From an uncultured Bacillota bacterium (lineage in GTDB: Bacteria > Bacillota > Clostridia > Christensenellales > UBA1242): a stretch of DNA of 64,000 nt. Location of the stretch: positions 139,485 to 203,484 of the forward strand of contig CASFBF010000010.1 of assembly GCA_949292985.1 (NCBI GenBank), written 5' to 3'. The translations under genes and the position numbers were made by a program. The notes beneath the pieces are model-generated. The model saw nothing but the letters and a program-made list of their open reading frames with translations. It was not told where the DNA came from and made no database searches. Positions 1 to 64,000 of the stretch are shown here, piece after piece; positions within the stretch are counted from its first letter, which is position 1; every line of letters begins with the position of its first letter.

Positions 1-402
1 GAAGAAATGGCAAAAGCAGTAAAAATTTCGCAAAGCGAAGATTTTGTAAATGAACTTGAAGGAAAATTTGATTTTAAAGTTCAATCAGGTGGGAAAAACT
101 TTTCGGGCGGGCAAAGACAACGCTTGACCATTGCACGAGCACTGGTGGGTGAACCTGAAATTTTGATTTTAGACGACAGCGCAAGTGCACTTGACTTTGC
201 AACAGATGCGGCGCTTAGAAAAGCAATTAAGGAAAATGTTAAATCTACAATAATTTTGGTTTCACAGCGGGCTGGCACTGTAAGAAATGCAGATAAAATT
301 GTGGTGCTTGAAAATGGTAATGTTGTGGGCATCGGCAAACACAAAGAGTTGCTTGAAAACTGCCCAGTGTATAAAGAGATTTACGATTCACAAACTAAGT
401 AA
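1..402 (+). CDS. ABC exporter half-subunit, C-terminal end of the ATPase domain (truncated by window edge)
   Basis: The reading frame is open from base 1, so only the last ~133 residues are present. Visible are the ABC signature FSGGQRQRLTIARAL, Walker B ending ILILDD, the D-loop SALD, and a switch region reading VSQR where active ATPases have AHR. The Asp in place of the catalytic Glu after Walker B and the Gln in place of the switch His are typical of the degenerate nucleotide site of heterodimeric exporters of the TM287/288 type. The next gene starts 12 bases after the stop and has a canonical domain, so the two probably form one heterodimer. The substrate cannot be told from the sequence. 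Confidence 0.93.
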   Translation, partial: EEMAKAVKISQSEDFVNELEGKFDFKVQSGGKNFSGGQRQRLTIARALVGEPEILILDDSASALDFATDAALRKAIKENVKSTIILVSQRAGTVRNADKIVVLENGNVVGIGKHKELLENCPVYKEIYDSQTK

Positions 403-414
403 AGGAAGAAAAAT

Positions 415-2430
415 TTGGAAGAAAAAAAAGTGAACAAAAATAATAAAGATGAAAAACAGTTTAGGAAACTGCAAAAAGCAATCGCATCGCTTCCTAAACC
501 ATCTTTTAACAACCCCGAAAAAGTTCAACCAGCAAAAAATATTACCGCCCCCACCGCCTTGCCTGCATCTCTTTGGCAAGAATCTGCAAAAGTTTTTAAT
601 GACAATGAAGACAAACCAACCAGAATTGCAGAATCAGGAATTATTTTAGATAGTGGCGGGAAAAAGATTGAAAGAATTGCAAACACAAAACGACCTAAAA
701 AGAAAGCCACTATTGCAAGAGTTTTTAAATATGCAAAAAAGCATTGGTATCTATTTGTTCTTTCCATCTTTTTTGGTTTTGCTAATACTATTTTTGAAAT
801 AGCAATTCCAATTATAATTGGTAAAGGTATAGATAATATTATAGGCGTTGGAGAAGTAAATTTTGAAAACCTTTTAAAATATATTGTAGCGTTAATTATT
901 TGCATAATTGCTTTTACATTACTAAAATGGCTGACAAATAAAACTGCCAACGATCTTTCTTATAAAATGGAAGAACAAATGCATAATGACTTATTTAAAA
1001 AATTCAACAAAGTTCCTTTAAAAATTATAGATAATTCAAGTCATGGTGATTTGCAAAGCAGAATGGTGAATGATATAGAAAATATAACCGATGGTTTTAT
1101 AACCGGCTTGACAACATTTTTTGACTGCTTTTCAACCATAGCAATGACAATAGTTTTCATGTTTTTAATCAATGTTCCTATTGCAGCAATTATAGTTTGC
1201 ATAACGCCAATATCTTTAATAGCCGCTTTTTATATTGCTCATAAAACAAACAAATTGTTTAAAAGACAGGTAAAAGAACTTGGAGATCTTTCTGGCACAC
1301 TTGTAGAACTTGTAGGCAATCAAAAAATTGTTAAAGCGTTTGAATATGAAAATCGTTCTATAACTCAATTTGATTCAATAAATAAAAAACTTAAAGATAG
1401 TTCTGAAAAATCAACTTTTTATTCAACACTTACCGCCCCGACTTCAAGATTTTTAAACGGAATTTTATATGCAATTGTTGCGATTATGGGTTGCTTTTAT
1501 GCAATAGATGGTGTTCTAACTGTTGGCAGTATCAGTACTTTGTTATCATACGCAAGCCGATACACACGACCATTCAATTCAATTACTGAGGTGTTTTCTG
1601 ATGTTCAAGCCGCTTTTGCGTCTGCGGGCAGGTTATTTGCCGTGCTCGACATTCCAGATGAAATAAGCGATGAAAATCTTCCAGTAATCAAAAGAAATAC
1701 TGGAACTGTGAAGTTTGTAAATGTTGAATTCTCATATGTACCAGACAAAAAACTTATCACCAATTTAAATTTAAATGTTACAAAAGGTCAAAAAGTGGCA
1801 ATAGTTGGTCCTACTGGCTGTGGAAAAAGTACACTAATTAACTTGCTTATGCGTTTTTATGATGTGAATAGTGGCACAATTGAAGTTTGTGGACACGATA
1901 TAAAAAAAGTTAAAAGAAAAAGTTTACGAAATCAATTTGGAATGGTTTTACAAGAAACTTGGTTATTTAACGCAAGCATAAGGGACAACATAGCATACGG
2001 CAAACCGAATGCCACCGACGCAGAAATAAGACGTGCAGCAAAAAATGCGGGTGCGGATTTCTTTATTCAAACCATGCCACAGGGTTATAATACAATTGTG
2101 AATGAAAATGGCGACAATCTTTCACAGGGACAAAAACAATTACTTTGTATAGCACGACTTATGCTTATTCGTCCACCTATGCTAATACTTGATGAAGCAA
2201 CAAGCAATATAGACACAAGAACTGAAATAGCAATACAAACAGCTTTTAACAAAATGATGGTGGGAAAAACAAGTTTTGTTGTTGCTCACCGTCTTTCAAC
2301 CATAACCTCTTCTGATGTGATATTGGTAATGAATAAAGGCAATATAATTGAGCAAGGCTCACATAAAGAATTGATGAAACTTAAAGGTTTTTATTATAAC
2401 CTTTATAATTCACAGTTTAGCAATTATTAA
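415..2430 (+). CDS. ABC exporter half-subunit with canonical ATPase site (TM288-like)
   Basis: This 671-residue protein has a charged N-terminal extension of about 100 residues, a six-helix ABC-type transmembrane domain (about 105-400) and a nucleotide-binding domain. Motifs are Walker A GPTGCGKST, signature LSQGQKQLL, Walker B LILDEATS with the catalytic Glu, and switch His in AHRLST. It starts with TTG; AAGGAAG lies about 6 bases upstream and an ATG is not available nearby. It follows the degenerate half-transporter by 12 bases and is almost certainly its partner in a plasma-membrane exporter of lipids, drugs or peptides. A terminator follows at 2439-2476. The unusually long hydrophilic N-terminus is the only odd part. 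Confidence 0.95.
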   Translation: MEEKKVNKNNKDEKQFRKLQKAIASLPKPSFNNPEKVQPAKNITAPTALPASLWQESAKVFNDNEDKPTRIAESGIILDSGGKKIERIANTKRPKKKATIARVFKYAKKHWYLFVLSIFFGFANTIFEIAIPIIIGKGIDNIIGVGEVNFENLLKYIVALIICIIAFTLLKWLTNKTANDLSYKMEEQMHNDLFKKFNKVPLKIIDNSSHGDLQSRMVNDIENITDGFITGLTTFFDCFSTIAMTIVFMFLINVPIAAIIVCITPISLIAAFYIAHKTNKLFKRQVKELGDLSGTLVELVGNQKIVKAFEYENRSITQFDSINKKLKDSSEKSTFYSTLTAPTSRFLNGILYAIVAIMGCFYAIDGVLTVGSISTLLSYASRYTRPFNSITEVFSDVQAAFASAGRLFAVLDIPDEISDENLPVIKRNTGTVKFVNVEFSYVPDKKLITNLNLNVTKGQKVAIVGPTGCGKSTLINLLMRFYDVNSGTIEVCGHDIKKVKRKSLRNQFGMVLQETWLFNASIRDNIAYGKPNATDAEIRRAAKNAGADFFIQTMPQGYNTIVNENGDNLSQGQKQLLCIARLMLIRPPMLILDEATSNIDTRTEIAIQTAFNKMMVGKTSFVVAHRLSTITSSDVILVMNKGNIIEQGSHKELMKLKGFYYNLYNSQFSNY

Positions 2431-2438
2431 CAAAAACA

Positions 2439-2476
2439 CTTCATCTTGAATACATATCCAAGATGGAGCATTTTTT
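2439..2476 (+). terminator. Rho-independent terminator of the ABC exporter operon, overlapping the next start codon
   Basis: CTTCATCTTG (2439-2448) pairs with CAAGATGGAG (2459-2468) as a 10-bp stem with one G-T pair, followed by T6 at 2471-2476. The ATG at 2463 of the following gene lies inside the 3' arm. Confidence 0.7.
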
Positions 2477-3254
2477 AAAAGCATATAATTTTGCGTGCAC
2501 AAGTATCTGGCGTGATCATACATGCAATGAAATAATATTTGAACAAGCAAAAAAAGCATATAGTAAATTAAAAAAGAACTGTACTGCTGGTAAAAAAATA
2601 TTTCGGCTTACTGGACAAAGCGGTTCAGGCAAAACCTCACAATTACTTAAAGCAACAAAATTTTTTTGCAACAAACACAACATTAAACCTATTCATATTG
2701 CTGTAAGAAATTTTGCAAAATATTTCCCCGAATACAAAAATATCAAAAACAAGAAAAATTTTAGAGAACTAACCAATGGTTTCGCTTTGAAAGTGCTAAT
2801 TTGGGTGTTAAAATTCGCATTTGAAGATGGGTTAGATATTATATTAGAAATAGCGCTTTTAAACAAAAATTTTGAAAATTATATTTTTTTTGAAATTTTA
2901 AATAAAAATTATAAACTTTTTTTTCAAATTATTGCAATAAATAAAAAATTAAGTAATTATTTTATCATAAAAAGACAGAAAAAAAATAATCGATTAACCT
3001 CAAATAGATCAGCAAATTATTTTAATAAAATGATAATAAAAACCTTTAAATATCTAACAAAAAAATATAATTTTAATTGTATAATTTGGTCGGCTTTTGC
3101 TGGGGCGCCTGTCTATTTCGGTTCATGCAAAAATGCATATAAAATTTTTATAAAAATAAAACGAAAAATTCAAAAAACTTATTTATCTGAAAATCAACTT
3201 TTAGAATTTAAGAGATTCTTTTTGGAAGAATTATATCGCGATGAAATTTTTTAA
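2463..3254 (+). CDS. Zeta-toxin-like P-loop kinase, catalytic motifs partly degenerate
   Basis: This 263-residue, Lys/Asn/Ile-rich protein has a P-loop GQSGSGKTSQ at about 50-59. The stretch IHIAVRNFAKYFPEYKNI that follows lines up with the zeta/PezT segment that normally reads D-x-D-x-x-R-x-x-HP-x-Y. GLDIILE (about 123-129) resembles the zeta motif G-x-N-I-V-x-E. Zeta toxins phosphorylate UDP-amino sugars. Here the catalytic Asp and following Arg appear to be replaced, so activity is doubtful. No epsilon antitoxin is adjacent. The only in-frame ATG lies in the upstream terminator hairpin and has no Shine-Dalgarno site. The 3' end overlaps the convergent APH gene by 47 bases. Base composition is more AT-rich than the neighbours, consistent with acquisition or decay. 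Confidence 0.5.
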   Translation: MEHFLKAYNFACTSIWRDHTCNEIIFEQAKKAYSKLKKNCTAGKKIFRLTGQSGSGKTSQLLKATKFFCNKHNIKPIHIAVRNFAKYFPEYKNIKNKKNFRELTNGFALKVLIWVLKFAFEDGLDIILEIALLNKNFENYIFFEILNKNYKLFFQIIAINKKLSNYFIIKRQKKNNRLTSNRSANYFNKMIIKTFKYLTKKYNFNCIIWSAFAGAPVYFGSCKNAYKIFIKIKRKIQKTYLSENQLLEFKRFFLEELYRDEIF

Positions 3255-4026
3255 TATAACCAATATATTTGTACTCTACATAATTCCAAACTGAAATAAT
3301 ATTTCTTAACTCTGTTTTTTTAACTTTCTGACAAAACTGTTGCTCAAACTCGAGTATTAAAAATTCATCAAAACCACCCTTTAATCTTCCTATAAGTCGA
3401 GCAATGTCATCAACAGGCGATGAATAACTCACAAATGCAAAATCCATTATTGCAACTAGTTTCCCTTTTCTTAAAAGAATATTGCCTGGATTTAAATCAC
3501 CATGTGTTAACACTAATCCTTCTTTTTCAGCCATTATCAGTGGTTGGTGTTTTGACAAATCGTACGTTTTACTGTCACTTACTTTTGCTAATCTAGATAA
3601 AAATGTTGAAGTTTTGGGAAGTTTCATTTTAGGATTAAATTTTGAAAGTACAAATAAAAAATTTACAATATCTTTTGCCAATGCTCTTTTCTGCCATTTA
3701 AAAAGCCTGCATTTGTCTAATGTTTTACCCTTTATATACTTATGAAATGAGAAGGGCATGTTTTTATAGTAACACAAATTGAGTTTAGGCACAGGCAAAT
3801 TTAACTTCTCATTATTTAAACTATTTAAAAATTGGCATTCTTTTATCAACGCTTGAGAAAAAAAATTGTTTCTTGGAAATCTAAAAACAAATTTGCCTTG
3901 TTTAGATTTTACAATATAAACAAAATTTGTCCAGCCTGTTGCCACAAGTTTAATACTTTTGGGTTTGCCAATCTGCAAACTTATGATAGAAAAAAAGTCA
4001 TCAGAACTTTTAAAAAATTTTCTCAT
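3208..4026 (-). CDS. Aminoglycoside/choline kinase-type (APH family) phosphotransferase
   Basis: This 272-residue kinase-fold protein has a nucleotide-binding N-lobe (TGWTNFVYIVKSKQGKFVFR; Lys in VFRFPR-type strand). Its Brenner motif is THGDLNPGNILL (about 175-186), containing the catalytic Asp and Asn. The metal-binding motif is IMDFAF in place of the usual DFG or DWE. The family phosphorylates small molecules such as aminoglycosides, choline, homoserine or sugars. The sequence does not show which, and nothing nearby indicates resistance. It converges on the zeta-like kinase with a 47-base tail overlap. The pairing of two small-molecule kinases is noteworthy, but a functional link is not shown. 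Confidence 0.82.
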   Translation of the reverse strand: MRKFFKSSDDFFSIISLQIGKPKSIKLVATGWTNFVYIVKSKQGKFVFRFPRNNFFSQALIKECQFLNSLNNEKLNLPVPKLNLCYYKNMPFSFHKYIKGKTLDKCRLFKWQKRALAKDIVNFLFVLSKFNPKMKLPKTSTFLSRLAKVSDSKTYDLSKHQPLIMAEKEGLVLTHGDLNPGNILLRKGKLVAIMDFAFVSYSSPVDDIARLIGRLKGGFDEFLILEFEQQFCQKVKKTELRNIISVWNYVEYKYIGYIKKFHRDIILPKRIS

Positions 4027-4065
4027 GACCTTTTATATGATTTTATCGTATTTTTTGATTATAAA

Positions 4066-5832
4066 TTATTCTACTGTAACACTTTTGGCGAGATTTCTAG
4101 GTTTGTCAGGATCAAGCCCCTTTAAAACACTTACATTATAACTAAGAAGTTGTAAAGGCAAAATTGACACAACACATAAAAGTGGCTGGGCAACCTTTGG
4201 AAGAGATAGACAAAACTCAAAATTTTCAAGTTCGCAAATTTCTGGTGGTTTATAGGAGATCAAATATAATTTTCCACCCCTACTCTTTGCTTCCAACGCA
4301 CTATTCATTACTTTTTCGTAAAGGTTTTTATTAGTGATTATAACAATAATAGGCGTTTTACTTTCAATAAGAGATATCGTTCCATGCTTTAATTCACCCG
4401 CTGGCAATGCAGAACAATTGATGTAAGAAATTTCTTTTAATTTTAATGCACCTTCTAAAGCCGTAACATAATCGCTATCTTTACCAATAAAGAATACTTT
4501 TTGTTTTTGAGCAATGTCTTGGGCGAAATCCGCCATGTTAATAAAAAATTTCTCTGTTTCATTAGCAAGTTCACACACTTGTTTCAAAGCCTTATAATAA
4601 TGTTTTTCACCTTTTAATGCCATAACCAACAGATAAAGTCCTGCCACCTGGCAACTGTACGCTTTTGTCGATGCCACAGCAATTTCAGGGCCGGCACTTA
4701 TTGGAATTACAATATTGCTTAAACTTGATATTGTGCTATATGGCACATTTGTAAAAGATAAAATTTTTGCTTTTTTAGTTTTTGCTTTTAATAAAGCAGC
4801 AATGGTATCGGCGGTTTCACCACTTTGGCTTACAAAAATGCATAATGTTTTTGAACCTATTACGTAATCCCCATATCGAAATTCGCTGGCATATATGGCC
4901 TCGGCATCTATTTTTAAAAATTTTCTAAAATAAATCGCACCCATTAAACAAGAATGATAAGCGGTGCCACATCCAATAAGTTTAACATTGCTGAATTTTA
5001 GTTTTTTTATATTTTTAATATCTATATTTAAAAAATTTTTTGTTAAATTTTTTAAAGCTTCGGGCGTTTCGTATATTTCCTTTAACATATAATGTTCATA
5101 ATCGCCTTTATCAGCTTTTTCGCGAATTGGTTGAAATTTTTGTTTTTGTTTTTCTATTACAACTCCGTTTAAATTGTAAAACACTATTTCCCCTTTTTTT
5201 GCCACACAAACTTCACCATCTTCAAACTTATAATAATCCCCATCAGGAAAACAAATAGGATCGCTAGCCAACATCGTAATTTTATCATTGCAAAAAGCAT
5301 ATAATGGACTTTTATTTTTTGCCGCATAAATATAATTATTGCTTTCTTTTTTTACTGCACAGATTGCGTAACTTCCTTTAAGTTGTTTTATCGTCCAAAT
5401 TAAATTTTTAATTGGATCATCAAAATTATTTAATGACAATAAAAGTGCAATACTTTCACTGTCAGTTTGCGTTTTAAAAACTTCACCTTCCCTTTGTAAA
5501 TTGCACATTAACTGCTGATAATTTTCAACTATACCATTGTGAACAATAACCCATTCTTTATCTTTTCCTTCTATTGGATGCGCATTTTCTTCGCAAACGC
5601 TACCATGCGTCGCCCACCTTGTATGGCCTATCGCAACTTTACACCCCTCTAAATTTGAAGTTTTGCAAACCAACTTATCAATAAGCCCTTTAACTTTATC
5701 AACTTTTAATGTGTCATTATTTTTTTGACAGATTCCTACAGAATCATAACCTCTATATTGAACAAGTTTTAATCCATCAAATATGTATTTTTGACAATCT
5801 TCGTCAGAAATAACACCTACAATACCACACAT
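4066..5832 (-). CDS. glmS: Glutamine-fructose-6-phosphate aminotransferase (isomerizing)
   Basis: GlmS makes glucosamine-6-phosphate from fructose-6-phosphate and glutamine, the first step to UDP-GlcNAc for peptidoglycan. The 588-residue length is slightly short of the usual ~600. The N-terminal class II amidotransferase begins MCGIVGVI with Cys2 as nucleophile. HTRWATHG and the glutamine-site residues follow, then two SIS isomerase domains (CGTAYHS, FVSQSGETADT). The C-terminus DPDKPRNLAKSVTVE is the classic GlmS tail. A strong GGAGG lies about 8 bases before the ATG. The 50-base leader is too short to hold a glmS ribozyme, so the common Firmicute feedback switch is absent here. It is divergent from the acetyltransferase gene. 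Confidence 0.98.
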   Translation of the reverse strand: MCGIVGVISDEDCQKYIFDGLKLVQYRGYDSVGICQKNNDTLKVDKVKGLIDKLVCKTSNLEGCKVAIGHTRWATHGSVCEENAHPIEGKDKEWVIVHNGIVENYQQLMCNLQREGEVFKTQTDSESIALLLSLNNFDDPIKNLIWTIKQLKGSYAICAVKKESNNYIYAAKNKSPLYAFCNDKITMLASDPICFPDGDYYKFEDGEVCVAKKGEIVFYNLNGVVIEKQKQKFQPIREKADKGDYEHYMLKEIYETPEALKNLTKNFLNIDIKNIKKLKFSNVKLIGCGTAYHSCLMGAIYFRKFLKIDAEAIYASEFRYGDYVIGSKTLCIFVSQSGETADTIAALLKAKTKKAKILSFTNVPYSTISSLSNIVIPISAGPEIAVASTKAYSCQVAGLYLLVMALKGEKHYYKALKQVCELANETEKFFINMADFAQDIAQKQKVFFIGKDSDYVTALEGALKLKEISYINCSALPAGELKHGTISLIESKTPIIVIITNKNLYEKVMNSALEAKSRGGKLYLISYKPPEICELENFEFCLSLPKVAQPLLCVVSILPLQLLSYNVSVLKGLDPDKPRNLAKSVTVE

Positions 5833-5887
5833 AATTTTCCTCCATAGTGCATATTATGTAGTTTGGCAAAATATCGTGAATTTTGTT

Positions 5888-5921
5888 TTGTAAAAAAAAG
5901 GTAATTTGTTATACTATTTTT
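5888..5921 (+). promoter_or_regulatory. Promoter giving a leaderless mRNA (GNAT gene)
   Basis: The -35 TTGTAA (5888-5893) and -10 TATACT (5910-5915) are spaced by 16. Six bases then lead straight to ATG at 5922, where transcription would be expected to start. No Shine-Dalgarno site fits between. Confidence 0.7.
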
Positions 5922-6539
5922 ATGAAAGGATTAAAAATTAAGCCAATTCGCAATATTTTGGAAATACGCGAAACTTTTGATTTTTTCAAAGGCTCATTTT
6001 TGCATATGACAGAAACCGAAGCAAGCGTATTTTTACCTATGCATGAAATTTATCAAACTATGGTTGATAATCTTGATAACAAATATAAAATACAGTATTA
6101 TGCATCAATAGATGATAAGGTTGTAGGCTGTGTTATAGGCTTGTTTGATAAAGCAATTCCAAATGAAATGTTTTTACCTGTAATAGCCGTTGATTATAAA
6201 TTACGCAATTCAGGAATTGCTTCAAAACTTTTAAATCTAATCACTAAAAAAGCAAAGTCTTATAAAATAAATCGTCTAAAAGTTAATTCATCTGAATCTT
6301 CATCGGGCTTTTTTGAAAAAAACGGTTTTAATATTTATTTGTATATAACATCATATTCTCCACATACTTTGCAAGATATAAAAAATGCTAACGAAAACCA
6401 TTTAGAAATAATAAACGAAAACGAAGAAGATCTCGTTATAAAATTTATTGCTCCTAAGATTGATAATCGACTGTTAATTCCTTTTAAACGAAAATTAAAG
6501 GATTTCGAAAGCGAATTCATTATGGAAAAAAGAATTTAA
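5922..6539 (+). CDS. GNAT-family N-acetyltransferase
   Basis: This 205-residue protein has the GNAT core. Strand IQYYASIDDKVVGCVIG (about 50-66) is followed by VIAVDYKLRNSGIASKLLNL (about 79-98), which includes the acetyl-CoA-binding R/Q-x-x-G-x-G/A-like turn RNSGIASKLL. SSGFFEKNGF is the usual C-terminal core motif. A C-terminal extension of ~60 residues is unassigned. ATG 5922 is chosen over an upstream TTG at 5883 because the promoter -10 box ends 6 bases before it; the mRNA would be leaderless. The substrate is unknown. It is followed by its own terminator, so it is probably monocistronic. Confidence 0.78.
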   Translation: MKGLKIKPIRNILEIRETFDFFKGSFLHMTETEASVFLPMHEIYQTMVDNLDNKYKIQYYASIDDKVVGCVIGLFDKAIPNEMFLPVIAVDYKLRNSGIASKLLNLITKKAKSYKINRLKVNSSESSSGFFEKNGFNIYLYITSYSPHTLQDIKNANENHLEIINENEEDLVIKFIAPKIDNRLLIPFKRKLKDFESEFIMEKRI

Positions 6540-6564
6540 ACTCTGCAAAAGCAGAGTTTTTTTT
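6538..6564 (+). terminator. Rho-independent terminator after GNAT gene
   Basis: AAACTCTGC pairs with GCAGAGTTT around an AAAA loop and is followed by a T-run; it begins at the stop codon. Confidence 0.85.
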
Positions 6565-6574
6565 ATTTTCTCCG

Positions 6575-6599
6575 TGTATAAATTTAACGGATTTATACA
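6575..6599 (+). repeat. Perfect 9-bp inverted repeat upstream of the DUF975 gene
   Basis: TGTATAAAT (6575-6583) and ATTTATACA (6591-6599) flank a 7-base spacer, 21 bases before the ATG at 6621. It could be a dimeric repressor operator or a leader hairpin; the spacing to AGGAG would leave the ribosome site free. Confidence 0.6.
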
Positions 6600-6620
6600 T
6601 TTTAAAATTAGGAGAAAATT

Positions 6621-7343
6621 ATGCAAATTACGAAACAAATTGAAAAAATGGATACCCTGTCAATAAAATCAAAAAGCAAAGGTAAATGGTTTGATATTGT
6701 GCTAGCCAATGTGATTGGCTTAACCATAGTTATGCTTGGTTTTTTTATTCCTGTGTTAAGTTTTGCCTTAGCTCTTATAATTTACAGTTATATGCAAACG
6801 GGGATTTATGGTTTTGCACTTCAAACATATCAGGGACAAAATACCGATTATGAAAACTTGTTCCTACCTTTTAATTTAATTTTAAAAATACTGTGTCTAA
6901 AAATTATAGTTATGGCAGGAATAGTACTTTGGGGGTTGCTTTTAATAGTTCCAGGTATAATCTATGGGCTTAATTATAGTTTTTCAGCATTTATTTTATT
7001 TGAAAACCCAAATCTAAAAATAAGAGAAATATTAAAAACATCTAAAACCCTTACAAATGGTAAAAAAATGCAAATATTTCTACTATCTTTAGCAAGTATA
7101 GCAATAGTTTGTTTGGGTGCATCAATAGGAGTTGGATTGTATTACTTATTTGGGTTGTTCATGGTTGTGCCAACCTACCTAACTGTAATTTTAATAACAT
7201 TACCTACTATACTGATGCTTTTAATAGTTGCTCTACCTTTCTTTGAAATTTATCTTGCCGGAATTTATGAAAGCGTTAAAATTAAAAATATAGAAAAAAA
7301 TGCCAAACAAAATAAACCTGCCAAAAAAGTTTCAAAATCTTAA
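6621..7343 (+). CDS. DUF975-type integral membrane protein
   Basis: This 240-residue protein has about five or six hydrophobic segments. The central block PGIIYGLNYSFSAFILFENP followed by REILKTSKTLTNGKKMQIF is the DUF975 pattern (aromatic-rich helix, then x-S-x-x-L-x-x-G-x-K). These membrane proteins are widespread in Firmicutes and their role is unknown. AGGAG lies 6-7 bases before ATG. The C-terminal tail is Lys/Asn-rich and cytoplasmic. An inverted repeat at 6575-6599 may control it. Confidence 0.75.
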   Translation: MQITKQIEKMDTLSIKSKSKGKWFDIVLANVIGLTIVMLGFFIPVLSFALALIIYSYMQTGIYGFALQTYQGQNTDYENLFLPFNLILKILCLKIIVMAGIVLWGLLLIVPGIIYGLNYSFSAFILFENPNLKIREILKTSKTLTNGKKMQIFLLSLASIAIVCLGASIGVGLYYLFGLFMVVPTYLTVILITLPTILMLLIVALPFFEIYLAGIYESVKIKNIEKNAKQNKPAKKVSKS

Positions 7344-7382
7344 AATGTGTGATATAATCTCTTGTATAAGGAGATAAGTAAA

Positions 7383-7943
7383 TTGGAAAAAGAAGATTTT
7401 ATTACAAAAAAAGATGCTTTTGAAGGCTTTACAAATCTTAGAGAAGTTCTTAATGACTGTTTGGAAAATCCAAGAAAATATTCAAAATCTTTTTTAGATA
7501 TGTTCACTGATGTAGGCACGTTAGCAATGGATGGCAATGCTATTGCGCAGGATTTAATGGGTTATTATTATAAAGAGGGGGTAAAAAATTATATCCCTGA
7601 AAATTATGACCTTTATATGCAATGGGAAATACTATCTGCTGCAAATGGAAATGAATACGCAATTCAAAAACTCCAATTTTTTTTAAACTATGCTTTCAGT
7701 GAAATCATCAACAGCGACAAACTACCGTTAATCCTTTCAAAAAACGGAATAGACGAAACAAATTACGTCTATGTGCTAGGAAATTTGCTGTGTGAAGGAA
7801 TAGTTGACGAAATGCAAATTACTGCTAAAAAACTTGTAGAAATGCAAGGTCAAACAAGTAAATATACTCCTGAAAAATTACGAGAATATAAAAGGGCTTT
7901 AGAAAAAGCCCTACCAAAAGTTTTAAGTTTTCTGCTTTCATAA
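7383..7943 (+). CDS. Hypothetical protein, helical, possibly SEL1/TPR-like
   Basis: This 186-residue soluble protein of unknown function has no recognised catalytic motif. The segment MDGNAIAQDLMGYYYKEGVKNY (split here as MDGNAIAQDLMGYY and KEGVKNY), followed later by AANGNEYAIQKLQ, resembles SEL1-type helical repeats (A-x-x-x-L-x-x-x-Y-x-x-G). The start is TTG at 7383, 9 bases after AAGGAG. The TTG at 7362 would lie upstream of that ribosome site. A TATAAT box at 7353-7358 supports a separate promoter from the DUF975 gene. A symmetrical terminator follows. Confidence 0.6.
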   Translation: MEKEDFITKKDAFEGFTNLREVLNDCLENPRKYSKSFLDMFTDVGTLAMDGNAIAQDLMGYYYKEGVKNYIPENYDLYMQWEILSAANGNEYAIQKLQFFLNYAFSEIINSDKLPLILSKNGIDETNYVYVLGNLLCEGIVDEMQITAKKLVEMQGQTSKYTPEKLREYKRALEKALPKVLSFLLS

Positions 7944-7967
7944 AAGTTTCCTGCGGGAAACTTTTTT
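7942..7967. terminator. Terminator between convergent genes
   Basis: AAAAGTTTCC (7942-7951) pairs with GGAAACTTTT (7956-7965) around a TGCG loop, with T6 on the plus strand. It serves the plus gene and overlaps the stop of the minus gene. Confidence 0.8.
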
Positions 7968-8442
7968 AATAATTATTAAGCGTTACACTCATCACATCGC
8001 CAATTTCATAAAGATCAGCCGCTAAACGCAGTCGTTGAAAGCATAACCCTATCAATTTTTCATACTCATCAGATTTTTGAGCCAATAAAAAGAGTTTAAT
8101 TAAAAGTCTGTTTTCCAAACTAACTCCGTTTAAAAAACATTTGGTTTTATTCCAATTCATCTTAAACCCTCTGTTTTGTTTGTAAGAAAATAAAGTTCTC
8201 ATAAAATCAATTTGTTCTTCATTTAAAGAGTAAAATTTATCACTACCCATAAAATTACCTAAAACTCTATAAGTGGCCCTAAGTTTAAACATTAAATCAA
8301 AAACTTCATCGATGAGAACATTTGTGCCTTCACTATCCAATCTAACAAACACAAATCCTTTTTCTTTTAAAGAGTTAGAATACGCCTTTGCTAAAACTTC
8401 ATATTCATCAGGAGTGGGACAAACAAAATCATCATATTCCAT
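7966..8442 (-). CDS. Hypothetical protein of 158 residues
   Basis: This is an acidic, mostly helical soluble protein beginning MEYDDFVCPTPDEYEVL. I do not recognise a family; there is no signal peptide and no clear motif. The ATG at 8442 is preceded by GAGGTG at a good distance, so it is preferred over an upstream TTG at 8457. The gene ends in the terminator shared with its convergent neighbour. It lies downstream of the VirD4-like gene on the same strand, but a terminator separates them, so there is no evidence that it belongs to a transfer system. Confidence 0.55.
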   Translation of the reverse strand: MEYDDFVCPTPDEYEVLAKAYSNSLKEKGFVFVRLDSEGTNVLIDEVFDLMFKLRATYRVLGNFMGSDKFYSLNEEQIDFMRTLFSYKQNRGFKMNWNKTKCFLNGVSLENRLLIKLFLLAQKSDEYEKLIGLCFQRLRLAADLYEIGDVMSVTLNNY

Positions 8443-8483
8443 TTTGCACCTCGGCAATTCATATGATTTTACTTAAAAAAATG

Positions 8484-8512
8484 TTAAAAAAATGGCTAAA
8501 TGCCATTTTTAA
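8484..8512 (-). terminator. Terminator of the VirD4-like gene
   Basis: ATGGC (8492-8496) and GCCAT (8502-8506) are flanked by matching A/T runs, giving a U-run in the minus transcript directly after the VirD4 stop. Confidence 0.7.
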
Positions 8513-8521
8513 TTATTTTCT

Positions 8522-10510
8522 TTAAAAGAAACTCGGTCTGCCCAAGATCACCTGATTTCTTTTATCAATATCGTAAAACACTTGCGTTTCATCTAAATAT
8601 TTACTTGTCTTAGGAAGCACAAGTGGTGGATATTGTGTCATTTGTGATGTAGTATGGAACTGCGCCAACTTACATCTTATAGGATTATACCTAAATACTT
8701 TAATTATAGCCTCACCAAAAGGCAAACGACTTAATTCATATGGATCAATTAAAGGCACAACATTTTTCTGAGTTTGAGTGGAAGTTGATTTTGATGAAGA
8801 ATCCTTACCTTCATTCTTTGTAACTTGTTCTTCCTTGCTAATTAACTGAACATTGCCACAACTCTTTGAAAAAGCTTCTCTTGTTGCTGTATCTTCCGAA
8901 CCTAAGAAAATTTGAATGTTAAAGTTGCCCTTAATTGTTTCTGCTGTATCTTTCCCATATTTTGTATCCAACTGAGTAAAAGATTGAACAACAATTTCAA
9001 AAAATATATTTCTTGAACGAGAAACCGTAACCATTGTTGCAAAGTCCTGAATAACAGGCAAATTACCAAACTCATCTAGCAGAAAATAAACATGTCGTGG
9101 AAGTTTTTGCCTAGGATATTTATTTGCCACATCAACAAGAGTTCTATATAACTGTGAAATGCAAATCGTCGCAAGCGGATGTCTTTCTTTTTTATGGTCA
9201 GGAATTTTAATAAAGAAAGCAGTAGGTTTTTCAACAAATTTATTGAAATCTATATCAGTCCCGCTTGTAGCATAACAAATTCCCATATCTTCCATAAGTT
9301 TTGAAATTTTGCCAGCCAACACACTGAGATATGATTTTGTGGTTGAAACAGCACTATCAATAACAGGCGAAGTTAAACCTGTAACTGTTGAAGTTTTACT
9401 TCTTCCTGCACAAAATCTTCTTATAGAATTAAAAGGATTATCTGGGTCATTATCACGCTTATTCGCAATTTTATAAAGGTTATAAAAATTAAATTGATCT
9501 TTTCTCAGTTTATTTTCGCCAAGTCTTGGATCAACAGAATCTTCCAGCATGGCAACCATAACCCCATAAAGAAAATCTTGTGCTCCCTGTTCCCAAATTG
9601 TATCGTTACTGTTTTGTGAAACTGGGCATACAGCCGCGGCTATACCTCTTAAATCAAACATAGCCTCATTAACCATTCTTTGTTTTGCTGCGGTTATTTC
9701 TCTATTAAGTTCCTCTTCGTTAGGATAGGCAACGCCATTGAACTCAAACCAACTGTCGCCATATTCAACGCCATATAAAGATTCTTTGCCTGCTTGGGCT
9801 GGTGTGCAACCCGAATATTTTTTTGCCTCTTTTGCCAAATTTAACGCTTTATTATAAATCAAAAAGGCCCTTTCCATCGGATTCCATCTTGAAGATGAGT
9901 ATGGATCATCAAGGTCGTAGATTTGAACATCATAACCTTCTTCAATAAGTGCTCTTGCATGCTTAGCATACAATTCACCTTTTGGGTCTGCCAGCACTAA
10001 CGATGGCTTTTCGGCAGTATGAGCAAAAATTCTAACTGCCGGATCAATGAGCATAGTAGTTTTACCTGTTCCCGTTGTACCTATAACCAAAGCGTGCATT
10101 TCATCTTTCATGGTTACCTCATATTTAGAGCCAACCTTTTCATTTCTTAAAATCATTCCTGTGTTTTTAAGAGCAGGCAAACTATTCCAAGTTTGGTTAA
10201 TTAAAAACTTATCAGCAAGAATTTGTTCATGGGACATAAAACCTGAATCGTAATGTAACGCAAACTCTTGCCCAGAAGCAGTTTTACCTGTTTTAGCAGC
10301 ATCTGGAATGGATTTTTTAGGTCTAAAATAAATACCAAGGCAAAATCCTGCAATAGCACCAACGCCAAGCCCTATCCATGCATATCTATCTACAAGCAAA
10401 CTTATATCCCATGCCGTTGTCTGTGAGTATGCAATGCCCACACCTACACCATATCCTATTACCAAACAGATTATTGTCCAAATAATTACAATTTTTATAG
10501 TTTTTTTCAT
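8522..10510 (-). CDS. VirD4/TraG-like type IV coupling protein
   Basis: This 662-residue P-loop ATPase of the VirD4/TraG family couples DNA or protein substrates to a type IV secretion channel. Two N-terminal membrane helices (about 5-27 and 40-60) are followed by Walker A GTTGTGKTT (about 145), the segment LADPKGELY and Walker B VYFLLDEFGNLP, all diagnostic. The ATG at 10510 follows GAGGGG; the ORF extends upstream to an ATG at 10540, but that lacks a site. It resembles the coupling proteins of Firmicute integrative conjugative elements. No relaxase, VirB4 or VirB6 gene accompanies it, and its flanks look chromosomal. It is therefore either an orphan or part of a system dispersed through the genome; pilin-like genes lie at 19-20 kb. 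Confidence 0.92.
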   Translation of the reverse strand: MKKTIKIVIIWTIICLVIGYGVGVGIAYSQTTAWDISLLVDRYAWIGLGVGAIAGFCLGIYFRPKKSIPDAAKTGKTASGQEFALHYDSGFMSHEQILADKFLINQTWNSLPALKNTGMILRNEKVGSKYEVTMKDEMHALVIGTTGTGKTTMLIDPAVRIFAHTAEKPSLVLADPKGELYAKHARALIEEGYDVQIYDLDDPYSSSRWNPMERAFLIYNKALNLAKEAKKYSGCTPAQAGKESLYGVEYGDSWFEFNGVAYPNEEELNREITAAKQRMVNEAMFDLRGIAAAVCPVSQNSNDTIWEQGAQDFLYGVMVAMLEDSVDPRLGENKLRKDQFNFYNLYKIANKRDNDPDNPFNSIRRFCAGRSKTSTVTGLTSPVIDSAVSTTKSYLSVLAGKISKLMEDMGICYATSGTDIDFNKFVEKPTAFFIKIPDHKKERHPLATICISQLYRTLVDVANKYPRQKLPRHVYFLLDEFGNLPVIQDFATMVTVSRSRNIFFEIVVQSFTQLDTKYGKDTAETIKGNFNIQIFLGSEDTATREAFSKSCGNVQLISKEEQVTKNEGKDSSSKSTSTQTQKNVVPLIDPYELSRLPFGEAIIKVFRYNPIRCKLAQFHTTSQMTQYPPLVLPKTSKYLDETQVFYDIDKRNQVILGRPSFF

Positions 10511-10540
10511 TTTCCCCTCTACACAAAGATAGTATATCAT

Positions 10541-10620
10541 AATTGTTCAAAAATTAAAAATATTATAAAAGAAAAATGAAATTTTTATCAAAAATAAAGG
10601 AAAATCGATAGTGAACAATT
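10541..10620. repeat. 9-bp inverted repeat between VirD4-like gene and tRNA-Arg
   Basis: AATTGTTCA (10541-10549) and TGAACAATT (10612-10620) are perfect inverted copies 62 bases apart, just upstream of the VirD4 promoter region. They may be regulator sites; chance in AT-rich DNA is not excluded. Confidence 0.35.
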
Positions 10621-10649
10621 TAATACTATAAAGTTTATTATAAATTCAC

Positions 10650-10678
10650 TTGAAAAAAACATTAAAAAAGCATATAAT
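10650..10678 (+). promoter_or_regulatory. Promoter of tRNA-Arg
   Basis: TTGAAA (10650-10655), a 17-base spacer and TATAAT (10673-10678) lie 23 bases before the mature tRNA 5' end. Confidence 0.8.
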
Positions 10679-10701
10679 TTTTACATATAAATTTAAAATA
10701 T

Positions 10702-10776
10702 GCTCTCGTGGTGTAATGGATAGCACAATGGTCTTCGGAACCATTTGTTCGGGTTCGAGTCCTGACGGGAGCACCA
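10702..10776 (+). tRNA. tRNA-Arg, anticodon TCG, CCA encoded
   Basis: The acceptor stem GCTCTCG pairs with CGGGAGC. The D-arm closes GTGT with GCAC. The anticodon arm is ATGGT-CTTCGGA-ACCAT, so positions 34-36 are TCG (Arg, CGA and related codons). The T-arm TCGGG-TTCGAGT-CCTGA is complete. The discriminator A and CCA are encoded. Its 3' 34 bases begin the 40-bp repeat found again at 11890-11929. Confidence 0.95.
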
Positions 10777-10782
10777 AAATTT
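10743..10782. repeat. Left copy of 40-bp direct repeat (putative attL) in tRNA-Arg 3' end
   Basis: Identical over 40 bases to 11890-11929, starting in the anticodon-arm 3' side of the tRNA and running 6 bases past the CCA. Confidence 0.9.
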
Positions 10783-10850
10783 AAAAAACATTGTGACTTT
10801 TTATCATTGATAGCAATTTTTACATAACAAATATTTTTACTTTAAATAAA

Positions 10851-10878
10851 AAACCTCTAATTTAAATTAAAGGTTTAT
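10851..10878 (-). terminator. Terminator of the micro-island gene
   Basis: AAACCT and AGGTTT enclose a second inner palindrome AATTTAAATT; on the minus strand a T6 run follows. It sits 30 bases after the stop of the island gene. Confidence 0.65.
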
Positions 10879-10907
10879 ATTTATTTTGTTGTAAAAGTGT
10901 ATTAACA

Positions 10908-11786
10908 TTATATAATTTCATATCCTAAATTGCGGTAAACCTCTTCCAACACATCAATCTCTTTGTATTCTCTAGATCCAAAAGCGACACCTTGAGTTCT
11001 TGATGTTTGTTCTTTCAACTTGCCTAGCAAAGCATCAAACGTATATGTTTGTTCATTAATAATTGATGTTTTATAAATATCAATTTGTTTATTAGTCCTT
11101 AAATCACAGCCGTATAATCTCATTTCTGAAACATCTTCTATAGCAATATTTGAAAGATTTTTTTCATCGGTTTCCATTGTAAACATTGAAAAACTATAAA
11201 TTTCGTTAATATATTGATCCATATTCAATTGTTGTAAAGTAACACCTTCTTTTTGTTCAAATCCGACTATACTTTTATCTAATATTATATTGATTTGATA
11301 AGTATCTTTTTCAACTGGTGCTATATCCACAATTATAGTAACCGTTGTTTGACTATTAAAATCATGAATGTTTATGTAAGCACAATTATTACCAAATTCA
11401 TAATAAAGACCCATCGTACCTGTATATTGATAATCATTATATCTATAAGTTGCATTCGAAATGTAATATTGACCTGCCATAACATCTGGATGTAATAATG
11501 TGTATTTGCTTAAATAAATCCAAGATTTTATAAAATCTTCTTGGCCATTATAATCCATGTAATCTTTATCATAAATTTCTTCATTACTTGATGCTTTTAC
11601 AGAATTAGTGTTTGTTGTATTTGTCCAGCCAGCACTATAACAAAATTTATCTAAAATTTCAACCACATCTTTATTGGTTATAGTCGCAGTTTCGTTTGTT
11701 TTTTGAGAGTTCCCTATAAAATACCCCCCAACACCTGCGCCGAAAACTAATATTAAAATCAAAAATATAAAAAGAAATTTTTTCAT
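10908..11786 (-). CDS. Secreted or membrane-anchored protein of unknown function (island cargo)
   Basis: This 292-residue protein has an N-terminal hydrophobic segment (MKKFLFIFLILILVFGAG...), with no lipobox Cys, suggesting a signal anchor or uncleaved signal. The remaining ~265 residues are predicted extracellular, rich in Tyr/Asp/Asn and without Cys pairs. I do not recognise a domain. AGGAGAGG precedes the ATG. It is the only gene between the two tRNA-derived repeats, so it is the sole candidate cargo. A host-interaction or immunity role would be speculation. Confidence 0.65.
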   Translation of the reverse strand: MKKFLFIFLILILVFGAGVGGYFIGNSQKTNETATITNKDVVEILDKFCYSAGWTNTTNTNSVKASSNEEIYDKDYMDYNGQEDFIKSWIYLSKYTLLHPDVMAGQYYISNATYRYNDYQYTGTMGLYYEFGNNCAYINIHDFNSQTTVTIIVDIAPVEKDTYQINIILDKSIVGFEQKEGVTLQQLNMDQYINEIYSFSMFTMETDEKNLSNIAIEDVSEMRLYGCDLRTNKQIDIYKTSIINEQTYTFDALLGKLKEQTSRTQGVAFGSREYKEIDVLEEVYRNLGYEII

Positions 11787-11889
11787 TAGCCTCTCCTATT
11801 ATTTAATTTAAGTATAAATTATTTTATTTGTAAAGTCAAGAAAAAAAATCTTTGTTATCATAAAAAATAATTACCAAACTCGTTTTTAT

Positions 11890-11929
11890 ATTTGTTCGGG
11901 TTCGAGTCCTGACGGGAGCACCAAAATTT
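11890..11929. repeat. Right copy of 40-bp direct repeat (putative attR, tRNA-Arg 3' fragment)
   Basis: Exact copy of 10743-10782. The upstream bases do not complete a tRNA, so this is a fragment and not a second tRNA gene. Confidence 0.9.
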
Positions 11930-11976
11930 GTTAAAATAAAAAAACAACTTGCAAATTAGCGAAACTTTCAGCCATG

Positions 11977-12168
11977 TTACTTAATTCGGTTTCCGTTTGC
12001 ATCAGTAAAAGTTCCACACAAAAGCATAACAAAATCAACTAGTGCACCTATACCTAATAACCCACCTGTAAAAAGATAAAGTAATCCCGTGCCAATCTTG
12101 CCGACAGCAAATCTATGAATTCCAAGCATTCCGAAAAAGAAAGCAACCACAGCCAATATCCATCTCAT
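11977..12168 (-). CDS. TM2-domain membrane protein
   Basis: This 63-residue protein consists only of a TM2 domain: helix LAVVAFFFGMLGIHRFAVGK, the conserved G-x-H-R-F-Y/A-x-G-K turn, then helix LLYLFTGGLLGIGALVDFV and a D-x-x-M/L end. TM2 proteins are small two-helix membrane proteins of unknown role. The upstream ribosome site is weak (AGAAG). It lies just outside the right repeat of the micro-island. Confidence 0.88.
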   Translation of the reverse strand: MRWILAVVAFFFGMLGIHRFAVGKIGTGLLYLFTGGLLGIGALVDFVMLLCGTFTDANGNRIK

Positions 12169-12213
12169 AATTTACTTCTAAAAAATAGTATGGCTGGAAT
12201 TAAATAAATTATT

Positions 12214-12247
12214 AAAGCCCCTCATAACGAAAGTTCGTGAGAGGCTT
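12214..12247 (-). terminator. Terminator overlapping the 3' end of the Spo0A-like gene
   Basis: AAGCC...GGCTT closes a hairpin with an inner ACGA/TCGT stem; the TGA stop of the gene sits in the 3' arm of the minus transcript. Confidence 0.6.
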
Positions 12248-12719
12248 TTTTTATTAAAAATATTTTCGATGGATTTAAAATTACATTTACTTTTAAAGTT
12301 CGTTTAAAACATTTCCTTTGCTTTTCTCGACGCAAAATTAACTTGTTTAATTGTATAAAATGTTTTTCTGCCAATAGCGAAATAAATGTTGTGAGATGTG
12401 GTTTTTCATAAGGTTTTAAATATTTTATTCCAAGCACATCGTTAACTTTGCAAATATTTCCATCAAAATAAACCGCATCTAAACTATGTCTACAAGCCTT
12501 TTCTATGTTTGCTGGTTTTGTATTGTAAAACTCTGCAACCTTAGTAAATACTTTTGAACTTATGGAAGATAAATTTTTGCTGTCTTGAACTGCGAAAAAG
12601 ATTGCATGACACATATAGGTATAAGCTTTTGAATTTTTACAAAAGCCTATCAGAGCCAAGTCGTTTGCAATACTGTTTAAACAAACCATATCTAAATTTG
12701 TTTTACAAACTCTGTTCAT
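12222..12719 (-). CDS. Stand-alone Spo0A C-terminal-type DNA-binding protein
   Basis: This 165-residue protein matches the sporulation regulator Spo0A effector domain. It has helices LNSIANDLALIGFCKNSKAY and YTYMCHAIFFAVQ, then VFTKVAEFYNTKPANIEKAC, RHSLDAVYFDGN and a closing KPHLTTFISLLAEK. The pattern Y-N-T-x-P-x-x-I/V-E-x-A-x-R-H is diagnostic. There is no receiver domain, so phosphorelay control is absent; it may bind 0A-box-like sites constitutively or in competition with full Spo0A. The C-terminus adds about 35 basic residues. ATG 12719 after GGGAG is preferred to the upstream TTG at 12731. A function in sporulation is inferred only. Confidence 0.75.
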   Translation of the reverse strand: MNRVCKTNLDMVCLNSIANDLALIGFCKNSKAYTYMCHAIFFAVQDSKNLSSISSKVFTKVAEFYNTKPANIEKACRHSLDAVYFDGNICKVNDVLGIKYLKPYEKPHLTTFISLLAEKHFIQLNKLILRREKQRKCFKRTLKVNVILNPSKIFLIKKASHELSL

Positions 12720-12819
12720 CTTATCTCCCAAGAAAACTATTTCAGTTTAACGCATACATAACTTTTTTCAAAATAGTTTTATATGTATATTTTGTCGAAT
12801 TTTTTATTTATTAAGGTGC

Positions 12820-12854
12820 TTGCGAAATATTAAAAAAACTGCTACAATAAATAT
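12820..12854 (+). promoter_or_regulatory. Promoter giving a leaderless mRNA (engB)
   Basis: TTGCGA (12820-12825), spacer 17, TACAAT (12843-12848), then exactly 6 bases to the ATG at 12855. No Shine-Dalgarno site is present. Confidence 0.72.
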
Positions 12855-13436
12855 ATGTTAATTAAACAAGCAGTATACTTAACAAGTGTTGTTGACAAAA
12901 AAAATCTCATCGATGATGAGAAGCCTGAATTCGCCTTTGTTGGCAGAAGCAATGTCGGTAAAAGCAGTATTATAAATAATTTAACAGGCAAAAAAAATTT
13001 GGCTAAAACATCTTCCACTCCTGGGCACACAAGAATGATAAATTATTTTAATATTAATAATGGTGAGTTTAGGTTTGTAGATTTGCCAGGATATGGCTTT
13101 CACAAGGCAGGCAAAAAAAATCAAAACATGTGGGCAGATTTAATAGAAGATTATCTATTAAACAGTGAATGTTTAAAAACTGTTTTTATGCTGGTTGATA
13201 GCAAAATAGTTCCCACCCAACTTGACCAAGTTATGTGTAAATTTTTATTAGAAACTGGCAGAAATTTTATGGTTATAGCCACAAAAGCAGATAAATTATC
13301 AAAAGCCAAACAACAACAGGCAAAAAAACAAATTGCATCAACGCTTGGAATTAGAGAAGACATTATCGTTTTCCACAGCAGTGAAAATTCACAAGGAAAA
13401 GAACAAATTTTAAACTATATTGAAAATTTAATTTAA
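12855..13436 (+). CDS. engB: Ribosome biogenesis GTPase EngB/YsxC
   Basis: EngB (YsxC/YihA) is an essential small GTPase for assembly of the large ribosomal subunit. The 193-residue protein shows G1 GRSNVGKSS (about 31-39), G2 TPGHT, G3 DLPGYG, G4 TKAD and G5-like HSSE. The length is typical. The ATG directly follows a promoter with a 6-base gap, so the mRNA is expected to be leaderless. The next gene has its own -10 box overlapping the end of this region. Confidence 0.96.
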   Translation: MLIKQAVYLTSVVDKKNLIDDEKPEFAFVGRSNVGKSSIINNLTGKKNLAKTSSTPGHTRMINYFNINNGEFRFVDLPGYGFHKAGKKNQNMWADLIEDYLLNSECLKTVFMLVDSKIVPTQLDQVMCKFLLETGRNFMVIATKADKLSKAKQQQAKKQIASTLGIREDIIVFHSSENSQGKEQILNYIENLI

Positions 13437-13460
13437 CAAATAAAAAACAGCGTGCGGGTC

Positions 13461-13472
13461 TATAATATTATT
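13461..13472 (+). promoter_or_regulatory. TATAAT box 6 bases before ATG (leaderless DedA-like gene)
   Basis: TATAAT (13461-13466) is followed by 6 bases and ATG 13473. No convincing -35 is seen at 16-18 bases; TTTAAC at 13432 is too far. No ribosome site. Confidence 0.55.
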
Positions 13473-14195
13473 ATGCAAAAAACCTCGCATGCTAGATTTT
13501 GGAAAAAAATATTAAGAAGTTTGATTGTTTTTGGTGCAATCGCGCTTTTTCTTTTACTAATTTATTTTGTTTTAGTTTGGACTGGGCTTTGGGAAAGTTT
13601 AAACTCAGTTGAAAAATTGAGAACTTTAATTTTAGATTTAGGGTTTTGGGGACGAATTACTTTTGTATTCTTACAATTCTTGCAAGTTACTTTTGTTCCA
13701 ATACCTTCCACCATACTTACTATCGGCGGGGCAATAATATACGGACCATTGCAAGGCGGACTGCTAAGTTTATCTGGAATTTTACTGGGAAGCACATTGG
13801 CATTTTTGCTAGGAAGAAAGTTCGGTCGCAAACTTGTCTGTTTCATGGTTGGTGAAGAAACCTGTCAAAAGTGGGTTAAATTTCTTTCTCGTGCGAAATA
13901 TTCTTTTTTTATCATGATGCTTTTGCCTGTTTTCCCCGATGATGTTTTGTGCTTGATTGCTGGTTTAACTGACATGAGTTGGGCATTTTTTGTGATTACA
14001 AATCTTATTACCCGCCCTATCGGTATTTTTACTACAAGTTATTTGGGAAGCGGAGAACTAATTCCTTATCATGGCTGGGGACTTATAGTTTGGGCTATCA
14101 TACTGATCGTTGCCATAATTTTAATGTGGTTAGTTACAAAATATCAGGAAAATATTGAAAACTATATCTTAAAGATGTTTAAAAAGAAAAAATAA
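13473..14195 (+). CDS. TVP38/TMEM64 (VTT/DedA-type) membrane protein
   Basis: This 240-residue protein has about six hydrophobic segments. The VTT-domain core is visible: VFLQFLQVTFVPIPSTILTI, then GGAIIYGPLQGGLLSLSGIL, then GSTLAFLLGRKFGRK, with later PVFPDDVLCLIAGLTDMSW. Proteins of this fold act in lipid scrambling or envelope homeostasis. ATG 13473 is chosen because a TATAAT box ends 6 bases before it; the GTG at 13452 lies upstream of that box and would not be transcribed from it. The gene ends at a symmetrical terminator. Confidence 0.85.
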   Translation: MQKTSHARFWKKILRSLIVFGAIALFLLLIYFVLVWTGLWESLNSVEKLRTLILDLGFWGRITFVFLQFLQVTFVPIPSTILTIGGAIIYGPLQGGLLSLSGILLGSTLAFLLGRKFGRKLVCFMVGEETCQKWVKFLSRAKYSFFIMMLLPVFPDDVLCLIAGLTDMSWAFFVITNLITRPIGIFTTSYLGSGELIPYHGWGLIVWAIILIVAIILMWLVTKYQENIENYILKMFKKKK

Positions 14196-14222
14196 AAAGA
14201 CGAATTCATTCGTCTTTTTTTT
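14190..14222. terminator. Bidirectional terminator
   Basis: AAAAGACGAAT and ATTCGTCTTTT pair around a 2-base loop with T and A runs on the two sides, between convergent genes and overlapping the end of the minus gene. Confidence 0.85.
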
Positions 14223-14970
14223 CTTCTATATCATCTTTTCCTTTGTCTTTTAAACTTTCTTTAAATGCTTTTCGGTCAAATTTATGATTTGGATCTTTCG
14301 GTTTCAACAACCTTTGTGCAATTTCAAATCGACTTTCCTTATAAATTAAAAGTTCTTTACATCTTGTTTCAATAGCATTTAACACTTCATCTGACTCTTT
14401 TTTGAAATTAGCATCGTTTGGCAAAGTTACTGTTGCGCCATTGCGCTTAACTTTCTTCCCATTTATTAAATCTTTGTAAGTTACTTTCTCAAACACCAAA
14501 GTGCCTTTCATGCCTGAGCCACTTGCTAGTTCATATAAATTTCCTTTAATTTTTATTTCATATTTTGGGATTGTTTGTTTAACTACTTCTACAAGGTCAA
14601 TAGTAAAAATGTTCGCAAAAGCGTTGTTAATTGCTGATGCTATTTGTAAAGGATAATCTTTTGGAGATTCGTTACCATTACATTCTGCCAAATAAAATTT
14701 TTGACTAGGTTTTCTTAATTCAGTTGGCAAATATGAAAGTTTGCGCACTTTAAAAAATACTCTACCTTCCTCAAATTGTTTACTTAAAACTAAGCCAACA
14801 CCAGACAAAAGATTATTTGGCGTGTCATATATTATTTCTTTACCATTAACTTTTCTGTCAAAATAAATGCGATAAAAAGCCAATTCTCTATCTAATTTTT
14901 CAAGAATTTGCTTTTCATTATTTCTAATCATGTCGTAGTGTACTTTCACACCTGAAATTTCGGTTGGCAT
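14206..14970 (-). CDS. CYTH-like (triphosphate tunnel) protein
   Basis: This 254-residue protein has YDTPNNLLSGVGLVLSKQFE followed by GRVFFKVRKL, which resembles the CYTH strand pair Y-F/Y-D-T-x-x-x-x-L-x-x-x-G-x-x-L-R-x-R. A later KYEIKIKGNLYELASGSGM and LVFEKVTYKD resemble the second half of the tunnel. CYTH enzymes bind organic or inorganic triphosphates. The classical N-terminal E-x-E-x-K is not clear (EKLDRELAFYRIYFDRK occupies that place), so activity is uncertain. ATG 14970 with AGGAG 6 bases upstream is preferred over the TTG at 14976. The C-terminal tail is highly charged. Confidence 0.55.
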   Translation of the reverse strand: MPTEISGVKVHYDMIRNNEKQILEKLDRELAFYRIYFDRKVNGKEIIYDTPNNLLSGVGLVLSKQFEEGRVFFKVRKLSYLPTELRKPSQKFYLAECNGNESPKDYPLQIASAINNAFANIFTIDLVEVVKQTIPKYEIKIKGNLYELASGSGMKGTLVFEKVTYKDLINGKKVKRNGATVTLPNDANFKKESDEVLNAIETRCKELLIYKESRFEIAQRLLKPKDPNHKFDRKAFKESLKDKGKDDIEEKKDE

Positions 14971-15065
14971 AAACAACTCCTACTTAATCATTTTACACAA
15001 TTTTATTTTATTTTGCAAATGTTTGAAAGCGTTTTAAAGTGGCTATAATTATTTGGGAGGAAATT

Positions 15066-15653
15066 ATGGTAGATTTTTCACAAAGCGTAACAAAAGAAAA
15101 TTTAGCCAGAGCATTTGCCGCAGAATGCCAAGACGGAGCAAGATATCAATTTATGGCGAAAGATGCCAAGCAAAATCAAATGAATTATGTTTCTACAATA
15201 TTAAAAATGTTAGCAAAAAATGAGATGGCTCACGCAAAAATGTTTTATCAACATATAATTGACAATTTACAAAGTAAAAATGGGAACATAAATATTGAAG
15301 CAGGATTTCCTTTTAAAGAATCCGAACTAAAATCTTCTCTGAAAGAAGCTTCTCAAATTGAAGAATATGAAAGCGAAAACATTTACCCCGCATTTGCAAA
15401 AATAGCAAAAGATGAAGGATTTAACGATATTGCACAAACTTTTCATAAAGTTGCGGAAGTTGAAAAAGTTCACAACCAAAAATTAGCAATGTTAAATGAT
15501 ATGTTTAACAAAAAAACTATTTATAAGTCTCAAACACCTAAACAATATGAATGTTCAAACTGTGGTCATAGAGAATACAAAAAAGAAGCATGGAAAACCT
15601 GCCCTCTATGTAATTATCCACAGGGATATGTAATTATAAATTTTGAAGAATAA
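15066..15653 (+). CDS. Rubrerythrin
   Basis: This 195-residue peroxide-reducing protein protects anaerobes. The N-terminal ferritin-like four-helix domain has the di-iron ligands in AAECQDGARYQFMA, KNEMAHAKMF, EEYESENIYPAFAKIAKDEG and EVEKVHNQKL. The C-terminal rubredoxin-like domain has YECSNCGH and CPLCNYP, the Fe(Cys)4 site. ATG 15066 follows GGGAGG; the GTG at 15039 lies upstream of both the ribosome site and the TATAAT box (15044-15049). A cloverleaf element begins 9 bases after the stop. Confidence 0.95.
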   Translation: MVDFSQSVTKENLARAFAAECQDGARYQFMAKDAKQNQMNYVSTILKMLAKNEMAHAKMFYQHIIDNLQSKNGNINIEAGFPFKESELKSSLKEASQIEEYESENIYPAFAKIAKDEGFNDIAQTFHKVAEVEKVHNQKLAMLNDMFNKKTIYKSQTPKQYECSNCGHREYKKEAWKTCPLCNYPQGYVIINFEE

Positions 15654-15662
15654 TTTACATGG

Positions 15663-15735
15663 GGCTTGACGCCTCGGCTTCGCCGAGACATGCGCCTTAC
15701 GGCGCATTTCGCACTGTTGTGCGAAACGTCAAGCC
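15663..15735. repeat. Cloverleaf element 1 (four-way junction of perfect stems)
   Basis: The outer stem GGCTTGACG (15663-15671) pairs with CGTCAAGCC (15727-15735). Inside are three hairpins side by side: CTCGGC/GCCGAG (15673-15687), ATGCGCC/GGCGCAT (15690-15707) and TTCGCAC/GTGCGAA (15708-15725). Only about four bases at the junction are unpaired. It is GC-rich in an AT-rich background. The shape is the same as the element at 18722-18798, but the sequence is unrelated. Confidence 0.9.
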
Positions 15736-15747
15736 ACTTCGTTGAAT

Positions 15748-15781
15748 AAAAAAACCTCTTCAAACAGAAGAGGTTTTTTTT
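15748..15781. terminator. Bidirectional terminator between rubrerythrin and HU genes
   Basis: AACCTCTTC and GAAGAGGTT pair around ~5 bases, with A-run and T-run flanks; it serves both convergent genes. Confidence 0.88.
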
Positions 15782-15782
15782 C

Positions 15783-16055
15783 TTAGTTAAAAATATCTTT
15801 AAAACTATTTCCAAATTTGAAAGCAGGCGCATTTGAAGCCTTGATTTGAACCTTTTGTTTAGTCATAGGATTGATTCCTACTCTTGCAGGTTTTTTCTTA
15901 ACTTCATAAGTTCCAAAACCAGCGATAGCAATTTTTTCGCCTTTTTTCAATGTGTCAACAATAGTTGCCACCATAGCCTCAAAAGCAATTCCCGCATCTT
16001 TTTGAGTGAAGTTTGCCTTTTCAGCAAATGCCTTAATAAATTCAGATTTGTTCAT
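15783..16055 (-). CDS. hup: HU-family DNA-binding protein
   Basis: This 90-residue histone-like protein bends and compacts DNA as a dimer. It starts MNKSEFIKAFAEKANFTQKD and contains the beta-arm signature GFGTYEVKKKPARVGINPMT, followed by PAFKFGNSFK. The ATG at 16055 has GGGAG upstream and matches the family start; the longer ORF from 16085 adds 10 atypical residues. A promoter is visible at 16100-16127. Confidence 0.97.
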   Translation of the reverse strand: MNKSEFIKAFAEKANFTQKDAGIAFEAMVATIVDTLKKGEKIAIAGFGTYEVKKKPARVGINPMTKQKVQIKASNAPAFKFGNSFKDIFN

Positions 16056-16099
16056 ATTTTTTTCTCCCTTTTTTGAATTTTGCATTTTATGCTATAAAA

Positions 16100-16127
16100 A
16101 TAGTAGCATAATTTAGCATGAAATCAA
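16100..16127 (-). promoter_or_regulatory. Promoter of HU gene
   Basis: On the minus strand, TTGATT (16127-16122), spacer 16, TACTAT (16105-16100), about 45 bases before the ATG. The surrounding bases contain repeated AGCAT/ATGCT units. Confidence 0.55.
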
Positions 16128-16170
16128 AACGATTTTAGCCATTTTCGCAACAAAATAAACACAGGACAAC

Positions 16171-16194
16171 AAAAAAACGCCCTTATTTTAGGGC
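16171..16194 (-). terminator. Terminator of signal peptidase gene
   Basis: GCCCT and AGGGC pair around a TATTTT loop; the minus transcript continues with a U7 run. Confidence 0.8.
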
Positions 16195-16203
16195 ATTTTG
16201 TTA

Positions 16204-17034
16204 CTATCTGCTGAAAAAGTTTTCCAACCTGTTCCAGTAATATGAGAATAACGCTTCAACTTTTATTGCTAAAAGATTAACACCTTCTTCTGCACCGCCA
16301 GGCAGAATTATTTCTGCAACACCTTCCACTTTTTCCAATTTTGCAGTTCCTCGAACACGAGAATCTGATGAACGGCCACGATTATCACCTAGATAAAATA
16401 TTTCATTGTCGGGCACTTTGAAAAAATATACCCCTTCAACAAGAACCACATTTTCCTGAGCGTATTGTGGGTTTGCTATGAATGTTTCGTAAAAGCGCAA
16501 TTCATATTCTTCGCCAAGAACAGCCACGCTGGAATCATAAACAGAATCAGGTCCATAAGTCCAGTCAGAATAACTCTTAACATAACTTTCATTTAAAGAA
16601 TATATTTCGCCTGTTTCATAATTTAGCATAAACACATGAAAGTATCCGTCATCTGCCTTTTTAATGGTGACATAATCACCAGGCATACCTATTACACGCT
16701 TTATAAGTTTAATATCACTACCATCTGCATTTTTGTCGTTTATAACAACAATATCAAATCTTTCAAGTTGCTTTATAGTATTTATATAAACTAAATCATC
16801 TCCATCATTTTCAGATGAAATATTTGGATTAAGTGTATTTTGCATGCTTGTTCCATCAACTTCTGAAAGTTCATATGTGTTTCTAAAATAAATGTACCAA
16901 CCAATATATATAGCGAATAAAACAAAATAAACGAGAAATACATAGAATATAGTTCTAGGAAATTTTTTAACCTGTTTATCTATATACTCTTCTTGCTTAG
17001 CGGTTCTTTTATTTCTTTTAAATTTAAAATTCAC
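16204..17034 (-). CDS. lepB: Signal peptidase I
   Basis: This 276-residue membrane serine protease removes Sec/Tat signal peptides. One N-terminal helix (FYVFLVYFVLFAIYIGWYIY, about 32-51) is followed by the catalytic Ser in DGTSMQNTL, the general-base Lys in KLIKRVIGMPGD, and the box E motif YLGDNRGRSSDSR. The GTG at 17034 follows AAGGAG and overlaps the end of queH by 11 bases, indicating translational coupling. The region between boxes D and E is longer than in minimal enzymes, with an acidic stretch in the catalytic domain. Confidence 0.95.
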   Translation of the reverse strand: MNFKFKRNKRTAKQEEYIDKQVKKFPRTIFYVFLVYFVLFAIYIGWYIYFRNTYELSEVDGTSMQNTLNPNISSENDGDDLVYINTIKQLERFDIVVINDKNADGSDIKLIKRVIGMPGDYVTIKKADDGYFHVFMLNYETGEIYSLNESYVKSYSDWTYGPDSVYDSSVAVLGEEYELRFYETFIANPQYAQENVVLVEGVYFFKVPDNEIFYLGDNRGRSSDSRVRGTAKLEKVEGVAEIILPGGAEEGVNLLAIKVEALFSYYWNRLENFFSR

Positions 17035-17572
17035 TTTTCTCCTTTCTAACTGAAAACCTACAACCACAGTAATTTTGTCTGTACAAATTGTATTTTTTGG
17101 ATAATCTTATGCTGTCAATATAACCATCTTTTTTCTTAAAGTTTTCTTCTAAAAATTCTATTCCTTCAATTTTTGCTATTTGTTTACCAATTTCGTTTAT
17201 AACATTTGTGTTTTTGTATGGGCTCACAGAGAGCGTTGTTACAAACATATCGAAGCCCAATTTTTTAGCCATTTTAGCCGTTTCACTAAGCCTCATTTCA
17301 AAACAGATTGAACATCTTTGTTCTCCCTCTTTATCTAATTCATGCCCTTGTGCCAATTTTAAGAATTTTTGCTCATCATAATCGCCATCAATAACATTTA
17401 TGCCAACAAGTTTAGCATACCTTTTTTGTTCTTGCAAACGTTTTTCATATTCTTCAACAGGAAAAATGTTAGGATTATAATAGAAAATTGTCAATTCATA
17501 CTTATCTTTTAAAACTTCTATTACGTGCGTAGAACAAGGTCCGCAACAACTATGTAATAATAATTTTTTCAT
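17024..17572 (-). CDS. queH: Epoxyqueuosine reductase QueH
   Basis: QueH performs the last step of queuosine synthesis on tRNA, replacing QueG in many anaerobes. The 182-residue protein shows the metal-ligand cysteines CCGPCS near the N-terminus, RCSICFEMRL in the middle and NYCGC near the end. It is coupled at both ends: its ATG overlaps the stop of the upstream 140-residue gene by 4 bases, and its stop overlaps lepB. Confidence 0.95.
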   Translation of the reverse strand: MKKLLLHSCCGPCSTHVIEVLKDKYELTIFYYNPNIFPVEEYEKRLQEQKRYAKLVGINVIDGDYDEQKFLKLAQGHELDKEGEQRCSICFEMRLSETAKMAKKLGFDMFVTTLSVSPYKNTNVINEIGKQIAKIEGIEFLEENFKKKDGYIDSIRLSKKYNLYRQNYCGCRFSVRKEKSEF

Positions 17573-17991
17573 TTATTTTTCCTCATTATAGAAATCATTT
17601 CTTGTAAAACTGGATTTTTTAGTTCATACTCTTTAAAGTTTGCGCCCTCCTCTTTCAAAAAAGTAATCAAAGAAAAAATCTTTTTATTTTGCACAACTGC
17701 CTGTGCAATTAAAATTCCATCACTACTTTCTATTATATAAATGGGATAACTGATTTCTCCCATTTTTATGTTAAACTTTTTTTTCAACTTTAAATTGTTT
17801 GTAACTTTTTCATAGTCTTTAATCATTAAATCTATTGCTGTGAATCCAATAAACTGTTGTGTGCCAAATAAAGAAATAACATTTCCTGTTGGGGTGATAA
17901 TGTTATCAATAAAATCCAGACCTTGATCATTTTTTAACGTATATTTTTCTTTTGAAAGTTTAAAACCCTCTGGTAAGATTAAATTTTCCAT
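17569..17991 (-). CDS. Hypothetical protein of 140 residues, first gene of the queH-lepB unit
   Basis: This soluble alpha/beta protein begins MENLILPEGFKLSKEKYTL and ends NPVLQEMISIMRKNK. The layout (strands around an acidic IIESSDGILIAQAVV, then a C-terminal helix) loosely recalls PsbP/DcrB-like folds, but I do not recognise it. It overlaps queH by 4 bases (ATGA), so the two are co-translated. Confidence 0.6.
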   Translation of the reverse strand: MENLILPEGFKLSKEKYTLKNDQGLDFIDNIITPTGNVISLFGTQQFIGFTAIDLMIKDYEKVTNNLKLKKKFNIKMGEISYPIYIIESSDGILIAQAVVQNKKIFSLITFLKEEGANFKEYELKNPVLQEMISIMRKNK

Positions 17992-18027
17992 GGTAGTGAT
18001 AATAACATTTTTTGCTTAAAAAGTCAA

Positions 18028-18360
18028 TTACAAATAATCAACTGCATACATCATAACATCACTTATAGATTTTTCTGTTAACGAATATAACAAAATTTTA
18101 CCTTCTCTTCTATAATTAACAAGTCCTTGGTCCTTTAAAATTTTTAACTGATGTGAAACAGTTGTTTGATTGATATTTAACAAATTAGATATATCACCTA
18201 CACACATATCACAAAGAGACAAACAAGTGATAATTTTTAATCTAGTAAAATCTGAAAAATTTTGAAAATAGTCTGCCAATTTGGTTATTTCACTATCGCT
18301 GGGCAAATATCCCAATATTTCGTTTTTTCTACGCTCGGACAACATTAAAAACTCAGGCAT
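18028..18360 (-). CDS. ArsR/SmtB-family winged-helix repressor
   Basis: This 110-residue protein has the ArsR winged helix. LADYFQNFSDFTRLKIITCL is the first helix pair, and CDMCVGDISNLL contains two Cys at the alpha-3 metal site used by SmtB/ArsR/CadC sensors (E-L/x-C-V-C-D-L type). QTTVSHQLKILKDQGLVNYRREGK is the recognition helix and wing. GGGGGAAG precedes the ATG. The dual-Cys site suggests thiophilic metal or arsenite sensing. No transporter target gene is adjacent. Confidence 0.9.
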   Translation of the reverse strand: MPEFLMLSERRKNEILGYLPSDSEITKLADYFQNFSDFTRLKIITCLSLCDMCVGDISNLLNINQTTVSHQLKILKDQGLVNYRREGKILLYSLTEKSISDVMMYAVDYL

Positions 18361-18513
18361 CTCTTCCCCCTTTTTGTATCATTTTTTTTATAAAGATCAT
18401 ATATATTTCCGTAACAAAAATACCACTGCCAAAGATAAATTGCAAAATAGATTTTTATAAAATAAATTCATTTTTTGCGGAAAAACAGACTTATTTGTAG
18501 AAAAGGAGGTTTT

Positions 18514-18696
18514 ATGAATCAGCAAGATATTTTATTGGTGCTTCTACTTTCTATTTTTGCCAATTCCAATGACATAAATTTAAACACAAACACCAATTTC
18601 CTACTGCTTTTATTGCTTGCACTTTCAAACAATAATGGTTATTGGGGCGGTTGCGCTAACACCTGCTCTGGAACTTGCTCTGGCCGAATTTTCTAA
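18514..18696 (+). CDS. Small Leu-rich, Cys-tailed protein (60 residues)
   Basis: It begins MNQQDILLVLLLSIFANSND, has a second Leu run (NFLLLLLLALSNNN) and ends GYWGGCANTCSGTCSGRIF with Cys in a C-x3-C-x3-C pattern. Two short hydrophobic stretches are separated by a Asn/Thr-rich linker. AAGGAGG lies 5 bases before the ATG, a near-perfect ribosome site, so it is probably well expressed. I do not recognise a family; a secreted or modified peptide precursor, or a spore or envelope peptide, are possibilities only. Cloverleaf element 2 with a T-run follows directly. Confidence 0.65.
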   Translation: MNQQDILLVLLLSIFANSNDINLNTNTNFLLLLLLALSNNNGYWGGCANTCSGTCSGRIF

Positions 18697-18721
18697 CATA
18701 AATTTTAAAAACTTCAACCTT

Positions 18722-18804
18722 GCGCGCAAGTTTTGCCACCAAAGTGGCAAACGCCTTGTTTGAAACAAGGCGGTGCTTTTCAAGCACCACTTGCGCGCTT
18801 TTTT
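18722..18804 (+). repeat. Cloverleaf element 2 (four-way junction) with terminal T-run
   Basis: The outer stem GCGCGCAAGT (18722-18731) pairs with ACTTGCGCGC (18789-18798). Packed inside with almost no unpaired base are TTTGCCAC/GTGGCAAA (18732-18751), CGCCTTGTT/AACAAGGCG (18752-18772) and GTGCTT/AAGCAC (18773-18787). T6 follows, so it may also end the upstream transcript. Confidence 0.9.
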
Positions 18805-18997
18805 ATTTACTTCGAATTTTCATTTATTTAGCCGATAAAAAAAGAAGAAAAAATTTTTTTATATTTTTTTAAAAAAATATGTAAAATCATTTGGTGATAA
18901 TTTTTTTTTGTGCTAAGATGAGTTTGTAAATAAGATTTGAATATAAAATCTTTTTTTACAAATATTAAATGAAACAGGGCGTCTAAATCTATCCCAA
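18805..18997. other. AT-rich intergenic stretch before the first pilin-like gene
   Basis: With the elements on either side this is part of a gene-free span 18697-19064. It holds homopolymer A/T runs, a weak AT palindrome near 18855-18885 and GGGCGTCTAAATCTATCCC just before the shared leader. A promoter must lie here, but no hexamer pair with good spacing is convincing. Confidence 0.5.
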
Positions 18998-19064
18998 AAA
19001 CATAAGAAGAAGGCGAGATAGTAAGGGAAAAGAGCAAAAAGAAGCCCAAAATGGAGGTTTTCTT
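18998..19064 (+). promoter_or_regulatory. Shared 5' leader, copy 1 (70 identical bases including ATG)
   Basis: Bases 18998-19067 are identical to the reverse complement of 19953-20022. The leader starts AAACATAAGAA, which can pair with TTCTTATGTTT spanning the start codon (19060-19070), an 11-bp helix that would bury the ATG and lie next to GGAGG. It suggests a translation switch. Confidence 0.75.
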
Positions 19065-19418
19065 ATGTTTAATTTCATTTCACAGTTAGGTTATGACTGG
19101 CATGGAACTTTTGATGGAACTACTTTCGAATGGGTTGCAAGCCTTTTTGATTATTTAGGACCTATCCTTTACGCAATCATGGCTGTTGTTGGTGCTGCTG
19201 GTGCAGTGTATGCCATTGTTTTAGGTGTAAACTTAGCAAGAGCGGAAGACCAATCAAAACGTGATGAAGCAAAAAAGCGTTTAATAACCACATTGATTGC
19301 AATTGCAATTACAGTTGCGCTTGTTATCTTCTTCAACGAATTGTTCCCAATGATTTTAAACGCATTCAAACCAGATGACTTGAACATAGATACAGGAAAA
19401 TCATTAATTCATATTTAA
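19065..19418 (+). CDS. Pilin-like two-helix membrane protein (VirB2-like), copy 1
   Basis: This 117-residue protein has an N-terminal WHGTFDGTTFEWVASLFDYL, a first helix GPILYAIMAVVGAAGAVYAIV, a basic cytoplasmic loop ARAEDQSKRDEAKKRL and a second helix TLIAIAITVALVIFFNEL. The layout fits VirB2/TrbC-type pilins of Gram-positive type IV secretion. The paralogue at 19581-19955 is nearly identical from the first helix through the loop and differs at both ends. The start is ATG 19065 behind GGAGG. It ends in a good terminator. The ends probably determine function, and the constant middle packs in the filament. Confidence 0.7.
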   Translation: MFNFISQLGYDWHGTFDGTTFEWVASLFDYLGPILYAIMAVVGAAGAVYAIVLGVNLARAEDQSKRDEAKKRLITTLIAIAITVALVIFFNELFPMILNAFKPDDLNIDTGKSLIHI

Positions 19419-19430
19419 TAATTAAAAAAT

Positions 19431-19457
19431 AAAAGCGACCCTTTGGGGTCGTTTTTT
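19431..19457 (+). terminator. Terminator after pilin-like copy 1
   Basis: CGACCC (19436-19441) pairs with GGGTCG (19446-19451), followed by T6. Confidence 0.88.
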
Positions 19458-19465
19458 ATGCGCGC

Positions 19466-19509
19466 CTTCCTATTTAAATAATTTACATTTTCAACATATA
19501 TATAGGAAG
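19466..19509. repeat. 8-bp inverted repeat between the pilin-like genes
   Basis: CTTCCTAT (19466-19473) and ATAGGAAG (19502-19509) are perfect inverted copies around 28 AT-rich bases, between the two terminator-like structures. Confidence 0.5.
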
Positions 19510-19528
19510 ATTATCCATTAAAATATGA

Positions 19529-19591
19529 TATTTAAATAAATTATTAAAAAACTTTAATTTTTTATTAGTTTTTTAATAATTTATTTAAATA
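19529..19591. repeat. 25-bp perfect AT-only-like hairpin at the end of pilin-like copy 2
   Basis: Bases 19529-19553 and 19567-19591 are exact inverted copies (25 bp) around 13 bases. The right arm contains the last codons and the stop of the minus-strand gene. It may act as a terminator or RNA 3' shield; such a long perfect match is unusual here. Confidence 0.85.
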
Positions 19592-19955
19592 CAGAAATTA
19601 AAGTTAAAGCAATATCCCCTGTTGTTTTAAAGTCTTCTTCTTTTATGAAAGCACCAAGAATCAATGGTAAAAGTTCGTTAAAGAAAATTACCAATCCTAT
19701 AACTACTGCTACTGCAACTATCGTTGTGATTAAACGTTTTTTTGCTTCATCACGCTTTGATTGGTCTTCTGCTCTTGCTAAGTTTACACCCAAAACAATA
19801 GCATATACTAATCCAGCGGCGCCAACAACAGCCATGATTGCGTAAAGAATAGGATACAATGCGTTGAATAAATTTTTCACCCATGCTAATTCGCCGCCCG
19901 GGAATTTGTCAGCCAAATCATTCCAAGCATTTCCCAATAAAGATAAGAAATTCAT
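19581..19955 (-). CDS. Pilin-like two-helix membrane protein (VirB2-like), copy 2
   Basis: This 124-residue paralogue of the gene at 19065 lies in inverted, convergent orientation. The shared core is YPILYAIMAVVGAAGLVYAI, then VLGVNLARAEDQSKRDEAKK and RLITT. The N-terminus (NFLSLLGNAWNDLADKFPGG) and C-terminus (FIKEEDFKTTGDIALTLISV) differ. The 70-base leader including the ATG is identical to copy 1. As a type IV pilin-like subunit it would sit in the cytoplasmic membrane; a link to the VirD4-like protein at 8.5 kb is inferred. The 3' end lies in a 25-bp hairpin. Confidence 0.7.
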   Translation of the reverse strand: MNFLSLLGNAWNDLADKFPGGELAWVKNLFNALYPILYAIMAVVGAAGLVYAIVLGVNLARAEDQSKRDEAKKRLITTIVAVAVVIGLVIFFNELLPLILGAFIKEEDFKTTGDIALTLISVFK

Positions 19956-20022
19956 AAGAAAACCTCCATTTTGGGCTTCTTTTTGCTCTTTTCCCTTACT
20001 ATCTCGCCTTCTTCTTATGTTT
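19956..20022 (-). promoter_or_regulatory. Shared 5' leader, copy 2
   Basis: Reverse complement of 18998-19067 with no mismatch when the ATG at 19953-19955 is included. Here CATAAGAA can pair with TTCTTATG over the start codon (8 bp). Identity stops exactly at AAACAT on the distal side. Confidence 0.75.
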
Positions 20023-20085
20023 CGGCTTTAATAACTAACTTTAAATTGTTATTTATATGGAAAATAAAGTTTTATTTATATTCAC

Positions 20086-20114
20086 TTGTAAAAATTTTTA
20101 TTGCATGATATAAT
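20086..20114 (+). promoter_or_regulatory. Promoter of tRNA-Ser
   Basis: TTGTAA (20086-20091), spacer 17, TATAAT (20109-20114), 17 bases before the mature tRNA. Confidence 0.75.
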
Positions 20115-20131
20115 TTCAACAGTTTAAAAAT

Positions 20132-20224
20132 GGAGATGTACCAAAGAGGTCGTACTGGGCTTGACTCGAAATCAAGTTGTCCGCTAACCCGGGCACGTGG
20201 GTTCGAATCCCACCGTCTCCGCCA
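20132..20224 (+). tRNA. tRNA-Ser, anticodon CGA, with long variable arm and encoded CCA
   Basis: Acceptor GGAGATG pairs with CGTCTCC. The anticodon arm CTTGA-CTCGAAA-TCAAG gives CGA (Ser, UCG codon). The variable arm has the class II stem-loop (TTGTCCGCTAACCCGGGCAC). The T-arm is GTGGG-TTCGAAT-CCCAC. GCCA ends the gene. No displaced 3' fragment was found, unlike tRNA-Arg. Confidence 0.95.
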
Positions 20225-20229
20225 AAAAT

Positions 20230-20291
20230 AAAAAGTATGCCTAAACTGGTAAATATTTTAAATTCAAAACAGGCATGTAATCCTACTTTTT
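20230..20291 (+). promoter_or_regulatory. Structured leader before the ADP-ribosylglycohydrolase gene
   Basis: AAAAAGT-ATGCCT (20230-20242) pairs with AGGCAT (20271-20276) and ACTTTTT (20285-20291), leaving a one-sided 8-base bulge and a 28-base loop. The GGGAGGGGG ribosome site follows at once. It may be a regulatory leader or only the tRNA 3' terminator. Confidence 0.5.
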
Positions 20292-20306
20292 AGGGAGGGG
20301 GATATT

Positions 20307-21092
20307 ATGTTGGGTGCTATAATTGGCGATTTGGCTGGTTCAATTTATGAATTTGGGCAATTAAAAAAAGTTCGCAACATTAAGGTTAATAACATAATTG
20401 AAGAAAACAGTTTTATCAGCGACGACACAATACTGACTATGGCAATTTTAAAAGCAGTATTAACAGATAAAGATTATAATGCTTCATTAAAAAAATTTGG
20501 GCTTAAATATGAAAGTATGTTGCCTGATGTTAAACCGTATTTTAAAACTGTTTTCTCTCCTAACTTTTCTTTGTGGTTACATGGAAATTTCGAAGGCAAA
20601 AGTGCAGGAAACGGAGCTATGATGAGAATATCTCCCATAGGATTTTTATTTGATAATGAAGAAGACGTTATTTTAAATGCAAAATTAGCAACAATACCAT
20701 CGCACGATACAAATGAAGCAATAGACAGCGCAATTTTAGTGGCTAGAATAATATTTTGGGCAAAACAAGGTTTAACAAAAAGTCAAATTATAAAGAAACT
20801 TAATATAAAAATAATAGAAACAAAACTGACAACTTTTAATTACACTTGCAAAGACACCGTTGGTGTGTGCCTTTATTCATTATTCACATCTAATTCGTTT
20901 GAGGAAAGCATTATTAAAATAATTTCATATGGTGGTGATACTGATACCAATGCATGCATAGTTGGTTCTATGGCAGAAGCATTATTTGGCATACCTGATA
21001 AACTTAAAGAGAAAGCAAAGAATTTTCTTCCAAAAGAGTTTATAGAATTATTAAAAATTGCATATGATAAAATAGACAAAAAACAAACATAA
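20307..21092 (+). CDS. ADP-ribosylglycohydrolase (DraG family)
   Basis: This 261-residue enzyme removes ADP-ribose from proteins or small molecules using two Mg ions. Motifs in order: GAIIGDLAGS (residues 3-12), SDDTILT (about 37-43), GNGAMMRISPIG (about 107-118), HDTNEAIDSA (about 133-142) and GGDTDTNACIVG (about 210-221), all metal ligands of the family. GGGAGGGGG precedes the ATG. No paired ART toxin is adjacent. A physiological substrate cannot be assigned. Confidence 0.93.
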   Translation: MLGAIIGDLAGSIYEFGQLKKVRNIKVNNIIEENSFISDDTILTMAILKAVLTDKDYNASLKKFGLKYESMLPDVKPYFKTVFSPNFSLWLHGNFEGKSAGNGAMMRISPIGFLFDNEEDVILNAKLATIPSHDTNEAIDSAILVARIIFWAKQGLTKSQIIKKLNIKIIETKLTTFNYTCKDTVGVCLYSLFTSNSFEESIIKIISYGGDTDTNACIVGSMAEALFGIPDKLKEKAKNFLPKEFIELLKIAYDKIDKKQT

Positions 21093-21197
21093 ACTAGAAT
21101 TATACTTAAAAATAATAGTGTTTTATTTTAAGTACAATTTACGATTAAGTTCAAAATTATTTTACAATTACCCTATCTATATTTAAACAAATTAACG

Positions 21198-21229
21198 AAA
21201 AAAAGAGGTTTTATTTACCCTCTTTTTTT
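21198..21229 (-). terminator. Terminator overlapping the end of the bPH-domain gene
   Basis: AAAAAAAGAGG (21198-21208) pairs with CCTCTTTTTTT (21219-21229); the TAA stop of the minus gene lies in the loop. Confidence 0.8.
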
Positions 21230-21894
21230 GTGCTTTCTTTTTTTTCATTTTCAGTTACTTCGTATCGGGTTGCAAAGCCTTTATTAACTTTTGTTCGCAA
21301 TTCGTTTGGAAAATACACATCACTTTTTATATCATTTACTATTTTTTGCAATTTGGTGGTTATATTATACGGATCTGATATATCCCACAAAACCTTAGAA
21401 TTTGATTTTGTTCGAATGTAGATATCCCCTACTTTAAACCATTTGTCGCTTAATCCAACTTTTAAATTAACGCTTTCAATATCCGCATAGTAAATGTTTT
21501 GCAAGTCTATACCTATTACGCCGCTTTTAATAATAATTCTTGTGTTTGTAAAAACATACTCCATATTTTTTTGTTGAATCGAGGCGGTGACCATATTCCC
21601 TATCCATATCCATACGGGCGTTAAGTGAAATACAAAGAAAACACATAAAAACAAAACCATATACCATGGTGTTTGACTGAACACATTAAAACCAATCATG
21701 CAACCAATAAAAATTCCATCAATCAAAATCCAAAGTAGTGCAACAGGCATCATTTTAAAAATCTGCCCCCAAATATACGCAGAGCGTTTAGGCTTGCCCC
21801 GCCACAAAATTTGCTCGTCTTTTACAAGCGTATCTTCTATGTTTGTTGCATGCATACCATCATTTTTAAAATAATTTTCATCTAACTTTGCCAT
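21211..21894 (-). CDS. Membrane protein with bacterial PH (DUF304-like) domain
   Basis: This 227-residue protein has an N-terminal acidic segment with EQILWRGKPKRSAYIWG, two membrane helices (about 55-78 and 86-108), and a C-terminal beta-rich bPH domain. The latter shows YVFTNTRIIIKSGVIGIDLQ, then IYYADIESVNLKVG and GDIYIRTKS. The order of W-x-G-x-P, helices and T-x-x-R-I/V matches DUF304/YdbT-type proteins. The role is unknown; it is membrane associated. AAGGGA precedes the ATG. It is monocistronic by its terminator. Confidence 0.8.
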   Translation of the reverse strand: MAKLDENYFKNDGMHATNIEDTLVKDEQILWRGKPKRSAYIWGQIFKMMPVALLWILIDGIFIGCMIGFNVFSQTPWYMVLFLCVFFVFHLTPVWIWIGNMVTASIQQKNMEYVFTNTRIIIKSGVIGIDLQNIYYADIESVNLKVGLSDKWFKVGDIYIRTKSNSKVLWDISDPYNITTKLQKIVNDIKSDVYFPNELRTKVNKGFATRYEVTENEKKESTKKEGK

Positions 21895-21930
21895 AATTAA
21901 CGTCCCTTTTATATTTATATAATATCATAT

Positions 21931-21960
21931 AAAAAATAAAAGCCAAAATTGTTTTTGGCT
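21931..21960 (-). terminator. Terminator of the deformylase-like gene
   Basis: AGCCAAAA pairs with TTTTGGCT around four bases; the minus transcript continues TTTATTTTTT. Confidence 0.8.
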
Positions 21961-22459
21961 ACTTGTTCAATTCAAATGCGTTTTTGATTGTTTCTACACA
22001 CTCTATAAAGTCTGTTGCACGCTTTTCTGGCAATATCCCATGTAAATTATCTATTTCCTGCTGGATTATTCCTGACATTTTTCCACTAAACCAACATTTT
22101 TGCCAGCGTGCTTTTTCATCTTGAAATGAAACCAGTATGCTGTACGCTCGTTCATTTTTATAAAGCATATTTGGTCTGCACATATTGTTCTCCCAAAAAT
22201 CCATGCTTTCCTTACAATCTATAATTTGAGGATTAAACATAACCATCGGGTTTCCATGTATTTTATCACTAATAACAATAATTTCTTCAAATTCTCCTAT
22301 TTGATTAGCCGAAAGAGAACATGCTTTTCTGCCCATTTCCCAGCAATGAAACAGAGTGTCCACTAAATTTTGAGCAATCAAAACAGACGCTTCATTTACT
22401 GATGAGTGTGAACATACCTTTTTTAACATCTCTTTTTCAAAAACAATTTCTTTTACCAT
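21959..22459 (-). CDS. Peptide deformylase homologue lacking both metal-binding histidines
   Basis: This 166-residue protein keeps the deformylase architecture. Motif 1 is SLSANQIG (normally GLAANQIG), motif 2 is WENNMCRP (normally EGCLS) and motif 3 is IIQQEIDNLHGIL (normally QHEIDHLxGI). In motif 3 both metal-ligand His are replaced (Gln and Asn) while the Glu remains. Active peptide deformylases use Cys plus two His to hold Fe/Zn, so formyl removal is unlikely. It may be a pseudoenzyme or bind a different ligand. No ribosome site is seen; TATATA lies 7 bases before the ATG, so this mRNA may be leaderless. Confidence 0.8.
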   Translation of the reverse strand: MVKEIVFEKEMLKKVCSHSSVNEASVLIAQNLVDTLFHCWEMGRKACSLSANQIGEFEEIIVISDKIHGNPMVMFNPQIIDCKESMDFWENNMCRPNMLYKNERAYSILVSFQDEKARWQKCWFSGKMSGIIQQEIDNLHGILPEKRATDFIECVETIKNAFELNK

Positions 22460-22494
22460 ATTTAGCTATATATGTCTGTAAATAAAAATATATG

Positions 22495-22520
22495 AAAAAA
22501 AATCGGTTACCCGATTTTTT
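22495..22520 (-). terminator. Terminator after the 157-residue membrane protein gene
   Basis: AATCGG (22501-22506) and CCGATT (22511-22516) pair around TTAC; the minus transcript ends with T8. Confidence 0.8.
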
Positions 22521-22535
22521 ATTTTTTGATTACTA

Positions 22536-23009
22536 TTACTTATCATTATCAACAATTTCTTCAATTTCTTTTTGTTCGTTATTTGTTTCTTTTTTTGCTT
22601 TTCTTTCCTGTTCAATTTCCACAATTTTATTTGCCCATTTACCAACAGCAGGCGCATCTTGTTTTGAACAAATAAACGCTAAAACAATTACCTCAAAAAT
22701 TACCAACAAAATCAATAAAATTATTTGAATAATTATATAAGCCATTTGAGCATTTGGATCGCCACTCAACATTATAATAATATAAAAAAGCAAATCAAAA
22801 ACCAATCGGATAAGTGCTATACCACACAATACTATGTACGGCTGTAAAGTTTTAGAGCCCGCAATTTTATCTTTTACACAAAAAAGAGCAATGCCTACGG
22901 GAATAATGCCGACAAGCAAACTACAAAAAACCCCTATTGTAGGAATTGCAAAAAGCAAAATTGAAATAAATTCCAACGAAATTAAAAATGCTCGCATTGA
23001 TTTATTCAT
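22536..23009 (-). CDS. Hypothetical membrane protein, about four helices
   Basis: This 157-residue protein has hydrophobic segments at about 8-30, 31-45, 57-80 and 88-113, then a charged cytoplasmic tail with EIEQERKAKKETNNEQKEIE that looks coiled-coil. No family is recognised. AGGAG precedes the ATG. It has its own terminator. Confidence 0.6.
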   Translation of the reverse strand: MNKSMRAFLISLEFISILLFAIPTIGVFCSLLVGIIPVGIALFCVKDKIAGSKTLQPYIVLCGIALIRLVFDLLFYIIIMLSGDPNAQMAYIIIQIILLILLVIFEVIVLAFICSKQDAPAVGKWANKIVEIEQERKAKKETNNEQKEIEEIVDNDK

Positions 23010-23091
23010 CTTTATTTCTCCTATATTAAAGTGTATTACAAATTTAATAATTTGTCAAATATATATGCAAAAATTATATTTTTTGTTATTT

Positions 23092-24513
23092 TTATCCCAA
23101 AATTTCACTTTTATCGTTATATTCTGTGTGTAATAAAGCATTCCCAAAACCGTTCAAAAATTTTGAATATATTTGTTTTATTTCTGGATTTTCATGACAA
23201 AACCTTATTTTTGATTCTTGGTCTATTTTGTAAATAGACGCACTACGTAACTTCCTCACTTCTTCATTAGTAATGTTTATATTTTTAGGCTGTCCTCCTC
23301 CTGTCATACAACCGCCAAGGCAAGCCATAACTTCGATAAAATCGTAATGTTTACCCTTATCAATTTCTGATATAATTTTTCTCACATTTACTAATCCTGA
23401 AACAACCGCGATTTTCAGTTTTTTGTTTCCAAGTTTAATTTCACTTTCCACAAAACCATTAAGATTCCTTACGCTTTTGAATTCCAATCTCTTTAAATTT
23501 TTGCCAGTTATGAAATAGTGTGCAGTTCTTAATGTAGCCTCCATAACTCCACCTGAAGTACCAAATATCATTCCTGCGCCACTACCATATCCTAAAATTC
23601 TGTCAAAATCTTTATTTTGAAGTTTATTAAAAATAATACCTCTTTCCTTTATCCAATCTGCTAATTCTCTAACTGGTAAAACAAAATCATAGTCATTTTC
23701 TCTTAAAAGTTCTGCTTTTTTTGCTGTGCAAGGTGTTATCGCCACGCTTACAATATTGTTTTTCTCTAATCCCATCATATCTGCCCAATATGTTTTTATT
23801 ACGCTTCCTAACATAGCAATCGGGCTCTTACATGTTGACAACAAATTAAGTTTATCTGGAAAAAATATTTCCGCAAATTTTACCCAACCCGGGCAACAAG
23901 ATGTAAACATAGGTAAGTTTTCGCCAGAATTTAATCTTTCAACCAACTCGTGTGCCTCCTCCATTACTGTCATATCAGCACCAAAATTTGTATCAAAAAC
24001 ATAATTTGCACCAAGTTCTCGTAAAACCGAAACCATTTTACCTGTGCAAATATCACCCTTTTTACCACCAAACTCTTCTGCCAAAGACACACGAACAGAC
24101 GGTGCCGTTTGAAAGACAAAAATTTTGCTTTTATCTTTCATCAATTCTTCTATTTTTGGATAATCCTTTTTATAACTTATTGCCCCTGTCGGACAAGCCA
24201 AACTACATTGTCCACAATCAATGCAAACTGTTTTGCATTTGCACTTTTGAATGTCGTAATGCCCGTAAACGCCCTGCTTAAATCTGCAAACTGATTTACA
24301 ATTTCCGCATTTTACACATTTAGACGGGTCTCTACTTATTGATGGGTTGTCATCATCTACATCAATATAAACTGTTTCTTCCCTTTCGGTTTTTTCTGCT
24401 TCTTCAAAAAATTCTTTGCTTACTCCACAAACTGGGCAAGTCCAATCATCTTTTAAAGAATTCAAATCGCCATCGAATATATAACCACAAACTTGACAAA
24501 CAAACTTCGCCAT
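23092..24513 (-). CDS. Monomeric [FeFe]-hydrogenase with N-terminal rubredoxin domain
   Basis: This 473-residue protein has a rubredoxin domain (residues ~5-40: CQVCGY ... CPVCGV), two [4Fe-4S] ferredoxin clusters ([11 protein letters not shown] at ~66-76; [12 protein letters not shown] at ~97-108) and an H-cluster domain. The H-cluster motifs are [11 protein letters not shown] (L1), TPCTAKKAE (L2) and [14 protein letters not shown] (L3). L3 has Leu where canonical enzymes have Pro (ACPGGC). It probably couples H2 metabolism or redox sensing to rubredoxin or ferredoxin. Maturases are not in the window. A rubredoxin fused in front suggests exchange with rubrerythrin-type peroxide defence, an inference only. 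Confidence 0.93.
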
Positions 24514-24543
24514 AATAATTTCCTTTATAGCAAAAATTTTACA

Positions 24544-25623
24544 TTATTTATAAGATTTTTCAAAACGATTATCAAAAAATTTCTGGTTATGAATAACAGA
24601 AACATGATTAGGTTTAAATTTTTGTGATACTAAGTGATATTTATATGAATTTTCTAAATCCCCTTTTAAATAATAAAGGTAACACAACTGTAAGGCTGGA
24701 ATAAAATCATACATATCCTTTTGCACAAATGCTCCCGAATTTATATTAGGAGATGAATTTAATGCTTGTTTATACCAATAAATTGATTCGTCATATTTTT
24801 TTTCTAGCAAAAAGTTTTCGCCTAAACGACAAAGTGCTTCGCCTCTTGGAGTCCCGAGAAGAAAACTTTCAAACAACATTTTTGTCGATTTGTTATACTC
24901 ATTCAAATATTTATAGCAATTTGATATATCAATGTAAGCCTGTATTTTATTTTCTACCCAGCCATCAGGCATTCTTAAAAATTTTTTTAGTTCACATATT
25001 GCTTTTTTATAGTAGGTATTAAACATTAACTCTCTGGCATAGTAAAACTGTTGACGTGGTGAAAATTTTACTTTCTGCGCTTTCAAATTTCTGTAAATTT
25101 TTAAATTTCTACCTTTTGGCGTAGGTTTTATTTTTTCGTGATATATTTTAATGTTTAGATGTTCAATTCTACCGCTAGGCACAATAACCTCATGGATAGC
25201 GTCAACCCATTTATAATTCTTACTTTTGAGAAAAACTCGTTCTCTCTCATAACTAAAAATAGGCGTCATGTCGTCTTCATGCGACAACACATACTCAAAC
25301 ATATAAATATCCGCAGGATGTTCTACTGTTTTTAACAGTTTAATTTTTTCAATATCTTCACTTAAAATCACATCATCTGCGTCCAACCACATCAACAAAC
25401 CACAGGTGGCTTTTGAAAACGCAAAATTTCGCGCATCAGAAAAATTATAGTTCCACTTAAAATAATATATTTTATCTGTATACTTTCGTGCTATGTCAAC
25501 AGTTTTATCACTTGATCCTGTGTCAACGACTATGATTTCATCTGCAAATTTATTTACACATTCCAAACACCTTGCAATAACATCTTCTTCATTTTTGACA
25601 ATCATACATACTGATAATTCCAT
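24544..25623 (-). CDS. Family 2 glycosyltransferase with C-terminal TPR-like repeats
   Basis: This 359-residue protein has a GT2 domain: SVCMIVKNEEDVIARCLECV, then EIIVVDTGSSDKTVDIARKY and MWLDADDVI containing the D-x-D metal motif. A helical region follows from about 190 with TPR-like units (FYYARELMFNTYYKKAICEL; EKKYDESIYWYKQAL). This SunS/WaaE-like GT2-TPR architecture is common in Firmicutes and often glycosylates peptides or surface proteins. ATG 25623 follows GGAGAT; the ORF extends to 25650 without a better site. It lies directly upstream of, and divergent from, the giant surface protein, a possible target. Confidence 0.88.
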   Translation of the reverse strand: MELSVCMIVKNEEDVIARCLECVNKFADEIIVVDTGSSDKTVDIARKYTDKIYYFKWNYNFSDARNFAFSKATCGLLMWLDADDVILSEDIEKIKLLKTVEHPADIYMFEYVLSHEDDMTPIFSYERERVFLKSKNYKWVDAIHEVIVPSGRIEHLNIKIYHEKIKPTPKGRNLKIYRNLKAQKVKFSPRQQFYYARELMFNTYYKKAICELKKFLRMPDGWVENKIQAYIDISNCYKYLNEYNKSTKMLFESFLLGTPRGEALCRLGENFLLEKKYDESIYWYKQALNSSPNINSGAFVQKDMYDFIPALQLCYLYYLKGDLENSYKYHLVSQKFKPNHVSVIHNQKFFDNRFEKSYK

Positions 25624-25948
25624 TTTTATCTCCAAGTACAATTTATTCAAAAAAAATAAAATATGTGAAAAATAATTAAATTTACTAAATTTGCCATGTT
25701 TTTTTAAAAAATATCAAAAATTATAATGTTTTTATTACAATTATTATTTTTTTGCTTTATTTTTAAATATAAATAAATGTTTTTTATTTTAATTTAAATG
25801 TAATTGTTAAAAATTATTTTTACTCTTTTCTTCCAGTTTAATTTAAGACTATATTATATAATATTATATTTAATACATAAATTATTTTGTTTTTGCAGAA
25901 AATTATGTTAGAATGTTTTTGTCAAAAAATGACAAAAGAGGTAATAAA
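25624..25948. promoter_or_regulatory. AT-rich promoter region of the giant surface-protein gene
   Basis: This is a 325-base gene-free stretch, very AT-rich. An extended -10, TGT-TAGAAT (25906-25914), with TTGTTT at 25887-25892 (spacer 16) fits a promoter. TTTTGTCA-AAAAA-TGACAAAA around 25916-25936 is a hairpin immediately before AGAGG and the ATG at 25949, so translation could be controlled. Nothing else is seen in the left two thirds. Confidence 0.5.
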
Positions 25949-28900
25949 ATGAGCAAAATAAAAAAAGTTTTAGGCTGTTTTGTTTTAGCAACCGTGGCCA
26001 CTGTTATAGGTGTGGCTGGTGGAATTTCTAATCAACAGCAAACTCAAATTTATAATGCTGCTGTAACTGAGGAAGAAATAATAAATTCGCTTCCTGAATT
26101 TATTAATAAAAATACAGGATTAGAAAAACAATATTTTTTTAGCGAAAACAGTTCTACTGAACCAATCAAATTTTACTTTAATTATACGCCTGTACCTGTC
26201 GCGAACGAATCAGAAGGCACAACAAACAATAATTACTACTTCAAATACATACCTGATGAAAATGACACCAATCATTACTACTACTTTGATATATCAAGCG
26301 TAGCAATTTATGTAAATGATGTTAGGCTTAATATTTCAACGGAAGATTTGATTACTCGTTCTACTGCCTCTGTTCAAATAAATCAGCAAGGAGATTCCCA
26401 ATCTGCAAGCAATTCAATTTCCCCAGAAATTCTATATTTTAATATTGTTTACGGTGATAGACTTGAGATATCAACAAAATCAGAAGTTTCAGGCAATAGC
26501 GGAGAAATAACCACGCCTGCAACTCTTACTTTAAATCAAACTGGAATTTTAAGAATTGAAGTACAGTATGACCTCTATGACACCACCTTAGTGAAAGGCG
26601 CAGAAAACAGTGACATAGAAATTTCAAATATCCTTACTTCTCAGTCATTTTCTTACTCTTGTTTTTATTTAAATGGCAATGAGTACTTTGAAACAATAAC
26701 AAATCGAGATGCGCCTATTATAACTTATCCTTCATTTTTAACTAGAACCCCTAGCGAATCTTCTTTGTTTAAATATAATTATTTTTATAACTATAACGCC
26801 AATGAACTTCCTTACATATCGTACGATCCTAACAAAATTAGGTTGACCATTACTAAGTATTACAACAATAACACAGAAAGTGAAACATTGTTATATAATC
26901 CAGAATCTAAAACCATTTCTGAACCTGATTTTGTATATCAAACACTTATTATGGAAGATGGTACAGTCAGAGTTTATTTCAATGATGTTGGTCAATACAA
27001 CTTTAACTTTGAAATGATTTACACCGTAGCAAATGGAAGTGACTATAAAATTTATACCGTGCCTTATGAACTGCTTGCACAAAAAATATATATTTTCGGC
27101 GCTCAACTTTCTTACACCGACTACGCTACAAATCAATATAAAGAATTTAAACATATTGAAAATCAAACAAACAGCGAAAGTGTAACAACTTACAACAAAA
27201 TAACACAGGGCGCTGATGTTTCTTATTTGTTCAGTAAATATGAAAGTTCAAAAACTGATGGTAATCAAACTTTTAACGATTGGCTTATTGCAACCCAAAC
27301 TCCTTGTGTAAGCACTGACCAAACACCCCTTCGTTTTACAACAAATCTAAAACAATTATCTTCTGATTCTACTTTAAAAGTTTATGTATTGAATGAAAAC
27401 AAAGAATGGGAAAATTTTTCTTCAATATCTGATATAACTTCAACCATCAATTCACCGGGTACTTACTTTATAACGCTTGCATATAACTTCGCTTCATACA
27501 CAAACAATGCAGGGGCAATTGACTCGGCGGAAACTTTCTATCAATATTTTTACTTTACGATAGACAAAACCGCCCCTTCGTTTACTATGGAAGCACAAGG
27601 AGATTATAACGAAGGAGAAGCATCTTATGATTGGACACAAATATTATCAAAAGAATATACCAATGCCGAACAGGTAAAACTGACTTATGCTGATTTTCAA
27701 AATGAATTTCATTCAGCAGTAAAATTTGAGTTTGAAAGATACGACTTTATAAACAAAACAACTTCTTCTGCGACAATAAAATTTGATGACAATGGAGAAT
27801 ATTATTTCACCGAGCAAGGTAACTATACAATAAAAATCTATTATGGCAAGCAAGGCACAGCAACTGACCCAAGTACTGCATCGTTTACTATAGATAGAGA
27901 AAACATAAAGGATTTAGCCGTTAACAGCGTTTATACGAGTGGCGCCAACAATGACTACCGCGCAGACACCGTTATAGAACAGTATGTTACTAATCAAAAT
28001 TTTGTTTTCTCATGGCAAACTGTAAAAGAAAGCGGTGCAAAAACATATGGAAAGTATAAATACTATTCTCTTGACTATTTAGATTATTACTCAACAGTCC
28101 CTGAATCAAATCTATCCGATTTATTAGGCGCTTTACTTAGAAACGGAATTGTAGCAACCGATGCCGTAATAAATATGAATAGCGCATCAAATTCTTGGAT
28201 TGATTGTTCTAACTCTGCCAATTTAATCGCAAATAATAACATAATACCTTCTTCATATGTTAAAACTAATGCTGGTTTATATATTTTCCAAATTTATGAT
28301 GAAGCTGGCAATAGCAAAATCCAAATCGTTTTATTAGATAATTCACAACCATACTTTATTCTTTACACATCAGAAGGCTTTTCGCTTATAAGTTCTAATC
28401 ATACTATTACAAGTGATGCAACTCTTTACTGGGGCGATTACAAAGCAATTAGTATTGAAGGTTATAACTCTGGCTTTAATGATGCCGTATATAAAAATAA
28501 AGATGGCGAAATTGATAATGAAATTAAAATGGCACTTGAACAATTTGTAGCATCTATACGTACATATTCAAGTTCTTCATCATCTGCTGGCTCAATCGGC
28601 TACGGGAAAGATGGCAGTTATTATCTGTGTGAAATAAATGACACTTATGCCTTTAAACACAAAGATGCAGATGACGATGAATATGTTTTAACAACTGGCA
28701 ATAATATGAGTATTCAATTTTCATACACCGTTCATTACACTGAAGTAAATGGCGTTGTGACTTATTACTACTCTACAACAACAGGAACAAACTTCTTAAA
28801 TGCTGTTTCTGGCGAAACTATCACCGCTACAATTTCTCCTGGAACAGGCGAATATCAAATAAACGGACAAACTTTATATGATGCAAACATATATTTATGC

Positions 28901-31900
28901 TTTTCACAAGGCAAAAATATTTACTATTTCTCTAAGCCTGATTCCTTATCATTAACTTCTACATCTGGACAAACAGTAACGGCAACTAAAAATGAAAATG
29001 GAAAACTATTGGTTAATGGAGTTGCATTGCAAGATGTAACCTTTGTAGATATGGAAGGAAATTACATTTTCTTAATTAGAGATTCTTCAAATACCGAAGG
29101 CGCCAACGAAACAGAGTTACAAAGATATTTGCAGTATGCTTCTAATTACCAATATTTACGAGTTACAGGCGATCAATCTTTAACCCAAATTCAATATTAT
29201 GAAAGTGGCAATCCAACTGATCCAATAACATTAACGGACGCATCTTATGCAAACATTAAAGTGGTTGACGAAGATGAGAATTTGATGAGTAGGTCGAGTT
29301 ATTATACTCCAACTTCTTTGGAAACCATATTGTATCTTTCCTTTACGCCTACTATTGAACATAATGACAACACCACAACTCAAGTAAAGGAAGTTACACT
29401 CAGTTATTACCCATATCAAACAGTAGCAAAAACATATTTGGCAACTGATAATTCTATTAGATATATATTCTATCGAACTCTTTCTACAAATGCAGAATTT
29501 ACAACAACCGTTTATAATTTTGAAACAGATGGGGCAAGCACTTCAACAATAGAAAAACAAATCAATGTTTCTTCAAACATTACAAGCGCAGGAAAATATA
29601 TAATTACAAGAACTTATATGACAGGTGAAAGTTATACTATTGATGTTTTTGATTACTATCAAAGAAATATAACCAGCACCGTAGATAGATATGGTGTGTT
29701 GACTTCACCAGAGCCTATTTCCTACACTGCTGAAACAAGAGTATATGAAATAAATAATCAGTCTATATACGCTACTTTGTATGGAAATATCTTGCAACTA
29801 ACTACAACTGGCGACTTCACGCAATACGACTTGCGTTATTCTATAAAACAAGGTGAAGAACAAACAACCGCCGACGAAGTAGATATCAAAAATTTCAAAA
29901 ATGGTTCGGATACAATTCGCTTGTATATCTTTAATGAGATTGCAACTTATGACTTTTATCAAGATAATAAAAAAATTATTGAATATTCAACCGTGCAAAT
30001 AAACGACACATCGTTAGAAAGCATTGTCGGCGGAGATATGATGATCAACATGTATGATGGAATGTCCCCTAATTCTGGTGTTATATCAGTGGCATTCCCA
30101 TACTATGAAACTAATTCCCTGCTTCCTTCTGGCGAAAGTTTTTACACTGAAAACAACACATCTTGGCAAAACAGTGATCCCGTAAGCACTACACTGACAA
30201 CAAATAAACTGCCTTTAAATCTGTATATACCACAGTACAAATATACCATATACAATCAAGATGCCTTGGAACAGGATTCATCAATATCATATTCTAATAT
30301 AGCAAACAATTACTTAATCCGATATAATGAAGATGATGAGTTTTCAGTTATTTCACCGTACGAACTTGTTGCAAGCATATCATTTACTGGAAGTGATGGA
30401 ACCAGCCATACTTATACTTCTACGGCAGGAACAGATGGATATCTGGCTTTCATTGATGAAACTGGCGCACCAGTTGAGCAATTTACAAAACCTGGTACTT
30501 ATTATGTAACAATCACACAAGGTTATAATTCTGATTCTAACAGTAGTAATAATTTTAGAAAGAATTATAAGTTTGCATTTGAAATAGAGGATACTAAGCC
30601 TGAATTTACAATCACACAATCAGGCGCACCGCTCTCTACATTAAACGAAGATGTTGAAGTTCCGAATTACTATACAAATTCAAAAACCATAACTTATATT
30701 TGGGAAGATTTAAACGATAAATATATTGCCAATATAGATAAAACATGTTTACAGATCAAATATTCAAATGGACAATACTTATCGACTTCAAATGTTATCA
30801 TTGTTTCAAACAATGAACAAATATCTTTAAAAACGGCAAACGAAAAACTGTTAAATTCTTTAAGTTATTCTTCAAGCACTGACAGCCGAGGCGTTACAAC
30901 CAATTATTTAACATTAGATCTTAATGCGCTAGGGATTTATCAAAACAAAGCAACTGTATATATGACAATGCAATTTGAAGGACATAATGATCTTTACTAC
31001 ACACAAACAACAAAATGTGTAACCATCGATAAACAAGCCTCTTTTGAAACTGTAAACGGGTTAATAGAAAAATTACAAAACATATCAAGTGAATATCTAC
31101 CTCTCAACTCTTCTACTTTAAGGTCTTATTTAGATGTTGATTATAAAACGGTAGCAACAGCACAAGAAGCCGCTTACAATATTACTGCAAATTCAACAAC
31201 TGGACAATTTAGAAATTATAGTTATCTTGTTGACAGAGCCTTCTTTGACGATTTAGAAGGACTTGCATCAACAAATTATAATAAAAACAATGCACAAACA
31301 TATAATGGTGGTACTATCAGGGCCTTCTATAAAGCAATTGATAATCCTTATAATAGCAGTTATGAAGAGTCATACGCAGATTTCACATCTTCCGCCTATA
31401 CTGATATGGCAGATGAACTAAGTTTGGTGCCTAACACATATTATCAAATTGTAGAACAAGATTTAGCAGGCAATTTAACATTCTATATAGTTTATTATTA
31501 TTCTGTTGACGATGGAAACGGCGTAATTAAAAATGATGATATAGTTTATCAAGGCATTTCATTTAATGATCATAATGAAGAAAAATTAGCAAACGATGCA
31601 CAAATTGCAACTGGTAAATTAAACTTATATTCAACGACAAATTTCACTTTGAATAAATTAAATTTCCAAGGTGATAGTTGGTTAGTTATAACTGTTGATG
31701 ACAACTATTATATGTTCAGCCCATGGCTTGATGATGGATATGTTTATAAACTATCTAATTCAAATATAAGTACAGTAACAATTTCCAGCATTTTTGCAAA
31801 CATTAAATCATCAGCAACCCCTATCTCTATTAACATTTCTGATAGATTTACTGGTAATTTTGCGAATGTAAAACTAACAACACTTGATGGCGTACAATTA

Positions 31901-34669
31901 AATACCAATTTATCAAATTCTCAAGCAAATGAATTCATCAATGTTTCTTATTCTAATTCAGTATTTCCAGTATCAATTAAAATTTCTAATAACGGCAATA
32001 TAATATACGAACAATACAACGATCCTAACATATTGGAAAACCTTATAAATCCAAACTATGTTTATAATTCAAACTGGTTAAGCGCAGGAAATATAAATGT
32101 AACATTACAAGAATTATATTCAAGATTTAACTTCGCATTTATCTCACTGCCATCTAATGGAAGCAAAATTAGATATGAGTTGGTTGATAATTTTGGAAAT
32201 CCCACTATTTTAGTTCACATTTTTGGACAAACAACCATACAAGAAATAACAAGTGAAGGAAACAGATATGAAATTCAAATAAACGATGAAACAACTGATG
32301 GCGAATTAGTAACCTATAACATAAGCCCAGTTTCATTAAATTATAATTTCAACAATCAACTCCATTATGTAAAAGTAAAAAAATGGGACGGTTTTGGTTG
32401 GATAGATGCTGTTCAAAAGGTGGATTTCAACGATTCTACGAATGGTAATCTGGTTTCATACATTTTTTCAAATCTCAGCACTTCTGATTTAGCAAACTTA
32501 AAATTTAAATTAGAAATTTTTGAAATTTCAGATGATGAAACACTAGCGAAAGATGATCCTTCGTTATACATTAAAGATGTATATCTGCAAATATATCAAA
32601 TGCTTCCTCATCTTTTAAATGCAGATGAAGATGCATCCGACTTTATTTCAAGTTTAAAATTTACAGATAATTATGGAGAAAATGTTACTAGTGAAATTTT
32701 AACAGATAACACCCCTTACAGAGTAGTAATTGGTGACAAAACGTACAACGTGACCAAATCAGGAGAAACATTTGCAAGTAGGCTTACACTCACCTATTCA
32801 AATTCATCTAACTTTGATTTCCCATTCACTGTGCAAGTATACAAAGAAGACGGATCATTAGGCTCAAACTTCACAGAAATAAATTCAGGCTCATACTTAA
32901 CAGACAGCGGGATTTATTACTTCTTAGTAAAATATACTGACTCTTTAACAGAAGAATATAATCTTTACAAAATTGAAATTTTAGATTCTTCTTCAGAATT
33001 TTATAGAGTAACAAACAACGGCAAAAAAGTTGAAAAAGCCTCTACTTATTATAAAGATGAATCAGGAATAGAATACTCTGAATATTACATTGTCAATGTA
33101 AACTACAATACATCAGCGTCGCTGGTAGAAATTATTCCTAACGACTATCAAAACATCACTGTTACACAACTTGACCCAATAATAAATGAAGGTAATAATG
33201 TTATAACTGTTGGATATAGAGTTACAAACTATATAGGGGCAGATAAACCAACTGGCGGTGTATCCCCATTTGACAGAATTGTGTTTATCACGTATATTCC
33301 ACCGACATCATCACCTGTTGCAGAAGCTTATTTTACATATAATTCAGCTGAACAAACTGATGTTTTATCCCAAAGTTCAATAATGTCTGCAATAAGTATA
33401 GAAAATATTGACTCAGGCGTTCTTAAACTTAGTTATTCTCGTTCATACGGAATTTCTGGAAACTTGATAAATGTTTCTATACTCAAAGATGGAGTTCCAT
33501 ATTATCCAACAGTAAAATATGAAACAACTTCCAACAACAGACAGTTATCTTATGTGGAATTAGATAAATCTGGAACGTATTCAATTTCATTTACAGACAC
33601 AGCAGGAAACAAACAAATTTTTGCATCGGGAACAAGTGGTTCTTCAACAACATTAACTTTGATATTCTTAAAAGATGTATCATTCTCAATGACCTTTACA
33701 GATGCAAATGGTGTTACGCAAACAACAGACCCTATTCAAAAAGGAGTGTTCAATAATCAAGTTATTTTGAATTTGATAAACGCCAACACCTACTACACTG
33801 CACAATCGATAGGAAGCGGAGCCAACATGATAACCGCTACTAAAAATGGTGAACCATATAAAGACTATGCTTATAATGCAGAAAAATCATCGTTCACTTT
33901 CAACGAGCCTGGTTATTACAGCATTTACTTCTCAGCAACTGCAGCCAACGGTATAGAACTGCGTCATGAAATTTACAATTTTACCATAGTAAATACAAAT
34001 GAATCTAGATACTCTTTTGAATATTCATCTTACGATAATTATTACATCAAATCCATAATAAAAGATAATCTTGGCGACATAACTAAAAATGCTGATGGCA
34101 CTGTGCCTGACGCATTAAAACAAATATTCCAAACCGTTGTCGTTGATGGCAAAGAATATCTTAAAAATGTTGTAACATCATTCCAAGATATAACCACTGG
34201 CGAAGGTTATTACACAATTACAATCGCAACCAACAACAATTTGAATAGAGATGACTACACCACTCCTACCGAATTCTCATTTAGTTATTGGATTAACACA
34301 AGTTCAGTTCCAATAAACATTTCGGTAACAGAGGGCGAATCAACATCAAACAATATAACAGTAACATTTAATGCTGATAGAGTGTTCTCAGCGGTTGGAG
34401 AATGTATGATTTACATAGGTAATAATTCTTACCATGTCAACGCTAACAATATCACTGAACTTGGAACTGTAACCTCAACAATCTCTACATCGGGGACATA
34501 TTACATAACAGTAAGGTCTATGAGTGGCAACTTATTGTATAGTTACAAAGTGATAAAAACCGAACCTCTTAATGCTTGGGCAATAGCCGCAATCGTAATC
34601 GGAGCAGTTGTTGCAATAGTAGTTGTAATCATAATTATCAAAACTCGAAAGAGAATTAAGGTTAAATAA
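25949..34669 (+). CDS. Giant repetitive surface protein with C-terminal membrane anchor
   Basis: This 2906-residue secreted protein has a signal peptide (KIKKVLGCFVLATVATVIGV then AGG). The body is a very long string of beta-sandwich-like units rich in Thr/Ser/Tyr/Asn. Recurring edges are FTIDKTAPSFTM, VLLDNSQPYF, FEIEDTKPEFTI and CVTIDKQASF, and closing strands GTYYVTI, GTYFITL, GTYSISF, GTYYITV, which recall bacterial Ig-like domains. The C-terminus has one helix (AIAAIVIGAVVAIVVVIIII) and a basic tail, with no LPxTG, so it is membrane and not sortase anchored. Cys is almost absent. It is likely an adhesin or cell-surface scaffold. ATG 25949 is used because AGAGG precedes it and the signal peptide begins there. 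No frameshift is seen across 8.7 kb. Confidence 0.85.
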   Translation: MSKIKKVLGCFVLATVATVIGVAGGISNQQQTQIYNAAVTEEEIINSLPEFINKNTGLEKQYFFSENSSTEPIKFYFNYTPVPVANESEGTTNNNYYFKYIPDENDTNHYYYFDISSVAIYVNDVRLNISTEDLITRSTASVQINQQGDSQSASNSISPEILYFNIVYGDRLEISTKSEVSGNSGEITTPATLTLNQTGILRIEVQYDLYDTTLVKGAENSDIEISNILTSQSFSYSCFYLNGNEYFETITNRDAPIITYPSFLTRTPSESSLFKYNYFYNYNANELPYISYDPNKIRLTITKYYNNNTESETLLYNPESKTISEPDFVYQTLIMEDGTVRVYFNDVGQYNFNFEMIYTVANGSDYKIYTVPYELLAQKIYIFGAQLSYTDYATNQYKEFKHIENQTNSESVTTYNKITQGADVSYLFSKYESSKTDGNQTFNDWLIATQTPCVSTDQTPLRFTTNLKQLSSDSTLKVYVLNENKEWENFSSISDITSTINSPGTYFITLAYNFASYTNNAGAIDSAETFYQYFYFTIDKTAPSFTMEAQGDYNEGEASYDWTQILSKEYTNAEQVKLTYADFQNEFHSAVKFEFERYDFINKTTSSATIKFDDNGEYYFTEQGNYTIKIYYGKQGTATDPSTASFTIDRENIKDLAVNSVYTSGANNDYRADTVIEQYVTNQNFVFSWQTVKESGAKTYGKYKYYSLDYLDYYSTVPESNLSDLLGALLRNGIVATDAVINMNSASNSWIDCSNSANLIANNNIIPSSYVKTNAGLYIFQIYDEAGNSKIQIVLLDNSQPYFILYTSEGFSLISSNHTITSDATLYWGDYKAISIEGYNSGFNDAVYKNKDGEIDNEIKMALEQFVASIRTYSSSSSSAGSIGYGKDGSYYLCEINDTYAFKHKDADDDEYVLTTGNNMSIQFSYTVHYTEVNGVVTYYYSTTTGTNFLNAVSGETITATISPGTGEYQINGQTLYDANIYLCFSQGKNIYYFSKPDSLSLTSTSGQTVTATKNENGKLLVNGVALQDVTFVDMEGNYIFLIRDSSNTEGANETELQRYLQYASNYQYLRVTGDQSLTQIQYYESGNPTDPITLTDASYANIKVVDEDENLMSRSSYYTPTSLETILYLSFTPTIEHNDNTTTQVKEVTLSYYPYQTVAKTYLATDNSIRYIFYRTLSTNAEFTTTVYNFETDGASTSTIEKQINVSSNITSAGKYIITRTYMTGESYTIDVFDYYQRNITSTVDRYGVLTSPEPISYTAETRVYEINNQSIYATLYGNILQLTTTGDFTQYDLRYSIKQGEEQTTADEVDIKNFKNGSDTIRLYIFNEIATYDFYQDNKKIIEYSTVQINDTSLESIVGGDMMINMYDGMSPNSGVISVAFPYYETNSLLPSGESFYTENNTSWQNSDPVSTTLTTNKLPLNLYIPQYKYTIYNQDALEQDSSISYSNIANNYLIRYNEDDEFSVISPYELVASISFTGSDGTSHTYTSTAGTDGYLAFIDETGAPVEQFTKPGTYYVTITQGYNSDSNSSNNFRKNYKFAFEIEDTKPEFTITQSGAPLSTLNEDVEVPNYYTNSKTITYIWEDLNDKYIANIDKTCLQIKYSNGQYLSTSNVIIVSNNEQISLKTANEKLLNSLSYSSSTDSRGVTTNYLTLDLNALGIYQNKATVYMTMQFEGHNDLYYTQTTKCVTIDKQASFETVNGLIEKLQNISSEYLPLNSSTLRSYLDVDYKTVATAQEAAYNITANSTTGQFRNYSYLVDRAFFDDLEGLASTNYNKNNAQTYNGGTIRAFYKAIDNPYNSSYEESYADFTSSAYTDMADELSLVPNTYYQIVEQDLAGNLTFYIVYYYSVDDGNGVIKNDDIVYQGISFNDHNEEKLANDAQIATGKLNLYSTTNFTLNKLNFQGDSWLVITVDDNYYMFSPWLDDGYVYKLSNSNISTVTISSIFANIKSSATPISINISDRFTGNFANVKLTTLDGVQLNTNLSNSQANEFINVSYSNSVFPVSIKISNNGNIIYEQYNDPNILENLINPNYVYNSNWLSAGNINVTLQELYSRFNFAFISLPSNGSKIRYELVDNFGNPTILVHIFGQTTIQEITSEGNRYEIQINDETTDGELVTYNISPVSLNYNFNNQLHYVKVKKWDGFGWIDAVQKVDFNDSTNGNLVSYIFSNLSTSDLANLKFKLEIFEISDDETLAKDDPSLYIKDVYLQIYQMLPHLLNADEDASDFISSLKFTDNYGENVTSEILTDNTPYRVVIGDKTYNVTKSGETFASRLTLTYSNSSNFDFPFTVQVYKEDGSLGSNFTEINSGSYLTDSGIYYFLVKYTDSLTEEYNLYKIEILDSSSEFYRVTNNGKKVEKASTYYKDESGIEYSEYYIVNVNYNTSASLVEIIPNDYQNITVTQLDPIINEGNNVITVGYRVTNYIGADKPTGGVSPFDRIVFITYIPPTSSPVAEAYFTYNSAEQTDVLSQSSIMSAISIENIDSGVLKLSYSRSYGISGNLINVSILKDGVPYYPTVKYETTSNNRQLSYVELDKSGTYSISFTDTAGNKQIFASGTSGSSTTLTLIFLKDVSFSMTFTDANGVTQTTDPIQKGVFNNQVILNLINANTYYTAQSIGSGANMITATKNGEPYKDYAYNAEKSSFTFNEPGYYSIYFSATAANGIELRHEIYNFTIVNTNESRYSFEYSSYDNYYIKSIIKDNLGDITKNADGTVPDALKQIFQTVVVDGKEYLKNVVTSFQDITTGEGYYTITIATNNNLNRDDYTTPTEFSFSYWINTSSVPINISVTEGESTSNNITVTFNADRVFSAVGECMIYIGNNSYHVNANNITELGTVTSTISTSGTYYITVRSMSGNLLYSYKVIKTEPLNAWAIAAIVIGAVVAIVVVIIIIKTRKRIKVK

Positions 34670-34670
34670 A

Positions 34671-34697
34671 AAAAGTCGCAAATGCGACTTTTTTTTA
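34671..34697 (+). terminator. Terminator of the giant surface-protein gene
   Basis: AAGTCGC (34673-34679) and GCGACTT (34684-34690) pair around four bases, then a T-run. Confidence 0.9.
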
Positions 34698-34712
34698 TTT
34701 GATTTTTTAATA

Positions 34713-34742
34713 AACAAAAAAACAAGCCAAACGGCTTGTTCT
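34713..34742 (-). terminator. Terminator of the rpmG-secE-nusG-rplK-rplA operon
   Basis: AACAAGCC and GGCTTGTT pair around AAAC (34721-34740); the minus transcript continues with T6, ending the operon after rplA. Confidence 0.9.
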
Positions 34743-34743
34743 T

Positions 34744-35427
34744 TTAGCCAATAGAAACAATTTTAACGCCAGGGCCCATTGATGAGCAAATTGCAATATT
34801 TTTAAAATATTGTCCTTTTGCTGCGGCTGGTTTTGCTTTTTGCAATGCTTCAATAACGGTTGTGTAGTTGTCAACAAGTTTATCTTTCCCAAAACTTACT
34901 TTGCCTAAAATTACATGGACATTGTTTGTTTTGTCAAGTCTGTATTCAACTTTACCTGCTTTAACATCGTTGATTGCTTTCTTTACATCCATGGTAACTG
35001 TGCCACTCTTAGGGTTTGGCATCAAGCCCTTAGGTCCAAGCACTCTTGCCACTCTTCCTACAACACCCATCATATCAGGTGTGGTGATGCAAACATCGAA
35101 ATCAAGCCATCCACCTTGGATTTTTGCAACCATTTCTTCTGCGCCAACATAATCAGCGCCTGCTTTAACAGCATCATCAGCCTTGTCGCCTTTTGCAATA
35201 ACAAGCACTTTAACGCTTTTGCCTGTTCCATGAGGAAGAACTACAACTCCTCTAACCTGTTGGTCAGCGTTTCTTCCATCAACGCCAAGTCTAACATGAA
35301 GTTCAACTGTTTCATCAAATTTAGCCTTTGCAGTTTCAAGCATTTTATCAAATGCATCACTTACAGAATATGCCTGGGTTTTATCGTAACTGGAAAGGGC
35401 TGCTTGCATTCTTTTACCTTTTTTCAT
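34744..35427 (-). CDS. rplA: 50S ribosomal protein L1
   Basis: This 227-residue protein of the L1 stalk, next to the ribosomal E site, also represses translation of its own operon in many bacteria. Family blocks include [28 protein letters not shown] and [20 protein letters not shown], then [13 protein letters not shown]. The length is normal. It is the last gene of a five-gene operon, 11 bases after rplK. Confidence 0.98.
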
Positions 35428-35438
35428 ACTCGTCCTCC

Positions 35439-35867
35439 TTATTCAGTCACAGTAACGCCCATGCTGCGTGCTGCACCCTCAATCATGCTCATAGCCGCTT
35501 CAATGCTTCCTGCATTAAGGTCTGGCATTTTAAGTTCTGCAATTTCTCTAATTTGCGCTTTTGTGATTGAGCCGACTTTTGTTTTGTTTGGTTTTGCTGA
35601 ACCTTTGTCAAGACCAATAGCCTTTTTAATTAAAACGGCTGCTGGTGGAGTTTTCAAAACAAAACTAAACGACCTGTCTTGGTAAATTGTGATTACCACA
35701 GGTATGATAAGCCCTGCCTGAGCAGCAGTCTTATCGTTAAATTCTTTGGTAAATGCCGCAATGTTAATTCCATGAGGTCCAAGTGAAGAACCTACTGGAG
35801 GTCCAGGTGTGGCTTTACCTGCTGGGAGTTGAAGTTTAACAACTGCCCCAATCTTTTTTACTGCCAT
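35439..35867 (-). CDS. rplK: 50S ribosomal protein L11
   Basis: This 142-residue protein of the GTPase-associated centre. Family blocks are [33 protein letters not shown] and the C-terminal RNA-binding part [25 protein letters not shown] precedes the ATG. The 108-base gap upstream holds a structured leader that may be the L1 control site. Confidence 0.98.
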
Positions 35868-35975
35868 TTTATCCTCCTTATTGTGGTGAAATTTGAGTGG
35901 TGCAGTTCCACTCTCCCACGATTTTGCCGAGGCTTAACCTCGTATATTTAGCAAGTTGCCTTGCGAAATACCTTT
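35868..35975 (-). promoter_or_regulatory. Structured rplK leader, possible L1 autoregulation site
   Basis: In the minus-strand RNA three hairpins follow nusG: GCAAG/CTTGC, CGAGG/CCTCG, and a two-part stem GTGG-GAGTGG...CCACTC-CCAC with an asymmetric internal loop (2 versus 8 bases). Two helices split by an asymmetric loop just before rplK is the known layout for L1 mRNA binding. No sequence proof is possible here. Confidence 0.5.
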
Positions 35976-36596
35976 TTAAGCATCAATTCTTCTCATTTGA
36001 GTGTAGTCAAGTTCTACTGGTGCTTCTCTTCCAAACATTTCAACAATTACTGTTGCAATGCTGTTATCTGGATTTACTGATTGAACTGTTCCAATGGTTC
36101 CTTCAAGTGGCCCGTCAATAACTTCCACTTTGTCACCAACTTGCAAATCAACTTCAACTTTAATTTTTTCAAGTTTGTTCTTTCTTACTTCTTCATCAGT
36201 AAGTGCAAGCGGACGACCGTTTGGCCCTACAAAACCCGTAATTCCACGAGTTCTTGTTACGTTATGCCATAAATCATCACCGTAAATCATTTTTACGAAA
36301 ATGTAGCAAGGCATACTTTTGCGTTCAACAAGTTTTTTCTTGCCATTCTTTTCTTCTACAACACTTTCCATTGGAATGATAATGTCAAATATTCTATTTT
36401 GCAAACCAAATTTAGTAACCACGGTTTCCAAATTTTCTTTTGCAACATTCTCATATCCAGAAAATGTGTGGAGTGCATACCATTTCGCCTCTTTTGATGG
36501 GTCGGCATCATGTGTAATTTCATTTGTCTGTGTTTGAGCAGTTGGCTGAACTTGTTCTGCTCCTTCTTGAATAACCTCGTCGTTATTGTTTTCCAT
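35976..36596 (-). CDS. nusG: Transcription elongation/antitermination factor NusG
   Basis: This 206-residue protein has an acidic/Gln-rich N-terminal extension of about 35 residues. The NGN domain follows (AKWYALHTFSGYENVAKENL, then MPCYIFVKMIYGDDLWHNV and TRGITGFVG), and then a KOW domain (VGDKVEVIDGPLEGTIGTV). It binds RNA polymerase and, in Firmicutes, stimulates pausing. AGGAGGG precedes the ATG. It sits between secE and the rplK leader, the usual order. Confidence 0.98.
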   Translation of the reverse strand: MENNNDEVIQEGAEQVQPTAQTQTNEITHDADPSKEAKWYALHTFSGYENVAKENLETVVTKFGLQNRIFDIIIPMESVVEEKNGKKKLVERKSMPCYIFVKMIYGDDLWHNVTRTRGITGFVGPNGRPLALTDEEVRKNKLEKIKVEVDLQVGDKVEVIDGPLEGTIGTVQSVNPDNSIATVIVEMFGREAPVELDYTQMRRIDA

Positions 36597-36605
36597 GTTC
36601 CCTCC

Positions 36606-36983
36606 TTAGGTTAAAAGCCCAAATAAATAATAAAGCGCAACATCTAATCCAAAAAGCACAAGACCAAAAATTACAACAACAGAAAGCACTATGCTGGTTT
36701 TTTTGCAAACTTCACCAAAACTTGGCCAAGTAACTTTTTTAAGTTCGCTTGCTGTTTCCCTAACTTTTTTTCTAAACTTTTTTTCTTTTGGCTTTTTCTC
36801 TTTTTTTACTTTGCCATCTTTTTTATTGTCTTTCGCTTCTTTTTTATTTTCCTTATCTTGCTTCTTTCCTGATTTTGCAGGCAAAACAGAATCGCCCTCG
36901 TCTGTTACGACAACGGCATCTTTTTCTTCTTCGGTTTGAGAAATCAAAACTTCTTCTTGTAAGTTTTTGTTTTTCTTAGACAT
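36606..36983 (-). CDS. secE: Preprotein translocase subunit SecE with long charged N-terminus
   Basis: This 125-residue protein. SecE is normally ~60-75 residues in Firmicutes; here about 65 residues of Lys/Glu-rich sequence (KKQDKENKKEAKDNKKDGKV and similar) precede the conserved amphipathic helix KVRETASELKKVTWPSFGEV. The single membrane helix SIVLSVVVIFGLVLFGLDVA follows. SecE clamps SecY in the translocon. GGAGG precedes the ATG. Ten bases separate it from nusG. Confidence 0.95.
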   Translation of the reverse strand: MSKKNKNLQEEVLISQTEEEKDAVVVTDEGDSVLPAKSGKKQDKENKKEAKDNKKDGKVKKEKKPKEKKFRKKVRETASELKKVTWPSFGEVCKKTSIVLSVVVIFGLVLFGLDVALYYLFGLLT

Positions 36984-37000
36984 TTCTCCTCCCTGCTAAA

Positions 37001-37162
37001 TTATTTTGTTTCTTTATGAACAGTTCTTTTACCACATCTTGGGCAGAATTTTTTTATTTCAATTCTTTCAGGATTTGCTGTGCTGTTTTTAGATGTAGCA
37101 TAGTTCCTCTCTTGGCATTCTGTGCAAGCAAGAGTTATGTTTTTGCGTTTTGGTGCTGCCAT
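37001..37162 (-). CDS. rpmG: 50S ribosomal protein L33 (zinc-binding form)
   Basis: This 53-residue protein begins [20 protein letters not shown] and ends [16 protein letters not shown]. The two C-x-x-C pairs (CTEC and CPRC) make the zinc ribbon of C+ type L33. AGGAG precedes the ATG. It is first in the operon with secE, the normal Firmicute position. The gene is below the usual ORF length cut-off but unambiguous. Confidence 0.97.
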
Positions 37163-37179
37163 AATTATTATCTCCTAAC

Positions 37180-37243
37180 AAAAAACTAACACCCCGATTT
37201 GGAAGTGTTAGTGTATTTTACCAAATATAAACATCTTTGTCAA
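37180..37243 (-). promoter_or_regulatory. Strong promoter and 5'-terminal hairpin with U-run before rpmG
   Basis: TTGACA (37243-37238), spacer 17, TAAAAT (37220-37215). Directly downstream CTAACAC (37211-37205) and GTGTTAG (37192-37186) are complementary, followed by T6 (37185-37180). The start site would fall inside the first arm, leaving about 5 bp of stem; this may be a weak attenuator or an mRNA 5' cap hairpin. Confidence 0.75.
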
Positions 37244-37256
37244 GAGAAAACCATGC

Positions 37257-37550
37257 CTATTTTGAAGATTTTTTAAAGTTTTTAAGGTCGATTGCTGTAA
37301 CAATTGCGTCAATCAAAACAGGTGTTTGCCCTTCTCCACATTTTTGTTTTACGCTTTCAAAATCAGATGGCAAATTAAAATCTAAATCGTTTGTAACGGC
37401 GTATAAAAAATAAACCCTAAGCAAATCTTTCGCAAACAAAAAAGCGTCTTCAAAATTTTCGCCAGAAGTTGAAATATCTAAATCAGGAAAATATACATTT
37501 GTTTCATTTCCATCAACATAGAAAATGGCTGGATATATAAATTGTTGCAT
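37257..37550 (-). CDS. HicB-like antitoxin-fold protein, no HicA partner
   Basis: This 97-residue protein shows YPAIFYVDGNETNVYFPDLD, the HicB partial RNase-H-fold start (Y-P-A-x-F-x-x-D-x-x-x-x-V-x-F-P-D-L), then a helix with SGENFEDAFLFAKDLL and LPSDFESVK. HicB proteins neutralise HicA mRNA interferases and often bind DNA. No HicA-like ORF lies on either side and the C-terminal DNA-binding domain is absent. ATG 37550 follows GGAGAT; the TTG upstream at 37595 is not needed. Confidence 0.75.
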   Translation of the reverse strand: MQQFIYPAIFYVDGNETNVYFPDLDISTSGENFEDAFLFAKDLLRVYFLYAVTNDLDFNLPSDFESVKQKCGEGQTPVLIDAIVTAIDLKNFKKSSK

Positions 37551-37605
37551 GTTAATCTCCATTATCATTTTATCATTATTTTTAACATTTAGCAAACAAA
37601 TTACA

Positions 37606-37630
37606 TAAAAAAACAGGCATTTGCCTGTTA
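37606..37630 (-). terminator. Terminator after the 46-residue gene
   Basis: ACAGGCA (37613-37619) and TGCCTGT (37622-37628) pair around two bases; the minus transcript continues T7. Confidence 0.85.
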
Positions 37631-37642
37631 TTATTTTTATTT

Positions 37643-37783
37643 TTATAAACTTCTTCCGTCTAATTCTTTAACTTTTTTATTTTCGAAAGGCACTTTTTTA
37701 ATTCTTAATTCTCTTAAATTAGCACACACAACATCACTGCAAACATGTCCATAAACTGTTGTTCTATTTTTAATCTCTGGCAT
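37643..37783 (-). CDS. Small basic protein of 46 residues
   Basis: It begins MPEIKNRTTVYGHVCSDVVC and continues ANLRELRIKKVPFENKKVKE, LDGRSL. A perfect AAGGAGG lies 5 bases before the ATG, and a strong terminator follows 13 bases after the stop, so this is a real short transcription unit. Two Cys and one His (HVCSDVVC) could hold a metal. I do not recognise a family. Confidence 0.65.
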   Translation of the reverse strand: MPEIKNRTTVYGHVCSDVVCANLRELRIKKVPFENKKVKELDGRSL

Positions 37784-37890
37784 TTAAACCTCCTTACTGA
37801 TAGCCCTAATATATCACAAAAGTTTTAAAATGTAAATACTTTTTTTAAAAATTTTTTAAGTTATTTTTTTGCCTTTATTTTAAAGGAAAA

Positions 37891-39627
37891 TCACATTTTT
37901 TCTGGGACTTCAATTCCAAGAATAAAACAACCTTCTTCAATAAATTTAAGCACCATTTTAAGCAATGTCAAATGTGCGCTTTGCAATTTTTTATCTTGCT
38001 CTGACAAAATATGACAAGCATTGTAAAGCGACGAAAAAGCGCTGGCCACATCATATAAACTTGCGCATAAATCATTTAAACTTTTTGCCTCAAAACAAAT
38101 TTTGTATGAAGCAGACATTCTATTCAAAGCCAAAAGCACATTTTTGTGATATTCGCTTGTAAAGGAATAATTTTCTTCAAACTTTGGCGCTTTTGAAAGT
38201 ATGGATTTTATTCGGCATGCGGTGTATTGAATGTATGGCCCGGTTTTCCCTTCGAAAGAAAGAACCCTGTCTATATCAAAGTTATAATCTTTTTCAACGC
38301 TGTTAGATAAATCCGCAAACTTTAATGCGGCATTACCAATTTTTCGTTTTAAATCTTCATCATACGCCGTGCCGTTTTCAATCAACTTTTGCTCGGCTTT
38401 TTCGTAAAGCATATTAAGAAGGTCGTTTAATTGCATATTGTTGCCATCACGAGTTTTTAACGCCTTGCCATCTTTTCCGTTAACCGTTCCAAACCCCGTG
38501 TGCCACAATTGTTGATTTACTGGGGAAATTCCCGCTTTCTTGCAAGCCCTAAATATTTGCACAAATCTTTGGTTTTGCCTTACATCTGTAAAATAATGTA
38601 GTATGTCTGGATTATAATCTTTATTTCTATAATAAATTGTGGCTATGTCAGAAGTTGCATACATGTCTCCACCGTTAGATTTTTGCAACATAAGCGGTGG
38701 CATTGGGTTTTCATACCTCTGAACTTCGTCAGGCGATTTTTTTGGAATAGGAATTTGCTCGCCTTCTTCGGCTACATCTACAATAAGTGCACCTTCACTA
38801 ATCCTAGACAACCCCTTGTCTTCAAAAATTTTAAGAACGGTTGGTATATATTCGTTTGCATCACTTTCTCCATTCCACAAATCAAAATCAACATTCAAAA
38901 GTTTGCAAACTTTTTTTATTTCACTTACAGAAACATTTCTTAATTTTTTCCAAAAATCATAATATGGCTGTTGCTTTTTTTGAAAAGCCAGTGTAAGTTC
39001 TTCGGCACGATGTTTAAATTCTTCGTCTTGGCTTTTAAGCAAACTTGCCTTAGGATATGCCACATTCATTACTTCAAGAGTGAGCGGTTTCTTTTCGTTG
39101 ATATAATCATCGAGTGAACCTTCTTTTTCTAGCATAGCCATGATTAAGCCCATTGGCATTCCCCAATCGCCTAAAAATATATCACACACAACATTAAAAC
39201 CAAGTTTTTTATAAAGTCTTTTAAAAGCCTCGCCTATATTAAAAGAACGCATATGCCCAATATGCATCGCCTTGCCTATGTTTGGCCCGCCATAATCCAA
39301 AAATATTTTTTTACCATCTGCTATGTCATAAGAAATTTTACTTAAATTTTTAGCCAAATGCTCCAAACCTTGCAAAGTTAAAGAAACATTTATAAAGGCA
39401 GGTCTTGCAACAGAAAAATTAAAATATTCATTGTTTGGAATATGATTAACAATATTGTTTGCTAAATCAAAAGGATTTAGCCCCATTTTTTTAGCGATTG
39501 CAAAACATGAGTTGCATTGAAAATCGCAAAGATTAGGTAATGATGAAAAAGAAACGCAAAACTCACCTTCGATGTTTTGCTTTTGTGCTGATTTATATAA
39601 AAGTTTTTCGATTTCTTTTCTAATCAA
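37891..39627 (-). CDS. argS: Arginyl-tRNA synthetase
   Basis: This 578-residue class I synthetase charges tRNA-Arg. The N-terminal Add1-like domain is followed by the HIGH-type motif NIGKAMHIGHMRS (about 115-127). GTVNGKDGKALKTRDGNNMQ covers the KMSK-equivalent region, and a C-terminal DALR anticodon-binding domain (KTGPYIQYTACRIKSIL onward) ends the protein. The normal KMSK Lys is weakly conserved in many ArgRS. The start codon overlaps the recR stop by 4 bases, so the two are coupled. Confidence 0.97.
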   Translation of the reverse strand: MIRKEIEKLLYKSAQKQNIEGEFCVSFSSLPNLCDFQCNSCFAIAKKMGLNPFDLANNIVNHIPNNEYFNFSVARPAFINVSLTLQGLEHLAKNLSKISYDIADGKKIFLDYGGPNIGKAMHIGHMRSFNIGEAFKRLYKKLGFNVVCDIFLGDWGMPMGLIMAMLEKEGSLDDYINEKKPLTLEVMNVAYPKASLLKSQDEEFKHRAEELTLAFQKKQQPYYDFWKKLRNVSVSEIKKVCKLLNVDFDLWNGESDANEYIPTVLKIFEDKGLSRISEGALIVDVAEEGEQIPIPKKSPDEVQRYENPMPPLMLQKSNGGDMYATSDIATIYYRNKDYNPDILHYFTDVRQNQRFVQIFRACKKAGISPVNQQLWHTGFGTVNGKDGKALKTRDGNNMQLNDLLNMLYEKAEQKLIENGTAYDEDLKRKIGNAALKFADLSNSVEKDYNFDIDRVLSFEGKTGPYIQYTACRIKSILSKAPKFEENYSFTSEYHKNVLLALNRMSASYKICFEAKSLNDLCASLYDVASAFSSLYNACHILSEQDKKLQSAHLTLLKMVLKFIEEGCFILGIEVPEKM

Positions 39628-40217
39628 ATTTCAACCCTTCCTTCCATTGCTTTTGAAAGCGTTATCTCATCGGCATATTCAAGGTCGCTACCCATAGAAA
39701 TGCCCTGCGCCAATCTGGTAACCTTTATTCCCATAGGTTTTAAAAGTTTGGCTATATACATGGCAGTCGCATCGCCCTCAACATCGGGGTCGGTTGCCAT
39801 AATAACTTCTTGCGTGCCAAGTTCGTTAATGCGCTTTAAAAGTTCTTTAATGTGAATATCATTTGGCCCTTTGTTTTCAAGCGGACTTAACAACCCGAAA
39901 AGCACATGATAAACGCCATCAAAATTCTTAACCTTTTCCATAGATAAAATATCTTTTGGCTCTTTAACCACGCAAATAGTTTTTCCACTTCTGCTTTCGC
40001 ATATATCACAAACAGGCTTGTCCGTATAATTTCCGCATTTAGAACATAGCCCTATTTTTTGCTTAACCTGAATTATAGCGTCTGCAAAATTGTTTGCTCT
40101 TTCACTGCTTCCTTCAATAATTGAATAAGCATAGCGCTGGGCAGTTTTATATCCCACGCCAGGCAAACTTCTAAAATATTCAATAAGCCTTTCAATTGGT
40201 TCGTCAAACTTAGCCAT
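39624..40217 (-). CDS. recR: Recombination mediator RecR
   Basis: This 197-residue protein acts with RecFO to load RecA. The N-terminal HhH has PGVGYKTAQRYAY, the zinc finger is CSKCGNYTDKPVCDIC, and the Toprim domain has VVKEPKDILSMEKV and MATDPDVEGDATAMYIAKLL. It lies in the classic dnaX-ybaB-recR order and is coupled to argS downstream. Confidence 0.98.
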   Translation of the reverse strand: MAKFDEPIERLIEYFRSLPGVGYKTAQRYAYSIIEGSSERANNFADAIIQVKQKIGLCSKCGNYTDKPVCDICESRSGKTICVVKEPKDILSMEKVKNFDGVYHVLFGLLSPLENKGPNDIHIKELLKRINELGTQEVIMATDPDVEGDATAMYIAKLLKPMGIKVTRLAQGISMGSDLEYADEITLSKAMEGRVEI

Positions 40218-40219
40218 TT

Positions 40220-40537
40220 TTACATTCCTGGAATTTGAGGAATAGATTGTTTTTCCTCGATATCAATCTTAGCCATAACATCGTTGAAAGCAGAAACAAT
40301 TAAGTCTTCCAACATTTCAATATCGTCTGGGTCAACAACTTCTGGTTTGATTTTGATTTCTTTAAGTGTTTTGTTTCCAAACATGGTTATTTCAACCATT
40401 CCACCACCAACAACACTTGTAAATTCTTTGGCATCAAGTTCTGCCCTTGCCCTCTGCATATCCTGTTGCATTTTTTGTGCTTGACGCATGAGTTGTTGCA
40501 TATTTCCTCCGCCAAAGCCACCAAATCCGTATCCCAT
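40220..40537 (-). CDS. ybaB: YbaB/EbfC nucleoid-associated protein
   Basis: This 105-residue protein has a Gly-rich start (MGYGFGGFGGGNMQQLMRQA) and a helix KMQQDMQRARAELDAKEF. GGGMVEITMFGNKTLKEIKI and the helix PDDIEMLEDLIVSAFNDVMA complete the family pattern. It forms dimers that bind DNA. GGAGG precedes the ATG. Two bases separate it from recR. Confidence 0.97.
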   Translation of the reverse strand: MGYGFGGFGGGNMQQLMRQAQKMQQDMQRARAELDAKEFTSVVGGGMVEITMFGNKTLKEIKIKPEVVDPDDIEMLEDLIVSAFNDVMAKIDIEEKQSIPQIPGM

Positions 40538-40549
40538 AAATAACCTCCG

Positions 40550-41991
40550 TTAATCTATAATTTTAAATTTTTTTCCAAACATTTTTTGTAATGCTATTTT
40601 ATCTTCATCTGCCTGAGTTGGTTTAAAAACTTTCTCTGCAATTGTTACACAAAGCTCCACGCCTTGCCAACTTAATGCCCTTTCTATTTCCCTCTTGCCG
40701 TCATCAAGCAATGAAAACACGGTTTTATCAGGAGTTGTGATAATCAAATTGCCGTCAACTATCTCAACATCAGTTATATCACCGCAAGCCACATGCAACG
40801 CTACATGGTGGTGTTCTTTTAAAAACAAAACAACTTTACCCCAAATATCTTTTGCACTGCCAACTTTGGCTTGCCTATTTATCAGTTTTTTTTTGCGTCC
40901 TCACCATTTATACACGATATTGCAATGCTTTCAATAAGTAACCTTGTTGACAAGGTGTAGCGAAGTTCATTTTCGCAAGACGCAAAGTTTTGCATGTATA
41001 ATATCAGTTGTTTATCCGTTGCCTTATCTGCCTGCGCCATATATTTTTCAAGCACTTCACCAGAAAAATTTAATATTTCTTCTGGATTAGCGCAAGTTTT
41101 GCAAACGAGTAAATCTCTGGCATGCTTTGCCAAATCTTTCGCAAAAACCGCCAAATTTTTGCCAGAACGATCGATTTCATTTACAAGCGTAAGAACTCCG
41201 CCAATATCTCTATCAATTATTTTGTCAAAGAAATTTATAAGCAAATCGTGGTCGGTTGTTCCCAAAACTTTAAGAACATCTTGCTTTGTTATATGACCAT
41301 TGGCATAAGCATTGATACTATCTGCGATTGAAAGAGTGTCTCTCACACTACCTTCGCCACTAGATGCAATAAGTTTTACAGCCTCTGGCTCGGCTTCTAT
41401 CCCTTCACTTTTGAAAACATTGTTTAAAACTTTGCATAAGTCTTCTATTGAAAGCAATCTAAAATCAAACCTGGAACATCTTGAAAGAATTGTGGCAGGA
41501 AGTTTTTGAACTTCTGTGGTTGCCAATATGAAAATAACATATTTAGGTGGCTCTTCCAAAGTTTTAAGAAGTGCGTTAAATGCACTGTCTGAAAGCATGT
41601 GCACTTCGTCTATAATGTAAACTTTATATTTCGCACCAATCGGCGCAAATTTAACTTTTTCTCTAAGTTCTCTAATATCATCTACTCTGTTGTTTGAAGC
41701 AGCGTCGATTTCAATGATGTTTATGTCATTTTCTGCGCTAAGCCTTTTGCAAACTTCACACTCCCCACATGGCGAACCCGTTGTGTTATTTTGACAATTA
41801 ACTGCTTTTGCAAAAATTTTTGCCACGCTTGTTTTACCAGTTCCCCTTGAACCTGTAAAAAGGTAGGCATGAGAAATTTTATCAGCCAAAATCTGATTTG
41901 CAAGTGTTTTAGTTATATGCTCTTGCCCCACAACTTCTTCAAAAGTTCTGGGTCTATATTTTCTATAAAGAGCGAGATGTGTGTTTTCCAT
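40550..41991 (-). CDS. dnaX: DNA polymerase III tau-form, reached by a -1 shift at an A9 run
   Basis: A single -1 shift (or one extra A added during transcription) at 40886-40894 joins the dnaX frame to an open frame ending at 40550, giving about 480 residues. The added segment begins LINRQAKVGSAKDIWGKVVL and ends KMFGKKFKIID, containing HHHVALHVACGDITD. It follows the first frame with no gap, has no ribosome site of its own, and is the position of the DnaX C-terminal region that contacts the polymerase. E. coli and Thermus make tau and gamma the same way, Thermus with an A9 run by transcriptional slippage. Confidence 0.75.
40882..41991 (-). CDS. dnaX: DNA polymerase III gamma-form (clamp loader ATPase)
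   Basis: The unshifted product has 369 residues: LALYRKYRPRTFEEVVGQEH at the N-terminus, Walker A GSRGTGKTS, zinc module CGECEVC, DEVHML Walker B, and sensor 1 LATTEVQKLPATILSRCSRF. It ends EDAKKN at a TGA immediately after the A9 run. The clamp loader puts the beta clamp on primed DNA. ATG 41991 is chosen: a TATAAT box ends 6 bases before it, and the upstream ATG at 41997 would leave no transcribed base. The mRNA is leaderless. Confidence 0.93.
   Translation of the reverse strand: MENTHLALYRKYRPRTFEEVVGQEHITKTLANQILADKISHAYLFTGSRGTGKTSVAKIFAKAVNCQNNTTGSPCGECEVCKRLSAENDINIIEIDAASNNRVDDIRELREKVKFAPIGAKYKVYIIDEVHMLSDSAFNALLKTLEEPPKYVIFILATTEVQKLPATILSRCSRFDFRLLSIEDLCKVLNNVFKSEGIEAEPEAVKLIASSGEGSVRDTLSIADSINAYANGHITKQDVLKVLGTTDHDLLINFFDKIIDRDIGGVLTLVNEIDRSGKNLAVFAKDLAKHARDLLVCKTCANPEEILNFSGEVLEKYMAQADKATDKQLILYMQNFASCENELRYTLSTRLLIESIAISCINGEDAKKN
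40885..40897 (-). promoter_or_regulatory. Slippery A9 run at the end of dnaX frame 0
   Basis: In the minus strand the codons are GCA AAA AAA AAC TGA: nine As (40894-40886) followed by CTGA. Both ribosomal -1 slipping and RNA-polymerase slippage would reach the downstream frame. Confidence 0.8.
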
Positions 41992-42026
41992 AGCCATATT
42001 ATACAATTTTTCCTTTTGTTTGTCTA
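41992..42026 (-). promoter_or_regulatory. Promoter giving a leaderless dnaX mRNA
   Basis: TAGACA (42026-42021), spacer 17, TATAAT (42003-41998), then 6 bases to ATG at 41991. The -35/-10 overlap the end of the upstream tpiA region (stop at 42030). No ribosome site. Confidence 0.8.
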
Positions 42027-42029
42027 CAA

Positions 42030-42779
42030 TCACTTAACAGAATTTACAATATTTAAAAATGCATTTACATTAAGTGACAACCCGCCAATAAGCCCTCCGT
42101 CAATTCCAGCACTATTTAAAAGCGGGGAATAATTTTTTTCGTTAATACTTCCACCATAAAGCACTTGAATGTCACGGCTGGCTTTTTCTGAAAAGTTTTC
42201 TAAAATCACTTTTCTGATTACTTTTGCTGCATTTTCCACATCTTTAACAGAAGCATTATTTCCTGTTCCTATTGCCCAAATTGGCTCATAGGCAATTATA
42301 ACACTTTCAAGTTCGTTTTCATAAAGCCCTCGCAAATCTTCTTCAAGTTGTTTACGAATTACTTCATATGTTTGCTCGGTGTTTCTATCTGCCAAACTTT
42401 CACCAACGCAAACAATGCATTTTAAACCGTTTTTAAGAGCGGTTTTAATTTTTTTGTTGATGAGTTTATCACTTTCCTTAAATTTTATTCTTCTATCACT
42501 ATGCCCTATCAAAACATATTCCACTCCATACGCTTTGAGCATTTTTGCACTAACCTCGCCTGTAAAAGCGCCTTGCTCTTCATCGCTTACATTTTGAGCG
42601 CCTATTTTAACAACGCTTCCATCTGTTAAAAAACGAGCAAATGGAATATTCACAAATGTTGGGCAAATTACAACATCTGCCCTAACTCCTGTAAATTGCG
42701 AAACAAACTTAATAAAATATTGTTTAACTTCATTTGGTTGCTCATTCATTTTAAAATTTGCAACAATCAATTTTTTCAT
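42030..42779 (-). CDS. tpiA: Triosephosphate isomerase
   Basis: This 249-residue TIM barrel interconverts DHAP and GAP in glycolysis. The catalytic Lys is in NFKMN, the catalytic His in LIGHSDRR (Asp where most have Glu) and the catalytic Glu in AYEPIWAIGTG; the phosphate loops are YGGSIN and GGLIGGLSL. The start overlaps the end of pgk by 4 bases, so the two are coupled. Confidence 0.97.
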   Translation of the reverse strand: MKKLIVANFKMNEQPNEVKQYFIKFVSQFTGVRADVVICPTFVNIPFARFLTDGSVVKIGAQNVSDEEQGAFTGEVSAKMLKAYGVEYVLIGHSDRRIKFKESDKLINKKIKTALKNGLKCIVCVGESLADRNTEQTYEVIRKQLEEDLRGLYENELESVIIAYEPIWAIGTGNNASVKDVENAAKVIRKVILENFSEKASRDIQVLYGGSINEKNYSPLLNSAGIDGGLIGGLSLNVNAFLNIVNSVK

Positions 42780-43957
42780 ATATATTTCTCCTGAATAACT
42801 TCAACCCCTGGCAATTCGCCACCTTCAAGCAATTTTAAAGTTGCTCCACCGCCAGTTGAAACATGATTGATTAAACTTAAACAATGCGCCTGCTTTACTG
42901 CGCTTACGCTGTCTCCGCCACCCACGATTGAGTATGCATTACTGTGTCCAATTGCTTTTGCGATTTCAAATGTCCCTTTTTGGAATTTTTCATCTTCGTA
43001 TTTACCAAGCGGACCATTCCAAATAACTTGTTTTGCCGAGTCAATCTCTTTTTCAAACATTTTAATTGTTTGAGGACCTATATCACTTCCCACCATTTCA
43101 CCAGACAATGTTTCAGTAACAAATGCTCTCTGTCTTTTGTCGCCATAATTATAAGCAACATGGTCAACAGGCAGCAACACTTTTTTGCCAAGCCTATCTG
43201 CTTCTCCCAGTATTTCGTCTGCAACCCGCACACTTTCCATGCTGGAAAAACTTCTGCCGATGGTTTGTCCTTTTGCCATCATAAACGAATAAGCCATTGC
43301 CCCGCCAATTAAAACGCTATCTGCCGTTTTGAGAATGTTAAGTATTGCCTTTATTTTATCTTCAACCTTCGCTCCGCCAAATATTGCAATAAACGGACTT
43401 TTTGGGCTTTCTAGTGCGTTTGTTATAAGGTTGATTTCATTTTCCACCAAAAATCCAATGGCGTTTGGAAGAAGTCTTGCAACTCCATAAGTTGAAGCAT
43501 GCTTTCTATGTGCCACACCAAAAGCATCATTAACATATATGTCCGCCAAAGATGCAAGTTGCTTTGCAAAAGCAGGGTCGTTCTCGGTCTCTTCTTTATA
43601 AAACCTTACATTTTCAAGAAGTAAAATGGAGCCATTTGATAAACTGTTTACCTGCTCTTTAACTTCATCACCAAGAACCTTATGAGCAAACTGCACTTTC
43701 CCCGGAAAATATTTCATAAGCATAAGTGAAATTGGCCAAAGTGAAAGCCTAAAATCGAACCCATTTGGTCTGCCAAGATGTGAACATATTATAACTTTCG
43801 CTCCCCTGTCCACCAAAAATCTGATTGTTGGCAGTTCATTTATAAGTCTGGTCGTATCGGTAAAACGCCCAACTTTATCCATAGGCAGGTTAAAATCTGC
43901 CCTAAGTAAAATTCTTTTCCCTTCAATATTAACTAAATCTCTGATGCTTCTTTTCAC
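42776..43957 (-). CDS. pgk: Phosphoglycerate kinase
   Basis: This 393-residue glycolytic kinase transfers phosphate from 1,3-bisphosphoglycerate to ADP. Motifs: LLRADFNLPMD near the N-terminus, SHLGRPNG, VNDAFGVAHRKHAST, GGAKVEDKI and GGGDSVSAVKQ with the late STGGGATLKLLEGGELPGV. The GTG start at 43957 follows AAGGAGG. It is in operon with tpiA. Confidence 0.98.
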   Translation of the reverse strand: MKRSIRDLVNIEGKRILLRADFNLPMDKVGRFTDTTRLINELPTIRFLVDRGAKVIICSHLGRPNGFDFRLSLWPISLMLMKYFPGKVQFAHKVLGDEVKEQVNSLSNGSILLLENVRFYKEETENDPAFAKQLASLADIYVNDAFGVAHRKHASTYGVARLLPNAIGFLVENEINLITNALESPKSPFIAIFGGAKVEDKIKAILNILKTADSVLIGGAMAYSFMMAKGQTIGRSFSSMESVRVADEILGEADRLGKKVLLPVDHVAYNYGDKRQRAFVTETLSGEMVGSDIGPQTIKMFEKEIDSAKQVIWNGPLGKYEDEKFQKGTFEIAKAIGHSNAYSIVGGGDSVSAVKQAHCLSLINHVSTGGGATLKLLEGGELPGVEVIQEKYI

Positions 43958-43992
43958 TTAAAGCCTCCTTTTAATAATATACACTTTTTTGC

Positions 43993-44907
43993 TTAGTTTT
44001 CAAAATGATTATTTAGGCTTTGGAACAATTTCAAACTTTCGTCAATATTCGATTGCAGTGCCAATTTTTGTTTAATTTGAGATGAAGCGTGCATTTTAGA
44101 CGCATACGCTAAAAAATGTTTTCTCAAATATAAATTTAAAAATTTTTCGGGATATATTTCTCTAAGCAACTGCACATGTTTTTTTATTGATTCAAAGGCA
44201 TCAATTTTATCTCCATTGTGATTTAAAATACTAAAAATCCACGGACTTCCAACCGCTCCTCTACCAATCATTACACCGTCAACACCCGTTAATAACATTT
44301 TTTGATAAGACTTTTCGTCAACTATATCTCCGTTGCCATACACCGGAATTTGAACACTATTTTTTGCGGTAGCAATAGCATCGTAATCCACACTCCCAGA
44401 ATACATCTGTTTTGCAGTTCTGCCATGCACTGTAATAAAGTCTGCGCCACTTTCTTCGCACATTTTTGCTATTTGTGAGATATTATTAAAATCAAAACCT
44501 ATTCTGACTTTAACTGATAAAGTTTTATCGCCCACAACTTTTTTACATTCGCTGATTATCTTACTTGCCAAAGGCAAATTTTTAAGTAATGCCGACCCCT
44601 CACCATTTTTAATAATTTTGGGAGCGGGACAGCCCATGTTTATATCTATCCCTTCAAAATTTTGCAAAATAGGATTTTGAACAGCCTCCGCCATAACAGA
44701 TGCATCTTTACCAAAAATTTGTGCTATAACTGCCTTTTCGTTGTTGCCTCTAAACGCAAGAGATTTTGTTTTTTCGCTTTCATATTTCATAGCCTGAGCC
44801 GAAAGCATTTCAGTAAAAGTTAAGTCTGCGCCATAATCTGCGCAAACTTGTCTAAATCCCACATCACTATAACCTGCCATAGGCGCAAGAACAAACTTAG
44901 CATTCAT
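43993..44907 (-). CDS. dus: tRNA-dihydrouridine synthase
   Basis: This 304-residue FMN barrel reduces uridines in tRNA. It starts FVLAPMAGYSDVGFRQVC. GIDINMGCPAPKIIKNGEGS contains the catalytic Cys, and GADFITVHGRTAKQMYSG and GVDGVMIGRGAVGSPWIF hold the FMN phosphate site. The length is normal for the DusB/C group. ATG 44907 lies 6 bases after a TAAAAT box and has no ribosome site, so the mRNA is probably leaderless. Confidence 0.96.
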   Translation of the reverse strand: MNAKFVLAPMAGYSDVGFRQVCADYGADLTFTEMLSAQAMKYESEKTKSLAFRGNNEKAVIAQIFGKDASVMAEAVQNPILQNFEGIDINMGCPAPKIIKNGEGSALLKNLPLASKIISECKKVVGDKTLSVKVRIGFDFNNISQIAKMCEESGADFITVHGRTAKQMYSGSVDYDAIATAKNSVQIPVYGNGDIVDEKSYQKMLLTGVDGVMIGRGAVGSPWIFSILNHNGDKIDAFESIKKHVQLLREIYPEKFLNLYLRKHFLAYASKMHASSQIKQKLALQSNIDESLKLFQSLNNHFEN

Positions 44908-44913
44908 GGCTAT

Positions 44914-44942
44914 ATTTTATCAAAAAAATAACCGAAAAACAA
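44914..44942 (-). promoter_or_regulatory. Promoter giving a leaderless dus mRNA
   Basis: TTGTTT (44942-44937), spacer 17, TAAAAT (44919-44914), then 6 bases to ATG 44907. Confidence 0.65.
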
Positions 44943-44946
44943 ACAA

Positions 44947-46488
44947 TTATAAGGTTTGGTTTGGATTGTTTGACTTAGCCTTAAACTTATGCCACACTTC
45001 ACCAAGCACTTCTGATAAGATAGGATAAGTTAAAAACGCATAAAGGGCACAACCCATCAACACACTGCACACAATTTGCATAATATTTGACAAGACTATT
45101 TTCCTTGAAAACAATACAATCGATAAAGTCATTGCAGTGGAAGCGAGCAGTGGAAGCGCCAAATCAAAAAAGTCAACAGATATTTTCCTTTTGTTTTTAA
45201 TTAACGCCAAAATACAAACCGTAGCGGACAAGGCGATATTTCCAATAACCACCCCGTAAATATTTATGGTTGGCAAAGCGCATAGCAAATAAACGCATGC
45301 AATCTTTAACACCCCGCCTATTATGTATGAAGCCATGCAAAAACCAAACTTCCCTTTTGCCTGTAACAAAGCCACAAAAAATTGCATAAGTGCAGAGATT
45401 ACAACCGACGCTGAACCAAAATAGGTCAGATAAACAGCATAATCAAGCATAGCCTTATCAAGAGAAGGATAAACCAAACTATAAAGCGGTCTGCAAATGC
45501 AACAAAGCCCAAAAACAATTGGCAAAAGCACATACCACATAATTTTAAGGGCTTTTGAAATAGCCTGCTCACTATCATGCTGGGATAATTGTGCCTCCAT
45601 AAAAGAAACCGTTGGCAACATCGCCACAGATATTGAAGTTGATATGATAAGCGGAAAATTTAAAATTGCACCAACAACCCCTGTTTGCAAGCCAAATAAT
45701 GCAGTTGCAATCTGCGGAGCAAAACCAGCCACAGCAAGACGAGAAGTTACAATAAAACTATCAACAGCAGAAACAAACGGAAGAACTGCACTGCCAAAAG
45801 AAAGCGGAATTGAGGCCTTTAAAAAAACTCTTTGCATACACCTTTCTTTAACTGATGGCAATTTTGTTTTTATCTTCATGCTTATTGATAAAAAAATAAT
45901 TGCAGCAAGTTCACCAATTGTAACCCCTAAAAATGCGCCAAAAACGCCTGCTTCAACACCTTTTTTACCCAAAACAAAACTTAACCCTAGCCCCAATGCA
46001 AATTTAAAAACTTGCTCTAAAATTTGACTTACAGCAGTTGGCGTCATGTTTTCATAACCCTGGAAAACTCCCCTTAAAGAAGCGATAATGCCACCTAATG
46101 GAATTAAAAACACCATAAGCCTGTAAGATAAACAAGCACTGATAGAACCTTGCAAAGTTGCAATAGGTTTTGCCAAAACAAATAAAACTCCTCCACCTAA
46201 AACGCCAAACAAAATGCTGTAAAAAATTGCAACCCTAATAAGTGATTTTATTTTTGCATAATCACCCCTAGCCCTTGCCTGTGAAATAAATTTTGAAAGC
46301 GCCGTGGCAACACCTCCGCTTGTTAGAATAAGCATAAAAGAATAAACTGACATAACCATTTGAAACACGCCAATCCCTTCAATGCCTAAAATAGAGGTTA
46401 ACGGCAACCTAAAAAAAGCGCCCAAAAGTTTACAAATCAGCCCGCTTATAATTAAAACAATAGTACCTCTTCCAATACTTTTACTCAT
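44947..46488 (-). CDS. SpoVB/MurJ-type polysaccharide or lipid II flippase
   Basis: This 513-residue protein has 14 predicted helices of the MOP/MATE-like fold. The N-terminus KSIGRGTIVLIISGLICKLL, then GAFFRLPLTSILGIEGIGVF and QMVMSVYSFMLILTSGGVAT, is the SpoVB pattern. It probably moves lipid-linked peptidoglycan or cell-surface precursors across the membrane. It lies immediately upstream of dus on the same strand but with a separate dus promoter. No Shine-Dalgarno site is seen before the ATG. Confidence 0.88.
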   Translation of the reverse strand: MSKSIGRGTIVLIISGLICKLLGAFFRLPLTSILGIEGIGVFQMVMSVYSFMLILTSGGVATALSKFISQARARGDYAKIKSLIRVAIFYSILFGVLGGGVLFVLAKPIATLQGSISACLSYRLMVFLIPLGGIIASLRGVFQGYENMTPTAVSQILEQVFKFALGLGLSFVLGKKGVEAGVFGAFLGVTIGELAAIIFLSISMKIKTKLPSVKERCMQRVFLKASIPLSFGSAVLPFVSAVDSFIVTSRLAVAGFAPQIATALFGLQTGVVGAILNFPLIISTSISVAMLPTVSFMEAQLSQHDSEQAISKALKIMWYVLLPIVFGLCCICRPLYSLVYPSLDKAMLDYAVYLTYFGSASVVISALMQFFVALLQAKGKFGFCMASYIIGGVLKIACVYLLCALPTINIYGVVIGNIALSATVCILALIKNKRKISVDFFDLALPLLASTAMTLSIVLFSRKIVLSNIMQIVCSVLMGCALYAFLTYPILSEVLGEVWHKFKAKSNNPNQTL

Positions 46489-46531
46489 AAAAGTTAGTTT
46501 GCACGCATTAAAAAAAGTTATGCTTAGGGTA

Positions 46532-46560
46532 TTTACAAAACAAAAAAAATGTGCTATAAT
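46532..46560 (+). promoter_or_regulatory. Promoter of the 164-residue gene
   Basis: TTTACA (46532-46537), spacer 17, TATAAT (46555-46560), followed by AAGGAG (46569-46574) and ATG 46581. Confidence 0.8.
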
Positions 46561-46580
46561 TCGTCAATAAGGAGAAAGTT

Positions 46581-47075
46581 ATGGCAGACCAAACATTTAT
46601 TTCATACACCGATTCACAGAATAAAAAAGAGTTAGTACATCTTTGCATGGGTATTATGCGATCTTGTTATTATGACGAACCTCTTTCAGACCCAATGAAG
46701 GAATGGCTTGATTTAACAAGAAAATATTATTTATTTGGGACAGAAAACGCTGAAATGGAAAGAAAATGTCGACTATTTTTAAATTTATTTATTAAAAATT
46801 TTAACATTATAAAAGATTATCCTTGTTTTAAGCCATTTCAAAATTACTTACCGAATAAGGAAGCAAGGCATGTTTATTTAAAAGATCCAAAACAATCAGA
46901 AATTTTTGATATGGAAAAACTTATAGATGCAACAACCACCATAAATAACACTACTTATAACTTTAGACCTGCATCGGAAATCAATCTTGTTTCTGGTAAA
47001 GCAGTAACTGATGCTATTACTTCACAAATCAACACAATCAACGTTAACTTAGAAAGAGCAAATTATAGATTATAA
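46581..47075 (+). CDS. Hypothetical protein of 164 residues
   Basis: This soluble protein begins MADQTFISYTDSQNKKELVH and is mostly helical. The C-terminal quarter is Asn/Thr-rich (DATTTINNTTYNFRPASEIN). No family is recognised. It has a strong promoter, AAGGAG and an excellent terminator, so it is expressed alone. It converges on the 418-residue gene. Confidence 0.6.
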   Translation: MADQTFISYTDSQNKKELVHLCMGIMRSCYYDEPLSDPMKEWLDLTRKYYLFGTENAEMERKCRLFLNLFIKNFNIIKDYPCFKPFQNYLPNKEARHVYLKDPKQSEIFDMEKLIDATTTINNTTYNFRPASEINLVSGKAVTDAITSQINTINVNLERANYRL

Positions 47076-47077
47076 AA

Positions 47078-47121
47078 ACAGATAAAAAATGAAGCCAAAA
47101 TGCTTCATTTTTTTATCTGTT
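47078..47121. terminator. Long bidirectional terminator between convergent genes
   Basis: ACAGATAAAAAATGAAGC and GCTTCATTTTTTTATCTGT pair over about 18 bp with one bulge. It overlaps the end of the minus gene. Confidence 0.85.
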
Positions 47122-48369
47122 TAAACTTAAACCATCCTGTTGTAAAAAAACGTCTCTAACGCTAAAATCATCATTGATAGAAACCTTATCTCGGTTTTTT
47201 TCTGCGCAAGAATCCAACGCCCTGTCTTCGCTAGTTATAAGCATACTTTTAAAACTATTTAACATTTCGTCTTGCAAATTAGAAGATTTTGCATTTATCA
47301 ATAAATTATCAAAACTTTTTTTATTTATACCTTGAAAATTTGGTTTGGGCAGATCAATCTTGGCGGGCCCTTTTGGTGTAAGAGAAATATCTTTTTTTGC
47401 TTTTTTCTTTTTGTCACCAGATTGTTTAATGAACGATTGCCCACCCTGTAACTTTGTTTTTGCTTTTGGAATTATGATTAAACTTTTAGTTGGGCTTGAC
47501 TTACCCGCTTTGCTAGAAGTTTCTTTTGCCGATTTAATAGGCTTTGGCGCCTGTGCATCATCAAGTTTTTTTGACACAATATCAAATCTTTTAACAGGCT
47601 TTGAATATATCAATGAAACTCTAATAAAATCAGGATTTTCTTGCGCAAACTTGTTAAAACCACCATTTTTTATAATCAAATCATCAAGTTTTAATCTAAG
47701 TTTTTGAAATACTCCGCTTTTGTTTGTCTGAGCAAGCGTATTTTCCATAATTGGTTTAAACTCTTCAATAATTACCTTGCCATTTTCGCCACTTTGTTCA
47801 AGCAACCTAAGCATTTCTTTAATGTAGAATTCAGATTGAATTTCAACAATATATTCTCTCTCTGCATTTTTTTGTTTTTGAATTTCACAAATTTCATCTA
47901 TCTTTTGAGAATATTCATCTTCAAAATCTTCAATCTCATTAAACAGATTGAACGCTTTTTTCGCCCGCTCTTTAAAATCGTCGTTATATTCACTTACATA
48001 TTGCGCAATAAAGCATACAAGGTCAGCACCGTCAAGTTTTTCTGTTAGATATAAATTTGCCACACCTTGATTATTTTCAGTTTTCCAGTATTTAACTGAA
48101 AAATTTAATGTAATATATTTCAATTGGCTTGTTGCCAAATACATGTTTGCAGAAACTTCTGTAATCAACTTTTTAACTTTAATTAAAATTTTTTTAGTTT
48201 CCTCGGGAATATCATATTTCCCTTCTGGCGTGAAATCTCCAAGAAGTTTATTCAAAAACAATTGGTCAACTTGATGCAGACGATAATAATCTATTAACGA
48301 GGGATTTTCTAAAACTTCCTCGCCACCAAAAACTTTAAGCATAACTTTTTGAGGTCGTGTTTCTGCCAT
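47113..48369 (-). CDS. Hypothetical protein, helical with basic linker (418 residues)
   Basis: It begins MAETRPQKVMLKVFGGEEVL. Residues 1-270 are mostly helical and acidic; residues ~270-345 form a low-complexity Lys/Ser/Pro linker (PIKSAKETSSKAGKSSPTKS; KKKKAKKDISLTPKGPAKID); the C-terminus is a short helical tail. There is no signal peptide or catalytic motif. TATAAT and AGGTGA precede the ATG. It could be a scaffold or nucleic-acid-binding protein; the basic linker is the only hint. Confidence 0.6.
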   Translation of the reverse strand: MAETRPQKVMLKVFGGEEVLENPSLIDYYRLHQVDQLFLNKLLGDFTPEGKYDIPEETKKILIKVKKLITEVSANMYLATSQLKYITLNFSVKYWKTENNQGVANLYLTEKLDGADLVCFIAQYVSEYNDDFKERAKKAFNLFNEIEDFEDEYSQKIDEICEIQKQKNAEREYIVEIQSEFYIKEMLRLLEQSGENGKVIIEEFKPIMENTLAQTNKSGVFQKLRLKLDDLIIKNGGFNKFAQENPDFIRVSLIYSKPVKRFDIVSKKLDDAQAPKPIKSAKETSSKAGKSSPTKSLIIIPKAKTKLQGGQSFIKQSGDKKKKAKKDISLTPKGPAKIDLPKPNFQGINKKSFDNLLINAKSSNLQDEMLNSFKSMLITSEDRALDSCAEKNRDKVSINDDFSVRDVFLQQDGLSLNR

Positions 48370-48437
48370 ATTTCACCTATGGCTATTATACTATAAATTT
48401 GCTTAGAATGCAAGAATTTTTAATTGAACATATTTCC

Positions 48438-48749
48438 TTACTTTTTTATAAAAGTTTGGCAATATGGCCTGCCACGATAATCATTTATTGTAATTCCATT
48501 TGCTTCGCATATGCCTTCTTTATTTAATAAGCATTTTGCACAACATTCAATCTTTATTGATTTGGTGTCTCGTTGAGGCGCAAATTTGGGAGTTTTTTCA
48601 AAAATGCTTACTACTTTATCAGCATCTGGCTTTGAACTATCATTCTCATAAATTTGGCAAACCGCATTTTTTGAAACAGCCAAATTTTTTGCCTTGCATG
48701 TATAGTGATTATTAAACTTACAATCCAGTTTTCTACATCTTAAATCCAT
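48438..48749 (-). CDS. Cys-rich DUF1540-like protein
   Basis: This 103-residue protein has an N-terminal DUF1540-type knot (LRCRKLDCKFNNHYTCKAKN) and a second Cys cluster (CCAKCLLNKEGICEANGITI, then CQTF). Such Cys-rich small proteins are frequent in Clostridia; the role is unknown, probably metal binding. AGGAG precedes the ATG. Confidence 0.75.
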   Translation of the reverse strand: MDLRCRKLDCKFNNHYTCKAKNLAVSKNAVCQIYENDSSKPDADKVVSIFEKTPKFAPQRDTKSIKIECCAKCLLNKEGICEANGITINDYRGRPYCQTFIKK

Positions 48750-48783
48750 TAGTTTCTCCTAAATAATAGTTTTAGCAATTTAT

Positions 48784-48812
48784 TTGACTTTTAACCAAAT
48801 TATAGGTAAAAT
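48784..48812 (+). promoter_or_regulatory. Promoter of rplI
   Basis: TTGACT (48784-48789), spacer 17, TAAAAT (48807-48812); a short leader with GCGAGG follows to ATG 48831. Confidence 0.8.
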
Positions 48813-48830
48813 TTTGATAGCGAGGTTAAA

Positions 48831-49271
48831 ATGAAAGTTTTATTATTAAAAGATGTTAAAGGCTGTGGCAAAAAAGGTGATGTCAAGGAAGTTGCAAATG
48901 GTTACGGGCAAAACTTTTTAATAAAAAACGGATTTGCAAAAGTGGCAGACAACAGTGCACTTTCCATGAACTCACAAAAATTGTCTTCTGAGCAATACCA
49001 TATGGCGCAAGCACTTGAATCAGCCAAAAATGAAAAATCAAAATTAGATAAACTATCGCTAAGTTTTGAAATAAAATGTGGCGAAAACGGAAAAAGTTTT
49101 GGGTCCATCACAAGCAAGGAAATCAGCGAAAAACTATCGCAAATGGGCTATCAAATTGACAAGAAAAAAATAGACTGTCCACAACTAAAAGAAGTTGGCG
49201 ACTACAAAATAAAAATCAAACTTCACCCACAAGTTGTGGCAACAATAAATGTAAAGGTGGCAAGCGCATGA
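48831..49271 (+). CDS. rplI: 50S ribosomal protein L9
   Basis: This 146-residue protein has the N-terminal L9 signature [20 protein letters not shown] followed by [16 protein letters not shown], then a central helix and a C-terminal rRNA-binding domain ([16 protein letters not shown]). Normal length. The stop overlaps the ATG of the following glycosyltransferase (ATGA), an unusual coupling. Confidence 0.97.
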
Positions 49272-50047
49272 AAATTCCAAAGATAATTCACTATGTATGG
49301 TTAGGCACAAATAAAAAACCCGACTTATTCTACAAATGTTTGGAAAGTTGGAAAAAATATTGTCCAGACTACGAAATAAAAGAATGGAACGAATCTAACT
49401 TCGACTTTTCGGAAAGCCGTTTTGCTTCGGAGGCATATTCAAAGAAAAAATGGGGTTTTGTTCCTGATTATATTAGAGCAAAAGTTTTATACGAATATGG
49501 CGGAATTTATTTAGATACTGATGTTGAACTTACAAAATCATTTGATGATTTATTAGACCATGATTTTTTAATAAGTTTTGAAAATGATGTTTATGTTGAA
49601 ACAGCAGTTTTAGGTTCCGCTCCAAAACACCCGTTTTTGAAAAGGATGTGCGATTTTTATCTTACCCATCCTTTTATAAAGAAAAACGGAAAAATGGATT
49701 TAACTCCATCTACCCCACTTTGGACATGTGTTCTTAAAAAATACTATGGCTTGAAGTTAAAAGCCAGCACACAAGTTTTGCATGAACTAGCAAATCCAAA
49801 TGCTCCAACAGTTACAGTATTTAATCATGATTATTTTTGTCCTATAAATTACACAACCAAAACATTAAACAAAACATCAAACACATATGCCATACATTAT
49901 TTTGACGCATCATGGTTTTCTAAAAAATTGAAAACACGAGAAAAGTTTTTGAAAGGGCTTTATAAAGTGTTGGGAAGAAAAACTTTTGCATTCTTCACAA
50001 AGCAATATGTAAAAAGCGTGAACAATAAAATTAAAAAAGAAATTTAA
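49268..50047 (+). CDS. GT32-type glycosyltransferase (OCH1/capsular sugar-transferase like)
   Basis: This 259-residue protein starts [21 protein letters not shown]-x-x-x-C/S-P-D-Y-E-x-x-x-W-N-E follows, and the D-x-D motif lies in [12 protein letters not shown], the GT32 core. It transfers sugars, probably to cell-surface glycans. Translation is coupled to rplI by ATGA overlap, with no separate promoter seen. Confidence 0.88.
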
Positions 50048-50072
50048 AAAAACGGGATAATTCCCGTTTTTT
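50046..50072. terminator. Bidirectional terminator
   Basis: AACGGGA (50051-50057) and TCCCGTT (50062-50068) pair around TAAT with A and T runs on both sides. Confidence 0.9.
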
Positions 50073-51156
50073 ATTCGCCTTCTTCAAGTTTTTCGGTTCT
50101 ATCTTTCAATATCAATGCATCTATAAATATATCAATGTCCCCGTTTAAAACGCCTTCAAGGTCAAAAGACGAAACATTTACACGATGGTCTGTAACTCTG
50201 CCCTGAGGGTAATTGTATGTTCGCACCCTTTCACTTCTATCACCAGTTCCAACCTGTGCACGCCTGTTGTCTTTAAACTCTTTTTCCTTTTGCGATTGAT
50301 AAAGTTCATAAAGTTTGCTTTGCAATATGCGCATTGCTTTTTCACGGTTCTTTATTTGGCTTCGCTCATCTTGGCAAGTTACAACAATTCCTGTTGGAAT
50401 ATGTGTAAGGCGTATTGCACTGTCGGTTTTGTTAATATGTTGACCACCTGCACCACTGGCACGGTATGTATCAACTCTTAAATCACTATCCAAAATTTCA
50501 AAATCAACTTCTTCAATTTCAGGAAGCACAGCAACTGTTGCAGTTGATGTATGAATGCGCCCCTGCGACTCTGTTTCAGGCACTCTTTGCACTCTATGCA
50601 CACCAGCCTCATACTTTAATCGGCTGTAAGCGCCTTTGCCTTTAACAATAAATGTTACTTCCTTTATCCCGCCAAGTTCTGTTTCATTTACATCAGAAAT
50701 TTCAATTTTCCAGTGATGTTTTTCTGCGTAATAAGTGTACATTCTTAACAATTCAGTTGCAAACAATGCACTTTCTTCGCCACCTGCTGCGGCACGGATT
50801 TCCATAATAATGTTGCCGTCGTCGTTTTCATCTTTTGGAAGAAGCATAAATTTAATTTGTTCACAAACTTCTTCAATTTGCTTTTGCAAGTTTTCACATT
50901 CTTCTTCAAACATAGATTTTAATTCATGATCTTTTTCTGAATCTCTATCTTTTTCGCATTGTGCTTTGTCGCCAATCAACTTTTCTAACTTTTGTGAAGC
51001 CTCAACAATTTCTTGCAAAGAAGCGTGCTCTTTTGCAAGCGCCCTCCAACTTTTGTTATCCGCAATAACAAACGGCGATGAAATTAAATTTGATAATTCA
51101 TCGCTTCTGCTTCTAATTTTTAAAGTTTTTTGTAAGATTTCATTTGCGTTTGTCAT
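50071..51156 (-). CDS. prfA: Peptide chain release factor 1
   Basis: This 361-residue protein terminates translation at UAA/UAG. PET in RVPETESQGRIHTST is the stop-codon-reading PxT motif, and ASGAGGQHINKT holds the GGQ loop, target of PrmC methylation. Its start overlaps the end of prmC by 17 bases, so methylase and substrate are coupled. Confidence 0.98.
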   Translation of the reverse strand: MTNANEILQKTLKIRSRSDELSNLISSPFVIADNKSWRALAKEHASLQEIVEASQKLEKLIGDKAQCEKDRDSEKDHELKSMFEEECENLQKQIEEVCEQIKFMLLPKDENDDGNIIMEIRAAAGGEESALFATELLRMYTYYAEKHHWKIEISDVNETELGGIKEVTFIVKGKGAYSRLKYEAGVHRVQRVPETESQGRIHTSTATVAVLPEIEEVDFEILDSDLRVDTYRASGAGGQHINKTDSAIRLTHIPTGIVVTCQDERSQIKNREKAMRILQSKLYELYQSQKEKEFKDNRRAQVGTGDRSERVRTYNYPQGRVTDHRVNVSSFDLEGVLNGDIDIFIDALILKDRTEKLEEGE

Positions 51157-52858
51157 ATTTTGCCTTTACCACTCTAACTATTTTAGCATAATCTTTTTTT
51201 GATGAAATGTCAACAAATCCCGCTTCACTAAGCAGTTTTTCAACATCTTTAAACTGACCTTGACCAATTTCTAGGAAGAGCATTCCCCCTTTTGTCAAAT
51301 GTTGTGGTGCTTGCTGAGCAATTATTCGATAAAATTTTAATCCGTCTTCACCTCCGTCCAAAGCAATTGAAGGGTCGTAATTCTTTACTTCTTCATCAAG
51401 CCCAACAATATCCAATGTTCTTATATATGGCGGATTTGAAACAATCACATCAAACTTTTTTCTGTTTTTAAGTTTTGAAAACATGTCGCTTTCAATAAAC
51501 TCCACCTTAACGCCATTTTTTTCAGCGTTGGTTTTGGCGGTTTGAAGCGCTTGCTTAGAAACATCTATTGCGCTGACTTTTGCGTTTGAAAATTTTGCTA
51601 TCGTTACGGCTATTGCCCCACTGCCCGTACCTAAATCTAGTACCTCTGCGTTTTTATGTTCTTTTAAATATTTTAAAACCTCTTCTACTAAAATTTCGGT
51701 TTCCATTCTAGGCGCAAGCACTTTTTTATTTACATCAAATTTTAAACCGTAAAACTCTACAAAACCAAATATCGCAGAAAGCGGTTTGCCTGAGGCACGC
51801 ATAGATGTTGCTCTTAAAATTTCTTGTGCTTGTTTTGGTGTGAAAAATTTGGTAAGTTTAGCCTCCGCCCTTGACACACCAAGCACGGTTGCTATAATCC
51901 ACTCAACATCACTTTTTTCGTATTTTCCCGCCTTTTCAAGTTCTGTTTGCATTTCTGCAAGCAAAGATGAAAGCGCAATTTTATCATCGTTCAACTGCTT
52001 TTCTCCTGTAAAAAGTTTTGCTTCGTTCAGTGCAACCCTTGCAATTTCGTCATGTGTTGTGCTGGGTTTTGCTGAAACAAAAAAATCTGTAATTAGTGCA
52101 ATCATCCTAAGCGAAGGAAGTTTATCAAACAACAAACAAATTTCAAAAGCCACGCCAGCACAAAACAAAAATATTGCAAGATTTATTAAAAAATTCCAAT
52201 GCGCCGCAATACTTATTCCTACACATGTTATCACAAACATTGATAAAAGAAAAGTAAAAACAATTATATTTAAAACATTAAACGGGGTGTGATATTCTGC
52301 TTTACCAGATTTTAATGTGCTTCCTTGCCTAAGCCTGACTTGATTGCAAGCACCGTTAAATTTGTATAAATCTTGCATAGCAGGAATAAATCTTAAAATC
52401 AACAAGATAAGATAAAAAAGAAAAACTTTAACAAGCGCTATTAAAAAATTTCTAAGCGCAAAATTCATACTCATGCCTATAAACACAAAAGAAAGTTTTG
52501 TGGGAACATACCCAAATAACACCAGTGCCACAACCAAACTGATTAACAGCAAAATTGAAATAATAACACTTTCTCTTTTTACATTCAGTTTTCCCGCAAT
52601 TTTTTCGCTTACGCCACCACTTGGCAATGGTTGTGAAGAAAGTTTGGTGGAGTCCCAAAAAGCACATAACAGTGCAATAATTGAAGCAAAAAAGTATGAA
52701 ATTCCCCTAAAAATTGGAAAATTCCATAAAATTATCTTATTTTTTGTGCGCCCGCTTCTTAATCGTTTAGCGCCACGCTCATCAATCACAGCCAAAGCAA
52801 AGCGCTTTGAAGTTTGACAACGCACGCCTATCGAACAAGGAAAAAAGAATTCTTTCAT
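51140..52858 (-). CDS. prmC: DUF1385 membrane domain fused to release-factor glutamine methyltransferase PrmC
   Basis: This 572-residue protein. Residues 1-~285 form a DUF1385-like part (FPIFRGISYF motif and about five helices). The usual HGAEHK-type motif is reduced to FNGACNQVR. Residues ~295-572 are PrmC: an N-terminal helical domain, SAM-binding DLGTGSGAIAV (about 430), and catalytic SNPPY (about 492). PrmC methylates the GGQ glutamine of RF1/RF2. In many Clostridia these are two adjacent genes; here one frame runs through with no internal stop. AATAAT lies 6 bases before the ATG and no ribosome site is seen, so it may be leaderless. Confidence 0.9.
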   Translation of the reverse strand: MKEFFFPCSIGVRCQTSKRFALAVIDERGAKRLRSGRTKNKIILWNFPIFRGISYFFASIIALLCAFWDSTKLSSQPLPSGGVSEKIAGKLNVKRESVIISILLLISLVVALVLFGYVPTKLSFVFIGMSMNFALRNFLIALVKVFLFYLILLILRFIPAMQDLYKFNGACNQVRLRQGSTLKSGKAEYHTPFNVLNIIVFTFLLSMFVITCVGISIAAHWNFLINLAIFLFCAGVAFEICLLFDKLPSLRMIALITDFFVSAKPSTTHDEIARVALNEAKLFTGEKQLNDDKIALSSLLAEMQTELEKAGKYEKSDVEWIIATVLGVSRAEAKLTKFFTPKQAQEILRATSMRASGKPLSAIFGFVEFYGLKFDVNKKVLAPRMETEILVEEVLKYLKEHKNAEVLDLGTGSGAIAVTIAKFSNAKVSAIDVSKQALQTAKTNAEKNGVKVEFIESDMFSKLKNRKKFDVIVSNPPYIRTLDIVGLDEEVKNYDPSIALDGGEDGLKFYRIIAQQAPQHLTKGGMLFLEIGQGQFKDVEKLLSEAGFVDISSKKDYAKIVRVVKAKYDKRK

Positions 52859-52902
52859 GCCAAGATTATTGACACAAAAGAATATTTTAGACTTTTATTT
52901 AA

Positions 52903-52931
52903 TAAAAAACAAACTCCCGTTTAGGAGTTTA
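52903..52931 (-). terminator. Terminator of rpmE
   Basis: AAACTCC (52911-52917) and GGAGTTT (52924-52930) pair around a six-base loop; minus-strand T-run follows. Confidence 0.8.
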
Positions 52932-52937
52932 TTTTTA

Positions 52938-53144
52938 TTAGTTAAGACCATATTTTTTCTTAAATTTATCAACTGTTCCACTAGCGTCTACAATCTTCTT
53001 CTTTCCAGTGAAGTATGGGTGGCATTTATTGCAAATATCCACACTTAATGTGTCGCCTTTAACAGTTGAACGAGTTTTAAAAGTGTTGCCACAAGCGCAG
53101 GTTACTGTAACCTCGTGATAATCTGGATGAATATTCTCTTTCAT
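52938..53144 (-). CDS. rpmE: 50S ribosomal protein L31 (zinc-binding form)
   Basis: This 68-residue protein begins [20 protein letters not shown]. Cys in CAC and ICNKCHPY make the zinc site of the C+ form, so it is not the zinc-starvation paralogue. AAGGAGG precedes the ATG. It ends the rpsF-ssb-rpsR-rpmE cluster. Confidence 0.98.
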
Positions 53145-53155
53145 TTTACGCCTCC

Positions 53156-53413
53156 TTAGTCCCCAACAAATGGAAGAAGTGCCACATTTCTTGCTCTCTT
53201 AATTGCAAGGGCAAGTTTTCTTTGATGATGAGAACAAACACCTGTTTGTCTTCTTGGCAAAATCTTTCCTTTCTCGGTTATGAATTTTTTAAGTTTAGCA
53301 ACATCTTTATAGTCTATTTCTTTTTCACCAGCAACGCAGAATGCACAAACTTTCTTTTTTGATGGTTTGCGGAATTTTTTTGCTGGTTTTTCTTCAACTT
53401 TAACTTCGCTCAT
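53156..53413 (-). CDS. rpsR: 30S ribosomal protein S18
   Basis: This 85-residue protein has a charged N-terminal extension, then [18 protein letters not shown] and the conserved [17 protein letters not shown] and [13 protein letters not shown]. Cys residues CAFC and TGVCSHH suggest a zinc form. AAGGAG precedes the ATG; ssb is 12 bases upstream. Confidence 0.98.
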
Positions 53414-53425
53414 TTTTATCTCCTT

Positions 53426-53842
53426 TTAAAATGGAAGCGAGTCATCATCAATAGGTTCAAGGTCTGCAACCGGCTTTGAAGATTTTTCAATTCTTTCAGC
53501 CATAGGTGCATCGCCATCCTCTCTCTGTCTCGTTCCAACAAATTCAACATTATCTGCAACAACTTCTGTTACATATCTTCTTGTTCCATCTTGTGCTTCG
53601 TATGATGAAGTTTGAATTCTTCCTTCTACTGCACATTTAGAACCTTTTTTCAAATATTTATGACAATTTTCGGCTTGTCCACGCCAAACAACAATATTGA
53701 TGAAATCGGCATCTCTTTCGCCCTCAGCGTTTTGAAATCTTCTTTGAACTGCAATTGTAAATCTGCAAACTGAAACTCCACCGTTTGTGGTTGCAAGTTC
53801 AGGGTCTTTTGAAAGATTTCCAATTAAAATAACTTTGTTCAT
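53426..53842 (-). CDS. ssb: Single-stranded DNA-binding protein
   Basis: This 138-residue protein has the OB fold: NKVILIGNLSKDPELATTNG, FTIAVQRRF, FINIVVWRGQAENCHKYL and KGSKCAVEGRIQTSSYE. It ends with the acidic tip DDDSLPF that binds partner proteins. It sits between rpsF and rpsR, the normal order. Confidence 0.98.
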   Translation of the reverse strand: MNKVILIGNLSKDPELATTNGGVSVCRFTIAVQRRFQNAEGERDADFINIVVWRGQAENCHKYLKKGSKCAVEGRIQTSSYEAQDGTRRYVTEVVADNVEFVGTRQREDGDAPMAERIEKSSKPVADLEPIDDDSLPF

Positions 53843-53862
53843 AATTTTCTCCTAATTAAGTG

Positions 53863-54144
53863 TTAAATTCTAACAAATTGATGACGCATAATGCCGTCTG
53901 TGATATTCATAAGTTTGCTTATTGCATCAACTTCGGTTGCAGGCACTTGTGCTTTGATAAGAACATAGAACCCTTCGTTTTTGAAGTTGATTGGGTAAGC
54001 AAGTTTTTTCATACCCCATTTTTCTACGCCCTCAACATTACCGCCTTTGGTTTGAATAAGAGATTTAAATTTTTCAATAATTTCTTCTCTTTTTTCTTCA
54101 CTTGCATCTGGTGCAATAATGAAAAGCAATTCATATTTAGGCAT
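53863..54144 (-). CDS. rpsF: 30S ribosomal protein S6
   Basis: This 93-residue protein begins MPKYELLFIIAPDASEEKRE and contains KWGMKKLAYPINFKNEGFYV. AAAGGAGG precedes the ATG at 54144; the ORF extends to 54279 but without a start site. First gene of the rpsF-ssb-rpsR-rpmE unit. Confidence 0.97.
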   Translation of the reverse strand: MPKYELLFIIAPDASEEKREEIIEKFKSLIQTKGGNVEGVEKWGMKKLAYPINFKNEGFYVLIKAQVPATEVDAISKLMNITDGIMRHQFVRI

Positions 54145-54264
54145 ATATATTTCCTCCTTTTGGACAAATTTGGCTCTTTTCACATAAAAAGAGCAAGGAT
54201 TTTTTATCGACTGGCTAAGTATAGCATAAAACTTTTCAACTTGCAAGCAAAAGTTTTGAAATTT

Positions 54265-54305
54265 TAAAAAAACACACATTCTTCCTAACAGTCAGAATAT
54301 GTGTT
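54265..54305 (-). terminator. Terminator of secA
   Basis: ACACATTCT and AGAATATGTGT pair around ~11 bases; the minus transcript continues with T7. Confidence 0.8.
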
Positions 54306-54312
54306 TAAGGTT

Positions 54313-57033
54313 TTAAGCATTTTTGCCACAGCAGTTTTTATATTTCTTTCCACTTCCGCATGGGCAAGGTTCATTTCTGCCAACTTTTGGAACATCGTTG
54401 ACAACTGTTTTTTGCACAAATGGCTTTGATTTTTCTTGCTTTTTTTCTTCTGGCAAAGGCTCTTTTCTAGCAATTGGCGTGAATGTTGGTTTTTTAAATG
54501 GCGCTGGCTGTTGCTCCACTTGGAAATGGCTTGCAAGTAAAATTTGACAAGTTGTTTTTCTAATTTTTTCAATCATTTCTTCAAAAAGTTCAAAACCTTC
54601 ACGCTTATATGCAAGAACAGGGTCTTGATTGCCATAACTTCTTGAAAACATTTCGTTTTTCATTATTTGCATATCGTCAATATGGTTCATCCAATGTGCA
54701 TCTACAACCTTTAAAAGCACAAATCTTTCAATGTTTTCAAAGTTTATGTTAAGCCCTTTTGCCTCTTCTTCACGCTGGGCATATCTTTTTTCTATAAGTT
54801 TTAAAAGTTTTTCTTCTACTTCTTGCACATCGCACTCTTCAACAAACTTTTCATCAACTATGTTGCTTCCCTTTTCAAACCAGCCACGCTCTAAATCAGC
54901 ATTGATTGGCGCCAAATCCCACTCAAAATATGGCTTGTCTTCATCTAAATTTTCAACAACAATTTTGTGTATGATTTCAGGGAACATTCCCATAATTTGC
55001 TCATGAACTGGCAACCCGTCTAAAACTTTATTGCGTTCTTCATATATTATCTTGCGTTGTGCATTCATCACATCGTCAAACTGCAAAACAGTTTTTCTTG
55101 CAGAAAAGTTTTGTATTTCTATTTTCTTTTGAGCAGACGAAATTTGTTTTGTCAAAATTTTAAGTTGAATTGGAGTTGATTCATCAATCTTAAACACCTG
55201 AGCAATTTTTTGTAATCTTTCTCCACCAAATCGCTTTAACAAATCGTCTTCAAGCGAAAGAAAAAACACGCTTGAACCTGGGTCGCCCTGTCTCGCTGCA
55301 CGCCCCCTCAACTGATTGTCAATTCTTCGAGATTCATGTCTTTCAGTGCCAAGAATATGCAATCCACCAAGTTTAATCACTTCCTGCTTTTCAGCATCAG
55401 TTTGTTTTTTAAACTCAGCATAAAGAGCGTTAAACCTTTCTCTCGCCTTGTTCAATTCTTCATCATCAACATAATTGAAAGCCGTGGCATAAGAAATTTG
55501 CTCTGGGGTAAACTTTTCATCTTCCATTTTTTTCTTTGCCATGAACTCTGGGTTTCCGCCAAGCAAAATGTCGGTTCCTCTGCCCGCCATGTTAGTTGCG
55601 ATTGTAACAGCGCCCTTTCTTCCTGCTTGTGCAACAATAGCACTTTCCTGCTCGTGATTTTTTGCGTTGAGCACAACATGCTTAATTTTCGCAGATTTAA
55701 GTGCGTTTGAAAGTTCTTCTGATTTATCAATGGTAATTGTTCCCACCAGCACTGGTTGTCCAACTTCATGACACCTTGCAATTTCTTCAACTATGGCCTT
55801 AATTTTGCCTTTGTATGTTGTGTAAACAATGTCGGCCTCGTCTTTTCTCTTGTTTGGAAGATTAGGTGGAATGGTAACTACATCAAGGCTGTAAATAGTT
55901 CTAAATTCACCTTCCTCTGTTTTTGCAGTTCCAGTCATACCAGAAAGTTTTTTGTAAAGCCTAAAATAATTTTGGAATGTGATTGTGGCAAGAGTTTTGT
56001 TTTCGTCTTTTATTTCAACATTTTCTTTTGCTTCAATCGCTTGGTGCAATCCATCATTAAATCTTCTTCCCGGCATCAATCTTCCAGTAAACTCATCTAC
56101 AATAATCACTTCACCATCTTTGACAATGTAATTATCATCACGGAACATTATGAAATTTGCTTTTAATGCATTGTTGATATAGTGGTTCAATTCTAAGTTC
56201 TCAATATCTGACAAATTTTCCACACCAAAAAAACGCTCGGCTTTTGCTATACCACTTTCGGTCATGTTAATCTGTTTAGTTTTTATGTCTATTTCAACAT
56301 CAGCATCTTTTTTTAAACTTTTTGCAAATTTTTGAGCATTGATATAATTATCGCTGGATTTTCCACCACGACCGCTTATTATGAGTGGGGTTCTTGCTTC
56401 GTCAATTAAGATTGAGTCCACTTCGTCCACAATTGCAAAATTTTGTCCCCTTTGCATACGCCTGTCTTTTGAAACAGCCATGTTATCACGAAGATAATCA
56501 AAACCCAATTCATTATTTGTGCAATATGTTATGTCGCTGTTGTAGGCAATGCGTTTTTTATCTTCTGGCATGTTCGCCACAACAACACCAACTGTAAGTC
56601 CCAAAAACTTATAAACTTTACCCATCCATTCTGCGTCACGCTTTGCCAAATATTCATTGACAGTCACCACATGCACGCCTTCGCCTGCCAATGCATTCAG
56701 ATAAGCAGGAAGAGTTGCAACAAGCGTTTTTCCTTCACCAGTTGCCATCTCGGCAATTCTGCCTTGGTGCAACGCAATTCCACCAAGAATTTGAACATAA
56801 AAGTGTTTCATATTTAACACTCTGCTTGCAGCCTCTCTTGCCACAGCAAAAGCATCTGGCAAAATGTTATCAAGTGTTTCGCCATTTTTAAGCCTATCTT
56901 TCAAAATGTTTGTTTGCCCTTGTAATTCAGGGTCTGACATCTGTGAATATTTATCTTCTAACGCAATAACTTTATCAGCAATTTTCTTTAATTTTTTAAC
57001 TTGTGATTTATTTTCGCTTCCAAAAAGCCCCAT
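54313..57033 (-). CDS. secA: Preprotein translocase ATPase SecA
   Basis: This 906-residue motor drives Sec secretion. Features: MATGEGKTLVATL (Walker A), VDEVDSILIDEARTPL (DEAD-type Walker B), MTGTAKTEEGEF, ATNMAGRGTDI, GLHILGTERHESRRIDNQLR, and a C-terminal zinc tip RNEPCPCGSGKKYKNCCG for SecB or ribosome contact. AGGAG precedes the ATG. Confidence 0.98.
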   Translation of the reverse strand: MGLFGSENKSQVKKLKKIADKVIALEDKYSQMSDPELQGQTNILKDRLKNGETLDNILPDAFAVAREAASRVLNMKHFYVQILGGIALHQGRIAEMATGEGKTLVATLPAYLNALAGEGVHVVTVNEYLAKRDAEWMGKVYKFLGLTVGVVVANMPEDKKRIAYNSDITYCTNNELGFDYLRDNMAVSKDRRMQRGQNFAIVDEVDSILIDEARTPLIISGRGGKSSDNYINAQKFAKSLKKDADVEIDIKTKQINMTESGIAKAERFFGVENLSDIENLELNHYINNALKANFIMFRDDNYIVKDGEVIIVDEFTGRLMPGRRFNDGLHQAIEAKENVEIKDENKTLATITFQNYFRLYKKLSGMTGTAKTEEGEFRTIYSLDVVTIPPNLPNKRKDEADIVYTTYKGKIKAIVEEIARCHEVGQPVLVGTITIDKSEELSNALKSAKIKHVVLNAKNHEQESAIVAQAGRKGAVTIATNMAGRGTDILLGGNPEFMAKKKMEDEKFTPEQISYATAFNYVDDEELNKARERFNALYAEFKKQTDAEKQEVIKLGGLHILGTERHESRRIDNQLRGRAARQGDPGSSVFFLSLEDDLLKRFGGERLQKIAQVFKIDESTPIQLKILTKQISSAQKKIEIQNFSARKTVLQFDDVMNAQRKIIYEERNKVLDGLPVHEQIMGMFPEIIHKIVVENLDEDKPYFEWDLAPINADLERGWFEKGSNIVDEKFVEECDVQEVEEKLLKLIEKRYAQREEEAKGLNINFENIERFVLLKVVDAHWMNHIDDMQIMKNEMFSRSYGNQDPVLAYKREGFELFEEMIEKIRKTTCQILLASHFQVEQQPAPFKKPTFTPIARKEPLPEEKKQEKSKPFVQKTVVNDVPKVGRNEPCPCGSGKKYKNCCGKNA

Positions 57034-57054
57034 TTTTTTTCTCCTAATATATTA

Positions 57055-57082
57055 AGTTTACTAAAATTTTAAATTTAGTCAA
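57055..57082 (-). promoter_or_regulatory. Promoter of secA
   Basis: TTGACT (57082-57077), spacer 16, TAAACT (57060-57055), 21 bases before the ATG at 57033. Confidence 0.65.
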
Positions 57083-57135
57083 GCATATTAGGTGTTGAGT
57101 TTTGTCAATATTTAGTAACTATTCCCTTATTGATG

Positions 57136-57164
57136 TTGACTTTTAGGTAATTTTGGTTTATAAT
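57136..57164 (+). promoter_or_regulatory. Promoter of the 968-residue gene
   Basis: TTGACT (57136-57141), spacer 17, TATAAT (57159-57164); GGAGGG then ATG 57189. Confidence 0.85.
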
Positions 57165-57188
57165 AAAATAGACAAATGTGGAGGGAAA

Positions 57189-60095
57189 ATGGCACAAACA
57201 ACACAATCGAAAAAAATTAATCTTTCAGATTTTTCGGCAGATGAAAAAAATGTGGTTGGTTTTAACAGTTATTATTCATCTTCAAATGAAAATGGCAAAA
57301 CCACAGAGTATATTCAACAAAACAAAATTGCGTTAGATAAACAAAATGTGGCTGATAAAAAAGTGCTTTTAAGCATTAAAGACAATGCAACAAATAAATT
57401 GCAAATTTTTTGCTATCAAGTTGATGGCAAAAACTATGCAATGGTTCCAAAAAACGCAATTTCAGATGAAGCAAAAATACAACTCGATAACATTTTAAAA
57501 GATGACGCTAATTCAGAAAGTAAAGAATATATATTCGAAATTGAGAAAATAGATTTAATTGATTCATCAGTAGCTACAAAACCAAAAGGTTTTCAATTGC
57601 AATTAAAAGGAAATGATGAAAACAAAATAACAATAAACTCAAACGCCAGAGCATTGCAAATAAGTATTGATGGCAAACCAATTGAACAAAAACAACCAGA
57701 AGGAAACACCAAAACAAGTGTTTTCGGATATTCTTTTACAACCTCACTTATTAAGGATTGTTTTTCAAAAAAAACAGATTACGCGAATATTTATACGACT
57801 AATGGCACTAGTGGAGAATTGCAACCCGCAACAAACATTTCTGGATTTTCGACTGAGTTTTTACTTGCTTTGGCAAACTGCCACGAAAAAACAACAAAAC
57901 CTTATTCAATAATTGATTACGGTGATTTAAAACTTTTCCATGCTCCTTTAGTAAAAGGGATAGGCGGGAAAAACAACAACACTGAAACAAGAAATGAATT
58001 AGTTTTTGCAAGAATTAAAACTAAAAGCGGTAAGGAAAAATACAAAGACTATGTTTTAAGTAATGGTTCGTTTAAACCTGTTTCGCAGGTTGCTTATACT
58101 TACACAGAAAACAATACAAATGATATCGGGATTGATTTTGCTATAGGCGCCTCTCAGGCGACAGTTGAATTGCCTATTAAATTAGACTCAAACAAACAAT
58201 CGAAATTTGTGAATAATGATAACTATAAAATAATAAATGCTTTTTCGAGATTTTTGGCCGATTCTAGTTCTATAACCCAATTACCTGACACAAACAATGC
58301 TTTACCAGATATTAAGGGTGGCCACATAAGAATTGGAGACTTTATTGAAGTTGTGCAAGCCGATAAAACTGGTTTTAGGGAAATTTCCACTGAATTTGTA
58401 AGAGAAAACGTTTCAATTTTAAACCAAAACATTCAGGAACCAATAGACTTTGTAGATCCTGGGCCAGATTCAAATATCCCAGAAGATCCTTCCCCTGTGA
58501 ATCCTGAAGATCCTGTAAACACAGATCCTGATGTCCCTAAAAATCCAGAAGAACCAGGACCGATAGACTTTGTAGATCCTGGGCCAGATTCAAATATTAC
58601 AGTGGATCCTTCCCCTGTGAATACTCAAGATCCTGTAAACACAGATCCTGATGTCCCTAAAAATCCAGAAGAACCAAAAAATTCTATTGACAATAGTTCG
58701 AACACTTCACAAGAACCATCGAACAAATTAAACAATCCTAGTTCACAACCTGCATCAGCCAATCAAACAGCGTCAAATAAGATTCCTAATGTTGATGTAA
58801 AAAAAGAGCGAAGTTCTTTTGGTCCGTTTATAAAAACATTAGGCATTTTGGCTTTGATCGCATCAGTATTTCTATTCGTAGGAGCCGTCCTTGTTCCTGG
58901 TGTGGCGGCACTTGTACCAGCCGCGATAGGTTGCTTATGTGCAGGTGGTGCGTTATATTTCGGTTCTAACTTTATAGATGGAAAGATGAATATTGATTCT
59001 ATCTTTAACTCTGCAATAAACAATCAAAAAAATAGAAAGAAAAAACGTGAAAGAAAAGCAAAAAGATTTTTAAGTAGAGAAAATAAAATTGAAAATTTAA
59101 GATCTTTTGGCAAAGAAATGAGCGTAAAAACAAAAGCCAAGAGGCTTGCTAAAGCACAAAAATTGGAAGATAGAAACTTTAACTCTTTAGCAAGTGGAGA
59201 TTTTAGATTTATTGAGCAACTTTCTATATTAAATGAAAACAAAGCAATTGAGTTAGAAAAAAGCAAGCACTCTGATAAAGAACTAACTGACGAAGAAATC
59301 TTTGCTATAAAACAAGAGGCAAGAAATAAATTTATAAGCGACAATGCTCTTCCTATCGCACAAAGCGTTTTAAGTAGACATGGAGAAAAAGCAACTAGAG
59401 CGTTTTTGTCTAATTGCTCTCAACAACAGAGAACTTATATTACAAGTGCTAGTAACGATATAATTAACGCTATTCAAAATGATAAAACAAACAAAAATAT
59501 TCTTGGGACAGCGTTATCAAACTATTTAGTTGGTATTGACACTAAAAAGGCTTCACAAAGAATAAAATATTTAGCAAATGTTTCTACTGAACAGCACAAT
59601 TGGTTGAAAAAATATTGCGAAAAACGAAATGAGTTAGAATTAGCATATGAAGCAGCAGAAGCAAAAGGAAAAAATACAGAAGAATTAAGAAGGCTTATAA
59701 GGCTTGAACAAAAACTTGAAAACGATTCTGCTATAAATTCAAGAAAAGCGTTAAGGAATACTTTTGATAAAGTAAGGGCAAAATTAGAAGAAAAACATGC
59801 AGGAAAAAATGAATTAAGTGAATCAAATGTACAACCTTCAGAGGCCATCACACAATCGGCAACATCTTCTAATGAAACAGAACGTAATGCAGAAAATCAC
59901 GAACAAGAAAATCCTGCAAATGTTGAAAATCTTAATTCCGCACCTACAGATTCAACAACAAATGACGAGAGTGTAGAGGCTCAACCAGTTGGTGAACCAA
60001 ATACTACAGCGTCTTCTGATTCCGCTACGCCTGTAGCAAATGAAAGCCAATCACCTGCAATCTCGCCTTCTGATGAAACTGCAATAACTAGATAA
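57189..60095 (+). CDS. Large protein with repeat linker, membrane hairpin and charged C-terminus (unknown)
   Basis: This 968-residue protein has four parts. Residues 1-~415 are soluble and beta-rich. Residues ~418-530 form a Pro/Asp-rich linker with two 40-residue tandem repeats (PIDFVDPGPDSNI ... DPDVPKNPEEP). Residues ~548-610 hold two hydrophobic segments (GILALIASVFLFVGAVLV; GVAALVPAAIGCLCAGGALY). After that come Lys/Arg-rich helices with coiled-coil character and a Ser/Thr/Asn/Glu-rich tail. There is no signal peptide, so both large ends probably lie in the cytoplasm around a membrane hairpin. ATG 57189 follows GGAGGG and the promoter; an upstream TTG-type start at 57153 is less likely. 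No family is recognised. Confidence 0.7.
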   Translation: MAQTTQSKKINLSDFSADEKNVVGFNSYYSSSNENGKTTEYIQQNKIALDKQNVADKKVLLSIKDNATNKLQIFCYQVDGKNYAMVPKNAISDEAKIQLDNILKDDANSESKEYIFEIEKIDLIDSSVATKPKGFQLQLKGNDENKITINSNARALQISIDGKPIEQKQPEGNTKTSVFGYSFTTSLIKDCFSKKTDYANIYTTNGTSGELQPATNISGFSTEFLLALANCHEKTTKPYSIIDYGDLKLFHAPLVKGIGGKNNNTETRNELVFARIKTKSGKEKYKDYVLSNGSFKPVSQVAYTYTENNTNDIGIDFAIGASQATVELPIKLDSNKQSKFVNNDNYKIINAFSRFLADSSSITQLPDTNNALPDIKGGHIRIGDFIEVVQADKTGFREISTEFVRENVSILNQNIQEPIDFVDPGPDSNIPEDPSPVNPEDPVNTDPDVPKNPEEPGPIDFVDPGPDSNITVDPSPVNTQDPVNTDPDVPKNPEEPKNSIDNSSNTSQEPSNKLNNPSSQPASANQTASNKIPNVDVKKERSSFGPFIKTLGILALIASVFLFVGAVLVPGVAALVPAAIGCLCAGGALYFGSNFIDGKMNIDSIFNSAINNQKNRKKKRERKAKRFLSRENKIENLRSFGKEMSVKTKAKRLAKAQKLEDRNFNSLASGDFRFIEQLSILNENKAIELEKSKHSDKELTDEEIFAIKQEARNKFISDNALPIAQSVLSRHGEKATRAFLSNCSQQQRTYITSASNDIINAIQNDKTNKNILGTALSNYLVGIDTKKASQRIKYLANVSTEQHNWLKKYCEKRNELELAYEAAEAKGKNTEELRRLIRLEQKLENDSAINSRKALRNTFDKVRAKLEEKHAGKNELSESNVQPSEAITQSATSSNETERNAENHEQENPANVENLNSAPTDSTTNDESVEAQPVGEPNTTASSDSATPVANESQSPAISPSDETAITR
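58440..58679 (+). repeat. Two 120-bp tandem repeats in the linker of the 968-residue gene
   Basis: Units 58440-58559 and 58560-58679 differ at only a few positions (for example EDPSPVNPED versus VDPSPVNTQD). Each encodes 40 residues and is in frame, so copy number can change without breaking the gene. Confidence 0.9.
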
Positions 60096-60107
60096 ATAAG
60101 GATTAAA

Positions 60108-61199
60108 ATGAAAATTGGCGTTGTAGGACTGCCAAATGTTGGCAAAAGCACTTTATTTAACGCAATAACGGAAGCTGGCGCAGAAAGCGCCAACTATCCT
60201 TTTTGCACGATAGAACCAAATGTTGGTATGGTTGATGTGCCAGACGAAAGATTGCAAGTGTTGGGCGAAATGTATCACACCCAAAAAATAACTCCTGCAA
60301 GCATAGAGTTTGTGGACATTGCAGGGCTTGTCGCTGGAGCAAGTCAAGGCGAAGGTTTAGGAAATAAGTTTTTAAGCCATATTCGTGAAGTTGACGCAAT
60401 CGTGCATGTTGTAAGATGTTTTGACAATCAAAACATAATTCATGTAAGCGGAAGTGTCGATCCAATTCGTGATATTGAAGTAATAAATCTCGAACTAGCC
60501 TTAGCGGATTTAGAACAGGTTACAAAAAAGTTTGAAAAAGACGGCAAACTTATTAAAACTGGCGATAAAAGTTTGATAGAGAGCGTTGCACTTCTTGGCA
60601 AAATAAAATTACAGTTAGAGCAAGGCAAACCTGTTAGAACACTTGCCATGAACGAAAAAGAAAATGAAATTGTTAAAAACTTTTCTCTTTTAACTGCAAA
60701 ACCTGTTATTTATGTTGCTAATATCGGTGAAAATGATATAGAAAAAGGCGAAAATGAATATGCAAAAAAAGTTAAAGAATATGCAAACGCTGAAAATTCT
60801 GGTTGCATAACTCTTTGTGCAAAAATTGAAGAAGAACTTATTTTTTTGCCAAAAGACGAACGCGAAATGTTTAAAGAAGAACTTGGCATTAAGCAGAGCG
60901 GACTTGAAAAACTTGTTAAGGCAAGTTATGATTTACTTGGGCTTATGAGTTATTTAACCGCTGGTGAAAAAGAAGTAAGGGCTTGGACAATAAAAAAAGG
61001 AACCAAAGCACCACAAGCCGCTGGTAAAATTCATACCGATTTTGAAAAAGGTTTTATTAAAGCCGAAATCGTTTCTTACACTGATTTAGTGGAAACAGGA
61101 AGTTTTTTAAAAGCGAAAGAAAAAGGCAAAGTCAGAATGGAAGGCAAAGAATATATCATGCAAGATGGCGATGTTGTTCTTTTCCGCTTTAATGTGTGA
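60108..61199 (+). CDS. ychF: Redox-regulated ATPase/GTPase YchF
   Basis: This 363-residue OBG-family P-loop protein has G1 GLPNVGKST, DIAGLVAGASQGEGLGNKFL and a C-terminal TGS domain (RAWTIKKGTKAPQAAGKIHT, then DFEKGFIKAEIVSYTDL). YchF binds ribosomes and ATP and is linked to stress control. Start ATG 60108 with AAGGA at ~7 bases. The stop overlaps the start region of mrnC. Confidence 0.97.
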   Translation: MKIGVVGLPNVGKSTLFNAITEAGAESANYPFCTIEPNVGMVDVPDERLQVLGEMYHTQKITPASIEFVDIAGLVAGASQGEGLGNKFLSHIREVDAIVHVVRCFDNQNIIHVSGSVDPIRDIEVINLELALADLEQVTKKFEKDGKLIKTGDKSLIESVALLGKIKLQLEQGKPVRTLAMNEKENEIVKNFSLLTAKPVIYVANIGENDIEKGENEYAKKVKEYANAENSGCITLCAKIEEELIFLPKDEREMFKEELGIKQSGLEKLVKASYDLLGLMSYLTAGEKEVRAWTIKKGTKAPQAAGKIHTDFEKGFIKAEIVSYTDLVETGSFLKAKEKGKVRMEGKEYIMQDGDVVLFRFNV

Positions 61200-61207
61200 G
61201 GCACGAA

Positions 61208-61576
61208 ATGAAGGAACTTACTCCCCTGCAATTAGCCTTTTTAGGCGATGCCATACACACACTTTTTGTGCGCAAATGGGTGCTTGAAAATTTTAACAAG
61301 CCTATGAACGATATTCATAAAATTTGCGCCAAATATTGCAGTGCCGTTCACCAAAGCGAAGTTCTGTTGCAATTACAATTAAATGAAGACGAACAAGAGA
61401 TTGTTAGAAAAGCCAGAAATGTTAAAGCGAAACACACAGCAAAAAATGCAGAAATTAAAGATTATAAATTTGCAACTGCTTTTGAAGCATTAGTTGCATA
61501 CCTAAAAATAAATAATAAAACCGATCGATTAAATTATGTTTTAAAAGAGTCTATAAAGGAAAAAAATGCAGATTGA
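61208..61576 (+). CDS. mrnC: Mini-ribonuclease 3
   Basis: This 122-residue RNase III catalytic domain without the dsRNA-binding part matures 23S rRNA ends. It has KELTPLQLAFLGDAIHTLFV with the metal-binding Asp, and ATAFEALVAYL with the second acidic site. ATG 61208 with GAGG 6 bases upstream is preferred over GTG 61196. It overlaps rlmB by 11 bases and lies 8 bases after ychF. Confidence 0.93.
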   Translation: MKELTPLQLAFLGDAIHTLFVRKWVLENFNKPMNDIHKICAKYCSAVHQSEVLLQLQLNEDEQEIVRKARNVKAKHTAKNAEIKDYKFATAFEALVAYLKINNKTDRLNYVLKESIKEKNAD

Positions 61577-62276
61577 AGGAAGAAACCAAGTAAGACAAGC
61601 CATTGAAGGCGGGCTTACAATCAACAAAATTTTAGTTGACACAAATTTCTCTAATCGAAAAGATGAAATTGTTTTTCTCGCACGAAAAAAGCGCATAAGG
61701 GTTGATTTTGTGCCTAAGCAAGCACTTGATAGAAAAAGCACAACTTCTCATCATCAAGGCTATATCGCTGAAACCGTAGACTTTAAATACACCCCACTTG
61801 ACCAACTTCTTGCTGTAAAAAGCGAAAAGCCATTTTTTGTTTTATTGGACGGGATAGAAGATCCACATAACTTTGGCGCAATCATACGCTCTTGCGAATG
61901 CGCTGGCGTTGATGGGATAATTATTCCTAAAAATCGTGCCTGTGTTGTTAATGACACAGTTGTAAGAACCAGTACTGGCGCAATAAGCAATATGAAAATT
62001 GCAATGGTTACAAATCTGAAAGAAGCGATAACTTCTTTAAAAAATATGGGCGTTTGGGTGTATGCTGCCGAGACTGGTGGTGAAAACATATATTCAAAAA
62101 ATTTAAATCAACCTATTGCAGTGGTGATAGGCTCAGAAGGTAAAGGCGTGAAAAAAAGCATAATCGAAATGTGCGATGGTGTTCTCACCCTTCCTTTAAA
62201 AGGAAAAGTCAATTCACTAAATGCAAGCGTGGCATGTGGTATAGTTATTTTTGAAATTTTAAGACAAAGGGGTTAA
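61566..62276 (+). CDS. rlmB: SpoU-family 23S rRNA 2'-O-methyltransferase (RlmB-like)
   Basis: This 236-residue SPOUT enzyme has motif 1 NFGAIIRSCECAGVDGIIIP, motif 2 VVIGSEGKGVKKSI and motif 3 LPLKGKVNSLNASVACGI. The N-terminal substrate-binding domain is GRNQVRQAIEGGLTINKILV. It overlaps mrnC, as in the Bacillus yacO-type cluster. Confidence 0.95.
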   Translation: MQIEGRNQVRQAIEGGLTINKILVDTNFSNRKDEIVFLARKKRIRVDFVPKQALDRKSTTSHHQGYIAETVDFKYTPLDQLLAVKSEKPFFVLLDGIEDPHNFGAIIRSCECAGVDGIIIPKNRACVVNDTVVRTSTGAISNMKIAMVTNLKEAITSLKNMGVWVYAAETGGENIYSKNLNQPIAVVIGSEGKGVKKSIIEMCDGVLTLPLKGKVNSLNASVACGIVIFEILRQRG

Positions 62277-62277
62277 A

Positions 62278-62856
62278 ATGACAGACGAGCAACTTGTCTT
62301 ACTCGCCAAAGAAGGCAACAGTGAGGCGGAACTTGAACTATTTAACAAATACCGAAGTTTAATAAATAAATATTCGCGTGGCTATTTTTTGGTAGGTGGC
62401 GATGTTGAAGATTTAATTCAAGAAGGTATGATTGGGTTATATAAAGCCATCAAAAATTATTCGCAAGAAAAAGATGCTTCTTTCGCTACATTCGCTTCGC
62501 TTTGTATTCGCCGTCAAATACAATCTGCAATAAGAAACGCTTCAACTCAAAAAAATAAAATTCTTTCTTCGGCTGTTCCAATTACTGATGAAGAAGATGA
62601 TGACTATGGAATTTTTTCAATCACATCAGCAGACCGTCCAGATCAAAAACTGATAAACAAACAAACAAACGAAGAAATTTTTTCACAATTAAAAAAAATG
62701 TTATCTCCCCTTGAATTTGATGTGCTGAAATATTATCTTGCGGGACTTACATATGAGCAAATTTCTCAAAAAACAAATTTATCCAAAAAGAGTATCGATA
62801 ACGCACTTTCACGAATAAAAAATAAACTTTCTTCAATAAAAAAAGTGCTATTTTAA
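62278..62856 (+). CDS. sigH: RNA polymerase sigma-H-type factor
   Basis: This 192-residue sigma-70 family factor has region 2 (LELFNKYRSLINKYSRGYFL, DVEDLIQEGMIGLYKAIKNY, FATFASLCIRRQIQSAIRNA) and region 4 (LSPLEFDVLKYYLAGLTYEQ, ISQKTNLSKKSIDNALSRIK). Length and the rlmB-sigH order match Bacillus/Clostridium SigH, the sigma factor of sporulation onset and competence. One base separates it from rlmB. Confidence 0.92.
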   Translation: MTDEQLVLLAKEGNSEAELELFNKYRSLINKYSRGYFLVGGDVEDLIQEGMIGLYKAIKNYSQEKDASFATFASLCIRRQIQSAIRNASTQKNKILSSAVPITDEEDDDYGIFSITSADRPDQKLINKQTNEEIFSQLKKMLSPLEFDVLKYYLAGLTYEQISQKTNLSKKSIDNALSRIKNKLSSIKKVLF

Positions 62857-62865
62857 GGAGTATAA

Positions 62866-64000
62866 ATGGACAATCGAAAAAAATTAGGAATTTTTAAATA
62901 TTTAAATGCTCATAAATTTGCTATTTCATCATATGTCGTATTTTCAATTTTAAGTTCTGCCTGTAATGTTCTTACAACAATTTTTTTAGCAAATGCTATA
63001 GAATTCATTACTTGCTCAGAATATAAAAGCGCTATTTTTACGATATTGATTGTCGGCGGTATATATTTAATACAACATATTTGTATGATATTCGTGGATT
63101 ACATTTATTATAAATATTCAAATATTATAGTAGCAGAATTAAACCGTGATTTAACTAAGCAGGCATTTAAGTTCACCTCAAAAACATATTCTGAATATGA
63201 TACTGGAACTTTTGTGCAAAGAATTCTAAATGATCCTTCTTTAGTAGTTAATAACCTTACTAATATAGTTGATCAAATTGCAAGTATTTTAACAACATTA
63301 ACAATTTTAATTTACATAATAGTCTTAAATATTTATATTGGAATAATTTTGGTTACACTTATTTCTATATGCGGATTGATAGAGTTTTTTAGAACCAAAA
63401 TACTAAAGAAAAACAAATTTTTGTCATATAAAAAATCGGACAAAATAAACTCATTAATGACTGAAATAATAAGAAGCGAAAAAGACATAAAATCTTTAGG
63501 TCTTGAATTAACATTAGGCAAAACTTCTGAATTTTATTATAACGATAGAATGAAACAAGCAATAAAAACTAATACCACCGATCTTTGGTGGCAATCAGCA
63601 CGTAACATTCTTATAAAACTTATAAGTGTTGGTGTTCTTATTTTGGGCATTTACTTTGTTGACATAGGCACCATCACATTAGCAACTTTTATGATTATAT
63701 ACTCTAACAATTATTCCGTATTTTCATTTGTTTGGTGTGTTGGACATGTTTGGAGCATATTAATAGAAATCAAAGTTTCTTCCAAACGAATGTTCTCGCT
63801 ATTTGACGAAAATCTATTTCCTTGTGAGCATTTTGGGACTACTCACATTGACAGAATGCAGGGTAAAATAGAATTCCAAAATGTAAGTTTTGCTTTTTTA
63901 GAATATGAAACTGTTGAAAGCAATGCTAAAACCTATCAGCTTCAGCGCAAAATAGTTTCAAAAACAAAAGTTTTAGACACAATCTCCTTCACAATAGAAC
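62866..64000 (+). CDS. ABC exporter half-subunit, N-terminal part (truncated by window edge)
   Basis: 378 codons are in frame to the window end. Six hydrophobic segments form an ABC-type transmembrane domain (start MDNRKKLGIFKYLNAHKFAI; helix VFSILSSACNVLTTIFLANA). GKIEFQNVSFAFLEYE then opens the ATPase domain, which is interrupted by about 20 extra residues before VLDTISFTIE; Walker A lies outside the window. AGGAG precedes the ATG, 10 bases after sigH. It is possibly co-transcribed with sigH, but function and substrate are unknown. Confidence 0.85.
   Translation, partial: MDNRKKLGIFKYLNAHKFAISSYVVFSILSSACNVLTTIFLANAIEFITCSEYKSAIFTILIVGGIYLIQHICMIFVDYIYYKYSNIIVAELNRDLTKQAFKFTSKTYSEYDTGTFVQRILNDPSLVVNNLTNIVDQIASILTTLTILIYIIVLNIYIGIILVTLISICGLIEFFRTKILKKNKFLSYKKSDKINSLMTEIIRSEKDIKSLGLELTLGKTSEFYYNDRMKQAIKTNTTDLWWQSARNILIKLISVGVLILGIYFVDIGTITLATFMIIYSNNYSVFSFVWCVGHVWSILIEIKVSSKRMFSLFDENLFPCEHFGTTHIDRMQGKIEFQNVSFAFLEYETVESNAKTYQLQRKIVSKTKVLDTISFTIE

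Follow-up and report, generated by a model that had tools for sequence, protein, structure and literature searches.

A class of cloverleaf-shaped palindromes exists beyond chance in a small Christensenellales MAG (897 kb, 33% GC), and its members are defined by a common frame, in which inverted repeats X and X′, about 9–17 bp long, form a closing stem around exactly three abutting perfect hairpins. Fuller forms carry a head hairpin before or after the cloverleaf and follow the formula [X-H1-H2-H3-X′-head]n-X, and the two elements lying within the window (the whole stretch of 64,000 nucleotides that was analyzed) are solitary headless copies. Taken together, these elements point to an undescribed kind of mobile or self-maintaining palindrome that is recognized by its shape and not by its sequence; within the open-access literature, we found no description of an element of such shape.

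Element 2 occupies positions 18722–18798 of the window and consists of a closing stem and three perfect hairpins (all given on the forward strand), with 33 Watson–Crick pairs, no G-U pair, and one unpaired junction base. Its 5′ closing arm X (GCGCGCAAGT, 18722–18731) pairs exclusively by Watson–Crick rules with the 3′ arm X′ (ACTTGCGCGC, 18789–18798), and the space between them is filled by hairpin 1 (18732–18751; 8 bp, loop CAAA), hairpin 2 (18752–18772; 9 bp, loop TGA), and hairpin 3 (18773–18787; 6 bp, loop TTC). The fold forms on either strand, and its RNA folding energy yielded z = −8.0 relative to dinucleotide shuffles, none of 200 being as good. Directly 3′ of the closing stem lies a T-run (18799–18804, +), which forms a terminator together with the GCGCGC stem. 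In the sister species G005, the closest relative compared (tgt 93% identical), this closing stem and T-run are kept and the three hairpins are not, the interior being different. Upstream, a small ORF (18514–18696, +) ends with a stop codon 25 nt before the element; its predicted product is leucine- and asparagine-rich with a cysteine-containing tail at its end, is conserved in three close relatives, and is 97% identical to the G005 peptide.

Element 1 (15663–15735) has the same topology, with a 9-bp closing stem formed by GGCTTGACG (15663–15671) and CGTCAAGCC (15727–15735) and with hairpins of 6 bp (15673–15687), 6–7 bp (15691–15706), and 7–8 bp (15707–15726), all likewise on the forward strand. 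It starts 9 nt after the stop codon of a predicted rubrerythrin-like gene (15066–15653, +) and is followed by a predicted gene for an HU-like DNA-binding protein (15783–16055, −); both ORFs have orthologues in relatives. BLAST showed no similarity between the two elements. The initial annotation had described element 2 with this anatomy and position, had assigned element 1 the same topology with unrelated sequence, and had placed both within 30 bases of a stop codon; the folds, the BLAST comparison, and the measured distances agree with each of these statements. Elsewhere in the window, two convergent genes (19065–19418, +; 19581–19955, −) encode paralogous small membrane proteins, pilin/VirB2-like by appearance, and flank an AT-rich inverted repeat (19529–19591).

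A topology-only scan, blind to sequence, covered the window together with 20 additional stretches of the source genome (~460 kb). It recovered eight elements with mutually unrelated sequences, all with exactly three hairpins: those starting at 15663 and 18722 of the window, three in a single stretch (L018:10989–11073, 12803–12883, and 17822–17906), and one each at L009:13951–14045, L021:13228–13315, and L022:904–995. No such element appeared in 40 shuffles matched for local composition. The count is a lower bound because only about 460–480 kb of the 897 kb was covered. When only Watson–Crick pairs were allowed (closing stem of at least 9 bp, hairpins of at least 6 bp), the source genome yielded seven three-hairpin structures, one two-hairpin structure, and no four-hairpin structure, and 20 shuffles yielded no structure with two or more hairpins. 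The same cloverleaf scan of 57 loci (0.95 Mb) from other Clostridia and Bacilli detected none. Rfam 15 covariance models matched only tRNAs in the window, and the elements were not among these matches; their stems, at 6–12 bp, are longer than tRNA arms. For headless elements 1 and 2, the only two searched by BLAST, no sequence relatives were found elsewhere in the genome or genus; short matches to them at L201–L204 are not cloverleafs and were rejected as relatives. The initial annotation had reasoned that shape conserved without sequence identity implies structural constraint or a palindrome generator, and it had proposed a topology-only scan in which the absence of further elements beyond chance would refute this idea. 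With eight elements found beyond chance, the scan did not refute it, and the further copies, the covariation, and the recurrence across species described below lend it support.

The genes preceding the elements include those predicted, by sequence and from relatives, to be rubrerythrin, yebC, tgt, rny, and scpB, and the elements at yebC, tgt, rny, and the gene before rnhA start only 0–1 nt past the stop codon. Read in coding orientation, seven of ten elements of the source genome have a T-run of at least five after an inner hairpin, which places the predicted terminator of the gene inside the element. Most copies contain, or are followed by, a predicted terminator, to which the closing stem and the other hairpins are additions. 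In the sister species G005, tgt is served by that terminator alone (AAAGCC..GGCTTTTTTT), which forms the middle hairpin of the element in the source genome. One of the stretches (L018:15694–18644) has a cloverleaf between yebC and a putative ruvC–ruvA–ruvB cluster.

Copies have been both gained and lost between close species. Between the rubrerythrin and HU genes, the source genome reads GAATAA-[90 nt]-GAATAA-AAAAACCTC, and G005 has an empty site in which a single GAATAA abuts AAAAACCTC. By this comparison, the inserted DNA of element 1 extends over 15654–15743, between a left GAATAA direct repeat that spans the rubrerythrin stop codon (15648–15653) and a right one (15744–15749). Three outgroups have no element at this site either, and the rnhA locus is empty in G005. 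A target-site duplication is not evident at tgt or rnhA, and no consistent one was found outside the rubrerythrin–HU site. Furthermore, the Watson–Crick-perfect stems change on both sides together, and the hairpin sets vary within a constant frame. The yebC element, common to three species, shows a paired indel (one base pair added, affecting both arms) and a change from an A-T to a G-C pair in its closing stem. The scpB element, common to two species, has one compensated pair change in its closing arms with the topology intact; its interior is 58% identical, compared with 72% in the adjacent coding DNA, the hairpins being largely replaced and the frame kept. In a second clade (G017 and L093), elements occur after rny and between yebC and ruvC; these are alike, with changes in both arms, and are unlike the source-genome elements. 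The yebC–ruvC gap, just upstream of Holliday-junction genes, may be a hotspot.

Certain copies recur as dispersed repeats or stand in tandem arrays. One closing stem (ACTATGTGATG/CATCACATAGT) is found at different loci in L097 and L103, at the ends of yebC and rny, preceded by a common head with the core CTTGCTTGCAAGAGTGAG. This core is present in 56 of 112 genus genomes, exceeding 10 copies in some; head copies are often spaced 114–151 bp apart in tandem, and dispersed copies measure ~137 bp. Out of 81 distinct heads, 51 adjoin a junction of exactly three hairpins, typically 11–18 nt downstream of the head, 11 adjoin a two-hairpin junction (some of these calls being an effect of the folding window), and one adjoins a four-hairpin junction. 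Within this head-bearing family, two different three-hairpin sets occupy one frame, and the hairpin 1 pairs change on both sides in six of six cases; these do not amount to many independent events, as they mostly reflect one block exchange. At the head-bearing loci, only rRNA and tRNA reached the Rfam gathering score, and a search of viral contigs found no head. The source genome has a head with its cloverleaf at L241:5373–5490. This single unit stands at a place apparently matching an array in G005 (L067:9953–10416), where four tandem 114-bp head-core units are followed by one cloverleaf. We also observed that the yebC–ruvC intergenic position holds the head-bearing repeat in L097 and unrelated cloverleafs in G017 and L093.

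At tRNA-Val loci, the array takes the form tRNA...X-H1-H2-H3-X′-head-X..., in which X is the tRNA 3′ end (TATAACTCCCACCA), X′ is its inverted copy, and H1 is a terminator; every unit is bounded by the tRNA 3′ end. The array is present in 16 of 30 tRNA-Val loci (some with diverged heads), absent in 13, and truncated in one, giving 16 of 29 readable species, and that of the source genome lies at C3:3550 (L188, L212). X′ tracks X, such that a tRNA with CTTCCACC has the X′ GGTGGAAG (L239, L240). At tRNA-Thr(TGT) (L027:15391–15680), the 3′ half and terminator recur downstream as a direct duplication, and an inverted anticodon-arm copy lies between the duplicates. In G040, from another family of the same order, a tRNA 3′ end closes a three-hairpin junction that contains a head-like hairpin (L170:1448–1579). 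Two other loci, from two species (L064:13036–13131 and L089:5131–5227), have an inverted copy of the tRNA T-arm GCAGGTTCGA downstream of the terminator, which closes a three-hairpin structure. Since all sequences come from MAGs, assembly may have collapsed some arrays or cut them off at contig ends.

The account that we favor, and to which we assign roughly an even chance, is that these elements are DNA-level, shape-defined, non-autonomous mobile palindromes kept perfect by template-switch correction; we regard the existence, turnover, arrays, and covariation of the class as shown, and its recognition, enzyme, and extrusion as inferred. DNA that is transiently single-stranded would adopt the four-way cloverleaf, and a recombinase or nuclease acting in trans (no enzyme has been identified) would recognize this fold by its shape. 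The element would spread by inserting beside transcription terminators and the 3′ ends of tRNAs, accompanied by direct repeats that are either short or long, and template switching during replication would correct and replace arms within the palindrome. We propose that this rewriting of arms underlies the fast drift in sequence alongside lasting pairing and topology. Among the three roles suggested in the initial annotation, a mobile or palindrome-generating family is the best supported, by the empty sites and the dispersed and tandem copies; that reading did not extend to the head-bearing family, the tRNA arrays, or the T-run terminators inside the elements, all of which it had missed. Transposition of the window's own headless copies has not been shown, because no sequence relatives of them were found. 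Also counting against our account are the lack of a consistent target-site duplication beyond the rubrerythrin–HU site and the lack of heads in viral contigs, and a T-run located within a palindrome is not in itself proof that transcription ends there. An IS200-type Y1 transposase (Y1_Tnp) is encoded in 13 of 112 genus genomes, and IS200-like ORFs occur in the loci examined; it is absent from the source genome and was therefore rejected as a necessary mobilizer. An IS200-like gene near the repeat at L208 did not recur at the other five loci.

The main rival is a purely mutational origin, in which terminator hairpins and tRNA ends are sites where template switching repeatedly makes inverted copies of nearby DNA and keeps them perfect, without recognition or mobility, the cloverleaf being an attractor of this process. 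Perfect stems and compensatory changes are reported to arise by template switching (PMC8794818), and several features fit: segments of a neighboring tRNA may reappear, inverted, as closing arms (X/X′ at tRNA-Val, the T-arm in L064 and L089, the anticodon arm in L027), the resident terminator stem at tgt is the middle hairpin, and G-U pairs are nearly absent. On its own, however, such a process predicts neither exactly three hairpins nor a constant head at a fixed distance, and it makes no prediction of dispersed, sequence-related copies at unrelated loci. We consider it unlikely as the sole cause, and it could also be a component of the account that we favor. The tRNA-Val locus, available in dozens of species, makes it directly testable whether selection or template switching keeps the palindromes.

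We next weigh an RNA-level module, in which a folded 3′ UTR or tRNA trailer would serve to protect or process the transcript and would be conserved through selection on its RNA shape. The location of elements directly after stop codons and tRNAs, the covariation, and the T-run that follows element 2 speak for it, but transcription would stop before X′ in the seven of ten elements with an inner T-run, which disfavors the RNA 3′-end module that the initial annotation had listed; with terminators inside elements, transcripts carrying both the 5′ and the 3′ closing arm would be rare. G-U pairs were also rarer than in terminators, accounting for 14 of 979 pairs in 26 elements, compared with 59 of 1343 pairs in a set of 136 terminator-like hairpins from the same genome, an approximately three-fold difference (Fisher p = 3 × 10⁻⁵; RNA folding parameters) that is indicative only, because elements and terminators were defined by different procedures. 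Both strands of the elements fold equally well. The scarcity of G-U pairs, the equal folding of strands, and the internal terminators thus favor a DNA-level explanation, and we infer that the element acts as DNA rather than RNA. Moreover, an X′ opposite a tRNA 3′ end would be expected to compete with tRNA folding, and the presence of elements varies at the same gene between close species, leaving the RNA module rather improbable. That the elements are ordinary elaborate or bidirectional terminators, branched by happenstance, is very improbable despite the terminator hairpins in or beside most copies and the convergent gene pairs at some loci, given that several copies follow tandem genes, that sister species make do with simple terminators at the same genes, that a closing stem with exactly three perfect hairpins is needless for termination, and that the shape is absent from the 0.95 Mb of other Clostridia and Bacilli.

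The shape-defined mobile palindromes that we favor resemble several known systems in part. Integron attC sites are likewise sequence-variable, structure-recognized folded sites directly 3′ of ORFs and in arrays; each folds as a single imperfect hairpin that has extrahelical bases and the R″/R′ core sites RYYYAAC/GTTRRRY (PMC2727003), whereas the elements are four-way junctions of perfect stems dispersed along the chromosome. None of ten elements contained both RYYYAAC and GTTRRRY (one right-end match only), and the extrahelical bases and unpaired central spacer of attC are not found in the elements, whose stems are perfect. REP/REPIN sequences of the RAYT system are also short, intergenic, non-autonomous palindromes that are dispersed and sometimes arrayed, and a conserved sequence and a Y1 (RAYT) transposase define the family (PMC3116915, PMC3733652). 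In contrast, the headless copies of the source genome share no sequence, there is no Y1_Tnp in that genome, and the fold is a three-hairpin junction; a conserved repeat sequence was met only in the head-bearing family. Mitochondrial hairpin elements, such as the sponge RHE, are repetitive intergenic hairpins that invade compact genomes, but they are organellar, and the available part of that source describes no fixed four-arm frame with freely changing sequence (PMC2800124). MITEs are similarly small, lack ORFs, insert near genes, and have terminal inverted repeats, a trait present here as the closing stem X/X′ of every copy; the elements differ in having no target-site duplication that is consistent beyond the GAATAA repeat of the rubrerythrin–HU site, an interior of three perfect hairpins, and members that are unrelated in sequence from one locus to another. 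Finally, tyrosine-recombinase elements at tRNA 3′ ends resemble the arrays in that the insert is bordered on either side by the tRNA 3′ end as a direct repeat, but the array units are geneless, span only 114–151 bp, and hold within them the tRNA end in inverted orientation.

More tentatively, and in our view possible but unlikely, the elements would represent a new mobile or diversity-generating DNA system, with a constant X/X′/head frame, three hairpin cassettes that are exchanged or rewritten, and recognition by fold alone, which seeds after tRNAs and terminators and amplifies into arrays. Sequence similarity is the basis on which repeat families are detected and named. Cloverleaf elements would escape such searches, yet in this streamlined genome they form a recurrent, fast-turnover part. 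Should inheritance and recognition indeed rest on shape alone, mobile DNA would have a distinct mode of heredity, and the elements would offer a natural laboratory for the origin, persistence, and change of perfect multi-arm palindromes. Separately, in another Clostridia MAG, we observed very long perfect inverted repeats of a GTGTCCATTTCGGGAC unit (L161:2255–2365, 7831–7898, and 9854–9945); these long inverted repeats, as well as single hairpins, were judged unrelated to the cloverleafs.
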